64,000 bases of DNA from Pirellulales bacterium (GTDB lineage Bacteria > Planctomycetota > Planctomycetia > Pirellulales > S012-138), in assembly GCA_028066245.1 (NCBI GenBank), contig JALCBR010000004.1:1-64000 (forward strand), read 5' to 3'. The translations under genes were made by a program, and so were the position numbers. Below the pieces are notes generated by a model, which saw only the letters and a list, made by a program, of their open reading frames with translations, made no database searches and was not told the DNA's origin. Of the stretch, positions 1 through 64,000 are shown in pieces. Each line of letters starts with the position of its first letter. The stretch's first letter is position 1.

Positions 1-54
<54 letters not shown>

Positions 55-163
55 AAACCACTCTGTGCTCACGCACAAAGTGAAAACCGTGACCACGTGT
101 TACCGTAGACACAGGGATCTGGTGAATCTCACGATTCACAAAACAACAAAAAGCAAGATCAAA

Positions 164-205
164 CCGTCGACCGAGGCGAGCCACCACGGTCGGCGGTTTT
201 TTTTT
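164..205 (+). terminator. Rho-independent terminator after 16S rRNA
   Basis: A 10-bp stem (CCGTCGACCG at 164-173 with CGGTCGGCGG at 187-196, one G-U pair) encloses a 13-nt loop and is followed by nine T residues (197-205). It lies about 115 nt after the 16S 3' end. No gene lies between, so it probably ends an rRNA transcript that contains only 16S. Confidence 0.85.
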
Positions 206-318
206 GCGCTGATACAAGTTCCCCACCTCTTTCCCCCATCTCTCGTACCTCTAGCTTTCCGCGAAATCGTGAAGCGTTGAGTCGGGGCACCGCGGCGTGA
301 CTTCAAAGAACGGGAGAC

Positions 319-963
319 CTAGAAGAGGGAAGCTCCGGTTATGAGCACAAGAAAAAACACGATCCCCCCGATGACGCCATAAATGAGGAGACCTATCGCG
401 ATCTCAATCAATTGGACAAGGCACGCTTTCCTGTAGCTTGTCAACAGCATCATCTTCAAGACGACCACACCGAGGAGAAAAGAAACAAGAAAGTGCACAA
501 GCGTCATACGAATGGAGATTGAAGCCGTCTCATGGAGAGTGGCCAGTGGATCTTGAGCCGCCGCGAGCGCCTGAACTGCGCGCGGGTCAAGTGCGCCGGA
601 GATCAACCCGATAATGAATCCGACGACGCACTCAACGATGCCACGCAGGACCACGGTTTGGACTGCCTTGCCGAAGCCAGGCACAAGAATCGCCGGCACG
701 CTATCGGTCTCACCTTGATCCCTCCAAGAATTCACTTGAGACGCCGGTGCCTGATAGGGATTTCTCGTCGTACCTCCTGGCTGCTGGGGTGGTAGCTGAC
801 GTGGCGCGTCCGTCATTCTTAGCGACGAATACATTGAAAGACTGCCGCTGGGACGACTGGGAATAAAACGATTGGCTATCCCGACCGCGACCTTCAAAAT
901 CGAGGAAGCAATCGCGACCACGACAATCACGAAGACCAACACAACGGTCGCAAGAGTTTCCAT
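319..963 (-). CDS. Membrane protein with NPYQAP linker (downstream paralogue)
   Basis: 214 aa, function unknown. One hydrophobic segment at residues 2-25 is followed by a Ser/Pro/Gln-rich linker holding the motif NPYQAPAS, then a C-terminal domain with about three hydrophobic segments. Motifs include FGKAVQTVVLRG, AAAQDPLAT and TSYRKACLVQLIE. It aligns along its whole length with the next gene upstream (1113-1751), which has FGLAVGIVVLRS, AGNQDPVAT and TSYGKAMIVQLIE, so the pair is a tandem duplication. The ATG at 963 was chosen because the frame further upstream overlaps the neighbour's coding end and because this start matches the architecture of the paralogue. It is probably an inner-membrane protein. 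Confidence 0.75.
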   Translation of the reverse strand: METLATVVLVFVIVVVAIASSILKVAVGIANRFIPSRPSGSLSMYSSLRMTDAPRQLPPQQPGGTTRNPYQAPASQVNSWRDQGETDSVPAILVPGFGKAVQTVVLRGIVECVVGFIIGLISGALDPRAVQALAAAQDPLATLHETASISIRMTLVHFLVSFLLGVVVLKMMLLTSYRKACLVQLIEIAIGLLIYGVIGGIVFFLVLITGASLF

Positions 964-1112
964 CTGGTCGTTCCCAGTAACAGAGAGAATCAAGACAAGA
1001 CCTGCCGCGACGTCTTTCTTGAAACGCCGAGCTGAATCAGCGCCAGGTTCTGAGCGCGGTGAAACCTCCGTTGCAACCGCTGCCCCGGCTTGCAGAACGC
1101 CAAAAACTACAG

Positions 1113-1751
1113 CTAGATCCGCAGCGTTCCTGCTGTGAGCGCAAACACGATCACGAAGATCATGAGACCAATGACGAGATACACGAAGAACTCGATCAGC
1201 TGAACGATCATCGCCTTTCCGTAGCTCGTTGACAGTAACACCTTCAGCACCAATGCGCCCAGAAAGAACGAAACCAACAAGCTGGCGACCGTCAGGCCAA
1301 TCTCTGACGTCCACAGGGCGCGGATTGTCGCCACCGGGTCTTGATTTCCTGCCAGGGCTTGGCCTGCCTGCGGCACAAGCATGCCGTAAACAAACCCCAA
1401 GATGAATCCAGCGATGTTGTTCACGAGGCTGCGGAGGACCACGATTCCCACCGCCAGACCAAAACTGGGCTGGCGAACCAGGACCTTGCTACCTCCGAAC
1501 TCCGCTTGCTGCTGCATGGTGAGAGAACTGGCCGGCGCCTGGTAAGGATTTGCCGAAGCAACCGGCGGCGCGGACGTCGATGGTTGCGGGATATCTCCAA
1601 ATCCAGCGAGCTGTGGTGGAGGACCGCTACTCGCACGCTTGGAGGCAAACTTGTTGTAGGTATGGATCGACGCGCTCAATATCGCGGCGACAAGCAGCAC
1701 CACAATCACCAGCACGGCGACAAAGACGACCAGGAAGATGCCGATATCCAT
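1113..1751 (-). CDS. Membrane protein with NPYQAP linker (upstream paralogue)
   Basis: 212 aa, function unknown. An N-terminal membrane segment (residues about 4-28) is followed by a Pro/Ser-rich linker with NPYQAPAS, then a conserved block of three hydrophobic segments ending in VIVFALTAGTLRI. The start at 1751 has a GAGGG sequence 11 nt upstream; an in-frame ATG at 1769 adds six residues. It shares order, length and motifs with the gene at 319-963 and is separated from it by about 150 nt, so the two probably form an operon. NPY-containing linkers of this kind recur in planctomycete proteins as I recall them, but I know no function for them. Confidence 0.78.
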   Translation of the reverse strand: MDIGIFLVVFVAVLVIVVLLVAAILSASIHTYNKFASKRASSGPPPQLAGFGDIPQPSTSAPPVASANPYQAPASSLTMQQQAEFGGSKVLVRQPSFGLAVGIVVLRSLVNNIAGFILGFVYGMLVPQAGQALAGNQDPVATIRALWTSEIGLTVASLLVSFFLGALVLKVLLSTSYGKAMIVQLIEFFVYLVIGLMIFVIVFALTAGTLRI

Positions 1752-2210
1752 GCTTTGCCGTTCCCTCACGTTGGATAGATGCTGACGGTGACAGAGGCGT
1801 TGTCACTCGGTTGTCACATCGTGACGATGCTTTTCCGGCAGCAAGAATTGGACTGCCAAACTGACCTCAATTGCCACATCGTACAGCGCGAATCGCCACC
1901 AGGCGAGTTGCTCATCGTTTAGAGAGGATTGCCGTGCGACGTTCGATCACTTGGCTGTGTGGATCTCGCGCAAGGAGTTCGTCCTAATTCGTCGAACGCA
2001 TTTGTCTGCGATGCGCGCGGCGCGAGATGGATCTCGCTCTCAGCAAAGGAGGTACCGTCGCGCGAGCGGGATCCAAAGAACACAAGCTTGGCCTGAGATT
2101 GCCGTGGGTCCGTGACCTGACAAAGCCAGCATGCAGCGCAAGGGAGGCAACGTCTTCGCCACGCTATGCCCCCTGCCCTGCCGCAGCAATCACAAGCGCT
2201 CAGCCAGAAG
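1752..2210. other. Intergenic, no gene recognised
   Basis: About 460 nt between two minus-strand genes. Short open frames exist on both strands but show no recognisable protein and are shadows extending into neighbours. No tRNA, strong terminator or repeat was seen. Confidence 0.5.
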
Positions 2211-3989
2211 CTACCAGTCAAACATTCGCGACCAGAGCCCTGGCTCTTTCGCAGGCTGTGTGACATACGGCGCGTCGCGACTTTCTTGGGGACGGTCATC
2301 CTCGAAGAAGCCTGCGAACAAACTGGGACTGTTACGCGTGGATCCGGCGATCTCCTGGCTTTCCGGTGTGTAGCGCCGGCCTGACTTGGGGATCGCGTCC
2401 ACTTCCAGTCGGCAGTTGTTGGAAAGCAGCCCTCGCTTGCTGGCCTCTTGCAGCAATTCAACGACATCATGATACTGTCCGCCCAATTCGGCGATCGTGC
2501 GAATGACTTCGTCGATGTCCGAGGAGACCATGCGCTTCTGGTCCGGTTGATTGAGTGAGATCTTGCTGACCAGGACAGAACCATCTTTTTGACCGCGAAC
2601 GAGGATCTCCGCGCCGGCATCCAAGACAAATGGCGTCAACAGTCGAATGTTGTTTCCAAAGACAACCACCTCTGGCTGAAAGCTGGTTGTCACGTGGATC
2701 ATGGGCGGGCCGCCACTGGAAATCACGTGGTAAGAGAATTTGTCCTTTAAGGATTCATCCGCGCGCACGAGAGCGTCGTGGGAATTCATGGCCCACAGAG
2801 CACGGAACGCTCCGTAGCGAGTCTCCGCGCTCGGCACATGCAGCATGCTGGTCAGTTCCGCGTAGGCGTCCGCATCATTCATGCTGGACAACGCGGTCAA
2901 CGCATACACACGGAAGGCGGGCTCTTGCCGCGCGGCTTCCGCCAAGGCCGCCGCTGCATCCCGCTTGGTTTTCGAGTCATCAATGTAAGCCAGTGCCTCG
3001 GCCGCATAGAAACGTACCTCGGCAAATTGCGAATTCAATGCTGACACAAGTACGGGAATAGCTTCATTGCCGATGGCTTCCAGCTGCAAAGCTGCACGCG
3101 CAGATTTTGATGGCGTTTCCAGCTCTTGCTGCAACAGGTCCAGTCTTTCAATACGGTCGGTCGCCGACTCCCGCAATGGGAGAGACCCGATCACACGGAG
3201 ATACCGTGAGACGTTGTTCTTGTAGTGCGGATGAATGCTCAACTCAATGAATTCATCTGTCTTGGGATTGGCGACCTTTTCTTTGTTGCCAGATACGTAA
3301 GTGTGAAATCGACGATTGGCCGCCTCGCCAACTTGTGCGCTGTACGCAATCGTCTGGAACTCTGGTCGAAGTACGAGGCCGACATCATGCTTCTTGAGGC
3401 TGGTTCCGCCGCCCAGTACACGGCCCCGGAGCGCATCCGCGCTATCTGCTGAAGGGTCAACAAGCACATACCCCTTGCCAAGTCCCAACAGCGAGCCGCG
3501 GCGCAAGCTGCCACCAGCAAAGGCAACCTCACTGAGACGCGTCTGCATCAGGAAGCCACCGCGCAAACTTGTGGCCGATGAACCCGGCGGGACTTTGATT
3601 TCCATGTCAAATGTATCGCCCTTCTCCATGCCGGGGCGGATCACCCCGCGGACGAGCACGAGCGCCGTGTTCAGGCTTTTGAGCAGTTTGTTGGGGTCTG
3701 CCACCTCCCGTTTCTTCATTTCGTCCAACAGTTGCGTCCGGTAGATCGACGGTTCCGGATCACCGCCGGTGCCGGAAAGGCCAACAACGAGACCGACCCC
3801 TTCGACATCAATGCGATCACGACCAAAGGCGAACGCGACGTCATCGACAAGGGTGATCTCGCTTTGCGGTTGCTCCTCCGTTTGTTCGTCCGGGCTTTGC
3901 GAACTTGTCGAAACGCGCGAGAACCACCCCTGACAGCCTGAGAGTGTCAGCATCAACAGCAACAGGGCCAGTGAAGTATGCGGTCTCAT
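2211..3989 (-). CDS. FlgI (P-ring)-like lipoprotein with HEAT-like repeats
   Basis: 592 aa. The N-terminus is a lipoprotein signal (MRPHTSLALLLLMLTLSGC, lipobox LSGC). Residues about 50-260 resemble the flagellar P-ring protein FlgI: VGLVVGLSGTGGDP, a segment on co-ordinated synthesis of a ring-like fold, SLRGGFLMQT and RPEFQTIAYSAQVG. Residues about 290-410 form alpha-helical HEAT-like repeats (AIPVLVSALN, VRFYAAEALAYI, ETRYGAFRALWAM). The C-terminal third is a separate region ending in a polar tail. The ATG at 3989 was chosen because it gives a clean signal peptide and has GGAG 11 nt upstream; the frame runs on to 4046. No other flagellar gene is nearby and true FlgI is about 350-370 aa, so a non-flagellar role is likely. 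Confidence 0.8.
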   Translation of the reverse strand: MRPHTSLALLLLMLTLSGCQGWFSRVSTSSQSPDEQTEEQPQSEITLVDDVAFAFGRDRIDVEGVGLVVGLSGTGGDPEPSIYRTQLLDEMKKREVADPNKLLKSLNTALVLVRGVIRPGMEKGDTFDMEIKVPPGSSATSLRGGFLMQTRLSEVAFAGGSLRRGSLLGLGKGYVLVDPSADSADALRGRVLGGGTSLKKHDVGLVLRPEFQTIAYSAQVGEAANRRFHTYVSGNKEKVANPKTDEFIELSIHPHYKNNVSRYLRVIGSLPLRESATDRIERLDLLQQELETPSKSARAALQLEAIGNEAIPVLVSALNSQFAEVRFYAAEALAYIDDSKTKRDAAAALAEAARQEPAFRVYALTALSSMNDADAYAELTSMLHVPSAETRYGAFRALWAMNSHDALVRADESLKDKFSYHVISSGGPPMIHVTTSFQPEVVVFGNNIRLLTPFVLDAGAEILVRGQKDGSVLVSKISLNQPDQKRMVSSDIDEVIRTIAELGGQYHDVVELLQEASKRGLLSNNCRLEVDAIPKSGRRYTPESQEIAGSTRNSPSLFAGFFEDDRPQESRDAPYVTQPAKEPGLWSRMFDW

Positions 3990-4320
3990 TCCAGTTCGAC
4001 TCCAAAGACAAGCAACGCGGACGTTGATCTTCGCGCTCGGACGCATCCCGTGCCAACACCGCCTGAATGGACGGCGATAGCCACCACGTTCCCGATTGCG
4101 GGACGCGGCACGATCACTTCTGGTTGGGAAGGTCCGTAAGGGGCCGGGACATTATTGGCTGGCATTTCTTATGTCAAGATCGCTCGCCGGTCCTTCGACC
4201 TGAGCTGGAATTCACTCTTTTGCCTTCTCATTCCATTCAGGCCTGACGTGCTGGCTTGTGATGTGTAGGCGGCCGAGGGCTGGCACAACATGCAGCCGAC
4301 ACGAGAATACCTATCCGAAT

Positions 4321-4649
4321 GCTGTTCCGTTCTCCCAGACGGACGCTGTCAAGTCGTCCCGCGATGGGAGGCCACACGCCAGGCTCTGATGCGTACGGGC
4401 GAAATTGACATTGGTCAAATGTGGGGGGGTGTTTCTGGCCAACATGCGTGCTGCCGAGCGCCATAGGAGGTTGACGGTTAACAGGCTACTGAACGTAACG
4501 TCAAGGTTGCCGGTGATGTTTGCGGTGCCGTTGCTGGTCCATTGCATGGGTGTGAAGCGTTTGCGCCGTCCCCCTGGAGGCATGAAAAATTTGACCAATG
4601 TCAATTTCGCCCGTACGCATCAGAGCCTGACGTGTGGGAAACGCTACGG
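4321..4649 (+). repeat. Interspersed repeat, copy A, with 41-bp perfect inverted repeats
   Basis: A 329-bp non-coding unit. Its core is a perfect 41-bp inverted repeat (4380-4420 and 4589-4629) around a 168-bp spacer. Outside lies a conserved left flank starting GCTGTTCCG with GTCGTCCCGCGATGGGAG, and a right flank with GTGTGGGAAACGCTACGG. The spacer carries AGCGCCATAGGAGGTTGACG and GTGAAGCGTTTGCGCC. The same modules occur in the same order at 61631-61954 and, rearranged, at 20666-20909. It is MITE-like in build but no transposase is attached and no target duplication was seen. Short open frames across it are shadows or possible remnants. Confidence 0.88.
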
Positions 4650-4853
4650 CAGTTTCATCGCGCGTCCCAGAAGCAATGGACGAGCGACGAAAGAACACCA
4701 TCAGGGAGATGTTCTCGAGTGCTTTGTTGATGCCTGTTCTGCTGGCAGCCGGGCGTCGGCCAGCGCCTGAGCGATATCCGAATTCGCCATTGCTGCGACG
4801 GAACGTCAACCAGAAAAGAACTCTTGAGGGTCCACACGGCTTGCCAGCAGTGC

Positions 4854-5747
4854 CTACGAGCTGAGCAATTCATGCAGGTGGAAGTGGAACTTCCCCAGAG
4901 TTCCGCCGTAGTTGCCAGCGCTGATGGCAATGACGCCTGCAGTTGCCGCCGCGGCGTGAATTCCAGCGCGCATGCCGGCGGTGATGGCATCCTCGCTGAC
5001 GCCGTCAAGGACCACTTCAATCGCAGCGTTGGCCTCCGGGTGGAGCCTCGTCTCAACGCGGCCGCGCAAACCGGGGCAAAACTCATCGTTCGTGCTGGCT
5101 TTGAGCTTCTTGTAGCGAGAACCAACTTTGCTGCCGCTACGGACAACACCGCCGGGAAACGGCGTGATCACTCCCGGGATGTTGGCGATAGCTGCTGATG
5201 AAGCTCGCGCTGCATCCAACGCAGCCTCTCGCGTGACAGCTTGTAGAATGAAATTCCCGCCGGCAATTCCTTTGGCCACTCCGACCGACTCTTCAACCAA
5301 AAACTCACCGTCCATCACGGGGATCCGCCAATAACGAATCCCGCCGATCTGCTTGCTCTTCTGAAATCCGTCTCCGAAGAAGCGTACGTGCTTGCCCAAA
5401 GGGATCATCTCGTCAGCCCCCGGCATTCCGTTGTAAACGGCCGTGGAGGGGCACGTCATGATGCACTGCCCGACGCGGTTGGAAACACTTTTGGCCAGTG
5501 CATCATTGGAAAACGCAAAGAACATCAACGCTGCACCGGGGCGGCCATCAGGCGTTGCATCACGCTCGATAAAAGCCTCGACTCCGGCTTCCGCATCGCA
5601 ATTGATCACACTGGTGGCATAGCCGGTCGTTGAATCTGCGGCGGCGTTTAACCAGTGCTCGTCATGCGCAGTCACGATCAATCGCGCGTAACGCATGCGG
5701 AAGGCTTCCGCGTAGGTGTCGTCAATCTGCGTGGAGCCCAACTGCAC
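4854..5747 (-). CDS. fhcD: Formylmethanofuran--tetrahydromethanopterin formyltransferase
   Basis: 297 aa, the usual length of Ftr/FhcD. The enzyme moves the formyl group between methanofuran and tetrahydromethanopterin in C1 metabolism, in the cytoplasm; in bacteria it is subunit D of the formyltransferase/hydrolase complex. Recognisable blocks include MQLGSTQIDDTYAEAF, RVGQCIMTCPSTAVYNG, IPLGKHVRFFGDGFQ, RYWRIPVMDGEF, GITPFPGG-like and a C-terminal ISAGNYGGTLGKFHFHLHEL. The start is a GTG at 5747 and has no clear Shine-Dalgarno. The genes for FhcA, B and C are not adjacent. Tetrahydromethanopterin C1 genes in Planctomycetota are established knowledge; whether the role here is formaldehyde oxidation or detoxification is not shown. 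Confidence 0.94.
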   Translation of the reverse strand: MQLGSTQIDDTYAEAFRMRYARLIVTAHDEHWLNAAADSTTGYATSVINCDAEAGVEAFIERDATPDGRPGAALMFFAFSNDALAKSVSNRVGQCIMTCPSTAVYNGMPGADEMIPLGKHVRFFGDGFQKSKQIGGIRYWRIPVMDGEFLVEESVGVAKGIAGGNFILQAVTREAALDAARASSAAIANIPGVITPFPGGVVRSGSKVGSRYKKLKASTNDEFCPGLRGRVETRLHPEANAAIEVVLDGVSEDAITAGMRAGIHAAAATAGVIAISAGNYGGTLGKFHFHLHELLSS

Positions 5748-6406
5748 GGCGAGAACGAAGATTGAGGAATAGAGTTGTGTCGGGCTGGCCGGCGAATCAG
5801 AAGGCTACCGTTTTATCCAGTGGGCTGATTTCCGTCACTGTCATGACGGGTGACTAGCATTATCCTGCCCCGTATTATTTTCTTCGCCTGTGTGCTGATC
5901 ATCATGTTGCGAGAGGACCTCTCTGCCCCGGCTGGTGCCTTAACCGTGAGCAAGAGATATCTTTAGTCAGCGGTGCGGACCATAGGAGCGAAAAATCCTC
6001 CACCGCAATGCCGTGGCGGCGCGATTCAAGAGAGCCCGCGATTTCAAGTGGGCAAGCCGGCCTTGGGTTTGTGTGATCCGATCTCGGTCGGCTATACACG
6101 CACACCAGGGGCAACGGGTCGCCCTGCGGAACTCGTATCGGCTCACCAGAATAATACGCCGACATCACGAACATGGCAGAGGATCCGCGTCAACCGCCGC
6201 GTGTTCCAGATGGCTTCACGTAGCGGCCAAACACATGGTCCCAATCGTAATCTTGAACCTCCCGTTGAACAAGCGATCTGCGTGATCGACTTGTTCTGTT
6301 CGCACGTTGGAGATGTGCATTCCACCCCTGGTGACAATCTCACGCCAACGGTAGAACGTGTTGTCAGCGCGACATCCCAGTAAAAATAACATCCCAAGGC
6401 GTGTTC
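5748..6406. other. Divergent intergenic region, no gene recognised
   Basis: About 660 nt between the divergent Ftr and thioesterase genes. Overlapping open frames on both strands look non-coding. A small palindromic patch lies at 5832-5854 (CCGTCA/TGACGG and GTCAC/GTGAC arms) and could be an operator or hairpin upstream of Ftr. No tRNA or repeat copy seen. Confidence 0.45.
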
Positions 6407-6832
6407 ATGACCTCTGGCCCCTCTGAGCTCTCGAATTTTCCCGTCCAAGTTGCCATGCCCGTCCAGTGGGGTGATCAGGATGCGCTGGGTCACGTCAACG
6501 CCGCTTGCTATCTCACCTGGTTTGAAACGGCCCGAGTTGAGCTGCTTCGCCGGTTGGGTTGGCGGCGGATCGCCGCTGAAGGTGTCGGGCCAATCGTTGC
6601 TTCGATCACTTGCAACTACCGGCGGCCCGTTCTCCATCCGGATACAGTCATCATTGGGGCTCGCGTGGAGCGAGTGGGTCGCACGAGCGTCCAAGTTGAG
6701 CACGCGATCTGGAGCGAGGCACACTCGGCCATCGTCGCTGACGGCACATCAACCGTGGTGACCTATGATTACGAGGCGAAGTGTCCAACTCCCGTCCCCG
6801 ATGAACTACGGGCAGCCATCGATTCCTTGTGA
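6407..6832 (+). CDS. Acyl-CoA thioesterase, 4HBT (YbgC-like) family
   Basis: 141 aa, single hot-dog fold domain. The active-site block WGDQDALGHVNAACYLTWFE, with its Asp and HVN, is typical of 4-hydroxybenzoyl-CoA thioesterase-like enzymes that hydrolyse acyl-CoA thioesters in the cytoplasm. The second half carries the expected VEHAIWSE and GTSTVVTYDYE strands. The start at 6407 has AAGG seven nt upstream; an in-frame GTG at 6401 lies too close to it. The gene stands alone, so the substrate cannot be told. It is followed by msrB about 90 nt downstream on the same strand. Confidence 0.88.
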   Translation: MTSGPSELSNFPVQVAMPVQWGDQDALGHVNAACYLTWFETARVELLRRLGWRRIAAEGVGPIVASITCNYRRPVLHPDTVIIGARVERVGRTSVQVEHAIWSEAHSAIVADGTSTVVTYDYEAKCPTPVPDELRAAIDSL

Positions 6833-6922
6833 ACGCCATATTCTCATTGCGTAGAATGCATTCTGGCGAGATTGGCCCCCTGCCCTGCTCTTTCCAGCCC
6901 TGACTTGGTGACTTGAACGGCC

Positions 6923-7471
6923 ATGAGTTCAAAACAGAAACGGCTCTTACTTTCCGGATGTGCGCTCACCGGCTCATTGCTTCTTGGCTGGGCATTCCTG
7001 TTCGGTCCCCTGCGAATGGATGCTCGCGCGCCGGCTGCCGCTTCGGCTGAGCAGCGCACTGCCAAGATTGGCGACAGAGAAAAGGTCGAAAAGTCGGACG
7101 AGCAATGGAGAGCTGAGCTTACCAGCGAGCAATATCACATACTCCGCCAGTCAGGCACGGAGCCGCGTGGAACGGGGCGCTTTGTCAATCATCACGCAGA
7201 TGGCGTTTATACGTGTGCCGGTTGTGGATCGGCCCTGTTTGATTCCCGGGACAAGTTTGAATCGGGGACCGGGTGGCCCAGCTACATCCGCCCGGCGGCG
7301 GAAAGCGTCATCGGCACTCGGGATGATACGTCTCTGTTTGAAGTGCGCACCGAAGTCTACTGTCGCCGCTGTGACGGCCACCTGGGCCATGTCTTTGAGG
7401 ATGGCCCTGAACCGACCGGCCTGCGTTATTGCATCAACTCCGCCGCGTTGGATTTTGCACCGCGGGACTAA
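6923..7471 (+). CDS. msrB: Peptide-methionine (R)-S-oxide reductase, membrane-anchored or exported
   Basis: 182 aa. Residues about 1-35 form a hydrophobic N-terminus (SGCALTGSLLLGWAFLFG) that could be a membrane anchor or a short lipoprotein-like signal. The SelR/MsrB domain follows from about residue 58, with LTSEQYHILRQSGTE, zinc-binding CAGC and CRRC pairs, SGTGWPSY, and the catalytic block GLRYCINSAAL. It reduces R-methionine sulfoxide in proteins. An N-terminal hydrophobic extension suggests repair outside the cytoplasm. Its Cys is present, so it should be active with a thiol reductant. Confidence 0.93.
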   Translation: MSSKQKRLLLSGCALTGSLLLGWAFLFGPLRMDARAPAAASAEQRTAKIGDREKVEKSDEQWRAELTSEQYHILRQSGTEPRGTGRFVNHHADGVYTCAGCGSALFDSRDKFESGTGWPSYIRPAAESVIGTRDDTSLFEVRTEVYCRRCDGHLGHVFEDGPEPTGLRYCINSAALDFAPRD

Positions 7472-7504
7472 CCTGCCGCGACGCGTGCTACGAGACAGTT
7501 TCCG

Positions 7505-8230
7505 CTATGCCGCTTTGCGACCTGCCCGCTCTTGATAGGCGGCAGCAAAGGCTTCGACCTTCTTGGCAACCGCACGCCCATATGTATGCCGGGCAATGGT
7601 CGTCGTGAGCTTGTTAACCTGCCGCGGCAAAAACGGGAGCGGACGCAGCACGTCAACAATTAACACCGCCCGATAGTCATCTGCGTTGTTGATGACTTCA
7701 TGAGGATAGCTGTCGTCAAACAGCACCGCTTCGCCGTCTCGCCAAGTGTACTTCTGGCTGTTGACTACAATGTAGGGCGCGTTGGTTTTTGGGCAATGTA
7801 ATCCCAGGTGGTACCGCAGGTAGCCCAGGTATGGTCCTTCGTGCAACGGCACGGATTTCCGCGGGTCGAGAATCGAGAAGAACGCCTGCATGAGGTTGGG
7901 AACGCCGGCAAGGACGTCACATGTTTTGGGGCAGTAGCCGCGGTTGGTCGGCGGCTTGTGTCCCAACAATTCCAGCATGAACACGTTCCACTTGTGGTTT
8001 GTGGTCGCCGAGATCTCCTTTTCGCCGGAGTCGACCTCGTGATAGGCCGGCAAGATTAACTGGCGGTCCATCAATTGGCGAAACTCGCTGGCGATCTCTG
8101 CATACGCCTGCGTGACGGCATCAAGCGCGGGATAGGTTTCTGAGATCTCAAAGAACGTTGGGCGTTTGTCGCCGTTGACGTGACGGGACAAGTAACCGTT
8201 GATGGCGGATTTGAAGACGTGGTAATCCAA
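7505..8230 (-). CDS. Aspartyl/asparaginyl beta-hydroxylase family protein
   Basis: 241 aa, Fe(II)/2-oxoglutarate-type jelly-roll domain of the Asp/Asn hydroxylase (LpxO-like) group. Motifs in order: LHEGPYLGYLRYHLGLHCP (metal His and substrate strand), YTWRDGEAVLFDDSYPHEV (second metal His) and YRAVLIVDVLRP. The start is a TTG at 8230 with GGAG six nt upstream, which decides it. Possible substrates are peptide Asp/Asn side chains or lipid acyl chains; the sequence does not tell. It converges with msrB (about 33 nt apart). Confidence 0.85.
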   Translation of the reverse strand: MDYHVFKSAINGYLSRHVNGDKRPTFFEISETYPALDAVTQAYAEIASEFRQLMDRQLILPAYHEVDSGEKEISATTNHKWNVFMLELLGHKPPTNRGYCPKTCDVLAGVPNLMQAFFSILDPRKSVPLHEGPYLGYLRYHLGLHCPKTNAPYIVVNSQKYTWRDGEAVLFDDSYPHEVINNADDYRAVLIVDVLRPLPFLPRQVNKLTTTIARHTYGRAVAKKVEAFAAAYQERAGRKAA

Positions 8231-8625
8231 ACTTTGCTCCGAGTTCTTGTCGTGCGAGCTAGCCGCGCCGCGTGATTCTCAAATACAAGTCAGTTGCAAA
8301 GCAAGACGAGTCCGCGTGAGTAGGATGACATCGAATGCCACGTCGCCATGCAGCACATGTACGCGAGGTCGAAGTTGCTCAGTCGCGAACACGCCTTTAC
8401 TGGTGCCACAGGACGTTGACTCTTTGATCCTCAGGCGTTTTGTCGCCGCTGTGGGAATTCGCCCCTTAGCTGTCTGGCGCCAGGTTCGTATGATGGCCAT
8501 CTGCAAGCAAAGCTGGCACGGCACGAGTTGTGAACGTGAACTTGGATGTTCATGCGTTGCCACGCAGCCTGTTACAGTCAGATTCTTTTTATCGACCAGG
8601 AACGCCCCGCTTCTCTCGATTCAAA
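8231..8625. other. Divergent intergenic region, no gene recognised
   Basis: About 395 nt between the hydroxylase-like gene (minus) and purH (plus). Small open frames on both strands show no family features. Promoters for both genes should lie here, but I could not assign convincing -35/-10 boxes. Confidence 0.4.
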
Positions 8626-10260
8626 ATGAACGACGTTCAAGTCAAGCGAGCCATTATCAGCGTCAGCGACAAATCCGGTCTGGCGGAGTTTGCCTCGGGA
8701 TTGGCTTCCGCTGGAGTGGAAATCTTCAGCACGGGTGGCACACGGGCGGCATTAGAAGCTGCCGGAATCGCCGCCAGGGACATCGCCGAATACACCGGCT
8801 TTCCGGAAATGATGGATGGTCGGGTCAAAACGCTACACCCCAAGATCTTCGCTGGCATTCTGGCTCGCCGTGACCGAAGTGATGACTGTGCAGCACTTTC
8901 CGATCACAACATTGCCGAGTTCGACCTGGTGGTGGTCAACCTGTATCCCTTTGCCGAGACGATCGCCCAACCGGGCGTCACTCTGCCGCAAGCTATCGAA
9001 CAAATCGATATCGGGGGGCCCAGCCTTGTCCGAGCTGCGGCCAAGAATCAAGCTTTTGTGGCAATTGCAACCTCTTCAGCTCAGTATCCGGACATCCTCC
9101 AGCAGCTCTCCCACGGCGGAACGCTGAACGGACCACTACGCAGAAGGCTCGCTGCCGAAGCCTTCGAGCACACAGCAAAATACGACCGGATGATCGCTGA
9201 CTATCTTGCTGGGCAGCTTTCTGCCGCTGACGAAACGCCCAACTCCGGCGTATCTCCGGAGATGCCGGAGACAATCTCGTTATCACTGCGGCGCCAGCAG
9301 GTTCTTCGCTATGGAGAAAACCCGCATCAGTCCGCGGCCGTCTATCAGGTTGAGACAAGTCAGGCAGAAGCGGAACAAGATGACGGTACTGGCGGTCGCA
9401 GCCTCCTTTCCGCTCGTCAGATCAATGGCAAGGAGTTGTCCTACAACAACCTGCTTGATCTCGATGCCGCACTGGCCATCGTCCGTGGTTTTTCACCAAC
9501 TCCTGCGGTTGCCGTCATCAAGCACAACAATCCATGCGGCGCGGCCAGTGGCACTGGAGACCTGGCGGATGTTGCCCGGGCGGCGCTGGACGGTGACCCA
9601 CTCTCGGCATTCGGTTCCATCCTCGCATTTAATTGTCCCGTGGACGCCGCGACTGCCGAAGTACTGACCGAACCGAACCGATTCATTGAGGCGATTGCCG
9701 CACCGTCATTTGAACCCGACGGGCTGGCAGTCCTCACCACGCGTCCCAAGTGGAAAGCCAACGTCCGCCTACTGGAGTGCGGACAGATTGCAGATGACGT
9801 GCCCCAGTTGCGGTTGCTGCAAGTTGACGGCGGGTTTCTCGGTCAGACCGCAGACACGGCCGAAGACAGCGCGTCCGACTGGGAGGTGCCCACAAACACC
9901 AAGCCAACCGATGAGCAATTGGCCGAACTCCGCTTTGCCTGGCAGATGGTCCGTCACGTAAAGAGCAACGCTATTGTTCTGTCACGCAATTGCGCGTTGG
10001 TGGGTGTGGGTGCCGGCCAAATGAGCCGGGTCGACAGCGTGAAGATCGCGATCGAAAAATCGGCCGAACGGTCTGCCGGCTGTGTGTTGGCTTCCGATGC
10101 GTTCTTTCCCTTCGCAGACAGCATCGAAACCGCGGCCGTCGCAGGCGTTTCCGCAATCATTCAACCCGGTGGATCCCGCCGCGACGATGAAGTCATCGCC
10201 GCTTGCGACGCCCATGGCCTGCCCATGATCTTCACCGGCTGTCGGCACTTTAGGCACTAA
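8626..10260 (+). CDS. purH: Bifunctional AICAR formyltransferase/IMP cyclohydrolase
   Basis: 544 aa, the last two steps of IMP synthesis in the cytoplasm. The N-terminal MGS-like cyclohydrolase domain (about 1-150) has IISVSDKSGLAEFA, STGGT and MDGRVKTLHPKIFAGIL. The C-terminal transformylase domain has LRYGENPHQSAAVY, the KHNNPCGAA active-site block, and the KSNAIVLS and IQPGGSRRDDEVIAACD segments. The ATG at 8626 fits the usual N-terminus; a longer GTG frame from 8530 adds residues unlike the family. It is slightly longer than usual (about 510-530 aa) owing to small insertions. It converges with the protoglobin gene and abuts it exactly. Confidence 0.96.
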   Translation: MNDVQVKRAIISVSDKSGLAEFASGLASAGVEIFSTGGTRAALEAAGIAARDIAEYTGFPEMMDGRVKTLHPKIFAGILARRDRSDDCAALSDHNIAEFDLVVVNLYPFAETIAQPGVTLPQAIEQIDIGGPSLVRAAAKNQAFVAIATSSAQYPDILQQLSHGGTLNGPLRRRLAAEAFEHTAKYDRMIADYLAGQLSAADETPNSGVSPEMPETISLSLRRQQVLRYGENPHQSAAVYQVETSQAEAEQDDGTGGRSLLSARQINGKELSYNNLLDLDAALAIVRGFSPTPAVAVIKHNNPCGAASGTGDLADVARAALDGDPLSAFGSILAFNCPVDAATAEVLTEPNRFIEAIAAPSFEPDGLAVLTTRPKWKANVRLLECGQIADDVPQLRLLQVDGGFLGQTADTAEDSASDWEVPTNTKPTDEQLAELRFAWQMVRHVKSNAIVLSRNCALVGVGAGQMSRVDSVKIAIEKSAERSAGCVLASDAFFPFADSIETAAVAGVSAIIQPGGSRRDDEVIAACDAHGLPMIFTGCRHFRH

Positions 10261-10857
10261 CTATGCAACCGATGAGGCAACGGCGTGAGCTTGGTAGTGG
10301 CGATTGATCAAGTCGTTCTGGAGCCAGAGCAACTTGTTGAAGGCACGGAGAGTTTGAATCTCTTGGGCCCGCTCAAGTCCAAGTCCTAGAATTGTGTTGG
10401 TCAACGCATCAGCGACAAAACCGAGCAACGCATTCATCTGCACCAGCGGCACGTCAAGTTCCTGGGAACCTGCCTGGGGCGTGTGAATCTTGCCGACTAG
10501 ATCAAGGTAGCTCACCATCTTGCCGTCGTACGGTCTCGTCACGAGAGCCTTCAGATAGCGACCAAGGTGCTGCTTACGAAATTGGATCATCTCGTGATCC
10601 ATTGTCACGTCTGCAAGGCTTTCTGGGACTGCTCCCTCATAACCTGACTGGCGAGGGAGAAAATGCCGCCAGGTTGCATCGTAGCTCTGCAGTTTGTCGT
10701 ACACCGCATCAACCAATGTGGGCACAAGAGGAGCAAGCCCTGACGCTGCTCCATGGATTGCAGCGATATCGTCTTCGCCAAAGCCCATGAAATCGGCCAA
10801 GTACTCAAAACGGTAGGCGAGGTCAGATTCCAAACGCTGCTCATCAATGAGGTTCAT
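10261..10857 (-). CDS. Protoglobin (globin-sensor family) protein
   Basis: 198 aa, single protoglobin domain with no attached signalling domain. Features are RFEYLADFMGFGEDDIAAIH, LAPLVPTLVDAVYDKL, a helix with RKQHLGRYLKAL around the proximal His region, and GKIHTPQAG. Family members bind haem and gas ligands such as O2, CO or NO. The ATG at 10857 has GGAG five nt upstream. It is divergent from an Rrf2 regulator across about 130 nt that contains a palindrome, suggesting that the regulator controls it. Ligand and enzyme activity cannot be read from sequence. Confidence 0.88.
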   Translation of the reverse strand: MNLIDEQRLESDLAYRFEYLADFMGFGEDDIAAIHGAASGLAPLVPTLVDAVYDKLQSYDATWRHFLPRQSGYEGAVPESLADVTMDHEMIQFRKQHLGRYLKALVTRPYDGKMVSYLDLVGKIHTPQAGSQELDVPLVQMNALLGFVADALTNTILGLGLERAQEIQTLRAFNKLLWLQNDLINRHYQAHAVASSVA

Positions 10858-10909
10858 GTTCGCTCCATAGTGTGCCAGATTGACTGCCGCTGGGACGCAG
10901 GGGACAATC

Positions 10910-10966
10910 GGATGTCAACATCCATTTTCGGCAAGGTAGAGCCGTTTAATATGGATGTCAAGGTCC
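10910..10966. promoter_or_regulatory. Candidate Rrf2 operator in divergent promoter region
   Basis: GGATGTCAACATCC (10910-10923) is a palindrome with 6-bp arms. A related half-conserved copy, GGATGTCAAGGTCC, lies at 10953-10966, 43 bp on. Both precede the Rrf2 gene and follow (on the other strand) the protoglobin start. Dyads of roughly this kind are bound by Rrf2 proteins such as NsrR. The assignment is inferred from position and symmetry only. Confidence 0.5.
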
Positions 10967-10989
10967 GATTTCCATGGGTTTCGGGATTC

Positions 10990-11436
10990 ATGTTTTCGCA
11001 AACCGTTGAGTACGCACTGCGGGCTGTCGTCTATTTGGCGGATCACGCTCCTTCCGCTAGGACCACGGAACAAATCGCGGAATCGACTTTGGTTCCCAAG
11101 GCGTATCTCGCCAAGGTGATTCAAAGCCTGTGCCGTAGGGATGTTCTAAAATCTAAGCGCGGGATCGGGGGGGGCGTGTCACTGGTAAGAACCCCGAAAG
11201 AATTGACGATTCTGGAGGTAGTCAACGCCGTGGAGCCGATTGGCCGCATTCGCGAATGTCCCCTGGGCTTGAAAGCGCACGGCGTCCATCTCTGCCCCTT
11301 GCATCAACGCATGGACAATGCGCTGGCGATGGTTGAAGAGGCGTTTGAGAAGACAACACTCGCAGAGATTCTGGCCGAGCCCACCAAGAGTCGCCCGCTG
11401 TGCGAGATCCCCACTAAGATGGAGGTTTCTCGCTGA
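10990..11436 (+). CDS. Rrf2 family transcriptional regulator
   Basis: 148 aa. The N-terminal winged helix begins MFSQTVEYALRAVVYLA, continues with TTEQIAEST and the recognition helix PKAYLAKVIQSL, and has a wing with KRGIGGGVSLVR. The C-terminal part has Cys90 and Cys102 (ECPLGL and HLCPLHQRMD) and Cys138. IscR and NsrR hold an Fe-S cluster with three Cys in this region; only two lie close together here, so cluster binding is uncertain. The ATG at 10990 matches the universal family start; the upstream frame is non-coding. The gene probably senses redox or NO and controls the divergent protoglobin. Confidence 0.92.
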   Translation: MFSQTVEYALRAVVYLADHAPSARTTEQIAESTLVPKAYLAKVIQSLCRRDVLKSKRGIGGGVSLVRTPKELTILEVVNAVEPIGRIRECPLGLKAHGVHLCPLHQRMDNALAMVEEAFEKTTLAEILAEPTKSRPLCEIPTKMEVSR

Positions 11437-11462
11437 TAGGCGCCGAAAGCCAAGTCAAACGC

Positions 11463-13865
11463 TTAGGCGCGGTTGGCAGCCAATTCCGCTGCGATGACAT
11501 CGGGTGTCGCCATATTCTCAATCATCTTATCCGTGCTCTCCGGGTCCACGGCGCGGCAACTGGCGGTCAGTTGATCCGCGATGCCGCGAAGCTCCTCACT
11601 CCAACCTGGGGTGTCGTCGTCAGGCTGGAGTTGGGCGAACTCTCCCAACAGCAGAATGAAGCGAAGGATATGACGGAAGATCACGCCTTCCTGCTTGGTC
11701 AAATCGGCTGATCGGACGTACTGGTCGAAGTCGCCATTGAATCGCAGTAGCTCGCCTGCCACCCAAACGGGTGACGTCCGCAGATCATATACGTGGGGAT
11801 TTTCCGCATCGAACAACATCCGCAACTTCTCTGCCAGGTGCGGCGGTCGCGGAGCGTACTCGTCGTCATCATCATCGTCCGATTCCGCCGGCGGAGCCAT
11901 CAACCCTCGTTGCACCAGCTCCACATCCAGCCGATCTTGTGCCAACGGACCTGGAGGCAGGTCATGTTGCAGTGGTACCCACACAGAGCGACCCAACGAG
12001 CGCGGCAACTCCAGCACGCTTTCCATCGCTTGAATTCGCTCTTCCCTGTCGGCAATTCCCAGGTGCTGCATCAGGAAATCCGCGTACAGAGGGTGAATGC
12101 CGCGAAAAATCAAGAGCCTGTCCAGCTTGCCCGTCGGCGTGGCTAATCGTGGCACGTAGTGGGGTTGCTTTGGTTTTTCTTCTACTTGATCAGCGTGTTT
12201 GGCTGGTTTGTCTTTGTCTTTTTTCTGCTTGTTGATCTCTGCGGAAAGTAAGGCACCCAAGGTTCCTAGCGTTTCCTTTGTGCCCGCGTCGTCCGGCGGC
12301 TCAGCGGCTGCGTCTTTGTCCACAGTATTTTGCTTGGGCGCCGGCGGTGTTGGTTCAAGCTCGACATAGCCGGCGCGATGCAACGTCAACAATCGACGCG
12401 TGAGCCGCTTCTCTTCCTGCTCTAATTCACCGGGAGGAAGCAAGCGCTTGTGCACCACATCACGAATGAGCGAAATGTCCGGCGAGATTCGCAACAGGTA
12501 CGCCAGCAGCCGCCAAGGGATCTCGCCTCGGCTGGCCAGATCCGCCGCAGGCGCGGCTTTGAGTTTTTCAAACTGCGATTCGTTCCAGTACGTGATCTGG
12601 TCCCGTCTCGTGGGGCGTTTCTTCTTGAGCGCCTTCTTGGCTTTCATCAAGCCAGGGTCTTTGGTGTCTTCAGGAATCGCGTCGTACTTTTCTTTCCAGC
12701 GGGCAATGCGAACATCATCTTCGTGCGCAATGGAGACGACATACCCCCGATCATCAAACTGCGGACGTCCCGCCCGGCCAAAGATCTGATGAGCCGAACT
12801 TGGTTCGATCAGTCGCATCTTGCCAGGCGGACCTTTGACTAGCGATGTCATCACCACGCTTCGCGCCGGCAGGTTGATCCCGGCGGCCAGCGTTTCCGTG
12901 CAAACGCCGACAGCCAACAACTTGCGGGTGTACAGCTCCTCCACAATCCTCCGATAGCGTGGCATGATCCCGGCATGATGGATGCCTACTCCGCGCATCA
13001 ACAGTTGCTTGAGCTTGGCGCCCGCCCCGGTGGAAAAATCATGCTTAGCCAATTCCGCGGCAAGCTTCTTCTTGCGCTCATCGCCAATCAGACTCTTTCC
13101 TTTGAGTTGTTCGGCCACGTTCCAGCACTCAGAGCGATTGAAACAAAACAATAACGTTGGCGTCAGCCGCGACTCCTCATCGCCCGCGGCCATCAGTTCG
13201 ACTTGTTCATTCAGCAGTTGATCTGGCACCCACTGAAACACCAACGGGACACGGCGCTGGTCCCCTTCAATCAGTTCAACTGTTCGCTTGTGGCACCGCT
13301 TGAGCCACATCACAAACTCGCGCGAGTTGCCCACAGTGGCCGAAAGCAAAAGCAGCCGTACGTGCGGCGGCAACAGTGAAAGCGTGAACTCCCAAACAAT
13401 TCCGCGCTCCGGGTCATTGAAGCTGTGGAACTCGTCCATCACAACGGACGCTACATCGTCAAACTCGGATGCCTCGGGACTGAGCAACCGGTTGAGCAAA
13501 ATCTCCGCCACCACCACCAGCACTTTGGCGTCTGGATTGACGCGGCGATTGCCGGTGACCAATCCCACGTCCTCAGGCATAAAACCCCAGCGGACGGCGT
13601 GCGATTGCATCTCGGCAAACTTTTGTTCCGTGAGCGCAATCAACGGTGTTGTGTAGTACGCTTTCTTGCCGGTGTGCAGCGCCTCGAACAGCGCCGCTTC
13701 AGCAATCACGGTTTTGCCAGTACCGGTTGGCGCGCAAACCAGCACACCTTGCGGCGTGGTGAACCAGGCCAAGAGCGCATCTTCCTGGACCGGGTACGGT
13801 TCATACGGCAATTGAGCCAGGTATGCTTCAGCGAGTTCGTCGCGGGAGAGGGAATTCGCGGGCAT
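11463..13865 (-). CDS. Ski2-like DExH-box RNA helicase
   Basis: 800 aa. Superfamily 2 helicase core: Walker A APTGTGKT (about residues 45-52), TTPLIALTEQK, TGNRRVN, DExH box VVMDEFHS, motif III LLLSATVGN, then the second RecA domain with LLFCFNRSE, GVGIHHAGIMPRYR, TETLAAGINLPARSVV and QIFGRAGRPQFDDRG. This set is typical of Ski2/Mtr4/Brr2-type helicases. The C-terminal half is long and divergent, with a Lys-rich stretch (KKDKDKPAK) and an acidic run (SDDDDDDEY). It probably unwinds structured RNA in the cytoplasm. The ATG at 13865 has no Shine-Dalgarno. It converges with the Rrf2 gene. Confidence 0.88.
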   Translation of the reverse strand: MPANSLSRDELAEAYLAQLPYEPYPVQEDALLAWFTTPQGVLVCAPTGTGKTVIAEAALFEALHTGKKAYYTTPLIALTEQKFAEMQSHAVRWGFMPEDVGLVTGNRRVNPDAKVLVVVAEILLNRLLSPEASEFDDVASVVMDEFHSFNDPERGIVWEFTLSLLPPHVRLLLLSATVGNSREFVMWLKRCHKRTVELIEGDQRRVPLVFQWVPDQLLNEQVELMAAGDEESRLTPTLLFCFNRSECWNVAEQLKGKSLIGDERKKKLAAELAKHDFSTGAGAKLKQLLMRGVGIHHAGIMPRYRRIVEELYTRKLLAVGVCTETLAAGINLPARSVVMTSLVKGPPGKMRLIEPSSAHQIFGRAGRPQFDDRGYVVSIAHEDDVRIARWKEKYDAIPEDTKDPGLMKAKKALKKKRPTRRDQITYWNESQFEKLKAAPAADLASRGEIPWRLLAYLLRISPDISLIRDVVHKRLLPPGELEQEEKRLTRRLLTLHRAGYVELEPTPPAPKQNTVDKDAAAEPPDDAGTKETLGTLGALLSAEINKQKKDKDKPAKHADQVEEKPKQPHYVPRLATPTGKLDRLLIFRGIHPLYADFLMQHLGIADREERIQAMESVLELPRSLGRSVWVPLQHDLPPGPLAQDRLDVELVQRGLMAPPAESDDDDDDEYAPRPPHLAEKLRMLFDAENPHVYDLRTSPVWVAGELLRFNGDFDQYVRSADLTKQEGVIFRHILRFILLLGEFAQLQPDDDTPGWSEELRGIADQLTASCRAVDPESTDKMIENMATPDVIAAELAANRA

Positions 13866-14090
13866 GCGCGTGAGTTGTGAACTTGGGGACGCAACGGTTG
13901 CCTCACAGCGTAAAGGAGCATTGTGCAGGCCGCTAGGGTGTGGCGAGCGCCGTCATGTCAATTCTCATTTTTGCTGGAATGACTTTAACTGCGATCCGCA
14001 GTCCACACGAGTGTGAACATGACACCCACGGATTTGATGCGAGACTCCTCCGATTGCTGGTTTGCCACCCGGCGTTTATCATCGTTTGCC

Positions 14091-14849
14091 ATGACGTCGC
14101 AAACCCATGATGAACTGCTCGCGCGATTTGCCGCTGGGGACCGCCAGGCATTGGCTCGGTTGTTGACCTTGGTCGAACTGGGTGATGCCCCCGAGTTACC
14201 GCCGGTGGATGAGGCAAAGCCTTGCACGCGAGTCATCGGAATCGCCGGCAGTGGTGGAGCGGGAAAGAGCACGCTCGTGGGAGCGTTCGTCAAATTTTTA
14301 CGCGAACAAAACCTTCGCGTGGCAATCTTGGCCAGTGACCCGCAAAGCCCTCGTACTGGCGGAGCATTGCTGGGAGATCGCGTTCGCGTGACGATGGACC
14401 CAAATGATGACGGCGTTTATTTCCGCAGTCTTTCCACGCGAGGAGCGCCCGGGGGGCTCGCTGAAGCGGTTGCCGGCGACATCCCTTGCCTCAAGCGGTT
14501 TGGTTTCGATGTCATACTGGTGGAGACCGTCGGCATCGGGCAGGATCAAACGGCCGTGCGTGACGTTGTGCAAACGCTTGTGCTTGTCGTCACGCCTGGA
14601 ACAGGTGATGAAATCCAGTGGGAAAAGGCCGGCTTGATTGAGCTGGCTGATATTTTGGTGGTCAACAAGTCGGACATGCCCAGCGCGGACCGCGTACAAC
14701 ATCAGTTGCGGCGTGCCCTTTCGCTTTCGCCTGAAGCTGAAAATATTCCTATTTTGGCCACCATTGCGACCAGCGGCGAGGGAGTTGCGGAGTTATGGAA
14801 TGCCATGGTCGCGCACGGTGATGCACTGCCGGATGTAGCTGTTCCGTGA
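14091..14849 (+). CDS. MeaB/ArgK-type G3E GTPase, short form
   Basis: 252 aa. P-loop GIAGSGGAGKSTLVGAF, then SDPQSPRTGGALLGDRVRM-like, switch region RSLSTRGAPGGLAEAV, Walker B VILVETVGIGQDQ, and NKSD base recognition. These match MeaB/ArgK GTPases that protect B12-dependent mutases such as methylmalonyl-CoA mutase. The protein ends soon after the G domain, while family members are about 320-340 aa and end with a helical dimerisation arm, so this is a trimmed form. The ATG at 14091 is the family-like start; the frame reaches back to 14013. No mutase gene is adjacent. Confidence 0.85.
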   Translation: MTSQTHDELLARFAAGDRQALARLLTLVELGDAPELPPVDEAKPCTRVIGIAGSGGAGKSTLVGAFVKFLREQNLRVAILASDPQSPRTGGALLGDRVRVTMDPNDDGVYFRSLSTRGAPGGLAEAVAGDIPCLKRFGFDVILVETVGIGQDQTAVRDVVQTLVLVVTPGTGDEIQWEKAGLIELADILVVNKSDMPSADRVQHQLRRALSLSPEAENIPILATIATSGEGVAELWNAMVAHGDALPDVAVP

Positions 14850-15007
14850 CGCCTGTCACATCGGCTTGGTATAGCGATCTGTGTCATCGAAAGTTGCTAG
14901 CACTGGGCGTTGGTAATCACAAACCGATCTTTCCTGCTTTGCCACTCGGCGTGACAATACCGCACTTGTAGAGATGTTCTTTCGTCAGGCAAAGGAGTGC
15001 CGTGCGG

Positions 15008-15937
15008 ATGCGGGTAGCGACTGAGTATTTCGTTTACCTGACGGTACGGATTGTGATCTGCCTGGCGCAGGCGGTTCCGCTCTCTGTCTGCGACCGCATT
15101 GCGCACACGCTGGCTTGGTTGTTTTCCGACGTTCTGAGAATTCGCGGCAAGGTTACAGACGAGAATCTCCGGCATGCCTATCCGCACTGGAGCACGGAGC
15201 AACGTCGAGCAATCGCTCGGCGGATGTGGCGACACTTGTTCTTGTTTGTTTGTGAAGTGGCTCAAACCTCGCGGCGAATTCGTCGTGAGAATTGGCATCA
15301 GCATGTCCGGATCGTGGGCGAAGCCAAGCTCGTCCGCTTGGTCATGACCGGTCGTCCGTTGTTGCTGGTGACAGCGCACTTTGGCAATTTCGAGTTGGCT
15401 GGCTACTTGCTCTCACTGTTCGGCTATAAGATTCATACGGTTGCCCGGCCGCTGGATAACCGCTTTCTCGACCGCTTCCTGCATCGTTTTCGGGCGTCTG
15501 AAGGGCAGGAGATGCTTAGCAAGCAGGCAGACTACGCGCGGATCCGCGACATCCTGGCGGACGGTGGTGCGGTTTCGTTCTTGGCGGACCAATATGCCGG
15601 CCGTAAAGGCTCCTGGGTCGATTTCTTTGGCCGCCCGGCTTCTGCTCATAAGGCGATTCCACTGTTCGCCTTGGATAACGACGCACCGATTGTTGTCGGC
15701 TGCTGCCGACGAGTAGAGGATCGCCCGCTGCAATACGAACTCAAGTTAGAAGCGATTGCTGACCCGCGCGAGCTGCGCCCAGATCAAGCTAACCCTCAAT
15801 GGCTGGCGCAATGGTACCACGATCAGTTCGAATCAATGATCCGTGAAGCACCGGAACAATACTGGTGGCTACATCGCCGTTGGAAGGACAAGCGGGGCAA
15901 ACGCCGCCGTCAGCGGCCGCAAAAGTTGGCAGCGTAG
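15008..15937 (+). CDS. LpxL/HtrB-like lysophospholipid (lipid A) acyltransferase
   Basis: 309 aa. One N-terminal hydrophobic segment, then the acyltransferase domain with the catalytic motif TAHFGNFELAGYLL (His124 region), ARPLDNRFLDRFL, GGAVSFLADQ and VDFFGRPASAHKAIPLFAL. These are the hallmarks of LpxL/LpxM-type enzymes, which add secondary acyl chains to lipid A at the inner membrane. The C-terminus is strongly basic. GGAG lies ten nt before the ATG at 15008; a GTG at 15002 is a possible alternative. Planctomycetota carrying lipid A genes is established knowledge; the acceptor here is inferred. Confidence 0.87.
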   Translation: MRVATEYFVYLTVRIVICLAQAVPLSVCDRIAHTLAWLFSDVLRIRGKVTDENLRHAYPHWSTEQRRAIARRMWRHLFLFVCEVAQTSRRIRRENWHQHVRIVGEAKLVRLVMTGRPLLLVTAHFGNFELAGYLLSLFGYKIHTVARPLDNRFLDRFLHRFRASEGQEMLSKQADYARIRDILADGGAVSFLADQYAGRKGSWVDFFGRPASAHKAIPLFALDNDAPIVVGCCRRVEDRPLQYELKLEAIADPRELRPDQANPQWLAQWYHDQFESMIREAPEQYWWLHRRWKDKRGKRRRQRPQKLAA

Positions 15938-15957
15938 CGACTCTCTATGAGAGCTGC

Positions 15958-17412
15958 TTACTTCACTTCATGCACGACGAGTGTGTTATGCACATCCGGC
16001 CCAAAGTGCGTGCCGCGGACCAGGACGATGTGATCTCCCGGCGACAGTGTGCCACATTCGTTTCCCCAATCCGCAACGAGGCTCCCCAGTTTCCGTACAG
16101 AATCCAACGGCATGCCGCTCATTGGCCGTACTCCCCAATACAGGTTCATTCTCCGCAATGTGTCTTCCCGGTCGCTGACTCCTAGGATGGGGACGCTCAT
16201 GCGCAAATTGGATAACGCCAGCGCCGTTGCACCAGAGTGACTGGCGGCGATGACCAATTTAGCGTCCAGCCGTTGGACGATCTCCGCCACACCATGAACA
16301 ACGGCATGCGTTAGCGGATGCAAGCCCAGCGGGCGATGCTGATCGTGGAAAGTCCGCGTGATTTCGCTGGATGCCAGCATTTTTTCTGCCGCAAGAGCGA
16401 TACGTTCCATCATGGCCACGGTTTCGACAGGGTACTCGCCGATGGCGGTTTCCCCCGAAAGCATGCAGGCGTCAGCGCCGTCCAAAATGGCGTTGGTCAC
16501 ATCTGTGGCTTCCGCACGCGTGGGATAGCGACTGTGCTGCATGGAGTCCAGCATCTGTGTGGCGACAATCACCGGCGTCTGGCGCTGGTTACAGATCGCA
16601 ATGATTTGCTTCTGGACCACGGCCATTTCGGCAAGATCGGTTTCAACGCCCAAATCTCCCCGAGCCACCATCACGATGCCTGCGGCGTCAACAATTGCGG
16701 ATAAGTTTTCCAAGGCTTCCGGCTTTTCGATTTTGGCGCAGACTCGCGCTTCCGAACCGTGCGCGATCAGAAGATTGGCGAGGTCCGAGACCTCTGCCGC
16801 TTGGCGGACAAAGCTCAAACTGACGTAGTCCACCGGACGTCGGGCGGCCCAAATGGCGAACTCCCGATCAGCGTCCGTCATCGCCGGAACGCTCAACTTG
16901 ACCCCAGGCAGATTGACCCCTTGTCGGCTGCGGATGATGCCCGGCTGCAACACACGGCACCGCGCCAAATCCTCACCGGTCTCAACCACCTGCATACTGA
17001 CCGCGCCGTCCGCCAGCATGATGCGATCGCCCACCTGCAAGTCATCGACGAGGGTGGGGAGGGTGGTGGTTAGTTCCGTCTTTGTTTGAGGAGGATTTTC
17101 TCCCCGCACGAATGTGAACTCAGCGCCTTCCCGGCAATGAACGGCGCCATCCGGCAGGTCTTGTAGACGAATCTTGGGACCTGCCAAGTCCACCAGTACG
17201 GCAACCATTTGGCCGGTTGCTTTTCGCGCAGCTTTAATGTCGGCCAGGTGTTGTTCGTATTCTTCAGACGATCCGTGGGCCGTGTTGATGCGGAAGACGT
17301 CCACGCCTGCCTGCACCATCTGGATGATTCGCTCGCTCCCACTTGAGGCTGGACCGAGGGTTGCCACGATTTTGGTGGCGGCGCGAGAAGCATATGTGGC
17401 GGCAGACGGCAT
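15958..17412 (-). CDS. pyk: Pyruvate kinase
   Basis: 484 aa. Converts PEP and ADP to pyruvate and ATP in glycolysis. Landmarks in order: TKIVATLGPASS, DVFRINTAHGSSEEY, VLVDLAGPKIR, the B-domain, DREFAIWAARRPVDYVSLSF, the active-site Lys in AKIEKPEALEN, GIVMVARGDLGVE, ATQMLDSM, EATDVTNAILDG and MLSGETAIGEYP, then a C-terminal regulatory domain with ASHSGATALALSNLR. The ATG at 17412 gives a normal length; a GTG at 17457 would add 15 residues. It converges with the acyltransferase gene. Confidence 0.95.
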   Translation of the reverse strand: MPSAATYASRAATKIVATLGPASSGSERIIQMVQAGVDVFRINTAHGSSEEYEQHLADIKAARKATGQMVAVLVDLAGPKIRLQDLPDGAVHCREGAEFTFVRGENPPQTKTELTTTLPTLVDDLQVGDRIMLADGAVSMQVVETGEDLARCRVLQPGIIRSRQGVNLPGVKLSVPAMTDADREFAIWAARRPVDYVSLSFVRQAAEVSDLANLLIAHGSEARVCAKIEKPEALENLSAIVDAAGIVMVARGDLGVETDLAEMAVVQKQIIAICNQRQTPVIVATQMLDSMQHSRYPTRAEATDVTNAILDGADACMLSGETAIGEYPVETVAMMERIALAAEKMLASSEITRTFHDQHRPLGLHPLTHAVVHGVAEIVQRLDAKLVIAASHSGATALALSNLRMSVPILGVSDREDTLRRMNLYWGVRPMSGMPLDSVRKLGSLVADWGNECGTLSPGDHIVLVRGTHFGPDVHNTLVVHEVK

Positions 17413-17608
17413 GAGTTCGGATATCCATTCGCGAATTGTGCCTTCTCTTGTTGGCACGGTTGACGACTGACGCCACGGACAATGACAATGACGAACTGAC
17501 GAAGGCTGCCAGCATCAAACAACCGTCAAAGACCTGACAAGGATACTGCTGAGTTTACCTCAGGACGCACAACTCCTAAAGGATGGGCCACCACTTGAGC
17601 TGCGCCCG

Positions 17609-18268
17609 ATGATTGCTCCTCGACAAAAGACGCCGCAATCCGAGGAGGAGTTCCTCTCGCCTGCTTTGCCCTCAGCAGATCAAGGCCGCATGAAACCATC
17701 GACCACAGTAACAGAAGAAAGCGCTCTTGAGAGTTCCCGTGGCGGTCACAGTTCGCGCCCACACATGAAACGCAGCCAGATTTTGGTAGGAGCGATTTTG
17801 GGCTCGGTGGTGACGTTTCTGGTGAGCGTGATCATTTTGATTGCGATCAATTCAGATTCACTCCCCATCCTGACGGAAGATCGGCTGGAAACGGCCCAAT
17901 ATCTGTGGCGGAACTCCGGAATCAGGTCATACACGATGACAATTGAGATCAAAGGAGCACGGTCAGGCACAGTCGAGATCGAAGTAGAAGCCGGCAAGCC
18001 CACCAAGTTGATTCGGGACGGCGCAGCTCCCCCCCGTCGCACATGGGACGCCTGGACCATCGCCGGGCAATTCGAAATGATTGAACAGGACCTTGCCAAT
18101 CGGAAGAATCCGCAGAACGTGTTCGGTGTCCGTGAGTCAGACGACATTTCGATCTATGGAATTCTGGATGACCGCATCGGGATTCCCCGGCATTATCGGC
18201 GGATTGTGAAAGGGCAACCGTATGAGGTCGAGTGGATCATCAAGGAATTTACGCCTGACAGACGATGA
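17609..18268 (+). CDS. Membrane-anchored protein, DUF6174-like
   Basis: 219 aa as the longest frame. A polar N-terminus precedes one transmembrane segment (ILVGAILGSVVTFLVSVIILIAI), followed by an extracytoplasmic domain. The pattern ARYLWRNSGIRSYTMTIEI-like, GTVEIEVEAGKPTKL and a closing YGILDDRIGIPRHYRRI resembles small secreted DUF6174 proteins, but the Cys pair often seen in them is absent. Later ATG starts at 17690 (weak AAGG upstream) and 17765 (just before the membrane segment) are possible. Function unknown. Confidence 0.7.
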   Translation: MIAPRQKTPQSEEEFLSPALPSADQGRMKPSTTVTEESALESSRGGHSSRPHMKRSQILVGAILGSVVTFLVSVIILIAINSDSLPILTEDRLETAQYLWRNSGIRSYTMTIEIKGARSGTVEIEVEAGKPTKLIRDGAAPPRRTWDAWTIAGQFEMIEQDLANRKNPQNVFGVRESDDISIYGILDDRIGIPRHYRRIVKGQPYEVEWIIKEFTPDRR

Positions 18269-18448
18269 AAAGCTCGTGCAAATCGGTATGCTACCTTGGT
18301 TAAGTAGGCCAATTCGATCAGTGAGACCGTGAGGATTCCTGCGGTGCGCCATTTGATCGACTGATGCCGACTTTCCTCAAGATATGCTGAAGCTATGTGC
18401 CCTCGTCAGCTCACTTGCCCCAATTTACGCGAAACGGACGTCAAGACG

Positions 18449-19075
18449 ATGCGGATCATCCTGGTGGGTCCACCGGGCGCTGGCAAAGGAACGCAAGCGG
18501 CCAGGCTGGTGGATCATTTTCGCCTACCGCACATTTCTAGCGGCGATATGTTCCGTTCGGCGATTGAAGCCGGGACCGAATTGGGCAAGACGGCGAAGGG
18601 CTACATGGACCGGGGAGACCTCGTGCCCGATGACGTGACCATCGGCATGATCATGGAGCGAATCAATCAGCCGGATTGTGCCGCCGGATTCATGCTTGAT
18701 GGCTTTCCACGCACGTTGCCGCAAGCGGAGGCTTTGCAGGAAAGCCTGGCGTCTGCGGGGATTTCGCTGAATGCGGTTGTCCTCATTGAAGTACCGGACA
18801 GCGAGATCATTCGCCGCGTGGTTGGTCGGCGGCTGGACCCGCAGACTGGGCAGATCTACCACATTAATTTCAATCCTCCGCCAGTGGAAATCGCAGACCG
18901 CGTAATCCAACGCGAGGATGACACAGAAGTGACTTGCCGTTCGCGGCTGCAGAAATACCATTCGGAAACGGCCGCCATCCTTTCGTTCTATGACGATCTC
19001 GGTTTGTTGCGTCGAGTTGACGGGAACTGTTCTCCTGACGACGTGGCACGGAGCGTGATCCGAGCTTTGAGCTAA
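18449..19075 (+). CDS. adk: Adenylate kinase
   Basis: 208 aa. Interconverts ATP + AMP and 2 ADP in the cytoplasm. P-loop MRIILVGPPGAGKGTQAARL, AMP-binding SSGDMFR, GDLVPDDVTIGMI, FMLDGFPRTLPQAEAL, LID region RRLDPQTGQIYHINFNPP and the Arg segment SRLQKYHSETAAILSFY are all present. The LID lacks the four-Cys zinc site found in many Gram-positive enzymes. The ATG at 18449 begins right at the P-loop strand as usual; the frame extends to 18395. It is not near secY or ribosomal protein genes, where adk often lies. Confidence 0.95.
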   Translation: MRIILVGPPGAGKGTQAARLVDHFRLPHISSGDMFRSAIEAGTELGKTAKGYMDRGDLVPDDVTIGMIMERINQPDCAAGFMLDGFPRTLPQAEALQESLASAGISLNAVVLIEVPDSEIIRRVVGRRLDPQTGQIYHINFNPPPVEIADRVIQREDDTEVTCRSRLQKYHSETAAILSFYDDLGLLRRVDGNCSPDDVARSVIRALS

Positions 19076-19189
19076 TCGACGCTTGGCCCGCCGATTAATC
19101 GAGGATGTTTGCATCGCTCTTGTAGCGCACCGGCGGTGCGAGTTAGTTCGTTTTCGCATCATTCGCGCCCTGCCCTGCTTCATTTTGGT

Positions 19190-20008
19190 ATGACCTCTTC
19201 GTCATCGGCAACTTGGGCGAAAAAGGTCGTGCTCGTCACCGGGGCTTCAAGCGGTTTGGGCAAGGCGCTTGCCGCCGAGTTTGCAGCACAGGGCGCACAC
19301 GTGATTCTCACCGCTCGCGGCGCCGAGATGCTCCAAGCCACGGCAAGGGAAATCACCGCGGCTGGCGGCAGCGCGACACCGATCGTTGCCGATGTGACCG
19401 ATGATCAAAGTGTCGCACGGCTCTTCGCGCAGATTATCCAACAGCATGACCGCCTGGATGTGCTGGTTAACAACGTGGGCTTGTCCACGCGGAAGTCGGT
19501 CTGCGAGACAACAGCCGCCGACGTGACAGCGCAAATGGAAATCAACTTTCATTCCTTGGTGCGCTGCACGCACACAGCACTACCACACTTGAAGAAATCG
19601 CGAGGGCGGATCATCAACATTGGTTCGCTGGCTTCCAAAGTTGGCACGCGTTTCATGGGAGGTTATCCAGCATCCAAGCATGCAGTTGCCGCATACTCGC
19701 AGCAATTGCGCATGGAATTGAACGGTTCCGGCGTCAGCGTACTGTTGGTTTGTCCCGGACCGATCGCGAGGGATGTCCAACGCTCCTACAGCGCAGAGGA
19801 GGACGATAGCTTGCCGGATCACGCAGCCGAACCGGGAAGTGGCGCAAAGATCAAAGCGCTTGATCCTGTCCGGCTGGCAAGCAAGGTTGTCAGCGCCGCC
19901 GCGAAGCGGAAGCCGGAAATCGTCGTACCTGGCAAAGCCCGCTTGCTGTTCACAATCGCCCAGTTGTCTCCTCGGCTCGGCGATTGGCTCTTACGCAAAT
20001 TCACCTAG
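19190..20008 (+). CDS. Short-chain dehydrogenase/reductase
   Basis: 272 aa, classical SDR. NAD(P)-binding VLVTGASSGLGKALA, LVNNVGLS, INIGSLASK and catalytic YPASKHAVAAYS (Tyr and Lys). NAR-type Arg in ILTARG suggests NADP preference. The C-terminus (LSPRLGDWLLRKF) resembles the membrane-near ends of DHRS7-like SDRs, but this is a loose match. The ATG at 19190 was chosen because upstream residues are not SDR-like. It follows adk by about 115 nt on the same strand. Substrate unknown. Confidence 0.88.
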   Translation: MTSSSSATWAKKVVLVTGASSGLGKALAAEFAAQGAHVILTARGAEMLQATAREITAAGGSATPIVADVTDDQSVARLFAQIIQQHDRLDVLVNNVGLSTRKSVCETTAADVTAQMEINFHSLVRCTHTALPHLKKSRGRIINIGSLASKVGTRFMGGYPASKHAVAAYSQQLRMELNGSGVSVLLVCPGPIARDVQRSYSAEEDDSLPDHAAEPGSGAKIKALDPVRLASKVVSAAAKRKPEIVVPGKARLLFTIAQLSPRLGDWLLRKFT

Positions 20009-20171
20009 TGGAATGACGTGCATTGCGCATGTGACTCGATGAATGAAACTTGGTTAGTTGTTTGTTCGGCAGTGTTCTCATGACTAAGATCGTTCAAAGA
20101 CCATCGCCTGTAACATGGTTGGGATCGTGATTCGGCCCTTCCTTTTCTCCTGGGGGCAACGGAACCTGCAC

Positions 20172-20558
20172 GTGACCACACCTGATCCATTGGGCTCGAT
20201 TGTTTGGCGTGACTTGACGGTGGCAAACGCTGAACAGATTTGCGAGTTCTATCGCGATGTCGTTGGTTGGAAATCAACGCCTGTAAAAGTGGGCGAGTAC
20301 CACGATTTCAACATGCATGCCGAAGGGGACGAGGACGGGACAGCTGGCATCTGCCACGCCCAAGGTGCCAACGCGAATCTGCCGGCACAGTGGCTGATCT
20401 ATATCACCGTTCCGAGTGTAGAAGACGCCGCCAACCGTTGCCGAGAACTGGGCGGGAAGGTGTTGGACGGCCCTCGTTCGTTGGGCTCGCGATTGTTTTG
20501 TGTGATCCAGGATCCTGCGGGTGCGGTTTGCGCGCTGATTGAGCCCCCAGCTTCCTAG
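20172..20558 (+). CDS. VOC (glyoxalase/bleomycin resistance fold) family protein
   Basis: 128 aa from a GTG at 20172. Two paired beta-alpha-beta modules: PLGSIVWRDLTVANAEQICEF..VVGW and WLIYITVPSVEDAANRCRELGGKVLDGP, ending in FCVIQDPAGAVCALIEP. This is the common VOC single-domain plan, similar to uncharacterised lactoylglutathione-lyase-like proteins. An ATG at 20115 adds 19 residues unlike family N-termini. Metal ligands are not fully conserved by eye, so enzymatic activity is uncertain. Confidence 0.78.
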   Translation: MTTPDPLGSIVWRDLTVANAEQICEFYRDVVGWKSTPVKVGEYHDFNMHAEGDEDGTAGICHAQGANANLPAQWLIYITVPSVEDAANRCRELGGKVLDGPRSLGSRLFCVIQDPAGAVCALIEPPAS

Positions 20559-20665
20559 AACATCTCCTTGATTGGTGTTCTGTTCGTCGGCAGTTCCTCG
20601 TTTCGCGGACGCTGACCGGTTGTGGCTGTTCTGAAGCGTGCCCGCACGCAGCGTCAACGGTGACG

Positions 20666-20909
20666 AACTTGAACAATGACAATTTCGCCCGTACGCCTCA
20701 AGGGGGAGGGCGCAAACGCTTCACACCCAGCGACCTAGCCGGGAATATCACCAGCAAGTCCCTATGGTGTTCGCTAGCGCGCAGGGCGGCCCCGAAACAT
20801 CCCCGCATTGGACCAATGTTATTTAATTTCGCCCTGTACGCATGAGAGCATGCGCGTGGGCTCCCATCGCGGGATGACTTGACAAGATCCGCCTGGGCTA
20901 GCGGAACAG
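20666..20909 (-). repeat. Interspersed repeat, copy B, rearranged
   Basis: Shares modules with the repeats at 4321 and 61631 but in reverse orientation and altered. The ends at 20666-20700 and about 20806-20852 both read TTTCGCCC(T)GTACGC in the same direction, so they are direct here and inverted in the other copies. The body keeps GCGCAAACGCTTCACACCCA but lacks about 40 bp of the spacer. The outer flank CTCCCATCGCGGGATGACTT (20861-20880) and GCGGAACAG (20901-20909) is intact. A second TAGCGGAACAG at 21210-21220 lies beyond an IS remnant. This copy looks decayed. Confidence 0.8.
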
Positions 20910-21009
20910 TAATTGCGCAGGTACTCCAGCGCTGACTTTCACGCTTAAACGGCCGCGGAGTTCCTCCAGCTTGGCCTCCGGGTATTCTTCTGACCTGTCC
21001 TGGCAAACT

Positions 21010-21212
21010 TGGTCCAGGCGGACTGCAAGGAAATTCGTTACCTTGCATTTTGAAGGAGGATCAGATCCATGAAGAAAAAGCGTTACACGGAAGAGCAGAT
21101 CGCCTTTGCGCTGTGGCAAGCGGAATCCGGCACGGTCGTGTCGGAAATCATTCGCAAAATGCGTGCGTTGATAGCACGATGTCAGAATGATTGGCCGCGC
21201 AGCGGTCGATAG
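21010..21212 (+). mobile_element. IS3-family (IS407-like) remnant: end plus orfA start
   Basis: The terminal TGGTCCAGGCGGACTGCAAG (21010-21029) and leader match the right end of the IS at 28861-29635. A good ribosome site (AAGGAGG) precedes the ATG at 21069, and the first residues MKKKRYTEEQIAFALWQAES and VVSEIIRKM are those of an IS407-type orfA. IS similarity stops near 21162 and an unrelated tail reaches a stop at 21212, 47 codons in all. The rest of the element is missing, so it is not functional. Confidence 0.85.
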
Positions 21213-21361
21213 CGGAACAGCAATCAAAGAAACGCTCTAAACCTAAAAGAACATTCTGACTGATTCCAGCAGCCACTTGTATCGAATGTGCAAGTAATCC
21301 GGCAAACCAAGCTCTCCAGGTGAAGCCGGCGAATAGCGATAATACAACCTAGATTTTGAGT

Positions 21362-22549
21362 ATGAGATTTACTCAACTGAATTCGCTTTCCGAGTTGCGA
21401 GAGAACTCCCAGCGGTGGGACGATCTTTGGTGGCGAAGTAACGTGACGACGCCCACCGTTCGAGCCGAGTTGTTGGCCCAATGGGTTGAACATTTCACGG
21501 CTTCCCGACAGTTCATTGTGCTGGCGGTCGAAGACCAAGGTGACTTTGTTGCGGCGTTGCCGCTTGCTAGCGGTGCGCGAGTGTTGGGGAGTCTGCCGTG
21601 CGGGCAAGTGCCCAGGAATTGCTGGGCCGATTGTGGTGAGTTCTTGCTCGATCCAGGTGCCGAGGTCAAGGCGGTATTCGATCGGCTAGTTGACGGTTTG
21701 AAAAAACTACCCTGGGGGGTCATCTGCGCCGACGGAATCGACGTGCAATCTTCTCAATGGAAACCATTGCTCGATCGCTTGCAGTCCGAAGGGCTTCCAA
21801 CATACACACGGCCCTGGTGGCACGTCGGGCTGATTGACATCGGCAGTGACTGGGAACAGTACGAGCGCTCCCTATCGGGGAACCATCGGCGCTCGATACA
21901 CAAAGCCCTACGCCGACTCGGAGCGGAAAAACGTGTCGAACTGAAAAGATGTAACCACCTTTCTCGGCAGGATGTTGACAAATTGCTACGCCGGTTTTGC
22001 GAAATCGAAAACGAAAGCTGGAAAGGCGAAGCGGGCTCGTCTATTCAAAAGTCGCCTGGCATGTTTGAATTCTATCGACGACAGGCTGAACAACTCGCGG
22101 ATTGGGGCCAGGTGGAATTCCAGTTCCTTGAGCACGATGATCGATTGTTGGCTGCGGAATACGGATTCGCCGCCAAAGGTGTCTATTTCTCCAACAAAAT
22201 CGCTTATGCGCCGCGTTATGCGAATGTTGGTCCCGGCAAACTGCTCCGTTACCACCAGTTGAAGCAGTATTTTGAACAAGACGATTACCATGTGCTCGAT
22301 ACATTGGGAATTCTCAGTGACTCGAACGCCAAATGGGCAACGCGGTCGTACACGTCAAGCGGGCTCTTGATGAGCACGGGTTCAGTTTTGGGAAACACGG
22401 TGGTATGTAGCTATAAGCGTGTTTTGCCTATCGTGAAGAAACTGGTGGGAAGATCAACTGGGGCGCTGCCTTCCCCAAACCTGGGTGCGGCCCGATACAT
22501 GACAACAAATCCCGTGCACGAAAAAGCCGTTGAACCACATCCAGCGTGA
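21362..22549 (+). CDS. GNAT/FemAB-like acyltransferase (BioF2-like)
   Basis: 395 aa. The middle and C-terminal part resembles the CelD/BioF2-like GNAT fold of two GNAT-like halves: YERSLSGNHRRSIHKALRRL, ENESWKGEAGSSI, FEFYRRQAEQLADWGQVEFQFLEHDDRLLAAEYGF and YANVGPGKLLRYHQLKQYF. Such proteins acylate polysaccharides, lipids or peptides, and are often found in exopolysaccharide loci, but no such genes adjoin. A TTG six nt upstream of the ATG at 21362 is a possible start. Substrate unknown. Confidence 0.82.
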   Translation: MRFTQLNSLSELRENSQRWDDLWWRSNVTTPTVRAELLAQWVEHFTASRQFIVLAVEDQGDFVAALPLASGARVLGSLPCGQVPRNCWADCGEFLLDPGAEVKAVFDRLVDGLKKLPWGVICADGIDVQSSQWKPLLDRLQSEGLPTYTRPWWHVGLIDIGSDWEQYERSLSGNHRRSIHKALRRLGAEKRVELKRCNHLSRQDVDKLLRRFCEIENESWKGEAGSSIQKSPGMFEFYRRQAEQLADWGQVEFQFLEHDDRLLAAEYGFAAKGVYFSNKIAYAPRYANVGPGKLLRYHQLKQYFEQDDYHVLDTLGILSDSNAKWATRSYTSSGLLMSTGSVLGNTVVCSYKRVLPIVKKLVGRSTGALPSPNLGAARYMTTNPVHEKAVEPHPA

Positions 22550-22741
22550 AAGCTATGAGGAAAAACGGAAAACCAGATGACGCCAATCTTTCGGGATCAA
22601 ATCTCGTGTTGCGGTGAAATTCAAACACGCCAGACATGTCGGCGGCCATCGTATCCGGAATGAACTCCAAGACGCCATCAGCCGTCGCCGACGAAGTCCT
22701 TGGACTCTGCCACTTCCGCCGCCCTGTATGGCGAAAGCCGT

Positions 22742-23929
22742 TCAGAATCGGAACGACGTAGAAATCGAGAGCGTGTTGTCGAAGGCGCGGTCGAGGGCTT
22801 CTTCGTCGATCGCCAGACTCCGGCCAAAGGCGTACCCGATTTCAATTCCACCAGCAATTCCGCGAATGGATCGTCGTTCGACTCCCAATGACAACTGGAA
22901 ATGAGAGTATCGCAGCGGGCGTGTGATTCCATCCGGTCTCTCAATGTACCACGTGTTGCCGCCTGGCCCACCGCCAAGGTAACTCCACCACTGACTATCG
23001 CCGGTGTCTGTCATTCGATACGAGACGCGCGGGTTTGGCAGCATAATGTTGAAGTGTAAGTCGTCGCGCGGTTTCCATTCCAGGCCGGCCATCGGCATCA
23101 CCGGGAATGGTGCTTGGCTGCCCATGTAGCCGGCACCGACCATCATCTGCAAGGTGTCCGTCCAATGGATGCGTCCCATGGCCATCAACATCAACTGAAC
23201 TTCGTCGGCTTCGACGCGGCTTGTGTCAACCAGCGTGTTGGCTCCGCCCATCAACATGAACGTTACTCGATCTGAAATGCGACGTTGCCCAATCGCCTTC
23301 AAGCCAAGTTGCAGACCTTGCGTGCTGATTTCTCCCGACATGCCGACGTTTGTTTGAAGCATCACTACCGAGTCGTCACCAAACCTGACCGGCATACCGA
23401 GTCCCAGTGAGAGTTGATACAACTCGCCTGGCAAAGCAAGATCGGTAGGCGAGTCGAGCATAGAGATGCCGGCGCCCACATTAACATTCATCGGCGCTAT
23501 GAAAATCGGCGGGATCATTGAGCCAGCTTGCGCGGAAACTTCCTGCATTCCGAAACCATCAGTGTCACTGTCGGCCAACCACTGATAGCGAATACCAGAG
23601 CCACGCCCGCCCATTCCCAATCCCCTCCCGCTCATCATGCCATCGTTACCACCGAGCCCTTGCATGCCGCGTTGGGTCGGGACGGTGCTGGCATTCCAGG
23701 AATTGTTGTCGGCTGGAATCGCTAAGGGGTCATACAACGGTTCAGCGTTGTACTCGTCAGCTTTGAACCAGACATCGTCGTATGTCGCAGCAACAGGCGG
23801 TAAACGAAGTGGGGCAGTGGCTGACTGGGCGCGCGCTACATCAGAGCAACTCACGACGCTTAGTCCGAAAAGGACAAGGGTCGCCAGCGAAGATAATTGT
23901 CGTGACTGTGGTCGAACAAGCGTTTGCAC
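22742..23929 (-). CDS. Predicted outer-membrane beta-barrel protein, DUF6268-like
   Basis: 395 aa. A signal peptide (hydrophobic LATLVLFGLSVVS, cleavage near ARAQ) precedes a Gly/Met-rich region (GLGGNDGMMSGRGLGMGGRG), then alternating beta-strand patterns (VNVGAGISML, YQLSLGLGMPVRFG, FNIMLPNPRVSYRMT, LGVERRSIRGIAGGIEIGYAFGRSL). It ends in SISTSFRF with a terminal Phe, as outer-membrane barrels do for BAM recognition. The start is GTG at 23929 with GGAGG 11 nt before. Family assignment to DUF6268 is from memory of its pattern. Probably an outer-membrane protein of unknown role. Confidence 0.78.
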   Translation of the reverse strand: MQTLVRPQSRQLSSLATLVLFGLSVVSCSDVARAQSATAPLRLPPVAATYDDVWFKADEYNAEPLYDPLAIPADNNSWNASTVPTQRGMQGLGGNDGMMSGRGLGMGGRGSGIRYQWLADSDTDGFGMQEVSAQAGSMIPPIFIAPMNVNVGAGISMLDSPTDLALPGELYQLSLGLGMPVRFGDDSVVMLQTNVGMSGEISTQGLQLGLKAIGQRRISDRVTFMLMGGANTLVDTSRVEADEVQLMLMAMGRIHWTDTLQMMVGAGYMGSQAPFPVMPMAGLEWKPRDDLHFNIMLPNPRVSYRMTDTGDSQWWSYLGGGPGGNTWYIERPDGITRPLRYSHFQLSLGVERRSIRGIAGGIEIGYAFGRSLAIDEEALDRAFDNTLSISTSFRF

Positions 23930-24312
23930 CGCCTACTGTCCTCCCAAAATGGTAGAAGTAGTTTCAACACCATGTTTCTGGTTATCCGACAATCGTTCTT
24001 CATGGCAAAATCGCTTTGCATGGTTGCCGGAAAGGCTTGAAACAGCTTCAAGGTCGCCCCTCTTAGAACGAACTACAATTGTCGTCAAGATTGAAGCGGA
24101 TCTACCGGAGGTGCGAGTACAGCCTGCACTTTGCTTGGAGTTGTTCGTGCAATAGAGGGTTGTTTTGCTTTATTGGGGACTGCGCGGCTGTTGAGCCTGA
24201 TTGGTGCTAGCAAACACCGCAAATGCGGCCGATTCTGATCTAATATCAGTTTCCACAGTGTCGCGCAGCCGCCAATTGCCGTCAGAGGTCCGCGTCTCGC
24301 ACGCCGTGCCGA

Positions 24313-24372
24313 GAAAAACCCTCGAAACTTCTCCAAAACTTCCGCAACTTTTAACACGGGCGAGGGTTTTTC
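24313..24372. other. Perfect 12-bp inverted repeat with 36-nt loop
   Basis: GAAAAACCCTCG (24313-24324) pairs perfectly with CGAGGGTTTTTC (24361-24372). In RNA the right arm ends in five U residues, so it could act as a terminator or leader attenuator just before the operon starting at 24441. The rest of the 510-nt region 23930-24440 shows no gene. Confidence 0.55.
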
Positions 24373-24440
24373 ATTGATTGAGGAACAACGTTTGTGCTGG
24401 ATAGGGGCCACCGCTTCACCGCAGCGTTTTCGGAGTCATC

Positions 24441-25139
24441 TTGGACCAAATTCAACAGGCCTTTGATAAGCTTCGGGATTCCGTTGCACTCGGCGATACT
24501 ACGCCGATTTTGTCTTTGACCGTATATCTATTCACGGCAGGCGCGTTGGCGTTGATCGTTCGACTCCTATACCGCAAATGCAGTGGCTCACCATCCGACA
24601 CTGAATCGCTGTCACGCGTTTTTCCGCTGCTTGCGATAGTTACGACCGGCGTTATTGCCGTCGTCAAATCGTCCTTAGCCTTATCGCTCGGGCTTGTCGG
24701 CGCGTTATCGATCGTGCGATTTCGTGCAGCGATCAAAGACCCGGAGGAGCTAGTTTACCTATTCCTGTGCATCGCGATTGGCTTAGCCCTTGGCGCTGAG
24801 CAGCCTTTGCTGGCGATCACATTTGTCGCCGTTGCAACAGTTTTTATCGTAGGCATGCGACTTACAAGCGGAGGCATGCGAAGACAACGACTCATGCTCA
24901 CTATCACGGGCGAAGCAGCGCAGTGCTTTCCTGAAGACGGATCGAGCATCAACTCGGCGGTTGAGTCCGTCGTGGGCAAATATTCACTGCAAAGATTTGA
25001 TGTTGAAAATGGGAGGGCGCAAATCCGGCTCGTTCTTGGCGAAATGAACGCCAAGAAATCTGCAAATCTCATTGCAAAGCTGCAAAACACCTTGCCGGAG
25101 TGCGATGTGTCTTACGTTAACCTGAACTCATCCATTTAG
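24441..25139 (+). CDS. DUF4956 family membrane protein
   Basis: 232 aa. About four membrane segments (LTVYLFTAGALALIVRLLY, VFPLLAIVTTGVIAVVK, LVYLFLCIAIGLALGA, LLAITFVAVATVFIVGM) and the family signature SLALSLGLVGALSIVRFR-AAIKDPEEL between them. A soluble C-terminal domain (ferredoxin-like by pattern) follows. DUF4956 proteins commonly sit beside VTC-domain proteins, as here (13 nt to the next gene). The TTG start at 24441 is decided by GGAG five nt upstream. Function unknown; the pairing suggests a membrane partner in polyphosphate or phosphate-polymer handling. Confidence 0.9.
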   Translation: MDQIQQAFDKLRDSVALGDTTPILSLTVYLFTAGALALIVRLLYRKCSGSPSDTESLSRVFPLLAIVTTGVIAVVKSSLALSLGLVGALSIVRFRAAIKDPEELVYLFLCIAIGLALGAEQPLLAITFVAVATVFIVGMRLTSGGMRRQRLMLTITGEAAQCFPEDGSSINSAVESVVGKYSLQRFDVENGRAQIRLVLGEMNAKKSANLIAKLQNTLPECDVSYVNLNSSI

Positions 25140-25152
25140 TTGGCGGAATTGC

Positions 25153-25914
25153 GTGGTTGCCAGTCTTATCAACTCGGAATTAGCTGCAAGATTCTCACTC
25201 GTGGATACGGGCGAAACCCGTACGGATCTTGCCCGCCGCCGCGAGGTCAAATATGCGCTTCCGCAGATGGATATAGGAAAACTACGGCGTCTGCTTGAAG
25301 TCAATTGCCAGCGATTGATTCACAGCGGTCAGGTTTCAGTCGTCCGTAGCATCTACTTTGATGATTCCCGGCTGTCTGCCTGTCGCGCCAATCTTGATGG
25401 ACTGGGGCTGCGGCGCAAGCTGCGAATTCGCTGGTATGATACACCAATGCCAGGAACAAAATTCTTTGCTGAAATTAAGTGGCGCGACAATCGCGCGACC
25501 GGTAAACACCGCATGCAAATGTGTTCGGACAAGCCATTAGCGGAACTCTCTTATGAGGAAATCCGTCGAGGCTTAGTGGATTCGATTCCCGAGTACTTGG
25601 CCGCTGACGCGGCGCGGTATCACGAGCCCGTCGTTGTTGTCGAATACAAGCGCGAACATTTTGCAAGCAGTGATGGACTTCGCATCACACTGGATTACGA
25701 CCTGAGATTCTACGACCAGTTTGCGAAAAGGATGATCTCGTTGACCTTCCCGAAACCACTCGAGGGTTTCATTGTGCTTGAGGGCAAGACGCCACTGGGC
25801 CGTGAATCCGAACTACGCCAGTGGTTTCACCCTTTGACGCCTAGGGCAACTCGGTGTTCAAAATACGTTTATGGTTGCCGCGAGATCGGCATCATTGGCT
25901 CGCATGAGATCTGA
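25153..25914 (+). CDS. VTC domain protein (polyphosphate polymerase-like)
   Basis: 253 aa, one VTC tunnel domain. Motifs: RREVKYALP, VVRSIYFDDS, RRKLRIRWYD, KFFAEIKWRDN, VVVVEYKREHF, LRITLDYDLRFYD, FIVLEGKT and CSKYVYG. The ring of basic residues and the Glu in the EIK and LEGKT strands match the yeast Vtc4-type active site, which makes polyphosphate from ATP, and related bacterial proteins. No transmembrane segment; it is probably anchored by the DUF4956 partner. The start is GTG at 25153. It is 24 nt before the next gene, so it is in one operon with its neighbours. Confidence 0.88.
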   Translation: MVASLINSELAARFSLVDTGETRTDLARRREVKYALPQMDIGKLRRLLEVNCQRLIHSGQVSVVRSIYFDDSRLSACRANLDGLGLRRKLRIRWYDTPMPGTKFFAEIKWRDNRATGKHRMQMCSDKPLAELSYEEIRRGLVDSIPEYLAADAARYHEPVVVVEYKREHFASSDGLRITLDYDLRFYDQFAKRMISLTFPKPLEGFIVLEGKTPLGRESELRQWFHPLTPRATRCSKYVYGCREIGIIGSHEI

Positions 25915-25938
25915 GTTTGTAACGAAGAGGAGTTCGAT

Positions 25939-28305
25939 ATGCGTCAAGTTTCTGCCGCGTTGTTTGGCCTAACGATGTTCGTAGCGCTGATCGTCAGCGC
26001 ATCGATGGTCCAATCGCACACAAATAGCGCCAATTTACTGGACGCAGCGTCCGACTTGAGTTCGTTGGATGACCTTGACGAACCTTCGCAACAACGAGGA
26101 GGGCAACAACGAGGAGGGCAACAACGAGGAGGGCAACAACGAGGAGGGCAACAACGAGGATTTGGTGGCCAGCGCGGCCGCGGGCGTGGTGGCTTTGCTC
26201 CGCCTCCCCCTCCCCTCGTAGCTGCGTTGGACTCTGACAAAGACGGCGAGATCTCCGCGGAAGAACTAAAGAACGCATCCGAGGCCTTAGCGACACTTGA
26301 CAAGAACAAGGATGGTGAACTTGATGATACTGAACTTGCGGCAGAAGCCACTTTCGGCGGATTCGGCCGGGGTGGCTTCGGCGGGTTTGGGGGCTTTGGT
26401 GGTGGCGGTCGAAACACCGTTCGGATTTCTCCGGAAGAACTCGAATTTTCCGACGGCGCGGCGATGATCGCCGACCATGCGGCGTTTCAGGACCTCTCGT
26501 ATAAAGGCGAGGAGGTCTTGATCGATACGTTCTTGACTGACCTCGAATTCCTCAAGTTCACGATCGATGCCGCCTCTTCGGACGAGCCCCAGTTATATTT
26601 CATCAACACCAACACGCATCGCGCGCATATGATGTTTGGCAATGTTGCTGGACTTTCGATGGGGGGAGATCAAATGAAAGGTGTGCTCGTCTATCGCCCA
26701 ATGCTTGTCTCGCCCAGCGGTAATCCTGGTTTGTACACCTTTGAGTTTGAGCCCTTTGACGCATACTCTTTCGAGATGATCAAGATATGCCAAGACTTAC
26801 TTGTTGACAAAGCTCCGTTTCTCGGTGGGAACATTGGCTACTATCCTCGCGGTGGAGGAGCTCTTGCTCAAGTCGAGAATGACAAAGACAAATATGATGG
26901 CGCAGACGTTGTGGTTTATCGTGATGAAGACCTGACAAACGCGGACGTCGGATATCTACCCTTAAACCCTGGGAAATCATTTGGGCGGCTTCGCCTGATG
27001 GAGATTGATGAAATGCCAGGACCGCGCGATATCGTTCTCTATGAGACTTTGCCTAATGAACTGTCCAGAGTAGCAGGCATTATCACCTCCGTTCGCCAAA
27101 CGCCCCTTTCGCACGTCAATCTCCGCGCCATTCAAGACAAGGTACCGAACGCCTTTGTAGCCAATGCCGTGGAAAACGAGAGAATTCGCGCGCTTATCGG
27201 GAAGAACGTGGCCTATGGTGTAACTTCGGACGGCTTTGAAATCCGCGAGGCATCTACTGACGAAGTCGATGCGCACTTCGCCAATCTGCGACCAAAGCTG
27301 CCCCAGGTTCCGCAACGCGATCTGCAAAACAAAGATATCCTCCCACTTGAGCAGCTGAAATTTGAGAGTTCATCCAGCGTTGGCGTTAAAGCCGCCAATC
27401 TTGCAACCATGCATACTTTCGGATTCCCCAAAGGTACAGTGCCTGACGGATACGCCATACCATTCTATTACTACGATGAATTCATGAAGCACAACGGCTT
27501 CTACTCATTCATCGACGAGCTCCTGCGGAATCCAGAATTTCAAAAAGATCAAGATGCGCGCAAGGAGCAACTCAAAACAGTCCGCTCGCTCATCAAGAAA
27601 GGAAAGATGCCCGAATGGATGATGTCCGATTTGGCCGCGCTGCACCAATCCTTTCCGGCAGGAACATCAATTCGTTGTCGGTCGAGCACGAATAATGAGG
27701 ATCTACCGGGCTATAGCGGAGCTGGGCTCTATGATTCGTATACTCATCATCCGGACGAGGGCCATTTCTCAAAGTCCGTCAAACAAGTATTTGCCAGTTT
27801 GTGGAATCTGCGGGCCTTTGAAGAGCGTGAATTCTATCGTGTCGATCATTTTTCTTCAGCTATGGGGGTACTCGTCCATAGGAACTTCCGTGGCGAGATC
27901 GCCAATGGTGTCGCCGTGACGGAGGACATCTTTTACCAAACTCAAGGCAATTACTACGTCAACACTCAGGTTGGTGAAGACTTGGTGACGAACCCAGAAG
28001 AAGAATCTGTGCCGGAAGAAGCGTTGGTGGATTGGTGGGACAAGGAAGATTACCAAATCATGCGGGCCTCCAATCGGAGCGGGCAGGGAGAGCAACTACT
28101 TTCAAAATCTCATGTCCAACAGCTCTCGGATCATTTGGCGATGATCCACGCGCGCTTTGCCAGGCTTTATGGCAAGACTCTAGACGACCCACGGTTCGCG
28201 ATGGAGATTGAGTTCAAAGTCACCAAGGAGGGCCAATTGGCCATAAAGCAAGCTCGCCCATGGGTCTTTACGGAAGCCAACTCAGTACAAGAGGAGCAAC
28301 GATAA
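25939..28305 (+). CDS. Secreted EF-hand protein with PEP-synthase-like domains
   Basis: 788 aa. A signal peptide (about 1-26) is followed by a run of QQRGG repeats (about 51-74), two EF-hand loops (DSDKDGEISAEE, DKNKDGELDDTE), a Gly/Phe-rich link, and a long region. Next comes a phosphohistidine-like strand RQTPLSHVNLRA with His392, and finally an ATP-grasp domain like the N-terminus of PPDK/PEP synthase (SIRCRSSTNNEDLPGYSGAG, ASLWNLRAFEEREFYR, GVLVHRNF, LAIKQARPW). The swivel His precedes the ATP-grasp domain, the reverse of PEP synthase. A strong GAGGAG precedes the ATG. Export of such a phosphotransfer module is unusual; no substrate can be named. It probably works with the VTC and DUF4956 proteins. 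Confidence 0.85.
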   Translation: MRQVSAALFGLTMFVALIVSASMVQSHTNSANLLDAASDLSSLDDLDEPSQQRGGQQRGGQQRGGQQRGGQQRGFGGQRGRGRGGFAPPPPPLVAALDSDKDGEISAEELKNASEALATLDKNKDGELDDTELAAEATFGGFGRGGFGGFGGFGGGGRNTVRISPEELEFSDGAAMIADHAAFQDLSYKGEEVLIDTFLTDLEFLKFTIDAASSDEPQLYFINTNTHRAHMMFGNVAGLSMGGDQMKGVLVYRPMLVSPSGNPGLYTFEFEPFDAYSFEMIKICQDLLVDKAPFLGGNIGYYPRGGGALAQVENDKDKYDGADVVVYRDEDLTNADVGYLPLNPGKSFGRLRLMEIDEMPGPRDIVLYETLPNELSRVAGIITSVRQTPLSHVNLRAIQDKVPNAFVANAVENERIRALIGKNVAYGVTSDGFEIREASTDEVDAHFANLRPKLPQVPQRDLQNKDILPLEQLKFESSSSVGVKAANLATMHTFGFPKGTVPDGYAIPFYYYDEFMKHNGFYSFIDELLRNPEFQKDQDARKEQLKTVRSLIKKGKMPEWMMSDLAALHQSFPAGTSIRCRSSTNNEDLPGYSGAGLYDSYTHHPDEGHFSKSVKQVFASLWNLRAFEEREFYRVDHFSSAMGVLVHRNFRGEIANGVAVTEDIFYQTQGNYYVNTQVGEDLVTNPEEESVPEEALVDWWDKEDYQIMRASNRSGQGEQLLSKSHVQQLSDHLAMIHARFARLYGKTLDDPRFAMEIEFKVTKEGQLAIKQARPWVFTEANSVQEEQR
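26089..26160 (+). repeat. In-frame 15-bp tandem repeat (QQRGG)
   Basis: CAACAACGAGGAGGG is repeated four times and followed by a 12-bp partial unit, with no base changes between units. It encodes QQRGG repeats in the secreted EF-hand protein. The exact identity of the units points to recent expansion by slippage, so copy number may vary between strains. Confidence 0.95.
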
Positions 28306-28703
28306 TGTGCAAGGTCATTTTAACTATCGGGTTGGCCTGCACGCTGGTCGTGACGGCTGATGGTCAACGACAAGGGAGGGGGCAACGTGGCCAACAGAAC
28401 CGCGGCGGGCCCGGCCGTGGTTTTGGTCAAATGCCTGAATCAAAACTCATGGTAGCACTTGATGCCGACAAGGACGGCAAGATCTCGGCCAAAGAAATCG
28501 AAAAAGCAGTTGAGGCTCTACAAACCATTGACGCGGACAAAAACGGGAAACTTTCGTCCGAAGAGATAGGTTGGCCGCCGACGGGAGGAACAAGGATCCA
28601 GGGTAGCTTTGGAGGATTCGGGGGATTCTTCGGCGGCTCGCAACAGCAAGGACGTCCACGGCGTCCTGATCCTGATGCGACCAGTCCAACCTCTGATGGG
28701 TAA
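28305..28703 (+). CDS. Small secreted EF-hand protein
   Basis: 132 aa. Signal peptide MCKVILTIGLACTLVVTADG, an Arg/Gly/Gln-rich stretch (RQGRGQRGQQNRGGPGRG), then two EF-hand loops DADKDGKISAKE and DADKNGKLSSEE, and a Gly/Phe- and Pro-rich tail. The order echoes the N-terminal part of the preceding protein, from which it may have been duplicated. Its ATG at 28305 overlaps the previous stop by one base (TAATG), which implies translational coupling. It probably binds calcium outside the cytoplasm. Confidence 0.88.
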   Translation: MCKVILTIGLACTLVVTADGQRQGRGQRGQQNRGGPGRGFGQMPESKLMVALDADKDGKISAKEIEKAVEALQTIDADKNGKLSSEEIGWPPTGGTRIQGSFGGFGGFFGGSQQQGRPRRPDPDATSPTSDG

Positions 28704-28860
28704 ATAGGATGTGCGTTCATCGATCGAGTATGTCGTTCGCTGACGGGCGTAGTGGTTGCTCGTGACGGTCGAAGATGGGCTGTCGTCCGTGCTATCCCGG
28801 ATGGAATGACTTTGCTGATTGAGTTTTGATATTCATGAGGAACTAACTTGCCTGGGTTTT

Positions 28861-29635
28861 TGGTCCAGGTTGAATGCAAGTTTTCAAGTTTCTCGTTCAT
28901 CGGCTGCAAAGGTGAGCGGAGCGAACTTTTGCAGCCAATGAACGAGCTGCAAACTCCTCAGGAGTGGCATGGCCCAAGGCACTGTGTGGACGATGCCGGT
29001 TGTAATCCAGCCTCCATTCTTCAAGTTTCTCTTGGGCGTCTTCGAGGTCAATGAACCAGTGTTCATTCAAGCACTCCTGACGCACGCGTCCGTTGAATGA
29101 CTCGATGTAGGCGTTGTCGGTCGGCTTTCCCGGCCGGCGGTAGCCATAGTGGACGCGGCTGGCCGCCAAATCCCGAAGGCGAATGCGAAGGTCAGCCCGT
29201 TCATCACGCACGCTTTCATAACGGTGACTGGAACGCGGAAACTTCATCGCCGAACACGCGCGACGCTCACTGACGTCGTAGCGTTGCTGAAGCTTCTTCA
29301 CCGTTTGGAACGGACTTTAGACCTCGACAGCGTCCTGCAACATCCGCTTGTCCAAGCTGAGATCTGCCACCAACTGCTTGAGCTTCTTGTTCTTCTCCTC
29401 AAGCTGCTTGAGTCGGCAAACTTCAGCCACGCCTAAGCCCGCGTACTTCTTGCGCCAACGTAGAACGTCGGCTCCGAAACTCCCCTCTTGCGAATGATTT
29501 CCGACACGGCCGTGCTGGATTCCGCTTGCCGCAGCGCAAAGGCGATCTGGTCTTCCGTGTAACGCTTTTTCTTCATGGATTTGATCCTCCTCGAAAATGC
29601 AAGGTAACGAATTTCCTTGCATTCCGCCTGGACCA
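28861..29635 (-). mobile_element. IS3-family (IS407-like) element, internally deleted
   Basis: Terminal inverted repeats of 20 bp match at 18 positions (28861-28880 and 29616-29635), with TG/CA ends as in IS3 elements. Within lie orfA and orfB remnants on the minus strand. At 775 bp it is well short of the about 1.2-1.3 kb of intact relatives. No clear target duplication was seen. Its right end and leader are nearly the same as those at 21010-21071, so two insertions of one IS type are present. Confidence 0.88.
28897..29576 (-). pseudogene. IS407-type transposase remnant (orfA frameshift, orfB deletion)
   Basis: orfA begins MKKKRYTEDQIAFALRQAES at 29576, shifts frame near SEPTFY and goes on as WRKKYAGLGVAEVCRLKQLE..LVADLSLDKRML. 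orfB begins with KKLQQRYDVSERRACSAM and RIRLRDLAASRVHYGYRR, then jumps directly to GKPTDNAYIESFNGRVRQEC and ends after NRHRPHSALGHATPEEFA. The jump removes most of the rve catalytic core including the first two acidic residues; only the last Glu (IESF) remains. No active transposase can be made. Confidence 0.9.
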
Positions 29636-29651
29636 AGATCCCCACAGCAGG

Positions 29652-30008
29652 TCAATCCGCGGCAACCATGCTGGCCATGCGTCCGCCCATCGATTTGCCG
29701 CCAATGATCAACTTACCTGACTTCGCCGGTCCTGATTTGCGGAGTTGGGCAATGACGTTGAGCCAAGTTTCCGTGAACACCGGCTGCCGGTCTGGAGGCT
29801 TCTTGCGACCAGACTGCCGCTGGGCGTGCATATAAGGGAACTCGAAACGGACAACACGCAACTTTTTTGCAGATAAGCCACCGGCCATGAATTCCATAAA
29901 TGGTGAATCCATCGGCGCGCCGGCTCCGTGTGCCAGCACAACCGTCGCCAGCGGGCTTCGCTTCGGCCCAACGATCAACAGCTCAACGTTTTTTCCGATT
30001 GCCTTCAA
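29652..30008 (-). pseudogene. KANL3/Tex30-like alpha/beta hydrolase, C-terminus lost
   Basis: The remaining reading frame has VELLIVG, TVVLAHGAGAPMDSPFM, RVVRFEFPYMHAQR, KKPPDRQPVF and the nucleophile elbow LIIGGKSMGGRMASMVAAD, then stops a few bases from the end of the IS at 29635. Family members continue for about 90 more residues with the acid and His, which are absent here and not found on the other side of the IS. The likely start is a TTG at 30008 overlapping the previous gene's stop. Loss is probably due to IS insertion with deletion. Confidence 0.8.
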
Positions 30009-30526
30009 CGCGTTACCAGAATGCCCTTCTCGTCCCGCAACTTGGCTGCGCCTTGGACGGTCACTTCGGTCTTGCGGCAAAACACGGTCTTCAAATTCGG
30101 AAGCTCGCTCAATTGGGCCAGCCCGTTGTCTGTGATACGGGAGCCGTCCAAGTTGACAGTCTCCAATGATTCCAACTTGGCGATCTCCGCCATGCTTTCA
30201 TCAGTGACTGGCGTGCCGTTGAGGTACAACTTGGCGATGTTGGGAATCCGCGCGACGGCCGGCAGTACAGCGTTGATTTCTTCCACATTGGCAATGTTTG
30301 ATGCCCCCAGATAGACGGCCAACTTTTCGCCCTCTTCCACTATCACTTCCTCTCCCGCGAACTCCAAGAGTCGGTCGAGGTCCGGCCTTGCCGCGTTGGC
30401 AAGTCGGGCATCGGAGAAGATCGCCGGGGGAACCGGCTCCGTCTCACCCCGGCAACCTGCTAACAGGACGCACGACGCCAGAATCACAAGACAGGAAAGA
30501 GCTTTGCCGAAAGATGGAGCATGCAT
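30005..30526 (-). CDS. Leucine-rich-repeat lipoprotein
   Basis: 173 aa. Lipoprotein signal with lipobox LLAGC (hydrophobic CLVILASCVLLAGC). After a linker, four short LRR units of the planctomycete/bacterial type follow: NIAKLYLNGTPVTDESMAEI, SLETVNLDGSRITDNGLAQL, NLKTVFCRKTEVTVQGAAKL. These repeats often mediate protein binding. The ATG at 30526 has AAGGAAG seven nt upstream. Its stop overlaps the probable TTG of the broken hydrolase, so both were one operon. Probably anchored to a membrane facing the periplasm. Confidence 0.82.
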   Translation of the reverse strand: MHAPSFGKALSCLVILASCVLLAGCRGETEPVPPAIFSDARLANAARPDLDRLLEFAGEEVIVEEGEKLAVYLGASNIANVEEINAVLPAVARIPNIAKLYLNGTPVTDESMAEIAKLESLETVNLDGSRITDNGLAQLSELPNLKTVFCRKTEVTVQGAAKLRDEKGILVTR

Positions 30527-30658
30527 GGACTGTCTTCCTTTCACCTCAGCGCTGGGCGGAATTGGCTGGAAATGAGTTTCGCCGCTCTAGGGCACCATAC
30601 CGATTGACGTGAAACGCGGCAAAAGGTTTCAAAGACCGACGCGTGTTTCCTAATCAAG

Positions 30659-30928
30659 TCACAGCGTCTGCTCCCCCAAATATTCATCAACAATTCGACT
30701 CTGCACCGTATGCATCACAGACCGTCCCATCACGCGGATGACGGCCGCGTCAATTCCTGTCGACATAATTCCATAAGCATTGCCCGCAGTAACAAAACAA
30801 TCATGCGGTGGCAGGTCCTCATATCGCTCACGGTGGATAACAACGTATGGCAGCGATTCAAATCGACGAGCGAAGGCGGCGCAAGCGTCCTGATGCGGGT
30901 GAATTAGCCAAAGTTCCAGAGTTTGCAT
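30659..30928 (-). pseudogene. Macro-domain-like protein, C-terminally truncated
   Basis: About 90 aa from ATG 30928: LELWLIHPHQDACAAFARRF, then CFVTAGNAYGIMSTGIDAAVIR and VQSRIVDEYLGEQ. This matches the N-terminal half of small macro-domain proteins, where a (V/S)PANSFG-MDGGID block binds ADP-ribose. Members normally continue with a VGTA and phosphate-loop region, which is missing after the stop at 30659. It may be a remnant; a short functional protein is less likely. An ATG at 30964 is also in frame. Confidence 0.55.
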
Positions 30929-30985
30929 TACGCCTAAGATAGTGTTTCCTGCGGTAACTGTCATTGCTTTCCAACAGGTTGGCGT

Positions 30986-31522
30986 TCACCTCGGGTTGGG
31001 CGGAGCCAAGATGGAGAGATATTCCTGCCAAGGGCCCACGGCATCCTGGTATTGAAACGCCAGAGCCTAGCAAACTTGTGCGATGTGATTGAGATCGTGT
31101 GCGGTCCAGGCAGCCAAGAGTTGACCCAGCGAAACCGTTCCCAGAGCTGGGTGTTCGCCTTCAAGCTGCAACTGGTCCGTTGTCAACGCGAGATCGTCCA
31201 GCGCTTGCAGATTTTCACCCCGCTCGGTGGCGAAGACCTTGAGCAATTCCGTCAAGGAACGAGTGCGGCACAGTTCGTCGTGCCCTTGCCGGTCGAACGG
31301 CTAGAACGACCGCCGGCGTCCCTCGGCAAGAATCTGTCGCGTACGAGGAATCCAGTCGGTTCGCTCCCCCCAGATCAAGTGCCCCACAATCTGATGTGGC
31401 GACCACGTCTGGGGACCATAGTTCGCGTGCGTCCAGTCTTCGTCCAGGCCGGAGAGCAGGGACCGCATGATGGCAGGCGTTTGACTGAGGGTGGAAACGC
31501 TGGCGGCAAGCTGAAATTCCAT
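30986..31522 (-). pseudogene. DinB-like protein gene with two in-frame TAG codons
   Basis: One reading frame of 178 codons covers a full DinB-superfamily helical bundle: FQLAASVSTLSQTPAIMRSL, TWSPHQIVGHLIWGERTDWI, PFDRQGHDELCRTRSLTELL, LGTVSLGQLLAAWTAHDLNHIAQ and ALAFQYQDAVGPWQEYLSIL. The possible metal His (HQIVGHL and HDLNHI) are kept. TAG codons interrupt the frame at 31301-31303 and 31067-31069, with no frameshift. The expected residues at those sites are polar. Two nonsense mutations in a decaying gene are the simplest explanation, fitting the decay zone around it. Confidence 0.8.
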
Positions 31523-31710
31523 GAGTGATTTTTGAGGAACGAACTCTGTGCGAGGTCAGGCGAAATTCAATCGGCTGCTGGACAAGGCTCGGGGAGCATC
31601 CTAAGTTCGGCGTCAGGGGCAGGCAGCTCCTATCCCTCATGAATTCATTCTGACGGATTTTCTGCCCAATTCCAGAATCTCATCCCGCCAAACTCGTCGT
31701 AACCAGGTTT

Positions 31711-32793
31711 ATGCCACTTGCCGATTCGTATGCGTTCTCGGACCTGCCGCTTTGGGCGTGGCTGACCTGGCTGTTCGTGATCGGCTCATGCATTGGCAGC
31801 TTCTTGAACGTCGTCATCTATCGACTGCCGGTTGGCAAAAGTCTGGTTCGGCCGGGCTCACACTGTCCAAGATGCAACAAACCGATCCGCGCCCGCCACA
31901 ACATTCCGATCTTGGGGTGGCTGATGCTGCGCGGTAAATGCAAGGACTGCGAAACCCCAATCTCCGTGCGCTATCCGCTTGTCGAGTTGGCCGTGGGGAC
32001 TATCTTTTTTGTGCTGGCCGGGTTGATCTTCGGTGGTGGCAGCGGCCACATGCCAGAGTCCTTTCATGTCGAGGTTGGCAAACGTTCCTTTTCCGAAGCC
32101 TGGGTGTGGCAGACGGCGCTGTACGCCTATCACGTGGTGCTGGCATGCTTCCTGGTAGCGTCCGGGATGATTGCCGTGGATGAGATGCGGCAAAAGGCGA
32201 GCCTGTCTGGCTTCACTGCGTTTCTTGGGCTAGCGACGCCGCTGTTCGCACCCTGGCTTCGTCCGACGCACTTTCTCTCCATCCTGGACCGTGTCTCCGT
32301 GTTCGCGGCCATCTGGGACGGATTGTTTGGCTTTTCAGCCGGCATTGCCATGGGATACATCGTGGCTTTCGCGCGCAAAGGGCGACGGAGCTTTCGGGCC
32401 GATACGATGTCCGTGTTGGCTGTGATTGGAGCGTTCCTGGGTTGGCAAGCGGTGCTGACAGTGTCCGCCGCAGCCAGCGCCACGGAACTCGGACGTCATT
32501 GGACGTCCTCCGGCAGGACATCCCAAAACCCGGCCCCTTGGATCACGGTCGCCGCGTTCTTCGCTGGTGTGCACCTGGTCGCCTGGCGGTGGATCTCCGT
32601 CTATGCGCAGGAACAGACGGAAACCATGCAGGGCGTCATCATGTTGGTGATGTTGGCGGTCACGGTGATTTGCTCGTGGGGCCATCAAAGGCTCGGCTCA
32701 GATGAGGGCGACCACCAGGAAGAGAATTTGGATCACCCTGCCAACCGGCGCCGAACCGCCACACGGGACAAGTTTAACAAGAACCGCAAGTGA
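31711..32793 (+). CDS. Prepilin peptidase-like (A24) membrane protein
   Basis: 360 aa. The N-terminal domain is a typical prepilin-peptidase/methylase domain: [19 protein letters not shown], zinc pairs CPRC and CKDC, and [13 protein letters not shown]. Several membrane segments follow. The second, aspartyl-protease half is poorly conserved: one Asp lies in [10 protein letters not shown], but the usual GxGDxK motif could not be found. The C-terminus is polar. It may therefore be inactive as a protease or work differently. The ATG at 31711 gives a hydrophobic N-terminus after about 14 residues. Its stop overlaps the next gene (TGATG). Confidence 0.82.
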
Positions 32794-33917
32794 TGACCCG
32801 CACTCACCGCCACAGCGTTTCCGTGCGGCTGGCGATCATCGGTGCCGGCAAGGTCGCTGCGGAACATCATGTACCAGGCATTGCGCATGATCCACGTTGC
32901 GAGCTTGTTGCCATCTGTGACACCAATGAGCAACTTGTCAATCGGCGCCAGGCGCAATGGCAAGTCTCGCTTGCCACCAGTCGGCCGGAACGAATCATCA
33001 GCGACCCGGACATTGATGGTGTGATCATCGCCACGCCCAACGCCTCGCATGCCCCGCTCGCGTTGGCGGCCATCGCCGCCGGCAAGCATGTGATGTGCGA
33101 AAAGCCGTTGGGTTTGTCAGTGGCGGAAGCTGCAACGATGTTCAAAGCCGCACGCGCCGCCGGGATCGTGCACATGACCGCTTTCACTTATCGGTTTGCT
33201 CCCGCCATGCGTTACCTGCGCATGTTGGTGCAGTCCGGAGATCTGGGAGAGCCGCGTCACTTTCGTTCGCAACGGTTTCTGGATTGGCCGGAAACAAGCT
33301 GGGGTTGGCGGCAATCAAAAGCCTTGGCCGGTGCGGGTGATTTGTATGATATGACCATCCACCGCATCGATTTCGGTCTCGACCTGTTGGGTCCGATAGA
33401 CCGTATCTGTGGTGCGTTGGAAAGATTCTGCCTCCGCGGCCAGACAGAAGATGGGGCTGCGTGCGAATCTTCCGACGTTGATGATTGGTCGTGCCTGTTG
33501 GGTCGGTTTGTGAACGGAGCCACCGGTGTTTGGGAAGGCACAACGCTGGCCAAAGGTTATCACATGGGAGGGGTCGGCCATGATTGGGCGGAGGTCAACG
33601 GTTCCACAGGCACGGCCATCTACCGTTTAGGTAAAGCTCATTCGCTGCTGTTGGGCAAGCCGGGTAAAGGGCTGGAAGATGTGGCCGTGCCGGAAAACTT
33701 GCTCACGCCGGCGGGAAGTCCGCGCGATCCGCAAGGACAACCAGCCGCGGTTGGCTTCCGGCAGGATTTGATCTGGGAGTTTGTCTCGGCCATTCGTGAA
33801 GGTCGTGACGCGGCCCCTTCCTTTGCTGACGGTTGGCAAGCTCAGGTGATTGCGGATGCGGCGATTCAGTCCGATTTGTCGGGCTCGTGGGTCGAAATCC
33901 CCCGGCAAAAGCCGTAA
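32793..33917 (+). CDS. Gfo/Idh/MocA family oxidoreductase
   Basis: 374 aa. Rossmann fold VRLAIIGAGKVAAEHHVPGI, DGVIIATPNASHAPLA, and the family EKP motif GKHVMCEKPLG; then FTYRFAPAMRYLRMLVQSGDLGEPRHF and a C-terminal alpha/beta domain with DMTIHRIDFGLDLLG, the catalytic His region. It oxidises or reduces a sugar-like substrate with NAD(P), probably in the cytoplasm since no signal peptide is seen. The ATG at 32793 overlaps the stop of the preceding gene; a GTG at 32790 is in frame as well. Close coupling with a prepilin-peptidase-like protein gives no clear functional link. Confidence 0.9.
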   Translation: MTRTHRHSVSVRLAIIGAGKVAAEHHVPGIAHDPRCELVAICDTNEQLVNRRQAQWQVSLATSRPERIISDPDIDGVIIATPNASHAPLALAAIAAGKHVMCEKPLGLSVAEAATMFKAARAAGIVHMTAFTYRFAPAMRYLRMLVQSGDLGEPRHFRSQRFLDWPETSWGWRQSKALAGAGDLYDMTIHRIDFGLDLLGPIDRICGALERFCLRGQTEDGAACESSDVDDWSCLLGRFVNGATGVWEGTTLAKGYHMGGVGHDWAEVNGSTGTAIYRLGKAHSLLLGKPGKGLEDVAVPENLLTPAGSPRDPQGQPAAVGFRQDLIWEFVSAIREGRDAAPSFADGWQAQVIADAAIQSDLSGSWVEIPRQKP

Positions 33918-34001
33918 GCTGGGGAGCTTTGTGTTAAGAAGTTAAAGCCGCGCCGTCATGGTCGGCAGTCGTATCGCCTTCACTGGTTCTTTGCGGCATC
34001 T

Positions 34002-35024
34002 ATGGAAAAAACTGAACTCCACTTTCGTCGTTCGCCCGTCTTGGAGCTACGAGGGGCCCGAATCTTGGCCACGGGGAGTTACGCCCCGGAACGCGTTGTG
34101 ACCAATAGCGAGCTGCGCGAGCGCTACGGCTTTGACGAAGAGTGGATTGTTCAGCGAACAGGAATTCAGGAGCGGCGGTTTGCCGCCCCGGAAGAAGCGA
34201 CCAGCGATCTGGCCACCAACGCTGCTCGACAGTGCATCGAACGCTCCGGCGTGGACCCGTCCGAGATTGACTTGTTGATTGTGGCCACGTTCACTCCAGA
34301 CGTCTACTTGCCGGCGACCGCGTGCCTGGTGCAAGAGCGTTTGGGGTTACAGTGCGCGGCGATGGATTTGCAAGCTGCCTGTAGTGGATTTGTGTATGGG
34401 CTGGTCACGGCCATGAACTACGTGATCGGTGGCGGTGCTAGGTATGCACTGGTGATTGGCGCGGAGATCATCTCGCGATTCATCAATCCGGCAGACACTG
34501 GCACCTATCCGCTCTTTGGGGACGGCGCCGGCGCGGCGCTAGTGGGAAAAGGGAGCTCCGAGCAGGGGTTTCTCTCATACACCATGGGTTCGGATGGATC
34601 GGGCTCTTCGCTGATCACGTTGCCGCTAGGTGGCTCGCGAACGCCAGTTTCCGCTTCCGACGTCTTGGAGAACAAGCACTGCTTGTTCATGAACGGTCGC
34701 CCTGTCTTCAAATGGGCCATTCGGCTAGTCCATGACACGGTGCAAGATGTCGTCACGCACGCGGGCTTGGAAATCAATGACATCAAGACGTTTATCGCCC
34801 ATCAGGCGAACACGCGGATTCTGGATTCAGCCATCGATCAACTGGGAATCGACCGGGAAAAGGTGTTCATGAACCTCTCCCGCTATGGCAATACGTCAGC
34901 AGCGAGTGTTCCTCTGGCACTGGATGAAGCTCATTCCGCGGGGTTGTTCGGCGAAAACGATCTGGTGCTTTTGACCGGGTTTGGTGCGGGACTGGCTTGG
35001 GCAACCGGCGTTTTCCGCTGGTAG
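34002..35024 (+). CDS. fabH: Beta-ketoacyl-ACP synthase III
   Basis: 340 aa. Condenses acyl-CoA with malonyl-ACP to start fatty-acid chains. The catalytic triad is in place: Cys127 in DLQAACSGFVYG, His267 in IAHQANTRI and Asn297 in GNTSAASVP. ILATGSYAPERVVTN, EWIVQRTGIQERR and FGDGAGAALV also match. It has a short N-terminal extension of about 18 residues before the usual start. It stands alone, without other fab genes; fabI lies 21 kb away. Confidence 0.95.
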   Translation: MEKTELHFRRSPVLELRGARILATGSYAPERVVTNSELRERYGFDEEWIVQRTGIQERRFAAPEEATSDLATNAARQCIERSGVDPSEIDLLIVATFTPDVYLPATACLVQERLGLQCAAMDLQAACSGFVYGLVTAMNYVIGGGARYALVIGAEIISRFINPADTGTYPLFGDGAGAALVGKGSSEQGFLSYTMGSDGSGSSLITLPLGGSRTPVSASDVLENKHCLFMNGRPVFKWAIRLVHDTVQDVVTHAGLEINDIKTFIAHQANTRILDSAIDQLGIDREKVFMNLSRYGNTSAASVPLALDEAHSAGLFGENDLVLLTGFGAGLAWATGVFRW

Positions 35025-35240
35025 GGCGTCTGCCTGTCGTGGTTGCTGGTGAGAGCAGGCATGCCCAGCATGCTTAGGCCGGATTGACTGGTTTTCCTGC
35101 CGGTCATGATGCCCGCTTTTGGCCGGCGAATCTGATAGCAACATTGACGGATGGCCATTGCGCCGCAGAATTGTCATGCGTTGGCGTCGTTTGTTTGCGG
35201 CCAACCATCACGGCAATCACTCTCCGAACAGGAAAAGACG

Positions 35241-37064
35241 ATGAGCGTGGAAACCACGGAAGCTCCGCAAGTTCAACGCCTCCCTAATCGCCACGAAGTC
35301 TCAAAAGAAGATCAGTGGGACTTGAGCAGCCTGTTCGAGTCACCGAAGAATTGGGAGGAGGCGTTCCAAAGATGGGAGGCCTCGATTCCTCGCTACGAAG
35401 AATTCCGTGGGACGTTATCCAAGAGTGCGGCGGACTTGCTCGCCTGCCTAACATTTGACAGCACGTTTGACCGCGAAGCCGAACGCTTGGGCACGTACGC
35501 CTTCTTGCGCACGACGGAAGATACCTCTGACAGCGACAGCCAAAGTCGTCGCGCGCGGTTCGTGAATGTCGCCAGCCGAGCACAACAGGTCGCCAGCTAC
35601 ATTCGGCCAGAGTTGATGGCGATTGACGACGCCACGGTTGAGCGCTACCTCAAGGATGAAACGTTGGCTCTGTTTCATACGCAACTGCAGCGCATCTTCC
35701 GCTACAAGCCGTACACGCTCTCAGAGCAAGAAGAGCGGTTGCTGGCCATGCAGGCGGAGATGTCAGATACGGCCAACCAGGCGTTCCGGCAACTCACCGA
35801 TGCCGATTTGAAATTCGGCGAAGTAGCCGATGAGGGAAAGAATCGCCTGGAACTAACGCACTCTACGTTCTCACGGTTGCTGCACTCGCCCGACCGCGAA
35901 GTCCGCAAGACGGCCTTTCATCAGTATTACGAGCAGTACTCAGCGCATGAGAACGCGCTAGGGGCGCTGCTGGAAGGTTCCATTCAACGCGATGTCTATT
36001 ACGCTCGTGCACGCGGTTATGACAGCGCTTTGGGGGGAGCTTTGTTTGCTGATGACGTCCCGCAGTCAGTCTACGACAACTTGGTTGCGGCCGTCCGCGA
36101 TAACCTCGATGGTGTCTACAAGTACCTGGACCTCCGCCGCAGGGCCATGAAGCTTGATGACATTCATCACTACGATACGTATGTTCCCATCGTCAGTGAT
36201 CTGAAGATGGAGCATAGTTGGGATCAGGCGGTCGAGGTGGTGATTGAAAGCTTGCAACCGTTGGGCGAGGAATATTGCACGGCACTGGCGAAGGGACTGC
36301 GCGGGCGATGGTGCGATCGCTATGAAAACCAGGGCAAGCAAAGTGGAGCCTTCAGTTGTGGTTCGTTTGACGCGGAACCGTTTATCCTGATGAACTATCA
36401 GCCCAGCGTGCTCAATCACGTGTTCACGCTCACGCATGAAGCCGGGCACAGCATGCACTCGTATTTTTCCTCCAAGTATCAACCGTACGAGTACTATGAC
36501 TACGTGATTTTTGTGGCAGAGGTCGCCAGCACGTTCAATGAACAACTGCTGAGCAAACATCTACTGGCCAATGCCACGGATGATCGCCAGCGAGCCTACT
36601 TCATCAATCGCGAGATCGACGACATCCGCGGCACCATCATCCGCCAAACCATGTTCGCGGAGTTCGAGAAGATCTCGCACGCCATGGTGGAAGCCGGCGA
36701 GCCGCTGACACTGGCCGCCATCAAGGATGTCTATGGCAAGTTGCTGGCCGACTACTTTGGACCGGACTTCAAACGCGATGATTGCTTGAGCCTGGAGTGC
36801 CTGAGGATTCCGCACTTCTATCGAGCCTTTTACGTCTACAAGTACGCAACCGGAATGTCAGCGGCAATCGCGCTTGCGGAGCGCGTCACCGGCGGCGGGC
36901 CGCAGGAGTTGGGTGATTACCTGGGCTTCCTCAAGGCAGGCTGCTCCAAGTTCCCTCTGGAGATCCTGCGCGACGCCGGAGTTGATATGTCACAGCGCGC
37001 TCCCGTTGACACGGCACTGAAGCGGTTTTCCACGCTGGTGGATGAACTCGACAGCCTGTTGTGA
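35241..37064 (+). CDS. pepF: Oligoendopeptidase F (M3B)
   Basis: 607 aa. Cytoplasmic zinc metallopeptidase cleaving short peptides. The N-terminal helical M3 domain begins WDLSSLFESPKNWEEAFQRW; the zinc site is HEAGHSMHSYF (His399) with the third ligand Glu in EVASTFNEQLL. DVRGTIIRQTMF-like, VYGKLLADYFG and RIPHFYRAFYVYKYATGMSAAIALA are typical PepF blocks. The ATG at 35241 has AGGA upstream; the frame extends further but without family similarity. Confidence 0.95.
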   Translation: MSVETTEAPQVQRLPNRHEVSKEDQWDLSSLFESPKNWEEAFQRWEASIPRYEEFRGTLSKSAADLLACLTFDSTFDREAERLGTYAFLRTTEDTSDSDSQSRRARFVNVASRAQQVASYIRPELMAIDDATVERYLKDETLALFHTQLQRIFRYKPYTLSEQEERLLAMQAEMSDTANQAFRQLTDADLKFGEVADEGKNRLELTHSTFSRLLHSPDREVRKTAFHQYYEQYSAHENALGALLEGSIQRDVYYARARGYDSALGGALFADDVPQSVYDNLVAAVRDNLDGVYKYLDLRRRAMKLDDIHHYDTYVPIVSDLKMEHSWDQAVEVVIESLQPLGEEYCTALAKGLRGRWCDRYENQGKQSGAFSCGSFDAEPFILMNYQPSVLNHVFTLTHEAGHSMHSYFSSKYQPYEYYDYVIFVAEVASTFNEQLLSKHLLANATDDRQRAYFINREIDDIRGTIIRQTMFAEFEKISHAMVEAGEPLTLAAIKDVYGKLLADYFGPDFKRDDCLSLECLRIPHFYRAFYVYKYATGMSAAIALAERVTGGGPQELGDYLGFLKAGCSKFPLEILRDAGVDMSQRAPVDTALKRFSTLVDELDSLL

Positions 37065-37176
37065 TCGATCCTTGGCTGAAGTACATGGCGTCGGGCGACG
37101 ATCAAATCAAGCGTCTCCTCGAGTATCGCGCTTCTTATCGGCGCGAATCACGTTTTGCCATGAGCGGCTGTCGATC

Positions 37177-37207
37177 ACTCATGCGTACGGCCGAATTGTC
37201 ATTCAAC
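37177..37207 (-). repeat. Possible solo end of the interspersed repeat
   Basis: ACTCATGCGTACGGCCGAATTGTCATTCAAC resembles the end module of the repeats at 4321, 20666 and 61631 (CTCATGCGTACGGGCGAAATTGTCATT), with one base missing and a few changes. No body or second end is nearby, so it may be a decayed or partial copy. Confidence 0.45.
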
Positions 37208-37358
37208 GGGATTGCTTACATCGTGGGTCCGTTTGCTTCGCATGCACGTTTGAGCGAAAATAACTGGCGCGGAGGTGTATTGAAGCTCCGCCGGGGCATG
37301 CCTTCCATTGCCCTCACCCCCAGTGGTGGAAGTCGCCAGTCATCATGCAGAATGGCTC

Positions 37359-37619
37359 ATGAGTGAATCACCTCAACAACAAGCCTCTCCACCGCAGAAC
37401 GAACCTCCTGGGTCCGGGTTGCGTTTTGGTACCGGAACGCTCCTGTTTGCGTTCACGATGGCCATCCTCATGGCCGCGGCATGTGGAGGGTTGGTGAGGA
37501 CACAGAGCGTTGGTGCCCAGGACGCAAAGATGTTGATCTTTGCGCTGCCGTTGGGAGGGATGATCGTCGCCAGCATCCTGCGAGCGTTGGCAAAATGGTT
37601 CGATGGCCGGTCCCAGTAG
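37359..37619 (+). CDS. Small membrane protein, unknown function
   Basis: 86 aa. A Pro/Gln-rich N-terminus (SESPQQQASPPQNEPPGSG) precedes two membrane segments (LLFAFTMAILMAAACGGLV and LIFALPLGGMIVASILRAL). No known family was recognised. The ATG at 37359 was chosen over the longer frame from 37308 as it leaves a simple two-helix protein. It stands alone between pepF and a secreted esterase-like gene. Confidence 0.6.
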   Translation: MSESPQQQASPPQNEPPGSGLRFGTGTLLFAFTMAILMAAACGGLVRTQSVGAQDAKMLIFALPLGGMIVASILRALAKWFDGRSQ

Positions 37620-37861
37620 AATACGGTAAACGAGATAGCGCGTGGCGTTCGTGCTCCCATCGCCGACCCTACAAACGAATCAATCGGACCCGGCATTGAG
37701 GTTCGAGGGGGAACAACCGTTTCGTTCCGCTGGAGTTCTTTGCCGCGTTCTCGGGGGAATGTCACAATAAAAAAGCTTACTACGATCGCACACCGCAGGG
37801 AGTGTTCGGTTGTTGTTGGGAGTGATTGATTCAGATCCGCCACCTGCACGCGAAACTTGCC

Positions 37862-40231
37862 ATGGGCCATCCCACACGTGCCGCTTTGCACTACCTGTTG
37901 ATCTTCGCCTGCTTGGTTTCGCAGGTGTTGTTGCCTGCAGCAACCGCCGGCGGCGGCAAGCTGATCCTCATGGATAACACGGAAATTGAGGGAACGATTG
38001 TCTTCTTCAAGTCCATCAAGGGCGGACCAGCTGTGGGGCCGGAAGATTACCGTACGGTGGTGACGTGCAATGATCAGTTGCGGAGATACTATGTGGCCAA
38101 TCGCTACGTCAGCGAAGCGATCCCTGCGGATATCAATCAAATTCCTCCGGTTAAGATCCAACTGACTCACCATAGGATCCCGCCAGGCGGCAACGTCGTG
38201 GCAGTTGTCGGTGCCCCGATGCGGGTGACAGAGTTCGACGAACGAGGCGTGCGGATTTTCACCATGGCGACGGATCGTGGCAAGCTCGACGTGATTCAAG
38301 GCATCACAGAGATCACACCTCGCTATGCCAAGCTCGTCGCGCTGGAGGGCGAGAACCGGCAGCGGCTTCTCTGGGATACGCGCGTTGCCACGTCATCCAT
38401 TCCGCATGATCGGCTGCGGCGCATTTTGTATCGTGCGATTGACAAGACGGACCTTAAGCAGCGGATGCTAATCTTCAACCTGTTTCTCCAGATGGAACGA
38501 TTTCGCGAAGCTCGCACAGAGCTGGAAACCATCTTTGAGGAGTTTCCCAACGCGGAAGCAGATTTCGGACAGTTCGTGACCACGTTGCGGCAACTGGAAG
38601 CTCGACGGATCGTCCGTGAGATCGAGCTTCGCGGCGCGGCCGGGCAACACATGGCAAAGTATGCGTTCCTCAAACAGTTTCCCAGTGATGGAGTCGCGGG
38701 AGAAACGCTGCAACAAGTCAGCAAGCTGATTGAAGAGCATGACTCCACTGCAACCAAGGGACGAGAAATCATCGCGCGCCTACGCGACTTGACGGACAAA
38801 ATCGAATCCGATTTGCAGGAACAGATCAAACCGGTGATTGATGAGATCGCTCTGGAGCTGAACTTTAACACCATCGAGCGGATGGCGCCATTCGAAACCA
38901 TCTCTGAGAATGAGAACGCCAAGCCGGATGAATCATTGGCGATGGCTGTCAGTGGGTGGATTTGCGGACCGCAAACCGCCACAGCCAACCTCCCCGTAGC
39001 GTTTTCACTCATTCGCGTGCGAGAGATCGTACGCAAGTATCTGCGCGCTGGTTTGCAAGTTGATCGCGTGAATCTACTCAAGGAACTGGCGGATGAAGAA
39101 GGCGCAGATCCGCAATACGTGGCGCCAATGCTGGAAGCTATGAAACCGCCGCTGGCAACGGAATCGCAAGCCAACGGATTCTACGAGCTGGAAGTTGAGA
39201 GTGTGCCCGGCGCGATGCCGTTTCGGTACTACGTGCAACTGCCGCCCGAATATGATCCCTACAAGAAATATCCCACCGTGGTGACGCTACATGGCGGTTT
39301 CACCACGCCCCAGACACAAATCGACTGGTGGGCAGGGCCGACGAACGAGAGCGGCGCACGCGTGGGCCAAGCTTCACGGCATGGATATATCATCGTTTCC
39401 CCGGCTTGGGCTGGCCCGCATCAAACCAGCTATGAGTATTCTCGTGCGGAGCACCTGGCCGTGTTGTACAGTCTGCGCGACGCATGCGGCCGGTTCAGCG
39501 TTGACACAGATCGCGTGTTCCTTTCCGGTCATTCGATGGGGGGAGACGCCGCTTGGGATATCGGACTGGCTCATCCTGACCTGTGGGCCGGGGTGATTCC
39601 AGTTGCCGCCACGGCCGGCAAGTATGTCAACCTGTATTGGGAAAACGCCAAGCTGTTGCCAATGTATTTTGTTTCTGGCGAACTTGACGGCGACCGCAAG
39701 GAAGTCAACGCGGTGACACAGGACCGCTACCTCTCCCGAGCGTTCCCAACTCGCATCTGTGAATTCCTCGGCCGAGGTCATGAACCATTCTCGGATGAGA
39801 TCCTGGATCTGTTCGAATGGATGCGGATTCACCGCCGTGATTTCTTTCCGCGAGACTTCAAAGCGTTGACGATGCGGCCCTGGGATAGCTTCTTCTGGTG
39901 GATTGAAGTCGAAGGTCTGCCTCAGAAGTCGATGGTCGAACCGGATTTCTTTAGTCGGCGGCCGCGAGGCACAGCGCCGGCGGTTCTGGAAGGAGAAATC
40001 AGCAACAACAACATCGTGCGGATCAGGAGCGGCGCTAAAGAATCGATCGTTTGGCTTTCCCCGGAAATGGTTGATTTCAATCAGCCCATCACCATTCGTT
40101 CCGGCGGTCGAACAATCCGCTACAACGCTGAGGATGCTCTGCCCAATGTTGAGGTGGTGCTGGAAGACGCGCGCACACGCGGAGACCGCCAGCATCCGTT
40201 TTGGGCGAAAGTGGTCGTGGCGGGAAGGTAG
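37862..40231 (+). CDS. Secreted protein with C-terminal alpha/beta-hydrolase domain
   Basis: 789 aa. Signal peptide (LHYLLIFACLVSQVLLPAATA). The N-terminal part (about 30-150) has a small beta-rich module beginning GGKLILMDNTEIEGTIVFF; the middle (about 170-440) is helical with GENRQRLLWDTRV and LFLQMERFREARTELETIF. The C-terminal esterase domain has HGGFTTPQTQ, YIIVSPAWAG, nucleophile elbow VFLSGHSMGGDAAW, acid region FVSGELDGDR and His in GRGHEPF. It resembles PHB-depolymerase/esterase-like enzymes of secreted type. The last about 110 residues form an added domain. The substrate is unknown. A TTG at 37826 is an alternative start. Confidence 0.83.
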   Translation: MGHPTRAALHYLLIFACLVSQVLLPAATAGGGKLILMDNTEIEGTIVFFKSIKGGPAVGPEDYRTVVTCNDQLRRYYVANRYVSEAIPADINQIPPVKIQLTHHRIPPGGNVVAVVGAPMRVTEFDERGVRIFTMATDRGKLDVIQGITEITPRYAKLVALEGENRQRLLWDTRVATSSIPHDRLRRILYRAIDKTDLKQRMLIFNLFLQMERFREARTELETIFEEFPNAEADFGQFVTTLRQLEARRIVREIELRGAAGQHMAKYAFLKQFPSDGVAGETLQQVSKLIEEHDSTATKGREIIARLRDLTDKIESDLQEQIKPVIDEIALELNFNTIERMAPFETISENENAKPDESLAMAVSGWICGPQTATANLPVAFSLIRVREIVRKYLRAGLQVDRVNLLKELADEEGADPQYVAPMLEAMKPPLATESQANGFYELEVESVPGAMPFRYYVQLPPEYDPYKKYPTVVTLHGGFTTPQTQIDWWAGPTNESGARVGQASRHGYIIVSPAWAGPHQTSYEYSRAEHLAVLYSLRDACGRFSVDTDRVFLSGHSMGGDAAWDIGLAHPDLWAGVIPVAATAGKYVNLYWENAKLLPMYFVSGELDGDRKEVNAVTQDRYLSRAFPTRICEFLGRGHEPFSDEILDLFEWMRIHRRDFFPRDFKALTMRPWDSFFWWIEVEGLPQKSMVEPDFFSRRPRGTAPAVLEGEISNNNIVRIRSGAKESIVWLSPEMVDFNQPITIRSGGRTIRYNAEDALPNVEVVLEDARTRGDRQHPFWAKVVVAGR

Positions 40232-40390
40232 CGCAGCCGCAAGCGGGTGACGGCATTCTTTTCGTTTCTTAGACTATCACTGTTCAGAGCTGCTGTTCAC
40301 ATCGCCGGCGTCCTTACGCCTTGGCATCGGCAACGCGCTTGGTTCGTATTCCCTTTGCGCTAGCGCTCCTCCCTCACTTCGTTTTTAACG

Positions 40391-41767
40391 ATGACAACCA
40401 CTGCACAGAAAATGCCATTGTGGCTGGAGAAGCTGCTGGGCCAACACCCGGACCAAACGCATCGCCCGCTAGAGGAGTTTGTCAACGCGGCGCCACGTTT
40501 GGAAGCTTTGAGTGATGTCGCATCGGGCACGCCTGTGCTGGTCCGCGGGGATGTCGATTGCAAGCCAGGTACAAGTGTCGGTGATGGCGATGTTCGCCTC
40601 CGCTCGATGCTGCCGACTCTTCGCTTTGGTCAGGAACGCGGTTGGAAGCAGATTCTGCTGGGACATCGAGGCCGTGACCCGGAAGCTTCGCTTTCCCAAG
40701 TGCGCATTCGCTTGCAGGAATTGCTCCCGGGTGAAGTTGGCTTTGTCGAAAACTGGCTGGACGCGGAGTCTCTCCAGGTTACATCTGCGTTTGAACAGGC
40801 CATTGAGCGCTGTCCCACCGGTGGCTTCGTACTGTTGGAGAACACGCGCAAGTATGAAATCGAGCGGGCCTTGTGGAAAGCGAAGTCCGCAGAGATTGAA
40901 CGTCTGGCACCGCGATTGGCACAGTTTGCGGATTCCCTGGCCGGTGTCGCCGGCGTGTATGTCAATGAAGCTTTTTCGGCAGGCAGTCTGGACGCGTCAA
41001 GCACGATTGTTCCTGCAGCAGTAGGACGTGTCGCCCTGGGACAATACGCCGCCAATGAATTTGCAGGACCCGTACTCCGGTGCCGCGACGCTTCGCTAGT
41101 TGTCTTCAGTGGCTTGAAGGCAGACAAACTGGATGATCTCGAAGGCATTGTCAACCGCGGCAAGGTGCGGATGGTCATCGCTGCTGGCAGCCTCGCCATG
41201 GCGTTGCTTAAAGGGAGGGCACTACTTGATGGTGCGGACTACTGCCTGGGAGTGGCCGAAGCTCCCAGTCATGTCGATAAGCCGTACTACATTCCGCCGG
41301 AGCGGATCAGGCAGGCAACGCGAATGATTTTCGCAGGACGAGAGAACAATGTCGAGTTTGTGCTGCCGGTTGATTTTGTACTAGCCGACGGCAGCATCGC
41401 GAATAGCGTGCCGCCAGATGGCCAGCAACTGGACGTCGGCCCTGCAACAAGTGATGCGTTCGCTCACAAGGTCTCAGAGTTCTTGGAAACACAAGCCGAA
41501 AAGGTCGTGTTCCACAATGGCGTATTTGGCAAGTTTGAGGATCCGGCGTATGAGGAAGGAACGCGTAAGTTTGTCTTGCAGTTCAAGCGAATGAAAGACA
41601 AAGGCGCTGAAGTTTATGTCGGTGGCGGTGAAGGGGGCAAAGCTCTGGAAAGATACGGCCAACCGGAATGGGTTACCCATTGCTTCACCGCTGGCGGAAC
41701 AGTGCTCAATGCTTTGGGGGATGAACCGATTCCCTACCTGCTGGCACTGCACATGGCAAGCCAGTGA
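40391..41767 (+). CDS. Divergent phosphoglycerate kinase homologue
   Basis: 458 aa. The fold and order of motifs follow PGK: LVRGDVDCKPG (usual RVDFNVP), HRGRDPEASL (usual HLGRP), LLENTRKYEIE (usual LLENLRF), VNEAFSAGSLDASSTIVP (usual NDAFGTAHRAHAS), FSGLKADKLDDLEGIVNRG and the nucleotide loop GGGEGGKALERYG with TAGGTVLNAL. Several substrate-binding residues are changed, notably the HRAH Arg/His. It has about 40 extra N-terminal residues. It may be a PGK with altered specificity or a paralogue; a standard PGK presumably exists elsewhere. Alone in its operon. Confidence 0.85.
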   Translation: MTTTAQKMPLWLEKLLGQHPDQTHRPLEEFVNAAPRLEALSDVASGTPVLVRGDVDCKPGTSVGDGDVRLRSMLPTLRFGQERGWKQILLGHRGRDPEASLSQVRIRLQELLPGEVGFVENWLDAESLQVTSAFEQAIERCPTGGFVLLENTRKYEIERALWKAKSAEIERLAPRLAQFADSLAGVAGVYVNEAFSAGSLDASSTIVPAAVGRVALGQYAANEFAGPVLRCRDASLVVFSGLKADKLDDLEGIVNRGKVRMVIAAGSLAMALLKGRALLDGADYCLGVAEAPSHVDKPYYIPPERIRQATRMIFAGRENNVEFVLPVDFVLADGSIANSVPPDGQQLDVGPATSDAFAHKVSEFLETQAEKVVFHNGVFGKFEDPAYEEGTRKFVLQFKRMKDKGAEVYVGGGEGGKALERYGQPEWVTHCFTAGGTVLNALGDEPIPYLLALHMASQ

Positions 41768-41806
41768 TGTTTCGCGTCTTCACGCGCACTCGAATTGAAA
41801 ACGTTC

Positions 41807-44380
41807 TTACTTGGCTGAAGCTTGCCAGGCCTCAACGCCATCAGGCGTGGACAGCAGCAGAACGGCCGTGCCGTTGATCTGCGTGACGGCGAATCCGCTG
41901 ATCGTTTTGCCGGTAGCGAAGGTATCGAGCACACGTCCTCCAGTGGCGATGAAGTGCAACGAACCATCAGCACAGGCGATAATCCAATGGGACGCTTCGC
42001 TCGTAAGCTGGCCCCACCCAATCTGGTTGAGCGTTTGATGCTTGCCGCCGACAGGCAAAGGGTAACTCCAAAGCTCATCTCCATCAGCATTAAAGCCGAC
42101 AGCCAATCCGGTGTGGATTTGTGGAAAGCTTAGCCCACAGAACTCGTTGAAGCCGTCACCGTTAAGATCGTGTCCGACGATCGTGTCGAGTCGCTTGTCG
42201 CTGACCGGGACGTCCTTCCCCCGTTTTCCATCGGACGTCAGACTGACCAGCATTCTGCCTGGCAGGGTGTTGCAGCATAGTAAGACCCGAGTTCCATCCT
42301 TGGTTGTGGATTGTGCCATGCTGGTGACATCACTCAGCGATCGATTCGACCAGGCGCGCTCTCCATCAAGATTAATGACTTGAACGCCGACCAGTCCGTA
42401 ATAGGCCAAGGCGACTTGTAACGAGCCTGCCCCTTCCAGATCAACCAAGTGCATATCGGCAATGCCGGCATGTTCCGGTCCTGGTGGCGGGTACTGAAAC
42501 AGCAAGTTCCAATCTTCGTCAAAGATACTTGCTTGTTGCTGGCCGATGGCGGCCACTGCAAAGTAACGCTTGCCGGCTCCGTCGACCGCCGCGCGCGTGA
42601 ATGTCGCCGCCGGCGGCCCGCCCGAGGCGAGCTGATGTCGGTTGATAATTTCGCCCGCCGGCGATAGCTCGGCCACCCCGTGATATCCTTCATGGACGAT
42701 GATCCTTGGTCCATCGGCTCCCGGAACAGTCAGCAGGTTCCCCGGCTGCTCGACAGCGACCGTCCAGATGTTTTCCAGTTTGATGCTTTCCGGTTCTGAC
42801 GCGGGAGCCGGCACAACGCTAGTGTTTCCAACGACAGTGTTTGATGATTGCGCCACTGCATCGCTCATCAATTGTTCTTCATGCTCCGTGATCATCTGTT
42901 GGGCAAACCCCTGGCCGTTGAGGATCGCGTCGATCTTTTCCGCCAATCGAGGGACGGGATCATCACCAGGAACGGTGCCGTACCCCATTTCGCAGTACTC
43001 GACAACTCCCTCCGGTGAAAGGATGAAGGCATAGGGATACATGTTGAAGCCAAAGGCCGTTCCCGCCTGTGTTTCGCCAGAATCCCGTGCCACGTCCAAC
43101 TGAATGTCTTGCTGCTTGATGATTGCCGCGACATCCTCATTTGACGCCTGAGGGTCAATGTTTACGGAGAGGATTCTCACGTCTTCGTTGGCCGCGTATT
43201 GCTCCCGCAGTTTGGCCAAGCGGGGCAGGTTGGCCAGGCAGATGCCGCTTTCATCAGCCACCCAGAAATCTAGTAGCACGACTTTTCCGGCGAGTGACTC
43301 CGCGTCGATCGTCTCGTCATTCAACGAGGTGAATTCGAATGCCTCGGGCTTCTTTCCCAAGCTGGCAGCATACGTCGGCGGAACCAATCGCCTGACGACC
43401 TTTGCGTTACCTAGATCCACCTCAAAAGCCACATCCGGCAGTTCCGCATCGAGTTTCGCGCCCACAAATTCGATGGTGCGCTCGTTCCCGGCTGCATCGG
43501 GGATTTCAATTCGCCGTAGCGTGTAGTCCTGCTGATCAATCCAATAGACCTCCTCGCCTTCAATTATTTGACCTTCGTCGAGGACAAGTCGACGAAGAAA
43601 TCTCACCCGGTAGCACATTCCGCCGTTCAGGTCGCGGGCATCTACAAGTTCTGGCCGTTCGGCCGCTCCATTAAGCAGCTCATTGGCCATATCATCTTTA
43701 AGCAGCAGCCCGATCTGAATCGCTGACAATTGGTCTTTGGCCAAGCGAGGGTCAAAGAACACGTCTTCAGGCGTGAGTTGGTCCGGAACGTTCCGCGAAG
43801 CCACATATCCTGGAACGTCATAGTAGCTGCCGTAGATTTGTTGTCCGTCCGAGACGATCATGCTGCCGCCGATTTGTGTTCGAATCTTGTTGGGGGACTG
43901 ATAGGCGACAAAGAGCGGCGTCTCGTAGGCCATCGGTTCAGTCAGGCCTTCTTCCTGGATGATCTCGCGGAAGACGGCGTTGTCTTCGTAACTCTTCGCC
44001 GCTCGGTAGGTCTCAGCCATTTTGAGGATGATGGCCTCGGCCTGGTCGGCGGGATTTGTAATGGTATCGCCATTGTCGCTGGAAGCTCCGGCTCCTGCCG
44101 AAGTACCTGTGCTAGCGGAATCGCCACTTGAGCTGGTCGAATCGTCACCCCGGCTTGTTGATGCGTCACTCTCGGATGTGGTCGAACCACTGGCTCCACC
44201 GTCGACGCCGATGGGGTTTGCCTCTCCACAGCCGGAGAGCACGAGAATCAGCGAGCAGGAAAAAGACAAGAGCCACGCGAAGCATCCGCCCCAACGACGG
44301 TGTTTAGAGCGGAGTTGTCTTAAACACTCTAAGGAGGCTGAAACCTCTGCGAGCGAAGAGCTTGGTTTCCAGGGATCCAT
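41807..44380 (-). CDS. Lipoprotein: LolA-like, redoxin-like and propeller-like regions
   Basis: 857 aa. A lipoprotein signal (LSFSCSLILVLSGC) is followed by a low-complexity Ser/Thr/Gly/Asp linker, then a region with LolA-like outer-membrane features (VYWIDQQDYTLRRIEI). A thioredoxin/TlpA-type fold follows: KVVLLDFWVADESGICLANL and FGFNMYPYAFILSPEGVV. Its CxxC is reduced to a single Cys (Gly-Ile-Cys), so normal dithiol chemistry is lost. The C-terminal about 330 residues look like a beta-propeller (DLNGDGFNEFCGL, FNADGDELWSYPLP). The ATG at 44380 has GGGAG eight nt before. Cell-envelope protein; function unknown. Confidence 0.8.
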   Translation of the reverse strand: MDPWKPSSSLAEVSASLECLRQLRSKHRRWGGCFAWLLSFSCSLILVLSGCGEANPIGVDGGASGSTTSESDASTSRGDDSTSSSGDSASTGTSAGAGASSDNGDTITNPADQAEAIILKMAETYRAAKSYEDNAVFREIIQEEGLTEPMAYETPLFVAYQSPNKIRTQIGGSMIVSDGQQIYGSYYDVPGYVASRNVPDQLTPEDVFFDPRLAKDQLSAIQIGLLLKDDMANELLNGAAERPELVDARDLNGGMCYRVRFLRRLVLDEGQIIEGEEVYWIDQQDYTLRRIEIPDAAGNERTIEFVGAKLDAELPDVAFEVDLGNAKVVRRLVPPTYAASLGKKPEAFEFTSLNDETIDAESLAGKVVLLDFWVADESGICLANLPRLAKLREQYAANEDVRILSVNIDPQASNEDVAAIIKQQDIQLDVARDSGETQAGTAFGFNMYPYAFILSPEGVVEYCEMGYGTVPGDDPVPRLAEKIDAILNGQGFAQQMITEHEEQLMSDAVAQSSNTVVGNTSVVPAPASEPESIKLENIWTVAVEQPGNLLTVPGADGPRIIVHEGYHGVAELSPAGEIINRHQLASGGPPAATFTRAAVDGAGKRYFAVAAIGQQQASIFDEDWNLLFQYPPPGPEHAGIADMHLVDLEGAGSLQVALAYYGLVGVQVINLDGERAWSNRSLSDVTSMAQSTTKDGTRVLLCCNTLPGRMLVSLTSDGKRGKDVPVSDKRLDTIVGHDLNGDGFNEFCGLSFPQIHTGLAVGFNADGDELWSYPLPVGGKHQTLNQIGWGQLTSEASHWIIACADGSLHFIATGGRVLDTFATGKTISGFAVTQINGTAVLLLSTPDGVEAWQASAK

Positions 44381-45070
44381 CGAAATCTCCCAAGGAGTGA
44401 ATGAGTCATTGTTGATGGCGATGGCTGGGATGGGGAGTCCATTCCAGCCATCACTGCTATCTCAGCAATCAAGGCGGTCGGGCTTCGCTGATTCCATCAT
44501 TATTTTGCCTTGCTCGAATATGGTAAAGCTCAGTCGGCGTTCCCTGCGTGAGCTCGGTCTCTACGGTCATGCACGTTTCAGAATACAACCAGAGCGGGAG
44601 ATTCGTCTGTGGGGCCAATCGATGCCACGAGTCCATTTGGTGTGCGAAACTGTCGCACATCGGCATGAGAATGACTCTGATGAACGGTCGGATGATCCCA
44701 AACGGCATAACCTGCCGATGGAGATCACCTGGGGCTTGGCGATTCTGGGTAAATTGCGTTCTGGCCGCTTGAGGCAGTAAACGGGGGGTAATAATATGAG
44801 CGGTTCTGTTTTTACGGCGGACGAACGGGGGCGGAAGAGTGTTTCGTGCTCGGCAAACACTGCCGACTGGGGACAAATACAGTTGACATAGCGCTTTTCC
44901 ACACGCCAAAGTGAGACTGGTAGACGCTGGCGGTTGAGCCGCAAACTTTGGTGGTTGAAAAGGTTGGCATGCGCTGAAGCCACTCGCGAACGAATCGCGG
45001 CTGTTGAAGAACTGATTCAAGATTAGGCGACCGCACCGCCTCCTTTCATCCTGACTGGCACGCATTAGCG
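44381..45070. other. Divergent intergenic region, no gene recognised
   Basis: About 690 nt between the 857-aa lipoprotein and the A-T-TE gene. Long overlapping open frames on both strands (44022-44780 plus, 44469-45194 minus) have no recognisable features and overlap real genes. Promoters for both neighbours must lie here. Confidence 0.5.
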
Positions 45071-47854
45071 ATGGCGAACCCTCCTGGTCATTATGCGCGG
45101 ATGGATGTCGCGCCAAATGGCGAAGCTCTTTTGGATGAGGACAGCTCGGCCTCGACGGTGGCTGCTGAACCCCGTCTTGCGGCCAATTCGGCAACGCAGA
45201 TCGAGGTCAAAGATGTTGCCCCGTGTCCCATCCATCACCTGATTGAGGAACAGGCCAAGCGAACGCCGAAGAATATCGCCCTTGAGAGTTCGGCGGTGTC
45301 CCTGACATATGCGCAACTCGATCAAGCGGCCAATCGATTTGCCTGGCGGTTGCGGAACGCCGGAGTCAAGCGAGGGGAGTTGGTCGGCCTCTTTGTTGAT
45401 CGTGGCCCGCACGCCATCGTCGCAATCCTTGGAATTCTCAAAGCCGGTGCTGCGTATCTGCCGTTGGATCCCACCTATCCCGAGGCGCGGATACACTTTA
45501 TGCTCACCGACGCCCAGCCGCGCGGTGTCGTAACAACAGAACCCCTTGCTGACGTCTTCTACCGCCACCTGCAGGCGGAATCCTGCGAAGACTGCTCAAC
45601 GATCGACGTAAACAGCCCCCAGGTCTGGAAGGTTGATCTCGACGAGATTCTGGTTGATGAGCCCGCCTCCGCAGTCCAGGGCGATTCGCCTCCCGAAGTT
45701 GGCACCCAGCCGAGTGATCTCGCCTATGCCATCTATACGTCTGGCTCAACAGGACGTCCAAAAGCTGCGTTGCTGGCTCACCAGGGGCTGCGAAACCTGT
45801 GTGCCGCTCAACACGCCTTCTTCCCCGTTACGGCGGAAAGCCGTGTCCTGCAGTTTGCGTCATTGTGTTTTGACGCCAGCGTTTCGGAAATCTTCGTGAC
45901 GCTCACCTGCGGCGCAACCTTGTGCCTGGTGGGGGAACGCGACCTCGCGCCTAGCCGGCTGGCGGAGACGCTCAACAAACTCAGGATTTCGGTGGCGACG
46001 ATACCGCCCTCGGTGCTGAATTCGCTCTATAACGCAGAGCTCCCGTGGCTACAGACCCTGGTGACTGCCGGCGAGAGTTGTCCCACGCGGTTGGTGGAAC
46101 GTTTCTCTGTTGGGCGACGATTGATCAACGCCTATGGTCCAACCGAAGCGACGGTGTGTGCGACAATGCACGTTTGCGATCCTGGCGATGCGGGACCACC
46201 GCCTATTGGTCCAGCGATTCCCGGCTGCCAGGCGTTGATCCTTGATCAGCAGCAAAACGGGTCTTCCCCAGGAGAGACGGGAGAGATCTACCTGAGCGGA
46301 ATCGGTCTCGCCCAGGGGTATCTCAATCGGCCTCAATTGACGGCCGAGAAGTTCGTGTCGCTGCCGCATCGTGGTGATGGACTGTGGTACCGCACTGGTG
46401 ATCTTGCCCGTTTGCGAGCGGATGGCAGCCTGGAGTTTGTCGGCCGAACGGACCAACAGGTGAAAATTCGCGGTGTCCGGATTGAGTTGGGCGAACTGGA
46501 GCATGCTCTCGAGCAGCACGCTGACGTCCAAGAGGCCGTCATCACCACTCACGAGAATGATAGCGCCAAACGGTTGGCTGCGCACGTGTCGATCGGCAGT
46601 GGATCATCGCTGACATCGGAGGAATTGCTGACGTGGTTGAGGTCACGTGTTATGCCGGCGATGCTCCCCAGTGAACTCCATTGCCGAGAAACAATGCCGT
46701 TGCTTCCCAACGGAAAAATTGACCGCAAGGCGCTGCAGCGCCTCATTGAGGACAATCATTCTGCCAAACGCCAATCTTGCGAGCCGCAGGAATCAGATCC
46801 CGTCGCGCAGCAGGGGCCACGAGATCGTCTCGAACTGTTGGTGAGCGAACTGTTTCGCGAGATTCTTTCGATCGCTAGCGTTCGCTTGAATGATGACTTC
46901 TTTGTGCTGGGCGGAGATTCTCTGCAAGCCATGGACCTGCTGGCTCGTCTGGAGACGGAGCTGGGATTTGCGCCTTCTATGCCGGAGTTGATGCAATCGC
47001 CAACCACCAGTGGGCTGGCAAAGGCGCTGGCAGGAAGGATTGCCGAATCATCTCCTGGCGATGGACGGTCCGCTGCTTGGAATCCACTGGTCCCGCTGTC
47101 ACCCAGTGGCGCGACGCATCCGCCTGGTGCGCGGCCGCTCTATTGCCTACACCCTGGCGGTGGCAACGCCCTGTGTTTTTTGGATCTGGCCAAACACCTA
47201 GCCGCCGACCGCCCCGTGATTGGGATCACTGCGCGAGGACTAGAACCCGGTCAGACACCTCTGGAAACGGTCGACGCTTTGGCCACGGAATACCTGGCCG
47301 CCATTCGCGAGCATCAACCGGAAGGCCCTTACGCGATCTGTGGTTGGTCCTTCGGCGGAATTGTTGCCTTTGAGGTGGCCAATCGTTTGATCCAGGCTGG
47401 CGAAGAAATTGAACACCTGGGGATCATCGATATCGGGCTGTTGTACTCATTCGGCGTGCTGACGACGTTGTTCCCTGAGGGCGATCTAGCACTGTTCGAG
47501 TTGCGGCGACTGCCGCCGGACGATCAGATCCGTGAGTTCACCACACGAACCGCAGCCGCGAAGCTGATTCCCCCGGGCGCGAACGTGGAACTGGCACGCC
47601 GCATCTACGATACGTTTATGGCCAACGTGGATGCGATGATGAATTACCGTCCCGAACACTATCCCGGCCGGATGACGCTCTACCGCGCGGCTGAGCCGTT
47701 GGTTCAATTGCGGAGAGAACTGGCCGACGAATGGACGGAGTTTTGCGACCACATTGAAGTTTGCAGTGTGGCTGGGAACCACCTGACCATCATCCATGAG
47801 CCCAACGTGGCCGACTTGGCCGACCAAATGCGGCAACGCCTGGCGTTTCGATAG
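45071..47854 (+). CDS. Stand-alone NRPS-like protein: adenylation, carrier, thioesterase
   Basis: 927 aa with A-T-TE order and no condensation domain. The A domain (about 50-560) has A3 YTSGSTGRPKAA (near 221), A4 FDASVSEIF with Asp268 (the Asp235 of GrsA that holds the amino group), A5 NAYGPTEATVCA, A8 KIRGVRIELGELE and A10 NGKIDRKAL. The carrier has GGDSLQAMDLL with Ser617 for phosphopantetheine. The type I thioesterase has CGWSFGGIVAFEV with Ser760 and a closing His in AGNHLTII. It should activate an amino acid, load it and release it by hydrolysis or coupling. No tailoring gene or phosphopantetheinyl transferase is next to it. The ATG at 45071 lacks a clear ribosome site. Confidence 0.93.
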   Translation: MANPPGHYARMDVAPNGEALLDEDSSASTVAAEPRLAANSATQIEVKDVAPCPIHHLIEEQAKRTPKNIALESSAVSLTYAQLDQAANRFAWRLRNAGVKRGELVGLFVDRGPHAIVAILGILKAGAAYLPLDPTYPEARIHFMLTDAQPRGVVTTEPLADVFYRHLQAESCEDCSTIDVNSPQVWKVDLDEILVDEPASAVQGDSPPEVGTQPSDLAYAIYTSGSTGRPKAALLAHQGLRNLCAAQHAFFPVTAESRVLQFASLCFDASVSEIFVTLTCGATLCLVGERDLAPSRLAETLNKLRISVATIPPSVLNSLYNAELPWLQTLVTAGESCPTRLVERFSVGRRLINAYGPTEATVCATMHVCDPGDAGPPPIGPAIPGCQALILDQQQNGSSPGETGEIYLSGIGLAQGYLNRPQLTAEKFVSLPHRGDGLWYRTGDLARLRADGSLEFVGRTDQQVKIRGVRIELGELEHALEQHADVQEAVITTHENDSAKRLAAHVSIGSGSSLTSEELLTWLRSRVMPAMLPSELHCRETMPLLPNGKIDRKALQRLIEDNHSAKRQSCEPQESDPVAQQGPRDRLELLVSELFREILSIASVRLNDDFFVLGGDSLQAMDLLARLETELGFAPSMPELMQSPTTSGLAKALAGRIAESSPGDGRSAAWNPLVPLSPSGATHPPGARPLYCLHPGGGNALCFLDLAKHLAADRPVIGITARGLEPGQTPLETVDALATEYLAAIREHQPEGPYAICGWSFGGIVAFEVANRLIQAGEEIEHLGIIDIGLLYSFGVLTTLFPEGDLALFELRRLPPDDQIREFTTRTAAAKLIPPGANVELARRIYDTFMANVDAMMNYRPEHYPGRMTLYRAAEPLVQLRRELADEWTEFCDHIEVCSVAGNHLTIIHEPNVADLADQMRQRLAFR

Positions 47855-47922
47855 TCGTCGAAACAACTCAGAGCTCTCCCGAGTTTGCCGGCGTCATGCC
47901 CGTTCGGCGACACCCCACCATC

Positions 47923-49092
47923 TTATCCCGCCACAGCGTCGCCCCGGGCTTCAATGAGTTGATCCAACTCGGATTTCAGTTTGGAGAGAATCTCGTCATA
48001 GCTGAATTGACCCAAGGGTTCTGTGCCACGTTTAAGATTGACGTAATTGGGTCCGCACCATAAGCCTAGGTCGGCGTCGTCCGTTTCACCAGGGCCGTTG
48101 ACGCGGCAACCCATCACGGCAATGGTGATCTGATGGTCCCGGGCGTACTCAGTCATTCGCCTGACGTCTTCGGCCAGTTCGATGAAGGCTTCGTTCTCCA
48201 CGCGAGAACAGCTCGGACAACTGATGATGTTTAGCGTTGAGAGGCCATAGTCGACAACGCTCCGTACGCGCCCCGCTTCAATATCCGCCAGAATACTCCG
48301 CCCCGCTTCAATCTCCTCCGGCTTGCGGGCGTTGGAAACCGTCAGCGAGACGCGGATCGTGTCACCAATACCACGGCTGATAAGTTGTTCGAAGGCGATC
48401 CGCGTCTTGATGATTCCCTCTGGCGGCATGCCGGCTTCCGTCACGCCCAAATGAAGCGGCACATTAGGACGGGCCTCCGCGAAGCGGCGATTGACCTCGA
48501 TTACCTTTCGCGGATCAGAGTCTTTCAGTGAGACGCAATACTGCGTAAAGCCCAGCTCGTCCAACGCTTCGCAATGCTCCACCGCGCTTTCCAACATAGG
48601 ACTGATGGAGTCATCCGCGTCAAAAACTTCTGCCTTAGCTGGATCAACGGAACCACAATTCACACCGACACGAATCGCACAACCGTGTTCAGCGGCTGCG
48701 CCAGCAATGAACTTGACCTTTTCCCGCCAAGGCTTTTCGCGCTCGTGGTGATAGAGATGTCCGGGGTTATAGCGAATCTTGTCGACGTGAGGCGCCAGTT
48801 GTGTAGCCAGACGGTAGTTCTCCTGGAGGTCCACGGCCAAGTTGGGCCGAACGCCCTTGCAGGTGAGCAGCTTGCGGATCTCGGCTAGCGCTTCTGCATC
48901 CTTGGAACTATCAACCGCAACGCGAATGACGTCCGCGCCAGCCTCGTGTAATGCCAAGATCTGGCCGAGCGTGGCTTCCACGTCTTGCGTGGACGTCGCT
49001 GTCATGCTCTGCACGGCAATTTGGTGACCGGCACCAATGCTCACCGTTCCAATGCGAACCGTTCTGGTGGGATTGCGGTGGATGTCAACCAT
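47923..49092 (-). CDS. ispG: 4-hydroxy-3-methylbut-2-enyl-diphosphate synthase
   Basis: 389 aa, the usual length of short bacterial IspG. Reduces MEcPP to HMBPP in the non-mevalonate isoprenoid pathway, using a [4Fe-4S] cluster. TIM-barrel blocks [50 protein letters not shown] and LHLGVTEAG are followed by the cluster ligands in ISCPSCSR and [11 protein letters not shown]. Converges with the A-T-TE gene with 68 nt between. No other isoprenoid gene nearby. Confidence 0.96.
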
Positions 49093-49473
49093 GAGTGTCA
49101 GGAACGATGTCGAGAGATTCCAGAACGTTTGGGAGCTGCCTGGACGTCGATGTGTTCAGTTCTCATTCTAGTCTGGAGGCAATGACGGCGGTATGCCTGT
49201 AGAGAGAAGGTTACTTGAAGAACACTCCTGCCGCGGACTTCCGCCTCGGTTGATAACCGCACTTGTGAAATTTCTGGCAACATAGATCGGGGGCTGGGCG
49301 TTTCTTTTCACGCCTACTCATCGGTCAGCACTAAGGCGTTTGGCAAGGGTAACCAAATGTCGATCGCGGCTCCGCGAATGTGCGTAGAGGTGGATGCGTG
49401 CCTAACCGTCCGGTGAGATAGCTCCAGCAGGTGTCGCTCTTGCCTGGGAATTGCCCTGCGCCACGTTGTCCAC

Positions 49474-49512
49474 ACGTCCCTTAATTCCTAAGCTTATGGT
49501 TAGGAAGGACGT
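49474..49512. other. Imperfect hairpin in the ispG-ftsH intergenic region
   Basis: TTCCTAA (49485-49491) pairs perfectly with TTAGGAA (49500-49506) over an 8-nt loop. ACGTCC (49474-49479) and GGACGT (49507-49512) extend the stem across a five-base bulge on one side. It lies about 120 nt before ftsH in a 536-nt region (49093-49628) otherwise lacking a recognisable gene. It could be a leader structure or operator. Confidence 0.5.
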
Positions 49513-49628
49513 GGCGATTCTTTGCCTTATGCGCCCCGTCCGTTGAGCGCGGGATTCGTGAGCAATGCTTCTCATAGGGAACTAATTCGTGGCCTCAGCC
49601 GAGCCAGCTGTCATTCTTGAATGTTGAT

Positions 49629-51719
49629 ATGGAACAAGAGCCCAAAACGCCGGATAAGTCATCCGATTCACCGAAGCGCCCCTCCAGCAGCAGCAAAGAG
49701 AAAAAGCCCCGCAGCGCATGGCCGTGGCTGGTCTTGCTGGTGATTGGTGTGTTGTTGATCGTCTCGCTGGTGATCAACCCCGGCGGCGTGGAAATGAAAT
49801 TCGGCACACTCCAGCAATTGGTCAAGAAAGGAAAACATGACAGCGGCGCCACTGAGGCGACGATTGTCAAGGAAGAGCTCGATGAGAATCGAATTGCCAT
49901 CTACGATTCACCGTCGAATTTCGTTGTGGGGCCCAAGCGGATTACTGGCAAGGTCTTTCGTCAGATTTCCAATCCCAAGCAACCGGACGAACAATCAAGC
50001 GAACGGGCCGAGGTCTCGTTCTATGCGTTGCGTGACGGCCTCCCGGACAACAACGCATTTCAACAACTGTTGGACAACCACGGCTTCTATGATCACACCG
50101 GTAGCAAAGAAGAAAGCGTGTGGAGCAGTTTTCTGCCGCTTTTGGTTGTGACGGCGATCTTCATCGGTGTGTTCATCTTCATGATGCGGCGGATTGGCGG
50201 AGCCGGTTCGCCGATGGCTTTCGGACGCAGTCGCGGCAAACTTTTCGCCCAAGAGGATTTGGGGATCACCTTTGCGGATGTGGCCGGCATTGATGAGGCC
50301 GTCGAAGAACTGCGCGAGGTCGTCGAGTTCCTCCGTACTCCCGAAAAGTATCAAACGCTGGGCGGACGAATCCCCAAGGGTGTGTTGCTGGTTGGTCCCC
50401 CTGGAACCGGCAAGACGTTGTTGGCCAAAGCCATCGCCGGTGAGGCTGACGCGCCGTTCTTCAGCCTGTCCGGATCAGATTTTGTCGAGATGTTTGTTGG
50501 CGTGGGCGCGGCCCGTGTTCGCGACATGTTCCGCCAGGCCGAAACGAAAGCTCCCTGCATCATCTTCATTGATGAGTTGGACGCACTAGGGAAGACGCGT
50601 GGCTCATCCGTCGTTGGAGGTCATGATGAGCGAGAGCAAACGCTCAACGCGCTACTGGTCGAAATGGACGGCTTTGACTCCAACAGCGGAATTATCGTGT
50701 TGGCGGCAACCAACCGCCCAGAGACATTGGATCCGGCGCTCTTGCGTCCTGGTCGTTTTGACCGCAACGTGCTAGTGGATCGGCCCGATGTCCGCGGGCG
50801 TGAGGCAATCCTCAAAGTCCACGTTAATGATGTCAAACTGGATGATTCCATCAAACTGGATCAGGTCGCGGCGATCACGCCTGGTTTTGTGGGAGCAGAC
50901 TTGGCGAACTTGGTCAACGAAGCTGCCCTGCTGGCCGCCCGTAAAGGCAAGCAGTCTGTGGGAATGGATGAGTTCAATGAAGGTGTCGAACGTGTGACCG
51001 CCGGCCTGGAAAAGAAGCAACGGGTGATGCGCGAGGACGAGAAGTTCCGCGTCGCCTATCATGAGAGCGGACATGCCCTGGTGGCCTACAGCCTGCCGAA
51101 CACGGACCCCGTGCATAAGGTTTCAATCATCCCCCGCGGGCTAGCGGCACTGGGGTACACACTGCAACGCCCGGAGGAAGACCGCTACCTGATGACGCAG
51201 GGTGAGTTGGAAAGCCGGATCCAAGTTCTGTTGGCAGGGACGGTCACCGAAGAACTGATCTTTGATGATGTCTCGACCGGTGCACAAAACGATCTCGAAC
51301 GCGCCAGTGAAATCGCTCGGGCGATGGTGATGGAATTTGGGATGAGTCGGATGGGGCGGGTGAATTTCCGCGAGAGCAACCGCAGCGCGTTCCTGCCTGG
51401 CGGCGGAGGTAGCGATTGGCCCAGCGCTCGCCAGCACAGTGAACAGACCATGCGCGAAATCGACGAGGAAGTTCACCGCATTATTGATGAAAGCTTGGAA
51501 AAGACACGCAACATTCTCACCGTGCGGCGTGAAGCTCTGGAAGCCTTGGCCAACCTGCTGATGGAGCGAGAGACCATCAACGCGGATGAGCTTCGCGAAG
51601 TCATTGACGCGACGGCAACCAGTCCGCTGATTGTGCCAGGCACGGACGCTGAGCCGCGGAGAACGAGTGACGACGTCGAGGAAGACGGCAAAGAACAGAA
51701 CCGCCGTGATCAAGGATGA
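49629..51719 (+). CDS. ftsH: ATP-dependent zinc metalloprotease FtsH
   Basis: 696 aa. Inner-membrane AAA protease for quality control. An N-terminal membrane segment ([21 protein letters not shown]), a periplasmic part of about 130 residues and a second segment ([19 protein letters not shown]) precede the AAA domain: Walker A GPPGTGKT (near 256), Walker [32 protein letters not shown]. The M41 peptidase has HESGH (near 478) and the [16 protein letters not shown] block with the third ligand Asp. The ATG at 49629 was chosen over a TTG four codons earlier. C-terminus charged. Confidence 0.96.
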
Positions 51720-51754
51720 CGGTGAACGCTGTTTGTGTTGGTCTTTTCAGCGCG

Positions 51755-52138
51755 TCAAAAGCGCGGGCCGGAATTTGAAGCGAAGGCGATAATTCCAACG
51801 ATCAGCCCCATCGTCCCCAGGACTCCCATCACAATCCCAAAGATCGCACGGCCCATGCCGTGCTTGGGATGGGCTGTGCCCTCACTGGCCTTGATTTCGC
51901 GGACGGCCAATGCTCCAAACAAGATCGCCAGGGGCGCAAAGATTCCCAAGACGGAGAACAGCCCCATGTAACCGGCGAAGATCGCATAGGCGGAACGGCC
52001 CACTGGCAACAGCATCCGCATTCCTGCGTCATCGCCAATATCGCGGCGTCCAGGCGGAATATGACCGCCGGCGTGCGGGTGCTGCGGAACAACTTCAACA
52101 GGCGGCAGATCTTGCGGCTGCGGAGGTTGTGAATTCAT
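51755..52138 (-). CDS. DUF4190-like small membrane protein
   Basis: 127 aa. A Pro/His-rich N-terminus (QPPQPQDLPPVEVVPQHPH) is followed by two membrane segments: YAIFAGYMGLFSVLGIFAPLAILFG and AIFGIVMGVLGTMGLIVGIIAF. Between them GALAVREIKASEGT.. HGMGRAIFG matches the DUF4190 pattern. Function unknown. Converges with ftsH (35 nt between stops). Confidence 0.75.
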   Translation of the reverse strand: MNSQPPQPQDLPPVEVVPQHPHAGGHIPPGRRDIGDDAGMRMLLPVGRSAYAIFAGYMGLFSVLGIFAPLAILFGALAVREIKASEGTAHPKHGMGRAIFGIVMGVLGTMGLIVGIIAFASNSGPRF

Positions 52139-52334
52139 AACGCCAGATAACCTCGCAATATGTGCAGTCAGGTCTTAAGGAAACACGAATAGACCGACGG
52201 GCTTTCGCCACGAATTCTATCATCATGCGATGGCGGATGCATCAAATGCACCGCAAAACCGAGCACACTGTATCCCCGATAGCTGGAGATGCCCTGATCG
52301 ATCACGCGCTGTGGTGCCCATACGATTATTTGCA

Positions 52335-52841
52335 TTACCAATCAGAATCATGGAGCGCATCGAGAACTTCCCCCCACACACCTCGTTGAAATGACGGCTT
52401 GGGCAGCCGACGGAGGTTGTCGCGATACTCCTGCTTGCGTTCGTCTGACATCTCTTCCCAGCGGCGTCTCATCTCGCGCGATTCTTCCGCTTGAGCTGAA
52501 CTTTCGTAAGAGAGCTGCAATAACGCTAACTCGCCGCCGTCCAGCCAAAGCATGTCACACTTCCGACAAAAATCGATCTGAAACGGCACCGGACGGGCCT
52601 TGTTCATCTTTTGCATCCGGACACCACAGTACGGACAGCCGATCAAACGTTGTGAATCTTCGCCCCGCTCCAACATTACCTGGTGTTCCAGATCCTCGGG
52701 AGAACGCGTCGAACGACGTTTGATTCCTTCGGTTCTTTGACGAGGAATCAAATGGCCAAAGCACTCTGGGCAGTTGTTGACCGTGAAGCCTTCATACGTT
52801 GTTTTCGTCAATTCGACGGTGCGGCAAGCGGGACAACGCAT
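52335..52841 (-). CDS. TFIIB-type zinc-ribbon protein
   Basis: 168 aa. Two zinc-ribbon halves: MRCPACRTVELTKTTYEGF..NNCPECFGHL and LIGCPYCGVRMQKM..FQIDFCRKCDMLWLDGGEL. The CxxC and CPxC pairs match zf-TFIIB proteins of bacteria. The C-terminus is a charged helix (EESREMRRRWEEMSDERKQ). Function unknown; not a transcription factor on this evidence. No ribosome site is seen before the ATG at 52841. Confidence 0.85.
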   Translation of the reverse strand: MRCPACRTVELTKTTYEGFTVNNCPECFGHLIPRQRTEGIKRRSTRSPEDLEHQVMLERGEDSQRLIGCPYCGVRMQKMNKARPVPFQIDFCRKCDMLWLDGGELALLQLSYESSAQAEESREMRRRWEEMSDERKQEYRDNLRRLPKPSFQRGVWGEVLDALHDSDW

Positions 52842-52975
52842 GGCGCGGATTCGCTAGCGGAGAGAACGAGTGGCTGACGAGTTCAGCGTGACGCGCGGTG
52901 GGGAGGATTGCAAGCCGAGTTGCGACACGAACTGAGAGTGGCCACTGCCCTGAGGTGTCGTTGTGTCGCTAGCCG

Positions 52976-53905
52976 CTACGGACGCTTGGCGCTATCCATG
53001 CTGGCGGTTGCCACAATCTGTGCTCGCTCCGAAACAACCACGCCGCCCGGCTTTTCCACCGTGACGGCAAACAACCCTGGCTCGTTGACGTGCAGCTTCG
53101 CCTGAATGCGAACGATCACGCTGTCCGCGTCTTGCTGAGGAGCGGACATGTCAAAGACACCACCATCCACGGGGTGAGCTGCATTTCGAAGTCCGTCAAA
53201 AATCCAAAGCTGGTACTGTTCGACCTTGGGATCATTGATGGGCAGGTTGCGGAAGCGCATGAAACCTTCCTGGCGTTGTTGGTTCCAGACGACTTCGCCG
53301 TCAGTCTCATTCCAATCGATATGAACCGTGCCTGCGTCGGATTCCAGTTGTTGCAACTGTTGAGCCAGCGTCAGTTCTGGAACAACCTGCTCCTGCGGCC
53401 AGAAGACCCACGTCAGGAACATGGCAAGCATCACACAGGCCGCAAGCGCGGTCACCGAGCTCCAGAGCGACCGGGATTCCGTTCCGCGAACCGTACGAGA
53501 CGCGCGTGTTGCCGTTGCCGAAGTTGGTTCCAAACCCTCTGTTGCTGGCGCCGTAGCTATTACATCAGACTTGGCAACAGGTACGGCCGTGGACGCCGGC
53601 TGGGGAGTCTCGCGTTGTCCGTGATCGCTTTGACTTGAGCTACTGCTTTGGCTGGCGACAATCGCCTCACCTTGCCTAGCGAGATCTTCCAGCAAGGCTT
53701 CAGGAAGCTGCCGTTCCGGCTGGGCAACCGCAAAGCTGACATCAAGCGCCGCCACTGCGTGTTCAAACAGATCCTCCGAAACGGAAGGGTATTCCAAAAG
53801 CAGAGCGTCCAACTCCTCACGTTGGGGTAAGCAGAGACCTTCCGCCGAAGAAAGGGCAAGCAGTTCTTCCAGCCGTTCCCGTTTGGAGAGATCATCGGTC
53901 GTCAT
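52976..53905 (-). CDS. RskA-like anti-sigma factor
   Basis: 309 aa. An N-terminal cytoplasmic helical part (ERLEELLALSSAEGLCLPQREELDALL) is followed by a low-complexity Ser/Thr/Ala linker, one membrane segment (VTALAACVMLAMFLTWVFW), and a periplasmic RskA domain: GTVHIDWNETDGEVVWNQ, LPINDPKVEQYQLWIFDGLR, GGVFDMSAP. Its ATG overlaps the stop of the sigma gene by four bases (ATGA), with GGAGG just before, so expression is coupled. It should hold the sigma factor at the membrane. Confidence 0.88.
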   Translation of the reverse strand: MTTDDLSKRERLEELLALSSAEGLCLPQREELDALLLEYPSVSEDLFEHAVAALDVSFAVAQPERQLPEALLEDLARQGEAIVASQSSSSSQSDHGQRETPQPASTAVPVAKSDVIATAPATEGLEPTSATATRASRTVRGTESRSLWSSVTALAACVMLAMFLTWVFWPQEQVVPELTLAQQLQQLESDAGTVHIDWNETDGEVVWNQQRQEGFMRFRNLPINDPKVEQYQLWIFDGLRNAAHPVDGGVFDMSAPQQDADSVIVRIQAKLHVNEPGLFAVTVEKPGGVVVSERAQIVATASMDSAKRP

Positions 53906-54528
53906 GCTGTCCCTCCTTTCGCGGCTTGGGGAGAACGGTCAAGCAACTCACGGACACGAGCCAGCCCGCGCCGGACATGGGTTTTGACTGTTCCCAGTGG
54001 CATTTCCAATCGATCGGCGATTTGCTGATGCGACCAGCCATCGTAGATCGAAAGCTTGAGGACTTCCTGCTGCTCGGGCCTTAGCTGGTTGAACGCTTCC
54101 TGGGCCACTCCCGCTTCTTCACTTGTTTCCAGACGCCAGTCAGGCGAGCTTTCTTCACCAACGAACTCTACCGGTAGCGGGTCTGGGGCAGGTCGCCGAG
54201 CCTGGCGGCGCCGGCGATCAATCAGTCGCCGTCTGGCGATCGTTGCGATAAACGTTACTTCCGAACCCCGCTGTGGATCGAATCGAGATGCGTTTTTCCA
54301 CAGCTCGATGAAGATCTCCTGCACGGCGTCTTCGCCTTCGGACTCGGAACAGAACCTTCTGGCCAAGGACCAAACAAGCCCGCCGTACCGAACCAGACAG
54401 GCCCGGACGGCGGAAGAATCGCCAGAGGCGATGCGTGTTAACAGAGGTTCATCCACGCTGGACGATTTGGCAGCCAGAGGAATGGCAGTGACGCTGACCC
54501 GTCGAGCATAGCTTTCACAAGTAATCAA
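53902..54528 (-). CDS. ECF-type RNA polymerase sigma factor (SigK-like)
   Basis: 208 aa. Region 2 has LLTRIASGDSSAVRACLVRYGGLVWSLARRF and DAVQEIFIELWKNASRFDP, with FIATIARRRLIDRRRRQ for -10 recognition. Region 4 has LRPEQQEVLKLSIYDGWSHQ and the helix-turn-helix IADRLEMPLGTVKTHVRRGL. It pairs with an RskA-type anti-sigma gene directly after it, and lies 48 nt after a fasciclin-domain gene in the same direction. The order recalls the mycobacterial SigK system; target promoters cannot be assigned. Confidence 0.92.
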   Translation of the reverse strand: MITCESYARRVSVTAIPLAAKSSSVDEPLLTRIASGDSSAVRACLVRYGGLVWSLARRFCSESEGEDAVQEIFIELWKNASRFDPQRGSEVTFIATIARRRLIDRRRRQARRPAPDPLPVEFVGEESSPDWRLETSEEAGVAQEAFNQLRPEQQEVLKLSIYDGWSHQQIADRLEMPLGTVKTHVRRGLARVRELLDRSPQAAKGGTA

Positions 54529-54576
54529 GGCAATTACTCCACAGGTCAGCCGTTCACTCGCCGGGAGATCTGGAGG

Positions 54577-55131
54577 TTAATCCTTGGGAAGAATCACACT
54601 GTCGATGACGTGGATCACGCCGTTGGAGGCGGCGATGTCCGTTTTCATCACGGTGGCGCTGTCAATCATCACCTTGCCGTCTTTGGTCATGATTTTTACT
54701 TTTTGGCCTTGCGCCGTTTCGGCTTCGGAGAGCTTGACCACATCGGCGGCCATCACTTTGCCCGGCACAACGTGATACTTGAGAATCGCAATCAGCTTGT
54801 CTTTGTTTTCTGGTTTCAGCAGCGACTCAACCGTGCCAGCGGGGAGCTTTTTGAACGCATCATTGGTGGGCGCGAAAACGGTGAAGGGCCCATCGCCTGT
54901 CAGGGTTTCCACGAGACCAGCCGCCTTGACGGCCGCAACAAGCGTAGAGAAATCTTCTGCGCCGGCGGCAATCTCAACAATATTCTTCTCGTCCGCTCTC
55001 GGCTGAGCTGCCGGATGAGAAATGCGGTACATGGCTGATTGCCGCTGGTGGCACTTCTGAGCCATCGCTTGACTTGAGATCGAGAGTCCGGCGACGACTG
55101 CCACGGCGACGAGGGTCAGAGACTTGGACAT
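54577..55131 (-). CDS. Secreted fasciclin (FAS1) domain protein
   Basis: 184 aa. Signal peptide [25 protein letters not shown], then one FAS1 domain: [40 protein letters not shown] (H1 motif), [14 protein letters not shown] and the H2-like [18 protein letters not shown]1 proteins act in adhesion or in envelope binding. First gene of a probable operon with the sigma and anti-sigma genes. AAGGAA lies six nt before the ATG. In mycobacteria the SigK regulon includes FAS1 proteins MPT70/MPT83. Confidence 0.94.
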
Positions 55132-55648
55132 GGTTGTTCCTTGAGTTGCATGTGCGAATTGAAGACGAAAGAAGTCAAAACGCGCGTCTTGATTTTGAGC
55201 AGCTCGAAAGACATTTCGCGATGGGAATTCGTCTGGATGCAGGAATGCAGAAAATCCTGCCGGCTGGGCCGTACAGCATTGGGACCGACGCTAGACGCAA
55301 CCAGGAAAGTACCTGAGTCGCAATCGCAGCAGGCAGCGCTGGCAGGATTTTCAAGCGGCGAGAAGGCTGGAAGACCTCGTACTCACGGACGTCACAGCGG
55401 GCTCGATCACATTCCCGTTGGTTGATTGTGAGGATTTTCAGACATCTGCAGATCTTGACGCGAAGTTGGACAAAATTCCTTGGCGAAGGCCAATCCATAA
55501 GTCCATGACGCTCTCGGGCAACCTATGTTTGCGCGGTCGCGTTCCGCCTCGATAAGTGCATATCGTCCGGCAGCGCCATCGTTTCCTTCGCCGCGCCCGG
55601 TCGCGCGACTTACCAGCTTCAATTCGCGGATACTACGAGGACAGAATC
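55132..55648. other. Divergent promoter region, no gene recognised
   Basis: 517 nt between the fasciclin operon (minus) and a small lipoprotein (plus). A short hairpin GCAGGA/TCCTGC lies at 55239-55260. The fasciclin operon promoter should be here; I could not define boxes for an ECF sigma. No repeat copy was found. Confidence 0.4.
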
Positions 55649-56251
55649 ATGACGTTGTCTCAACGTTGCACTGGCTTGCTTGTCGTCACAGCGATCTTCT
55701 TGACAGGTTGTGGCAACAGCCCTGGCGGCAGCAGCCCCGATGCCGCGTTCAATAATTTCAAGACGGCCGTTGGCAATGATGACTGGGAAACAGCCATCGC
55801 CCAACTGACCAATGAATCTCAAGACATGATGGCCAGCGGTATGGTTATGATGGCCGCGTTCGCTTCTATTTCCTTTGATGAAGACGAAGCCAAGGCCAAC
55901 GAGGAATCATTTAAGAGTTTGCTCGCCAGCCACGGTTTGGACAAAGCGGAACTTGACGACAACGCATCGTTTGCGTCAGAAGATCCAACGGGCGGGATGA
56001 GCGAGTTGATGGCGCCGGTCAAGAACAAGCCGGCATTTATTGCCGACCTGATCAAATGGATCGACGAGCGTTCTGACGATGATGGCGGCATGATGGACGA
56101 AGTCATCAACGGCCAACTCAAGAATGTCGAAGTCGATGGCGAGACCGCTAAAGGCGTCATCGCCATGACCAAAGATGGCGAAGCGAACGAAGAGCCGGTC
56201 GAGTTCCGCAAAATCAACGGCAAGTGGTTCATTCACCTGCCTATGAACTAA
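55649..56251 (+). CDS. Small lipoprotein, unknown function
   Basis: 200 aa. Lipoprotein signal with lipobox LTGC ([13 protein letters not shown]). The mature part starts with a Gly/Ser linker and has AFNNFKTAVGNDDWETAIAQLT, a Met-rich segment, acidic helices and a C-terminal small beta domain with VEFRKINGKWFIHLPMN. The ending resembles DUF4878/NTF2-like secreted proteins with EVEFR..NGKWYI, but assignment is loose. The ATG at 55649 has GAGG eight nt upstream. Followed by a terminator. Confidence 0.78.
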   Translation: MTLSQRCTGLLVVTAIFLTGCGNSPGGSSPDAAFNNFKTAVGNDDWETAIAQLTNESQDMMASGMVMMAAFASISFDEDEAKANEESFKSLLASHGLDKAELDDNASFASEDPTGGMSELMAPVKNKPAFIADLIKWIDERSDDDGGMMDEVINGQLKNVEVDGETAKGVIAMTKDGEANEEPVEFRKINGKWFIHLPMN

Positions 56252-56298
56252 CGAGCTTTAGATAGAGCGGCGAAGGTGTTCGCCACTCCCGGACATAG

Positions 56299-56339
56299 AA
56301 AAGACAGGGTTGGCATTTCCGCTAATCCTGTCTTTCTTT
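56299..56339. terminator. Bidirectional terminator between convergent genes
   Basis: AAAGACAGG (56300-56308) pairs perfectly with CCTGTCTTT (56327-56335) over an 18-nt loop, with T-rich sequence after it and A-rich sequence before it. It sits between the lipoprotein (plus) and fabI (minus), and may end transcription from both sides. Confidence 0.75.
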
Positions 56340-56356
56340 GATTGAGATCTATAGAG

Positions 56357-57175
56357 TTACGCTTCGGCGCGCTCCAGCATTCGCCCAGGCGATCCCATCA
56401 CATTGTAGCCGGCATCCACATGTAGGATCTCGCCGGTGATGCCATCGGACATGTCAGAAAGCAAGAAGGCTCCCGCCTTACCAACTTCCTCATGTGTGAT
56501 GTTTCGTTGCATGGGCGCCATCGCCTCGTACAACGAGAGCATGTCGTCAACCCCAGCGCCTCGCCCCGAGACGGTTTGCAACGGTCCGGCTGAGATCGAG
56601 TTCACACGGACTCCCTGCGGTCCAAGATCGTAGGCGAGGTATTTCATCGCGGAATCGAGCGCTGCTTTGCAGATTCCCATCACGTTGTAGCCTGGCACGG
56701 GACGTTCACCGCCGTAGTAGGTCAAAGTGAGAATGCTGGCCCGATCACTGAGAATTCCTCGCGCAGCCCTGGAGACAGCCAGCAGGCTGTAGGCGCTGAT
56801 TTCCATCGCCAGCTTGAAGCCGTCCCGGCTGGTATCGATGGTGTCTCCTCCCAAGTCGGCCGGAGGAGCAAACGCAATCGAATGTAACAGAAAGTCAATC
56901 TTGCCAAATTCTTCTCCGGCCCGGCCCATGAAGGCGTCAATGTCTTCATCACGGGTAACGTCCATGGGGTGCATGAACTTGGCGCCACCGACGTCTGCGG
57001 TCAGCTTGGTCAAACGGTTGCGGTTTTTTTGTCGTTGATCGTCCGGCTTGTCTGGCATGAAGGAGAATCCGCACTCTCCTCCCCCTTGCAAAACCTGCTC
57101 GGCAATCGCCCAGGCGATCGACTTGTTGTTGAACACGCCCAACACCAGCCCCTTTTTCCCTTCAAACAATTGCAT
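56357..57175 (-). CDS. fabI: Enoyl-[acyl-carrier-protein] reductase (NADH)
   Basis: 272 aa. Reduces trans-2-enoyl-ACP in fatty-acid elongation. GLVLGVFNNKSIAWAIA is the dinucleotide-binding start; LLHSIAFAPPADLGG, LTLTYYGGERPVPGYNVMG and KAALDSAMKYLAYDLGPQG hold the catalytic Tyr and Lys in the FabI spacing; RVNSISAGPLQTVSGRG and SDGITGEILHVDAGYNVMG close the domain. Compared with E. coli, the ending has about ten extra residues. Single gene, no partner adjacent. Confidence 0.95.
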   Translation of the reverse strand: MQLFEGKKGLVLGVFNNKSIAWAIAEQVLQGGGECGFSFMPDKPDDQRQKNRNRLTKLTADVGGAKFMHPMDVTRDEDIDAFMGRAGEEFGKIDFLLHSIAFAPPADLGGDTIDTSRDGFKLAMEISAYSLLAVSRAARGILSDRASILTLTYYGGERPVPGYNVMGICKAALDSAMKYLAYDLGPQGVRVNSISAGPLQTVSGRGAGVDDMLSLYEAMAPMQRNITHEEVGKAGAFLLSDMSDGITGEILHVDAGYNVMGSPGRMLERAEA

Positions 57176-57678
57176 CGATCTCTCCGAATGCGGATCAGCA
57201 GGCGAATCTGCTTAGTTGAGCAATAGAACTGGCCCCCGGCAGGCTCGATGAAACTGCCGCCTGGCGGGCGCGATGTCGGCGAACCGAGCCAAGCCCCCCA
57301 TTTCGTCTGGCGGGAAAAGCCGTTCCATGTCACGCATCGCTCATTGCAATACCACCGTTTTCCGGGTTGAGCCCAACGAGCCCTTCCGTGGAGCGTGTGA
57401 CGGTAGGCCACAACTGATGGGAAGATACCGCATGGATTGGACAGCGGAAAGGGTGCCCCGATGGCGAACGGCCACAACCAGCACCTTGCAATGAGCGCTG
57501 CCATGAGTGCGGCTCCCCCTGCCATTTCGCGGTGCTCTCGCTGGTCAGCTCACAATGAATGACCTATGATGCCGATGCACTTCAAACCGTCGGCGTATGT
57601 CGGCGAAGTTGACCATTCAAGCGTGAAGTTGCGCATCGTTCAAGTTGTCGAGTTCTTGGTCAAAGGTTCGCTGGCTGC
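57176..57678. other. Divergent intergenic region, no gene recognised
   Basis: About 500 nt between fabI (minus) and rnd (plus). The only long frame (minus, to 57525) overlaps fabI in another phase and is a shadow. No repeat or RNA gene was seen. Confidence 0.45.
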
Positions 57679-58878
57679 GTGAGTCATCTTTTTATCAAGA
57701 CGGATCGTGAACTCGCGAGTCTTTGCGACACCCTAGTCAGTGCCGAGCGAATCGGCTTCGATACCGAATTCGTTTCCGAGTACAGCTATCGGTCCGAGTT
57801 GTGCCTGGTTCAAGTTGCCGCCAGCAAGCAGCCTGCCGGCGAGGAACTGGATGTTCTGGCCGTCATTGATCCGCAGCAACTTGAGATTGAGCCCTTCTGG
57901 CAACTTTTAGCAAATGGCGACCACGAGACAATCGTGCACGCAGGTCGCGAAGAATTAATCTTCTGCTTGCGCTCCGTCCAGGAGCCGCCGGCTAACATGA
58001 TCGATATGCAGCTCGCTGCCGGTTTCATCGGCACGAATTACCCTGCGGGATACGGGAACCTTGTCGCGGAGATCCTCGGTCGTAGTTCCGGCAAGGGAGA
58101 AACTCGTACGGACTGGCGCCGCCGTCCACTTTCCCCACACCAGTTGGAATACGCTTTGGACGATGTCCGGCACTTGCTGGCATTGCATGAACGTCTTTCT
58201 GATTCCTTGGAACGGCTGGGACGCCGCACTTGGCTGGACGAGGAAATGACCCATTGGCAAACAGGCATTCAAGAATCGCTCGCTCAGCCAGCGTGGCGCC
58301 GAATCTCCGGAGCCGCGTCATTGCGACGACGTGAGTTGGGAGTCTTGAGCGAACTCTGGCAATGGCGCGAGTCTGAGGCGGAGCGCACAGACCAGCCAGC
58401 CCGACGCGTCCTGCGAGATGACCTGTTGATCGAGCTTGCCCGTCGTAAGACCGATGACGTGAAGCGAATCCAAGCCGTACGCGGATTTGAACGCCAAAAC
58501 TATCGTCGATTGATTCCCGCGATTTCACGCCACATCAAGGCGGCCTTACAAGTCCTGGACGCTCAACTCCCACAACCGCTGCCGCGGCGAGAGAAAGACA
58601 ACTCCCAACGCAGTGTCGTTGTGCAATTACTGGGCGCAGCCTTGTCAGCGATTTGTCGCGACGCCGAGATTGCTCCCAACCTTGTTGGAACCGCCAGCGA
58701 CGTCCGTGACCTCGTCGCGGAGCACTTTGGAGAGCGGAATGACAGTCAACGCCCGCCGGCGCTGGCAACCGGATGGCGGGCGGAGATTGTTGGACGAAAA
58801 CTCAATGATGTGCTCAGCGGGAAGCTGACCCTGCGGATTCAAGATGCCAATGCGGATCAGCCATTAGCTTTTGAGTAA
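57679..58878 (+). CDS. rnd: Ribonuclease D
   Basis: 399 aa. 3'-5' exoribonuclease of the DEDD type, with tRNA 3' processing as the classic role. Exo motifs: IGFDTEFVSEYSYRSELCLVQV (Asp and Glu), IVHAGREELIF, DMQLAAGFIG and YALDDVRHLLALHERL (Exo III with Tyr and Asp). The HRDC domain follows (about 210-290): RRELGVLSELWQWRESEAERTD and VLRDDLLIELARRK. A second HRDC-like C-terminal part is weaker. The start is GTG at 57679. Confidence 0.92.
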   Translation: MSHLFIKTDRELASLCDTLVSAERIGFDTEFVSEYSYRSELCLVQVAASKQPAGEELDVLAVIDPQQLEIEPFWQLLANGDHETIVHAGREELIFCLRSVQEPPANMIDMQLAAGFIGTNYPAGYGNLVAEILGRSSGKGETRTDWRRRPLSPHQLEYALDDVRHLLALHERLSDSLERLGRRTWLDEEMTHWQTGIQESLAQPAWRRISGAASLRRRELGVLSELWQWRESEAERTDQPARRVLRDDLLIELARRKTDDVKRIQAVRGFERQNYRRLIPAISRHIKAALQVLDAQLPQPLPRREKDNSQRSVVVQLLGAALSAICRDAEIAPNLVGTASDVRDLVAEHFGERNDSQRPPALATGWRAEIVGRKLNDVLSGKLTLRIQDANADQPLAFE

Positions 58879-58963
58879 TGTCGCGGGAAACAGCTTCCGA
58901 GGTAGCGCTTTCGATCCTTTTGCGGCGATTGTGACTTGTGCCAATCGCGAAATTGGCTTTTGC

Positions 58964-60034
58964 CTACGCGCGCGGATGGAACTGCCGGTGCACCTGTTTC
59001 AGCCGTTCAGGATCAACGTGCGTGTAGATTTGCGTTGTGGTAATGCTGGCGTGCCCCAACATCTCCTGAACTTGTCGCAGGTCTGCCCCTCCCGCCAGCA
59101 GATGCGTGGCAAAACTGTGCCGCAACGTGTGCGGGCTCACCTCTGGCGGAGCCCCGATTTGCAGTGCGTATTTCTTGATAAGTTCCCAAATACGTTCACG
59201 CCGTAATCGCAAGCCGCGGCTGCTCAGCAACAACCAAGGTTGTGGCACATGGGAACGGGTTGCCAGTTCACTTCGTTCGTGTTCAAGGTAATCTTCAATC
59301 CGCGCGATAGCGACATCCGACAGAGGAGTCAGCCGCTCTTTCCCTCCCTTCCCACTGCAAAGGCAGAACTTGCGATCCAAATGCACATCGGTCAGTTTCA
59401 GGTTCGCGGCTTCTGAGGCTCGCGCGCCCGTGGCATAGAGCAATTCGAGCAAAGCCCTGTCCCGGCGCCATAGCGAGTCTCGCTCCTGCGGCGCAACGAG
59501 CAGTTCGTCAATCATCTGCGGTGACAGCACATGCGGCACCCGTTGCCACAACTTGGGACTACCCAGTAGCTCGGCGACGTTTGATTGGACGACATCCTCA
59601 AGCTGCAAATAGCGGATGAACATCTTCAGCCCCACGAGATGCCGCGAGATGCTGGAGGGAGCGAGTTCAACATTTTCTTGCAGCCAAGCGGGGTATTCCG
59701 CGAGTTCCTGGATGGTGAGCTTGGTCAGCTTGCGTTTTCCCATCCATGTCAGGAACCGGCGAATGTCCCGCTCATAGGCGACGACCGTGTTCTCCGACAG
59801 ATGGCATTCACTCTTCAGGTACCCGCAGAACGCCTTGAGCCAAGGATGTGTTATGGTGGGGGCTCTGCTTGGGGAAGCGACGGTTTCGAGTTGGCTGCGC
59901 GGCTCTTTTTTCGCCGGACTGACTTTGCGGCCAGTTTTGCCGGCCACGGATTGCGCACGCGGCTTTCTCTTCCCGGTTGATTGTTTTGACCTGGGCACGG
60001 AAACTGCGACCGCTCGTAGATGAGTGCCAGACAA
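58964..60034 (-). CDS. xerD: Xer-type tyrosine recombinase (XerD-like)
   Basis: 356 aa from a TTG at 60034. The first about 60 residues are Lys/Arg/Ser/Pro-rich and not in typical XerC/D (about 300 aa), so the true start may lie inside. The core-binding domain starts HPWLKAFCGYLKSECHLSENTVVAYERDIRRF. Catalytic residues are in LLYATGARASEAANLKLTDV (Arg), GKGGKERLTPLS (Lys), SPHTLRHSFATHLL (His, Arg), LGHASITTTQIYTHVD (His, Tyr). It should resolve chromosome dimers at dif. No integron, phage or att-like context. Confidence 0.87.
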   Translation of the reverse strand: MSGTHLRAVAVSVPRSKQSTGKRKPRAQSVAGKTGRKVSPAKKEPRSQLETVASPSRAPTITHPWLKAFCGYLKSECHLSENTVVAYERDIRRFLTWMGKRKLTKLTIQELAEYPAWLQENVELAPSSISRHLVGLKMFIRYLQLEDVVQSNVAELLGSPKLWQRVPHVLSPQMIDELLVAPQERDSLWRRDRALLELLYATGARASEAANLKLTDVHLDRKFCLCSGKGGKERLTPLSDVAIARIEDYLEHERSELATRSHVPQPWLLLSSRGLRLRRERIWELIKKYALQIGAPPEVSPHTLRHSFATHLLAGGADLRQVQEMLGHASITTTQIYTHVDPERLKQVHRQFHPRA

Positions 60035-60294
60035 TGAAGATGGGGATTCCCTCTGTACGTCATCGACCAGGAACGATTACGGACTTCAAGTTTGCCGGCT
60101 GTCATATTGGCAAGCTCCCGTCAATCGCCAGCCGTTGAGACACCGGCAGGCTTCGCCTATACTCGCCGAATTGTCACATTCCGATCTCGTTTGCGTTGAA
60201 TTTGGTTGTTTGGTTATCTGGGGCCGTAGACCATAACCCATTTAATGCCTTAATCTATCTCCGTCTTCCTTCACTCTTTCCACTGAGATCAGCC

Positions 60295-61554
60295 ATGTCT
60301 CTGCCGCTCCCGCCTCATGGTGAATTGTCTGAACCAATCAATTGCTTCTTTTCTGAAGAAGCGGGGCGTGAGTTTGCCGCAAGTGCAAAAGACTTACCCA
60401 AGTTCGCTGTTTCTGACGCGGATCTATCCACCGTTTATAGATTCGCGGACGGGGCGCTCTCGCCGTTGGACGGTCCGATGGACGAAGCGACCTACAACCA
60501 AGTGTTGGATTCCGCCTGCATAACCTCAGCCGGCAAGGACTACGCTTGGACCATTCCGCTGGCATTTCCCGTCGACGCTCAAACCGCGGGCGCACTCTCG
60601 CCCGGAAGTCCGGCGGCGGTGACGGACGCTGCCGGAAACATTGTGGCAAAACTGGACGTGACCGACGTCTACGAGTGGAACAAGACGAAGTACATCCAAG
60701 CCGTGTACGGGACTGACCGAACGGATCACCCGGGCGCGGACATGGTCCTTAAGAATGATGGAGACAAGACGCATTTGGTAGGAGGGAAAATTCAGGTCCT
60801 GCCGGCAGTAAGCTCCAAGTCATTCGCCAAACACTTGCTTTCTCCGCGAGAGGTTCGCTCGCTGTTGTCCAATAAAGGTTGGGAGAGGGCGGTCGCCTTT
60901 CAAACAAGAAACCCGCTTCACCGCGCTCATGAATACGCTTTGCTCTACGGATTGGAAACGCTTCTGCGAGCCGGCCACAACGCTGGTGCCTGCCTGAATC
61001 CGCTGGTTGGAGAAACCAAAGGCGACGACGTCAACGCCGAGGTCCGGATGCAGACGTATGAAGCCTTGATCGATTCAGGGAGCTTCGGTGAAGGAGATTG
61101 CGACACAAAACTTTGGGCAAAGACAGACGGTTCCATCGCGGACCGCGTTGTCTTATTGGGGCTGGATATCAAGATGTTCTACGCCGGCCCCAAAGAAGCC
61201 GTGATGCATGGTATTTATCGACAAAACTATGGCTTCTCGGACATCGTGATCGGCCGTAAGCACGCTGACGCGCCTTTCCACGACGGCTCAGCGATCTGGG
61301 GAGATTTCGATGCGCAAGAGATCTTCTCAAACCTAAACGGCGAACTACAGATTCAACCGGTGAATGTCGGGTTTGCCGCATTCTATGAGTCTCTCGGTCG
61401 GGTCGATCTGATGGAGAACCATCAGGATGAGAAGCCCGTCTTCATCTCCGGCAAGCAGGTTCGCGCCATGCTGCAGGCAGGTGAGCAGGTGGACCCGCGA
61501 ATCATGCGTGAGAGCACTTCGCAGATTCTCGTTGAAGCAATGGCCACCAGTTGA
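60295..61554 (+). CDS. sat: Sulfate adenylyltransferase (ATP sulfurylase)
   Basis: 419 aa, homo-oligomeric Sat type. Makes adenylyl sulfate from ATP and sulfate for assimilation, or the reverse in sulfur oxidation. An N-terminal PUA-like domain (about 1-180) leads to the catalytic part: [20 protein letters not shown] (QxRNP and HxxH), [46 protein letters not shown] and [15 protein letters not shown]. No APS kinase domain. The ATG at 60295 is the normal start; the frame reaches back to 60196. No cys genes adjoin. Confidence 0.92.
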
Positions 61555-61630
61555 CCGAAAGATCGCCAAGCTCCTGCATGACGACGCGTTCTGCTTGACT
61601 GCGGTTGCCTTTTGCAACGTCTGGCCGACT

Positions 61631-61954
61631 GCTGTTCCGCGCGCCCGAAGGACCTGTCAAGTCATCCTGCGATGGGATGCTATCTGTTCTGCTCTCATGC
61701 GTACGGGCGAAATTGACATTGGTCAAATTTGGGGGTGTTTAGGACCGAAATGCGCGCTGCCGAGCGCCATAGGAGGTTGACGGTTAACATGCTGCTGAAC
61801 TTAACGTCAGGATTGCCGGTGATGTTGGCGGTCCCGTTGCTGGTTAATTGCTGGGCATGAAGCGTTTGCGCAACGCCCCTGGAGGCGAGAAAAACTTGAC
61901 CAATGACAATTTCGCCCGTACGCCTGAGAGCAGGGTGTGCGGGGAACGTTGCGG
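61631..61954 (+). repeat. Interspersed repeat, copy C
   Basis: A 324-bp copy, same order and strand as the copy at 4321-4649. The inverted ends (61689-61729 and 61893-61933) match at 38 of 41 positions. The left flank has GCTGTTCCG and GTCATCCTGCGATGGGA; the right flank GGGGAACGTTGCGG. Its 163-bp spacer is close to that of the first copy, with single changes and a one-base deletion near GGGCATGAAGCG. AGGAGG at 61771 precedes a 23-codon frame (61789-61860) with a hydrophobic stretch (PVMLAVPLLV). No other gene is seen in 61555-62274. Confidence 0.88.
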
Positions 61955-62274
61955 TAATCTCCCCGGCCTTCCCACGGGACCCAAGTCGCTCATGGCTGGA
62001 AGCAGATTGACCAGGGACGACCGATTAAGAAGGCGAGCGAGAATGCGCGCGTGCACCACGCCGAGCGAGTTGACTTGAGCCAAGCAGAGAGGCGCTCTCA
62101 TTCCGCAGCGTCGCTATCATTGCATGCGCTACTGAAGCTGCAGCCAAGCTGATCTGGACTGCTTGCAGCAGGAATCGTATGGTCCGGCAACCATTTCTCA
62201 GGGTTGGTCCGTTGCGCGCGGAGACCGCAGCGCGGCACACAGATTTCACTTGCAATCATTTGCAGGGTCAAGCC

Positions 62275-64000
62275 ATGCGACAATTCGCAACGATGATGCC
62301 TCTGGTAACTTTCGCCAGTTGCTTGCTGCTTCTCTCAGCATTGACTGCCAGTTCCCCAGCGCAATCCAGACCGCGCACAACGCCACCGGTGACCCCGCCT
62401 GCAAACGCAGGGTCGGCACAGCAAGGTCAAAGTGGTGGCTCCAACACACGGTTACGCTTCTTGCCGCCAGAGCAGTCAACACAAGATGCGGCTGGAGATC
62501 GCAGAGACTCAGATGCCATACGAGGTTCGGCGGCGACTGAAAACAATGGTGCAGTTGTTCCGGCAACAACATCTGCGGATTTGCGAGAAGAATCACCTCG
62601 TCAGTCGTCCGTGAGACCGGGTATCGGGACGTTGCGGCTGCGCGGCATTGCGCCGGGTCAATCGACCGTCGACCAACTGCGTGCCGGTTGGGGTGAGCCG
62701 TTGCGGACGAGTGAGCCGGAACAAGGGCACTTCATCCTTGAGTTCGAGTTTCCCCCTTTTGCCTCGGCAAACGTTTCTGTTATTAACGGAACGGTCGTGC
62801 GCGTTGTCTTGCCGATGAGTCAGGCAATGACAGTGAATGAGGCGATTGCCGCGCTACAGCTGGCAGATGTTCCGCCTGTGATTGTTCCAGATGAACAAGG
62901 AGCTCCACTGGGCATCGCTTTCCCGGAACGGGGCGTCCTGTTCAATGTCGCGCCAAGCGATGCCAACGCTGTCACTCAGGCGACAATCGAGCCGGTTAGC
63001 TTTCACGCTTTCCTACTTCGGGCGGAGAACCTCTGGCATGAAGACTACAGCGGAGCGCTGGCCGATGTTGACACGGTCCTGGAGCTAGACGCCAACCAGC
63101 CTCAAGCTCATTGGATTCGCGCCAAGTTGCTGCACGCGCTTGGCCGAACGGATGAAGCGTTGCGCGCCATTCGCCAGGCTTCCACGTTGGCCCCAGAAAC
63201 ACCTGAATACCTGCTGACGGAAGCCGCCATCTTGATTCATCAAGGGCATCTTCCATTGGCCAGAGACTTGGCCGCCCAAACGGTACGCATCTCCGATCAG
63301 TTGCCGGAACTGAAAGCTCAAGCGATGGTCTTTCAAGGAGACTTGTTGCGAGACGATGGTCCCAGCGGAGGTCGGCAAGCCATGGATTTGCACATGCAGG
63401 CGATTGAGGCTGCCAAGCCGATCATCAATGATTCGCGTTTGGCCATTCGTCGGGCAGCGCGGAACGCTTATCTAGACGCTCACCTGTCAATCGCTATGGA
63501 TATTGCGGCGGGGTCGTTCCGCAATCAGGCCGATGCCGTTGGGCAATGGCTATCTCGGGCGATGGTGCTAGCGGAAGGAGCGGCAGAAACTCGCCGCGTG
63601 GAGCAGAAGTTTCACGTGGCCAGCCAGGGTTTGCACGCCCTGGCGCGGATGCCCTCTCCTCCCGACCCGCAGGAATGGGCCAGGCAAACACTCACCCTTG
63701 GCCGTGAATTGCTCGGCGATATTGCCGATCCGCTGTGCCAGCAGCGAATCAGTTGGGACCTGGCCAGAGCGTTGGCATCAGGCGTCAAGATCCATCGTAA
63801 GAGAGGTGAGGCTGCCGATGCCCTACAACTTGCGGAACTCGCCGACACCTACTTTCGTCAGGCTGGGCCAGACCGTGGCAAATCAGGACGGGAAGCTTTG
63901 CAGATCGGTTTGTTTCGCTTTCAAGCCGGAAGTGTGGAAGCCCTGTTGAATGACGATCACGAAGCCGCGGCCAAGTGGTATGAAACCGCCAAGGGCTCAT
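62275..64000 (+). CDS. Secreted TPR protein, 3' end outside window
   Basis: 575 codons are open to the window end. Signal peptide MRQFATMMPLVTFASCLLLL..SPAQS, a Pro/Gln/Ser-rich linker to about residue 120, then a beta-rich domain (IGTLRLRGIAPGQSTVDQLR.., FPPFASANVSVINGTVVRVVLP). Tetratricopeptide helices follow: ENLWHEDYSGALADVDTVLELD, QAHWIRAKLLHALGRTDEALRAI and EYLLTEAAILIHQGHLPLARDLA. The frame continues with helical segments to the edge. The role is likely as a scaffold in the envelope; length and C-terminus are unknown. An ATG seven codons on is also possible. Confidence 0.88.
   Translation, partial: MRQFATMMPLVTFASCLLLLSALTASSPAQSRPRTTPPVTPPANAGSAQQGQSGGSNTRLRFLPPEQSTQDAAGDRRDSDAIRGSAATENNGAVVPATTSADLREESPRQSSVRPGIGTLRLRGIAPGQSTVDQLRAGWGEPLRTSEPEQGHFILEFEFPPFASANVSVINGTVVRVVLPMSQAMTVNEAIAALQLADVPPVIVPDEQGAPLGIAFPERGVLFNVAPSDANAVTQATIEPVSFHAFLLRAENLWHEDYSGALADVDTVLELDANQPQAHWIRAKLLHALGRTDEALRAIRQASTLAPETPEYLLTEAAILIHQGHLPLARDLAAQTVRISDQLPELKAQAMVFQGDLLRDDGPSGGRQAMDLHMQAIEAAKPIINDSRLAIRRAARNAYLDAHLSIAMDIAAGSFRNQADAVGQWLSRAMVLAEGAAETRRVEQKFHVASQGLHALARMPSPPDPQEWARQTLTLGRELLGDIADPLCQQRISWDLARALASGVKIHRKRGEAADALQLAELADTYFRQAGPDRGKSGREALQIGLFRFQAGSVEALLNDDHEAAAKWYETAKGS

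Follow-up and report, generated by a model that had tools for sequence, protein, structure and literature searches.

Operons of DUF4956, VTC (polyphosphate polymerase) and CotH genes adjoin the pel clusters of Gram-positive bacteria as accessory operons (PMC7112168), and our survey of DUF4956 loci found operons of this composition throughout Planctomycetota. Two other described systems bear on the locus presented here. In yeast, polyphosphate synthesis by Vtc4 is coupled to translocation across the membrane (PMC9911596). In the alpha-glucan water dikinases (GWDs), the dikinase domain is C-terminal (PMC6805951), and the catalytic histidine is phosphorylated by the beta-phosphate of ATP (PMC7569903).

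The four-gene locus and its DUF4956-VTC pair

The locus lies in a window of 64,000 nucleotides, i.e., positions 1 to 64,000 of contig JALCBR010000004.1. Like the DUF4956-VTC-CotH operons, it has a tight DUF4956/VTC pair followed by a predicted exported phosphotransferase; unlike them, the third gene encodes a phosphohistidine/ATP-grasp dikinase-like protein, here called P3, which carries EF-hands and is followed by a fourth gene for an EF-hand protein. An open reading frame check found all four genes to be real:

24441..25139, + strand: gene 1, DUF4956 membrane protein (TTG start, 232 aa)
25153..25914, + strand: gene 2, VTC-type triphosphate tunnel enzyme (GTG start, 253 aa)
25939..28305, + strand: gene 3, P3, exported dikinase-like protein (ATG start, 788 aa)
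28305..28703, + strand: gene 4, small secreted EF-hand protein (ATG start, 132 aa)

Genes 1 and 2 are separated by 13 nt and genes 2 and 3 by 24 nt, while genes 3 and 4 share one base (TAATG), and GAGGAG motifs are found upstream of genes 3 and 4. Judged by this spacing, the four genes likely form a single transcription unit, in line with the co-transcription claimed in the initial annotation. Promoter and terminator scans of the locus returned matches below the chance expectation, and an Rfam search of the locus gave no match.

The gene 1 product matches the Pfam family DUF4956 (PF16316, E=6.1e-15), and its hydropathy profile presents about four hydrophobic helices, with peaks at residues 22-40, 57-75, 80-98 and 123-141, followed by a soluble C-terminal part. 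The gene 2 product matches the Pfam family VTC (PF09359, E=1.6e-22). Although a single-sequence PDB search with this protein gave no real match, a PDB search with the family profile retrieved yeast Vtc4 (E=1.5e-31); the alignment spans the whole catalytic domain, and the catalytic residues are kept, R91, R93 and E210 being the counterparts of Vtc4 R264, R266 and E426. The protein is polyphosphate-polymerase-like and, with no transmembrane segment by hydropathy, is predicted to be cytoplasmic. The pair thus recalls the yeast VTC complex (Vtc4 and Vtc1) in having a tunnel catalytic domain with matching residues and a separate membrane partner, yet the bacterial VTC has no SPX domain, its partner is the unrelated DUF4956, and the bacterial system is known here from sequence.

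These likenesses could be read as an envelope system for inorganic polyphosphate, in which VTC makes the polymer, DUF4956 exports it and P3 attaches or mobilises it. The retained equivalents of R264, R266 and E426 within a full-length alignment to the Vtc4 catalytic domain are consistent with such a system, as is the coupling of synthesis to membrane translocation in yeast (PMC9911596). An ordinary Ppk is encoded in the same genome, however, and most P3 genes are found without VTC, so the phosphate-polymer product initially proposed is not supported. To our knowledge, the known dikinases transfer single phosphates and never polymers, and we know of no demonstrated channel role for DUF4956. We consider this reading quite improbable.

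Architecture and conservation of P3

The features of P3 are as follows:

25939..26016, + strand: signal peptide, residues ~1-26 (hydrophobic segment 6-24)
26088..26160, + strand: linker of GGQQR units, encoded by a perfect 15-base tandem repeat (4.9 copies; Tandem Repeats Finder)
26230..26334, + strand: EF-hand pair, loops DSDKDGEISAEE (residues 98-109) and DKNKDGELDDTE (residues 121-132) (Pfam EF-hand, loop scan)
26431..26943, + strand: N-terminal alpha/beta domain, residues ~165-335 (structure model)
26956..27258, + strand: phosphohistidine (swivel) domain, residues ~340-440 (closest Pfam family GWD1_pHisD)
27112..27114, + strand: His392 (CAC codon), predicted phosphate carrier, inside QTPLSHVNLRA
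27337..28269, + strand: ATP-grasp (PPDK_N) nucleotide-binding domain, residues ~467-777 (Pfam, Foldseek)

The nucleotide-binding domain is identified by a PPDK_N match at residues 479-784 (E=9.1e-33) and by Foldseek matches to Rph, PEPS and PPDK, with E-values down to 9e-17. In the alignment with Rph, K484 and R581 fall on Lys22 and Arg117, both of which Rph requires for activity (PMC4844700). For the swivel domain, P3 itself has a sub-threshold GWD1_pHisD match at residues 377-442; this is the top Pfam family in 38 of 45 relatives, with a best E-value of 1.6e-5 that is under the gathering score, and the P3 model matches Rph over 111 columns (Foldseek, E=4e-4). Residues 161-462 are modelled with a mean pLDDT of 94.5. 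The N-terminal domain corresponds to no Pfam family and to no convincing fold in the fold search, whose matches were confined to about 110 columns of the Rph kinase, and a PDB profile search with this domain and the His region yielded a single match, which was rejected (E=1.9).

The ATP-grasp domain and swivelling phosphohistidine domain, and hence the predicted chemistry, are shared with Rph, the HpeHI kinase, PEP synthase and PPDK; these enzymes, in contrast, are cytoplasmic, have different acceptor domains, and carry the ATP domain N-terminal to the His domain or have the two on separate chains. The domain order of P3, which the initial annotation regarded as reversed, is so only with respect to PEP synthase and PPDK, whereas the alpha-glucan water dikinases GWD1 and PWD have the same order, in which the PPDK-type ATP domain is C-terminal and comes after the phosphohistidine domain. 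P3 also has in common with GWD1 and PWD the LSHxNxRA motif around the histidine and the lack of a pyruvate-binding domain. It differs from them in being bacterial and exported, in its EF-hands and its own N-terminal domain, and in having neither CBM45 nor CBM20; the Pfam scan of P3 recovered no recognisable glycan-binding module, and no PEP/pyruvate-binding barrel. An ordinary PEP synthase was ruled out on account of this missing domain and of scores far under every NCBIfam cut-off, and a fusion artefact because the domain order is identical in all relatives.

P3 relatives are present in Planctomycetota, Verrucomicrobiota, Poribacteria and Acidobacteriota, and at least 553 are encoded in the sequences covered by one scan; the homologue set comprises the best 80. 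A search of viral contigs with P3 gave no match. In 58 nearby genomes, the P3 search matched only EF-hand linkers or generic PPDK_N domains; a second search therefore left the EF-hands out of the query, and EF-hand similarity was rejected as the whole explanation of the close-relative matches. Signal peptides in the family were called from hydropathy rather than by a trained predictor; on this basis, exported-type N-termini occur in 76 of 87 close relatives, some of the remainder being truncated, and in 19 of 20 distant acidobacterial relatives. Larger relatives bear dockerin or FG-GAP modules. The initial description of an exported protein with EF-hands, a phosphohistidine segment and a PPDK-type ATP-grasp domain is thus borne out: P3 has a signal peptide by hydropathy, and its ATP-grasp catalytic residues are intact.

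ATP is scarce outside the cytoplasm, which counts against phosphotransfer in the envelope, and EF-hands are common in planctomycete secreted proteins. Both points would suit a degenerate, non-catalytic secreted adhesin or scaffold of which the fold alone is kept. Yet His392 and the residues K484, R579, R581, E587, D588, E758, Q771 and R773 are invariant in all 85 aligned relatives (85/85) across the four phyla, which is not expected without selection for catalysis, and we find this explanation hardly credible. The P3 family apparently consists of exported dikinases that are so far uncharacterised, and our literature searches returned no description of water-dikinase chemistry outside the cytoplasm. 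The comparison brings out a widespread secreted dikinase family with intact predicted active sites, whose members would otherwise be labelled PEP synthase-like.

Recurrence beside DUF4956-VTC and absence of CotH

Among 90 other sampled DUF4956 loci of the phylum, VTC is near DUF4956 in 74 and CotH in 64, while P3 is in none (0/90). DUF4956 and VTC are a recurring pair usually joined by CotH, in agreement with the initial statement and with PMC7112168. Given that a VTC profile built from one seed missed acidobacterial copies, it was replaced for the neighbourhood survey. P3, VTC and DUF4956 occur together in 11 distinct loci, in three gene orders and at four positions of the P3 tree, in both Planctomycetota and Acidobacteriota. 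The tree requires at least four changes in the association, three of them forced by well-supported branches. As it recurs at separate places of the tree and in two phyla, the association is not due to chance. The gene set does recur, although no second locus was found with all four genes in this order: DUF4956-VTC-P3 is otherwise seen only in strain K23_9, and nine other loci present other orders of the three genes.

CotH is never nearby in the 11 loci, and is absent from the window and from the whole source genome. Of four further genomes with a P3 operon that were examined, two also have no CotH. The genomes of K23_9 and of Poribacteria have CotH genes elsewhere, hence the replacement is at the locus and not always genome-wide. 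From sequence, P3 appears to take the part of CotH in DUF4956-VTC operons, that of their exported phosphotransferase, and literature searches for the gene combination retrieved only the CotH form. This suggests the operon is a variant of the known DUF4956-VTC kind, built on an exported dikinase family. That an unrelated exported phosphotransferase has repeatedly come to occupy the CotH slot would mean that what counts at this position is extracellular phosphate transfer rather than CotH as such.

The link between P3 and VTC is optional: of 87 P3 loci, 74 lack both VTC and DUF4956 within the sequence examined (short in some cases), and VTC is missing altogether from four complete Poribacteria chromosomes that carry P3. 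As most P3 genes occur on their own, VTC is not required for P3, and in ten loci P3 and the EF-hand gene occur without VTC. These observations would fit an independent calcium-dependent module, an exported glycan or protein kinase merely co-transcribed with DUF4956-VTC and sharing no biochemistry with it. Against this, VTC and DUF4956 were gained beside P3 in at least three separate lineages and in three gene orders, the slot of P3 is otherwise held by another exported kinase, and the probability of chance adjacency within 5 kb would be below one percent for any one locus. An independent module thus appears somewhat unlikely.

A proposed envelope phosphotransfer system and the EF-hand proteins

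We lean towards reading the operon as a phosphotransfer system of the envelope, with P3 in the CotH slot, VTC-DUF4956 supplying donor or product, and EF-hands providing calcium links. The ATP-grasp domain of P3 would transfer phosphate from an NTP to His392 of the swivel domain, and the phosphohistidine would in turn donate it to an acceptor beyond the inner membrane, the likeliest candidates being an exported glycan and a secreted protein. P3 would fill the slot that the secreted kinase CotH holds in most DUF4956-VTC operons. VTC, acting on NTPs in the cytoplasm, and its membrane partner DUF4956 would make a phosphate-rich product or donor and probably pass it across the membrane. A broader proposal, that exported His-phosphorylating dikinases of at least four phyla carry out NTP-driven phosphorylation outside the cytoplasm, replacing CotH, and that VTC-DUF4956 supplies a high-energy donor to whichever exported kinase is present, is speculative and in our view unlikely.

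In the envelope phosphotransfer system, the EF-hands of P3 and of the fourth protein would bind calcium, tethering the enzyme to its target or the two proteins to each other. The calcium dependence initially suggested goes further than the present results, which show no control by calcium; EF-hand loops, recognised solely from sequence, are present in 49 of 87 P3 relatives. P3 (best Pfam EF-hand model E=1.4e-6) and gene 4 each encode two paired, canonical 12-residue DxDxDG loops. Those of gene 4 are at residues 53-64 and 76-87 (Pfam, two EF-hands, E=2.6e-9), and its product has a hydrophobic N-terminus by hydropathy. A small EF-hand gene is located directly 3' of P3 in ten further loci.

Operon composition and VTC

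The four-gene block proposed in the initial annotation was recovered from open reading frames and Pfam matches with the same coordinates, spacing and families. The first three genes are separated by 13 nt and 24 nt, and the third, P3 (a 788-residue dikinase-like protein), shares one base with gene 4.

24441-25139, + strand: DUF4956 membrane protein (Pfam DUF4956)
25153-25914, + strand: VTC (Pfam VTC)
25939-28305, + strand: P3 (Pfam EF-hand and PPDK_N)
26088-26160: GGQQR linker of P3, perfect 15-base tandem repeat, 4.9 copies, GCAACAACGAGGAGG
28305-28703, + strand: gene 4, small EF-hand protein (Pfam EF-hand)

The planctomycete genome carrying the window (4.94 Mb, 97.5% complete) encodes one DUF4956, one VTC, an ordinary Ppk on another contig, and no CotH, the secreted kinase that is the usual third member of DUF4956-VTC operons. 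Just 5' of the operon lie a secreted DUF6268 protein (22742-23929, - strand) and, on the operon's + strand, an Acetyltransf_6 (GNAT) protein (21356-22549). An IS transposase (28897-29655, - strand), preceded by a small ORF and with an integrase core matching rve_3 (1.4e-28), is immediately 3'.

The family profile of the window's VTC matches yeast Vtc4 (E = 1.5e-31). Vtc4 is inactivated by mutating R264, R266 and E426 (PMC9911596), which correspond to R91, R93 and E210 in the same profile alignment. Across 19 relatives there is no variation at K33, K89, R91, K109, K118, R167, R177, E210, K212 or K237. Given this match and the kept residues, the window's VTC is probably an active NTP-using tunnel enzyme, and it may make polyphosphate.

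Architecture of P3

P3 starts with a hydrophobic, signal-peptide-like stretch (residues 1-26, by hydropathy). Next come a low-complexity linker, encoded in part by the 15-base repeat, whose length likely varies between strains, and two EF-hands as a pair. The remainder consists of a well-folded domain spanning about 170 residues, the phosphohistidine domain and, at the C-terminus, the ATP-grasp domain. For residues 161-462, modelling from 45 relatives gave a mean pLDDT of 94.5; the top structural matches of this model are to Rph kinase over about 110 columns, a length suggesting that the matched part is the His domain. For the N-terminal domain, neither Pfam nor the PDB offers a convincing relative. 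The model of the whole protein, with a pLDDT of 74.9, matches Rph, PEP synthase and PPDK via the ATP domain.

In PEP synthase and PPDK the ATP domain precedes the His domain, whereas P3 presents the opposite order, which had been regarded as a reversal. This is not an anomaly, since the His-then-ATP order is shared by glucan water dikinases of plants, which carry their dikinase domain at the C-terminus (PMC6805951). For 38 of 45 relatives the His domain has GWD1_pHisD as its top family, with a best E of 1.6e-5 and every match under the curated cut-off. What is unusual about P3 is its export, its EF-hands and its new N-terminal domain, not its domain order.

The predicted phosphohistidine (His392) and PPDK-type ATP-grasp domain are supported by conservation: the motif Q387-T388-P389-L390-S391-H392-x-N394-L395, residues K484, R579, R581, S582, S583, N585, N586, E587 and D588, and residues E758, Q771, R773 and P774 are invariant in 85 aligned relatives. 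K484 and R581 align (phmmer) with Rph Lys22 and Arg117, which mutagenesis found to be needed for resistance (PMC4844700).

Distribution and partners of P3

A scan of GTDB representatives yielded at least 553 encoded P3 relatives, the best 80 of which belong to Planctomycetota, Verrucomicrobiota, Candidatus Poribacteria and Acidobacteriota. Among 87 close relatives, N-terminal hydropathy favours export in 76, and some of the others are truncated or start downstream. Another search, of 297 acidobacterial genomes, added 26 full-length but more distant relatives. The N-terminus is strongly hydrophobic in 19 of the 20 that were inspected, and PLSHxN occurs in most of them (simple pattern); the distant acidobacterial relatives at L260-L279 have no VTC, DUF4956 or CotH nearby.

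VTC, DUF4956 and CotH profiles, made from confirmed Pfam matches, were run over all ORFs of the fetched loci. VTC and DUF4956 both adjoin P3 in 11 distinct loci, none of which has CotH within the stretch examined. The order is DUF4956-VTC-P3 in the window and strain K23_9 (L114), P3-VTC-DUF4956 in two same-phylum genomes (L065, on the same contig as L160, and L066), and VTC-DUF4956-P3 in Acidobacteriota (seven loci: L132, L133, L143, L145, L148, L150, L155). On the P3 tree, a quick one without bootstrap, the association needs a minimum of four changes, compared with 10.5 when labels are shuffled. Well-supported branches force three of the four, and a gain plus two losses would also account for three changes. 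The association is therefore clustered, yet not one single inheritance.

The claim that the DUF4956-VTC pair often accompanies CotH is borne out by 90 other DUF4956 loci of the phylum (80 sampled, 10 from P3-bearing genomes): VTC is present in 74 and CotH in 64, one or both in 87, and P3 in none. CotH, a polyphosphate polymerase and DUF4956 also co-occur beside pel exopolysaccharide clusters (PMC7112168). Were P3-type loci just as likely to carry CotH as these DUF4956 loci of the phylum, its absence from four separate lineages would, assuming independence, have a chance of about 0.29^4 = 0.007. One same-phylum genome, G318, holds both versions, P3-VTC-DUF4956 and DUF4956-CotH-VTC, on separate contigs (C195 and C278; L065 and L164). 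Loci L182-L188 have high-scoring DUF4956 genes with a CotH partner and VTC absent in the stretch, apparently a second, distinct DUF4956-CotH pair in Planctomycetota.

VTC, DUF4956 and CotH are all absent from 74 of 87 P3 rows, an upper bound given that contig ends cut some stretches; hence P3 also works without those genes. VTC is missing altogether from four complete Poribacteria chromosomes that carry P3. A gene for a short secreted two-EF-hand protein lies directly 3' of P3 in ten other loci of Planctomycetota and Verrucomicrobiota, including some near-identical strains (L083, L084, L108, L111, L116, L119, L121, L123, L127, L158), all without VTC. Both the VTC-DUF4956 pair and the EF-hand protein are thus optional partners of P3. 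P3 recurs with each separately; only in the window were both seen, and the four-gene set as such was not seen again among the loci examined.

Proposed role of P3

In the best reading, P3 would be an exported water-dikinase-type phosphotransferase occupying CotH's place. A nucleotide would charge His392 with phosphate, which would be handed to an exported glycan or protein, and the calcium-binding modules would serve attachment or folding. The hardest point of this mechanism is the phosphate donor. Hypothetically, VTC-DUF4956 could solve it by delivering a phosphate-rich product across the membrane, and P3 should be able to find a donor without VTC too, because stand-alone P3 genes exist. The operon's parts are ordinary, every domain being already known; the novelty lies in their combination and in the repeated replacement of CotH by an exported dikinase.

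Larger P3 paralogues carry FG-GAP repeats, dockerin or a P domain, all typical of exported proteins. Loci L069-L081 (e.g., L069:6522-12002, L070:5827-9042) encode proteins of 1000-1900 residues with a P3-like His and ATP-grasp core, in several copies per genome and with FG-GAP or dockerin in the two examples examined; these form a second predicted family of exported dikinases.
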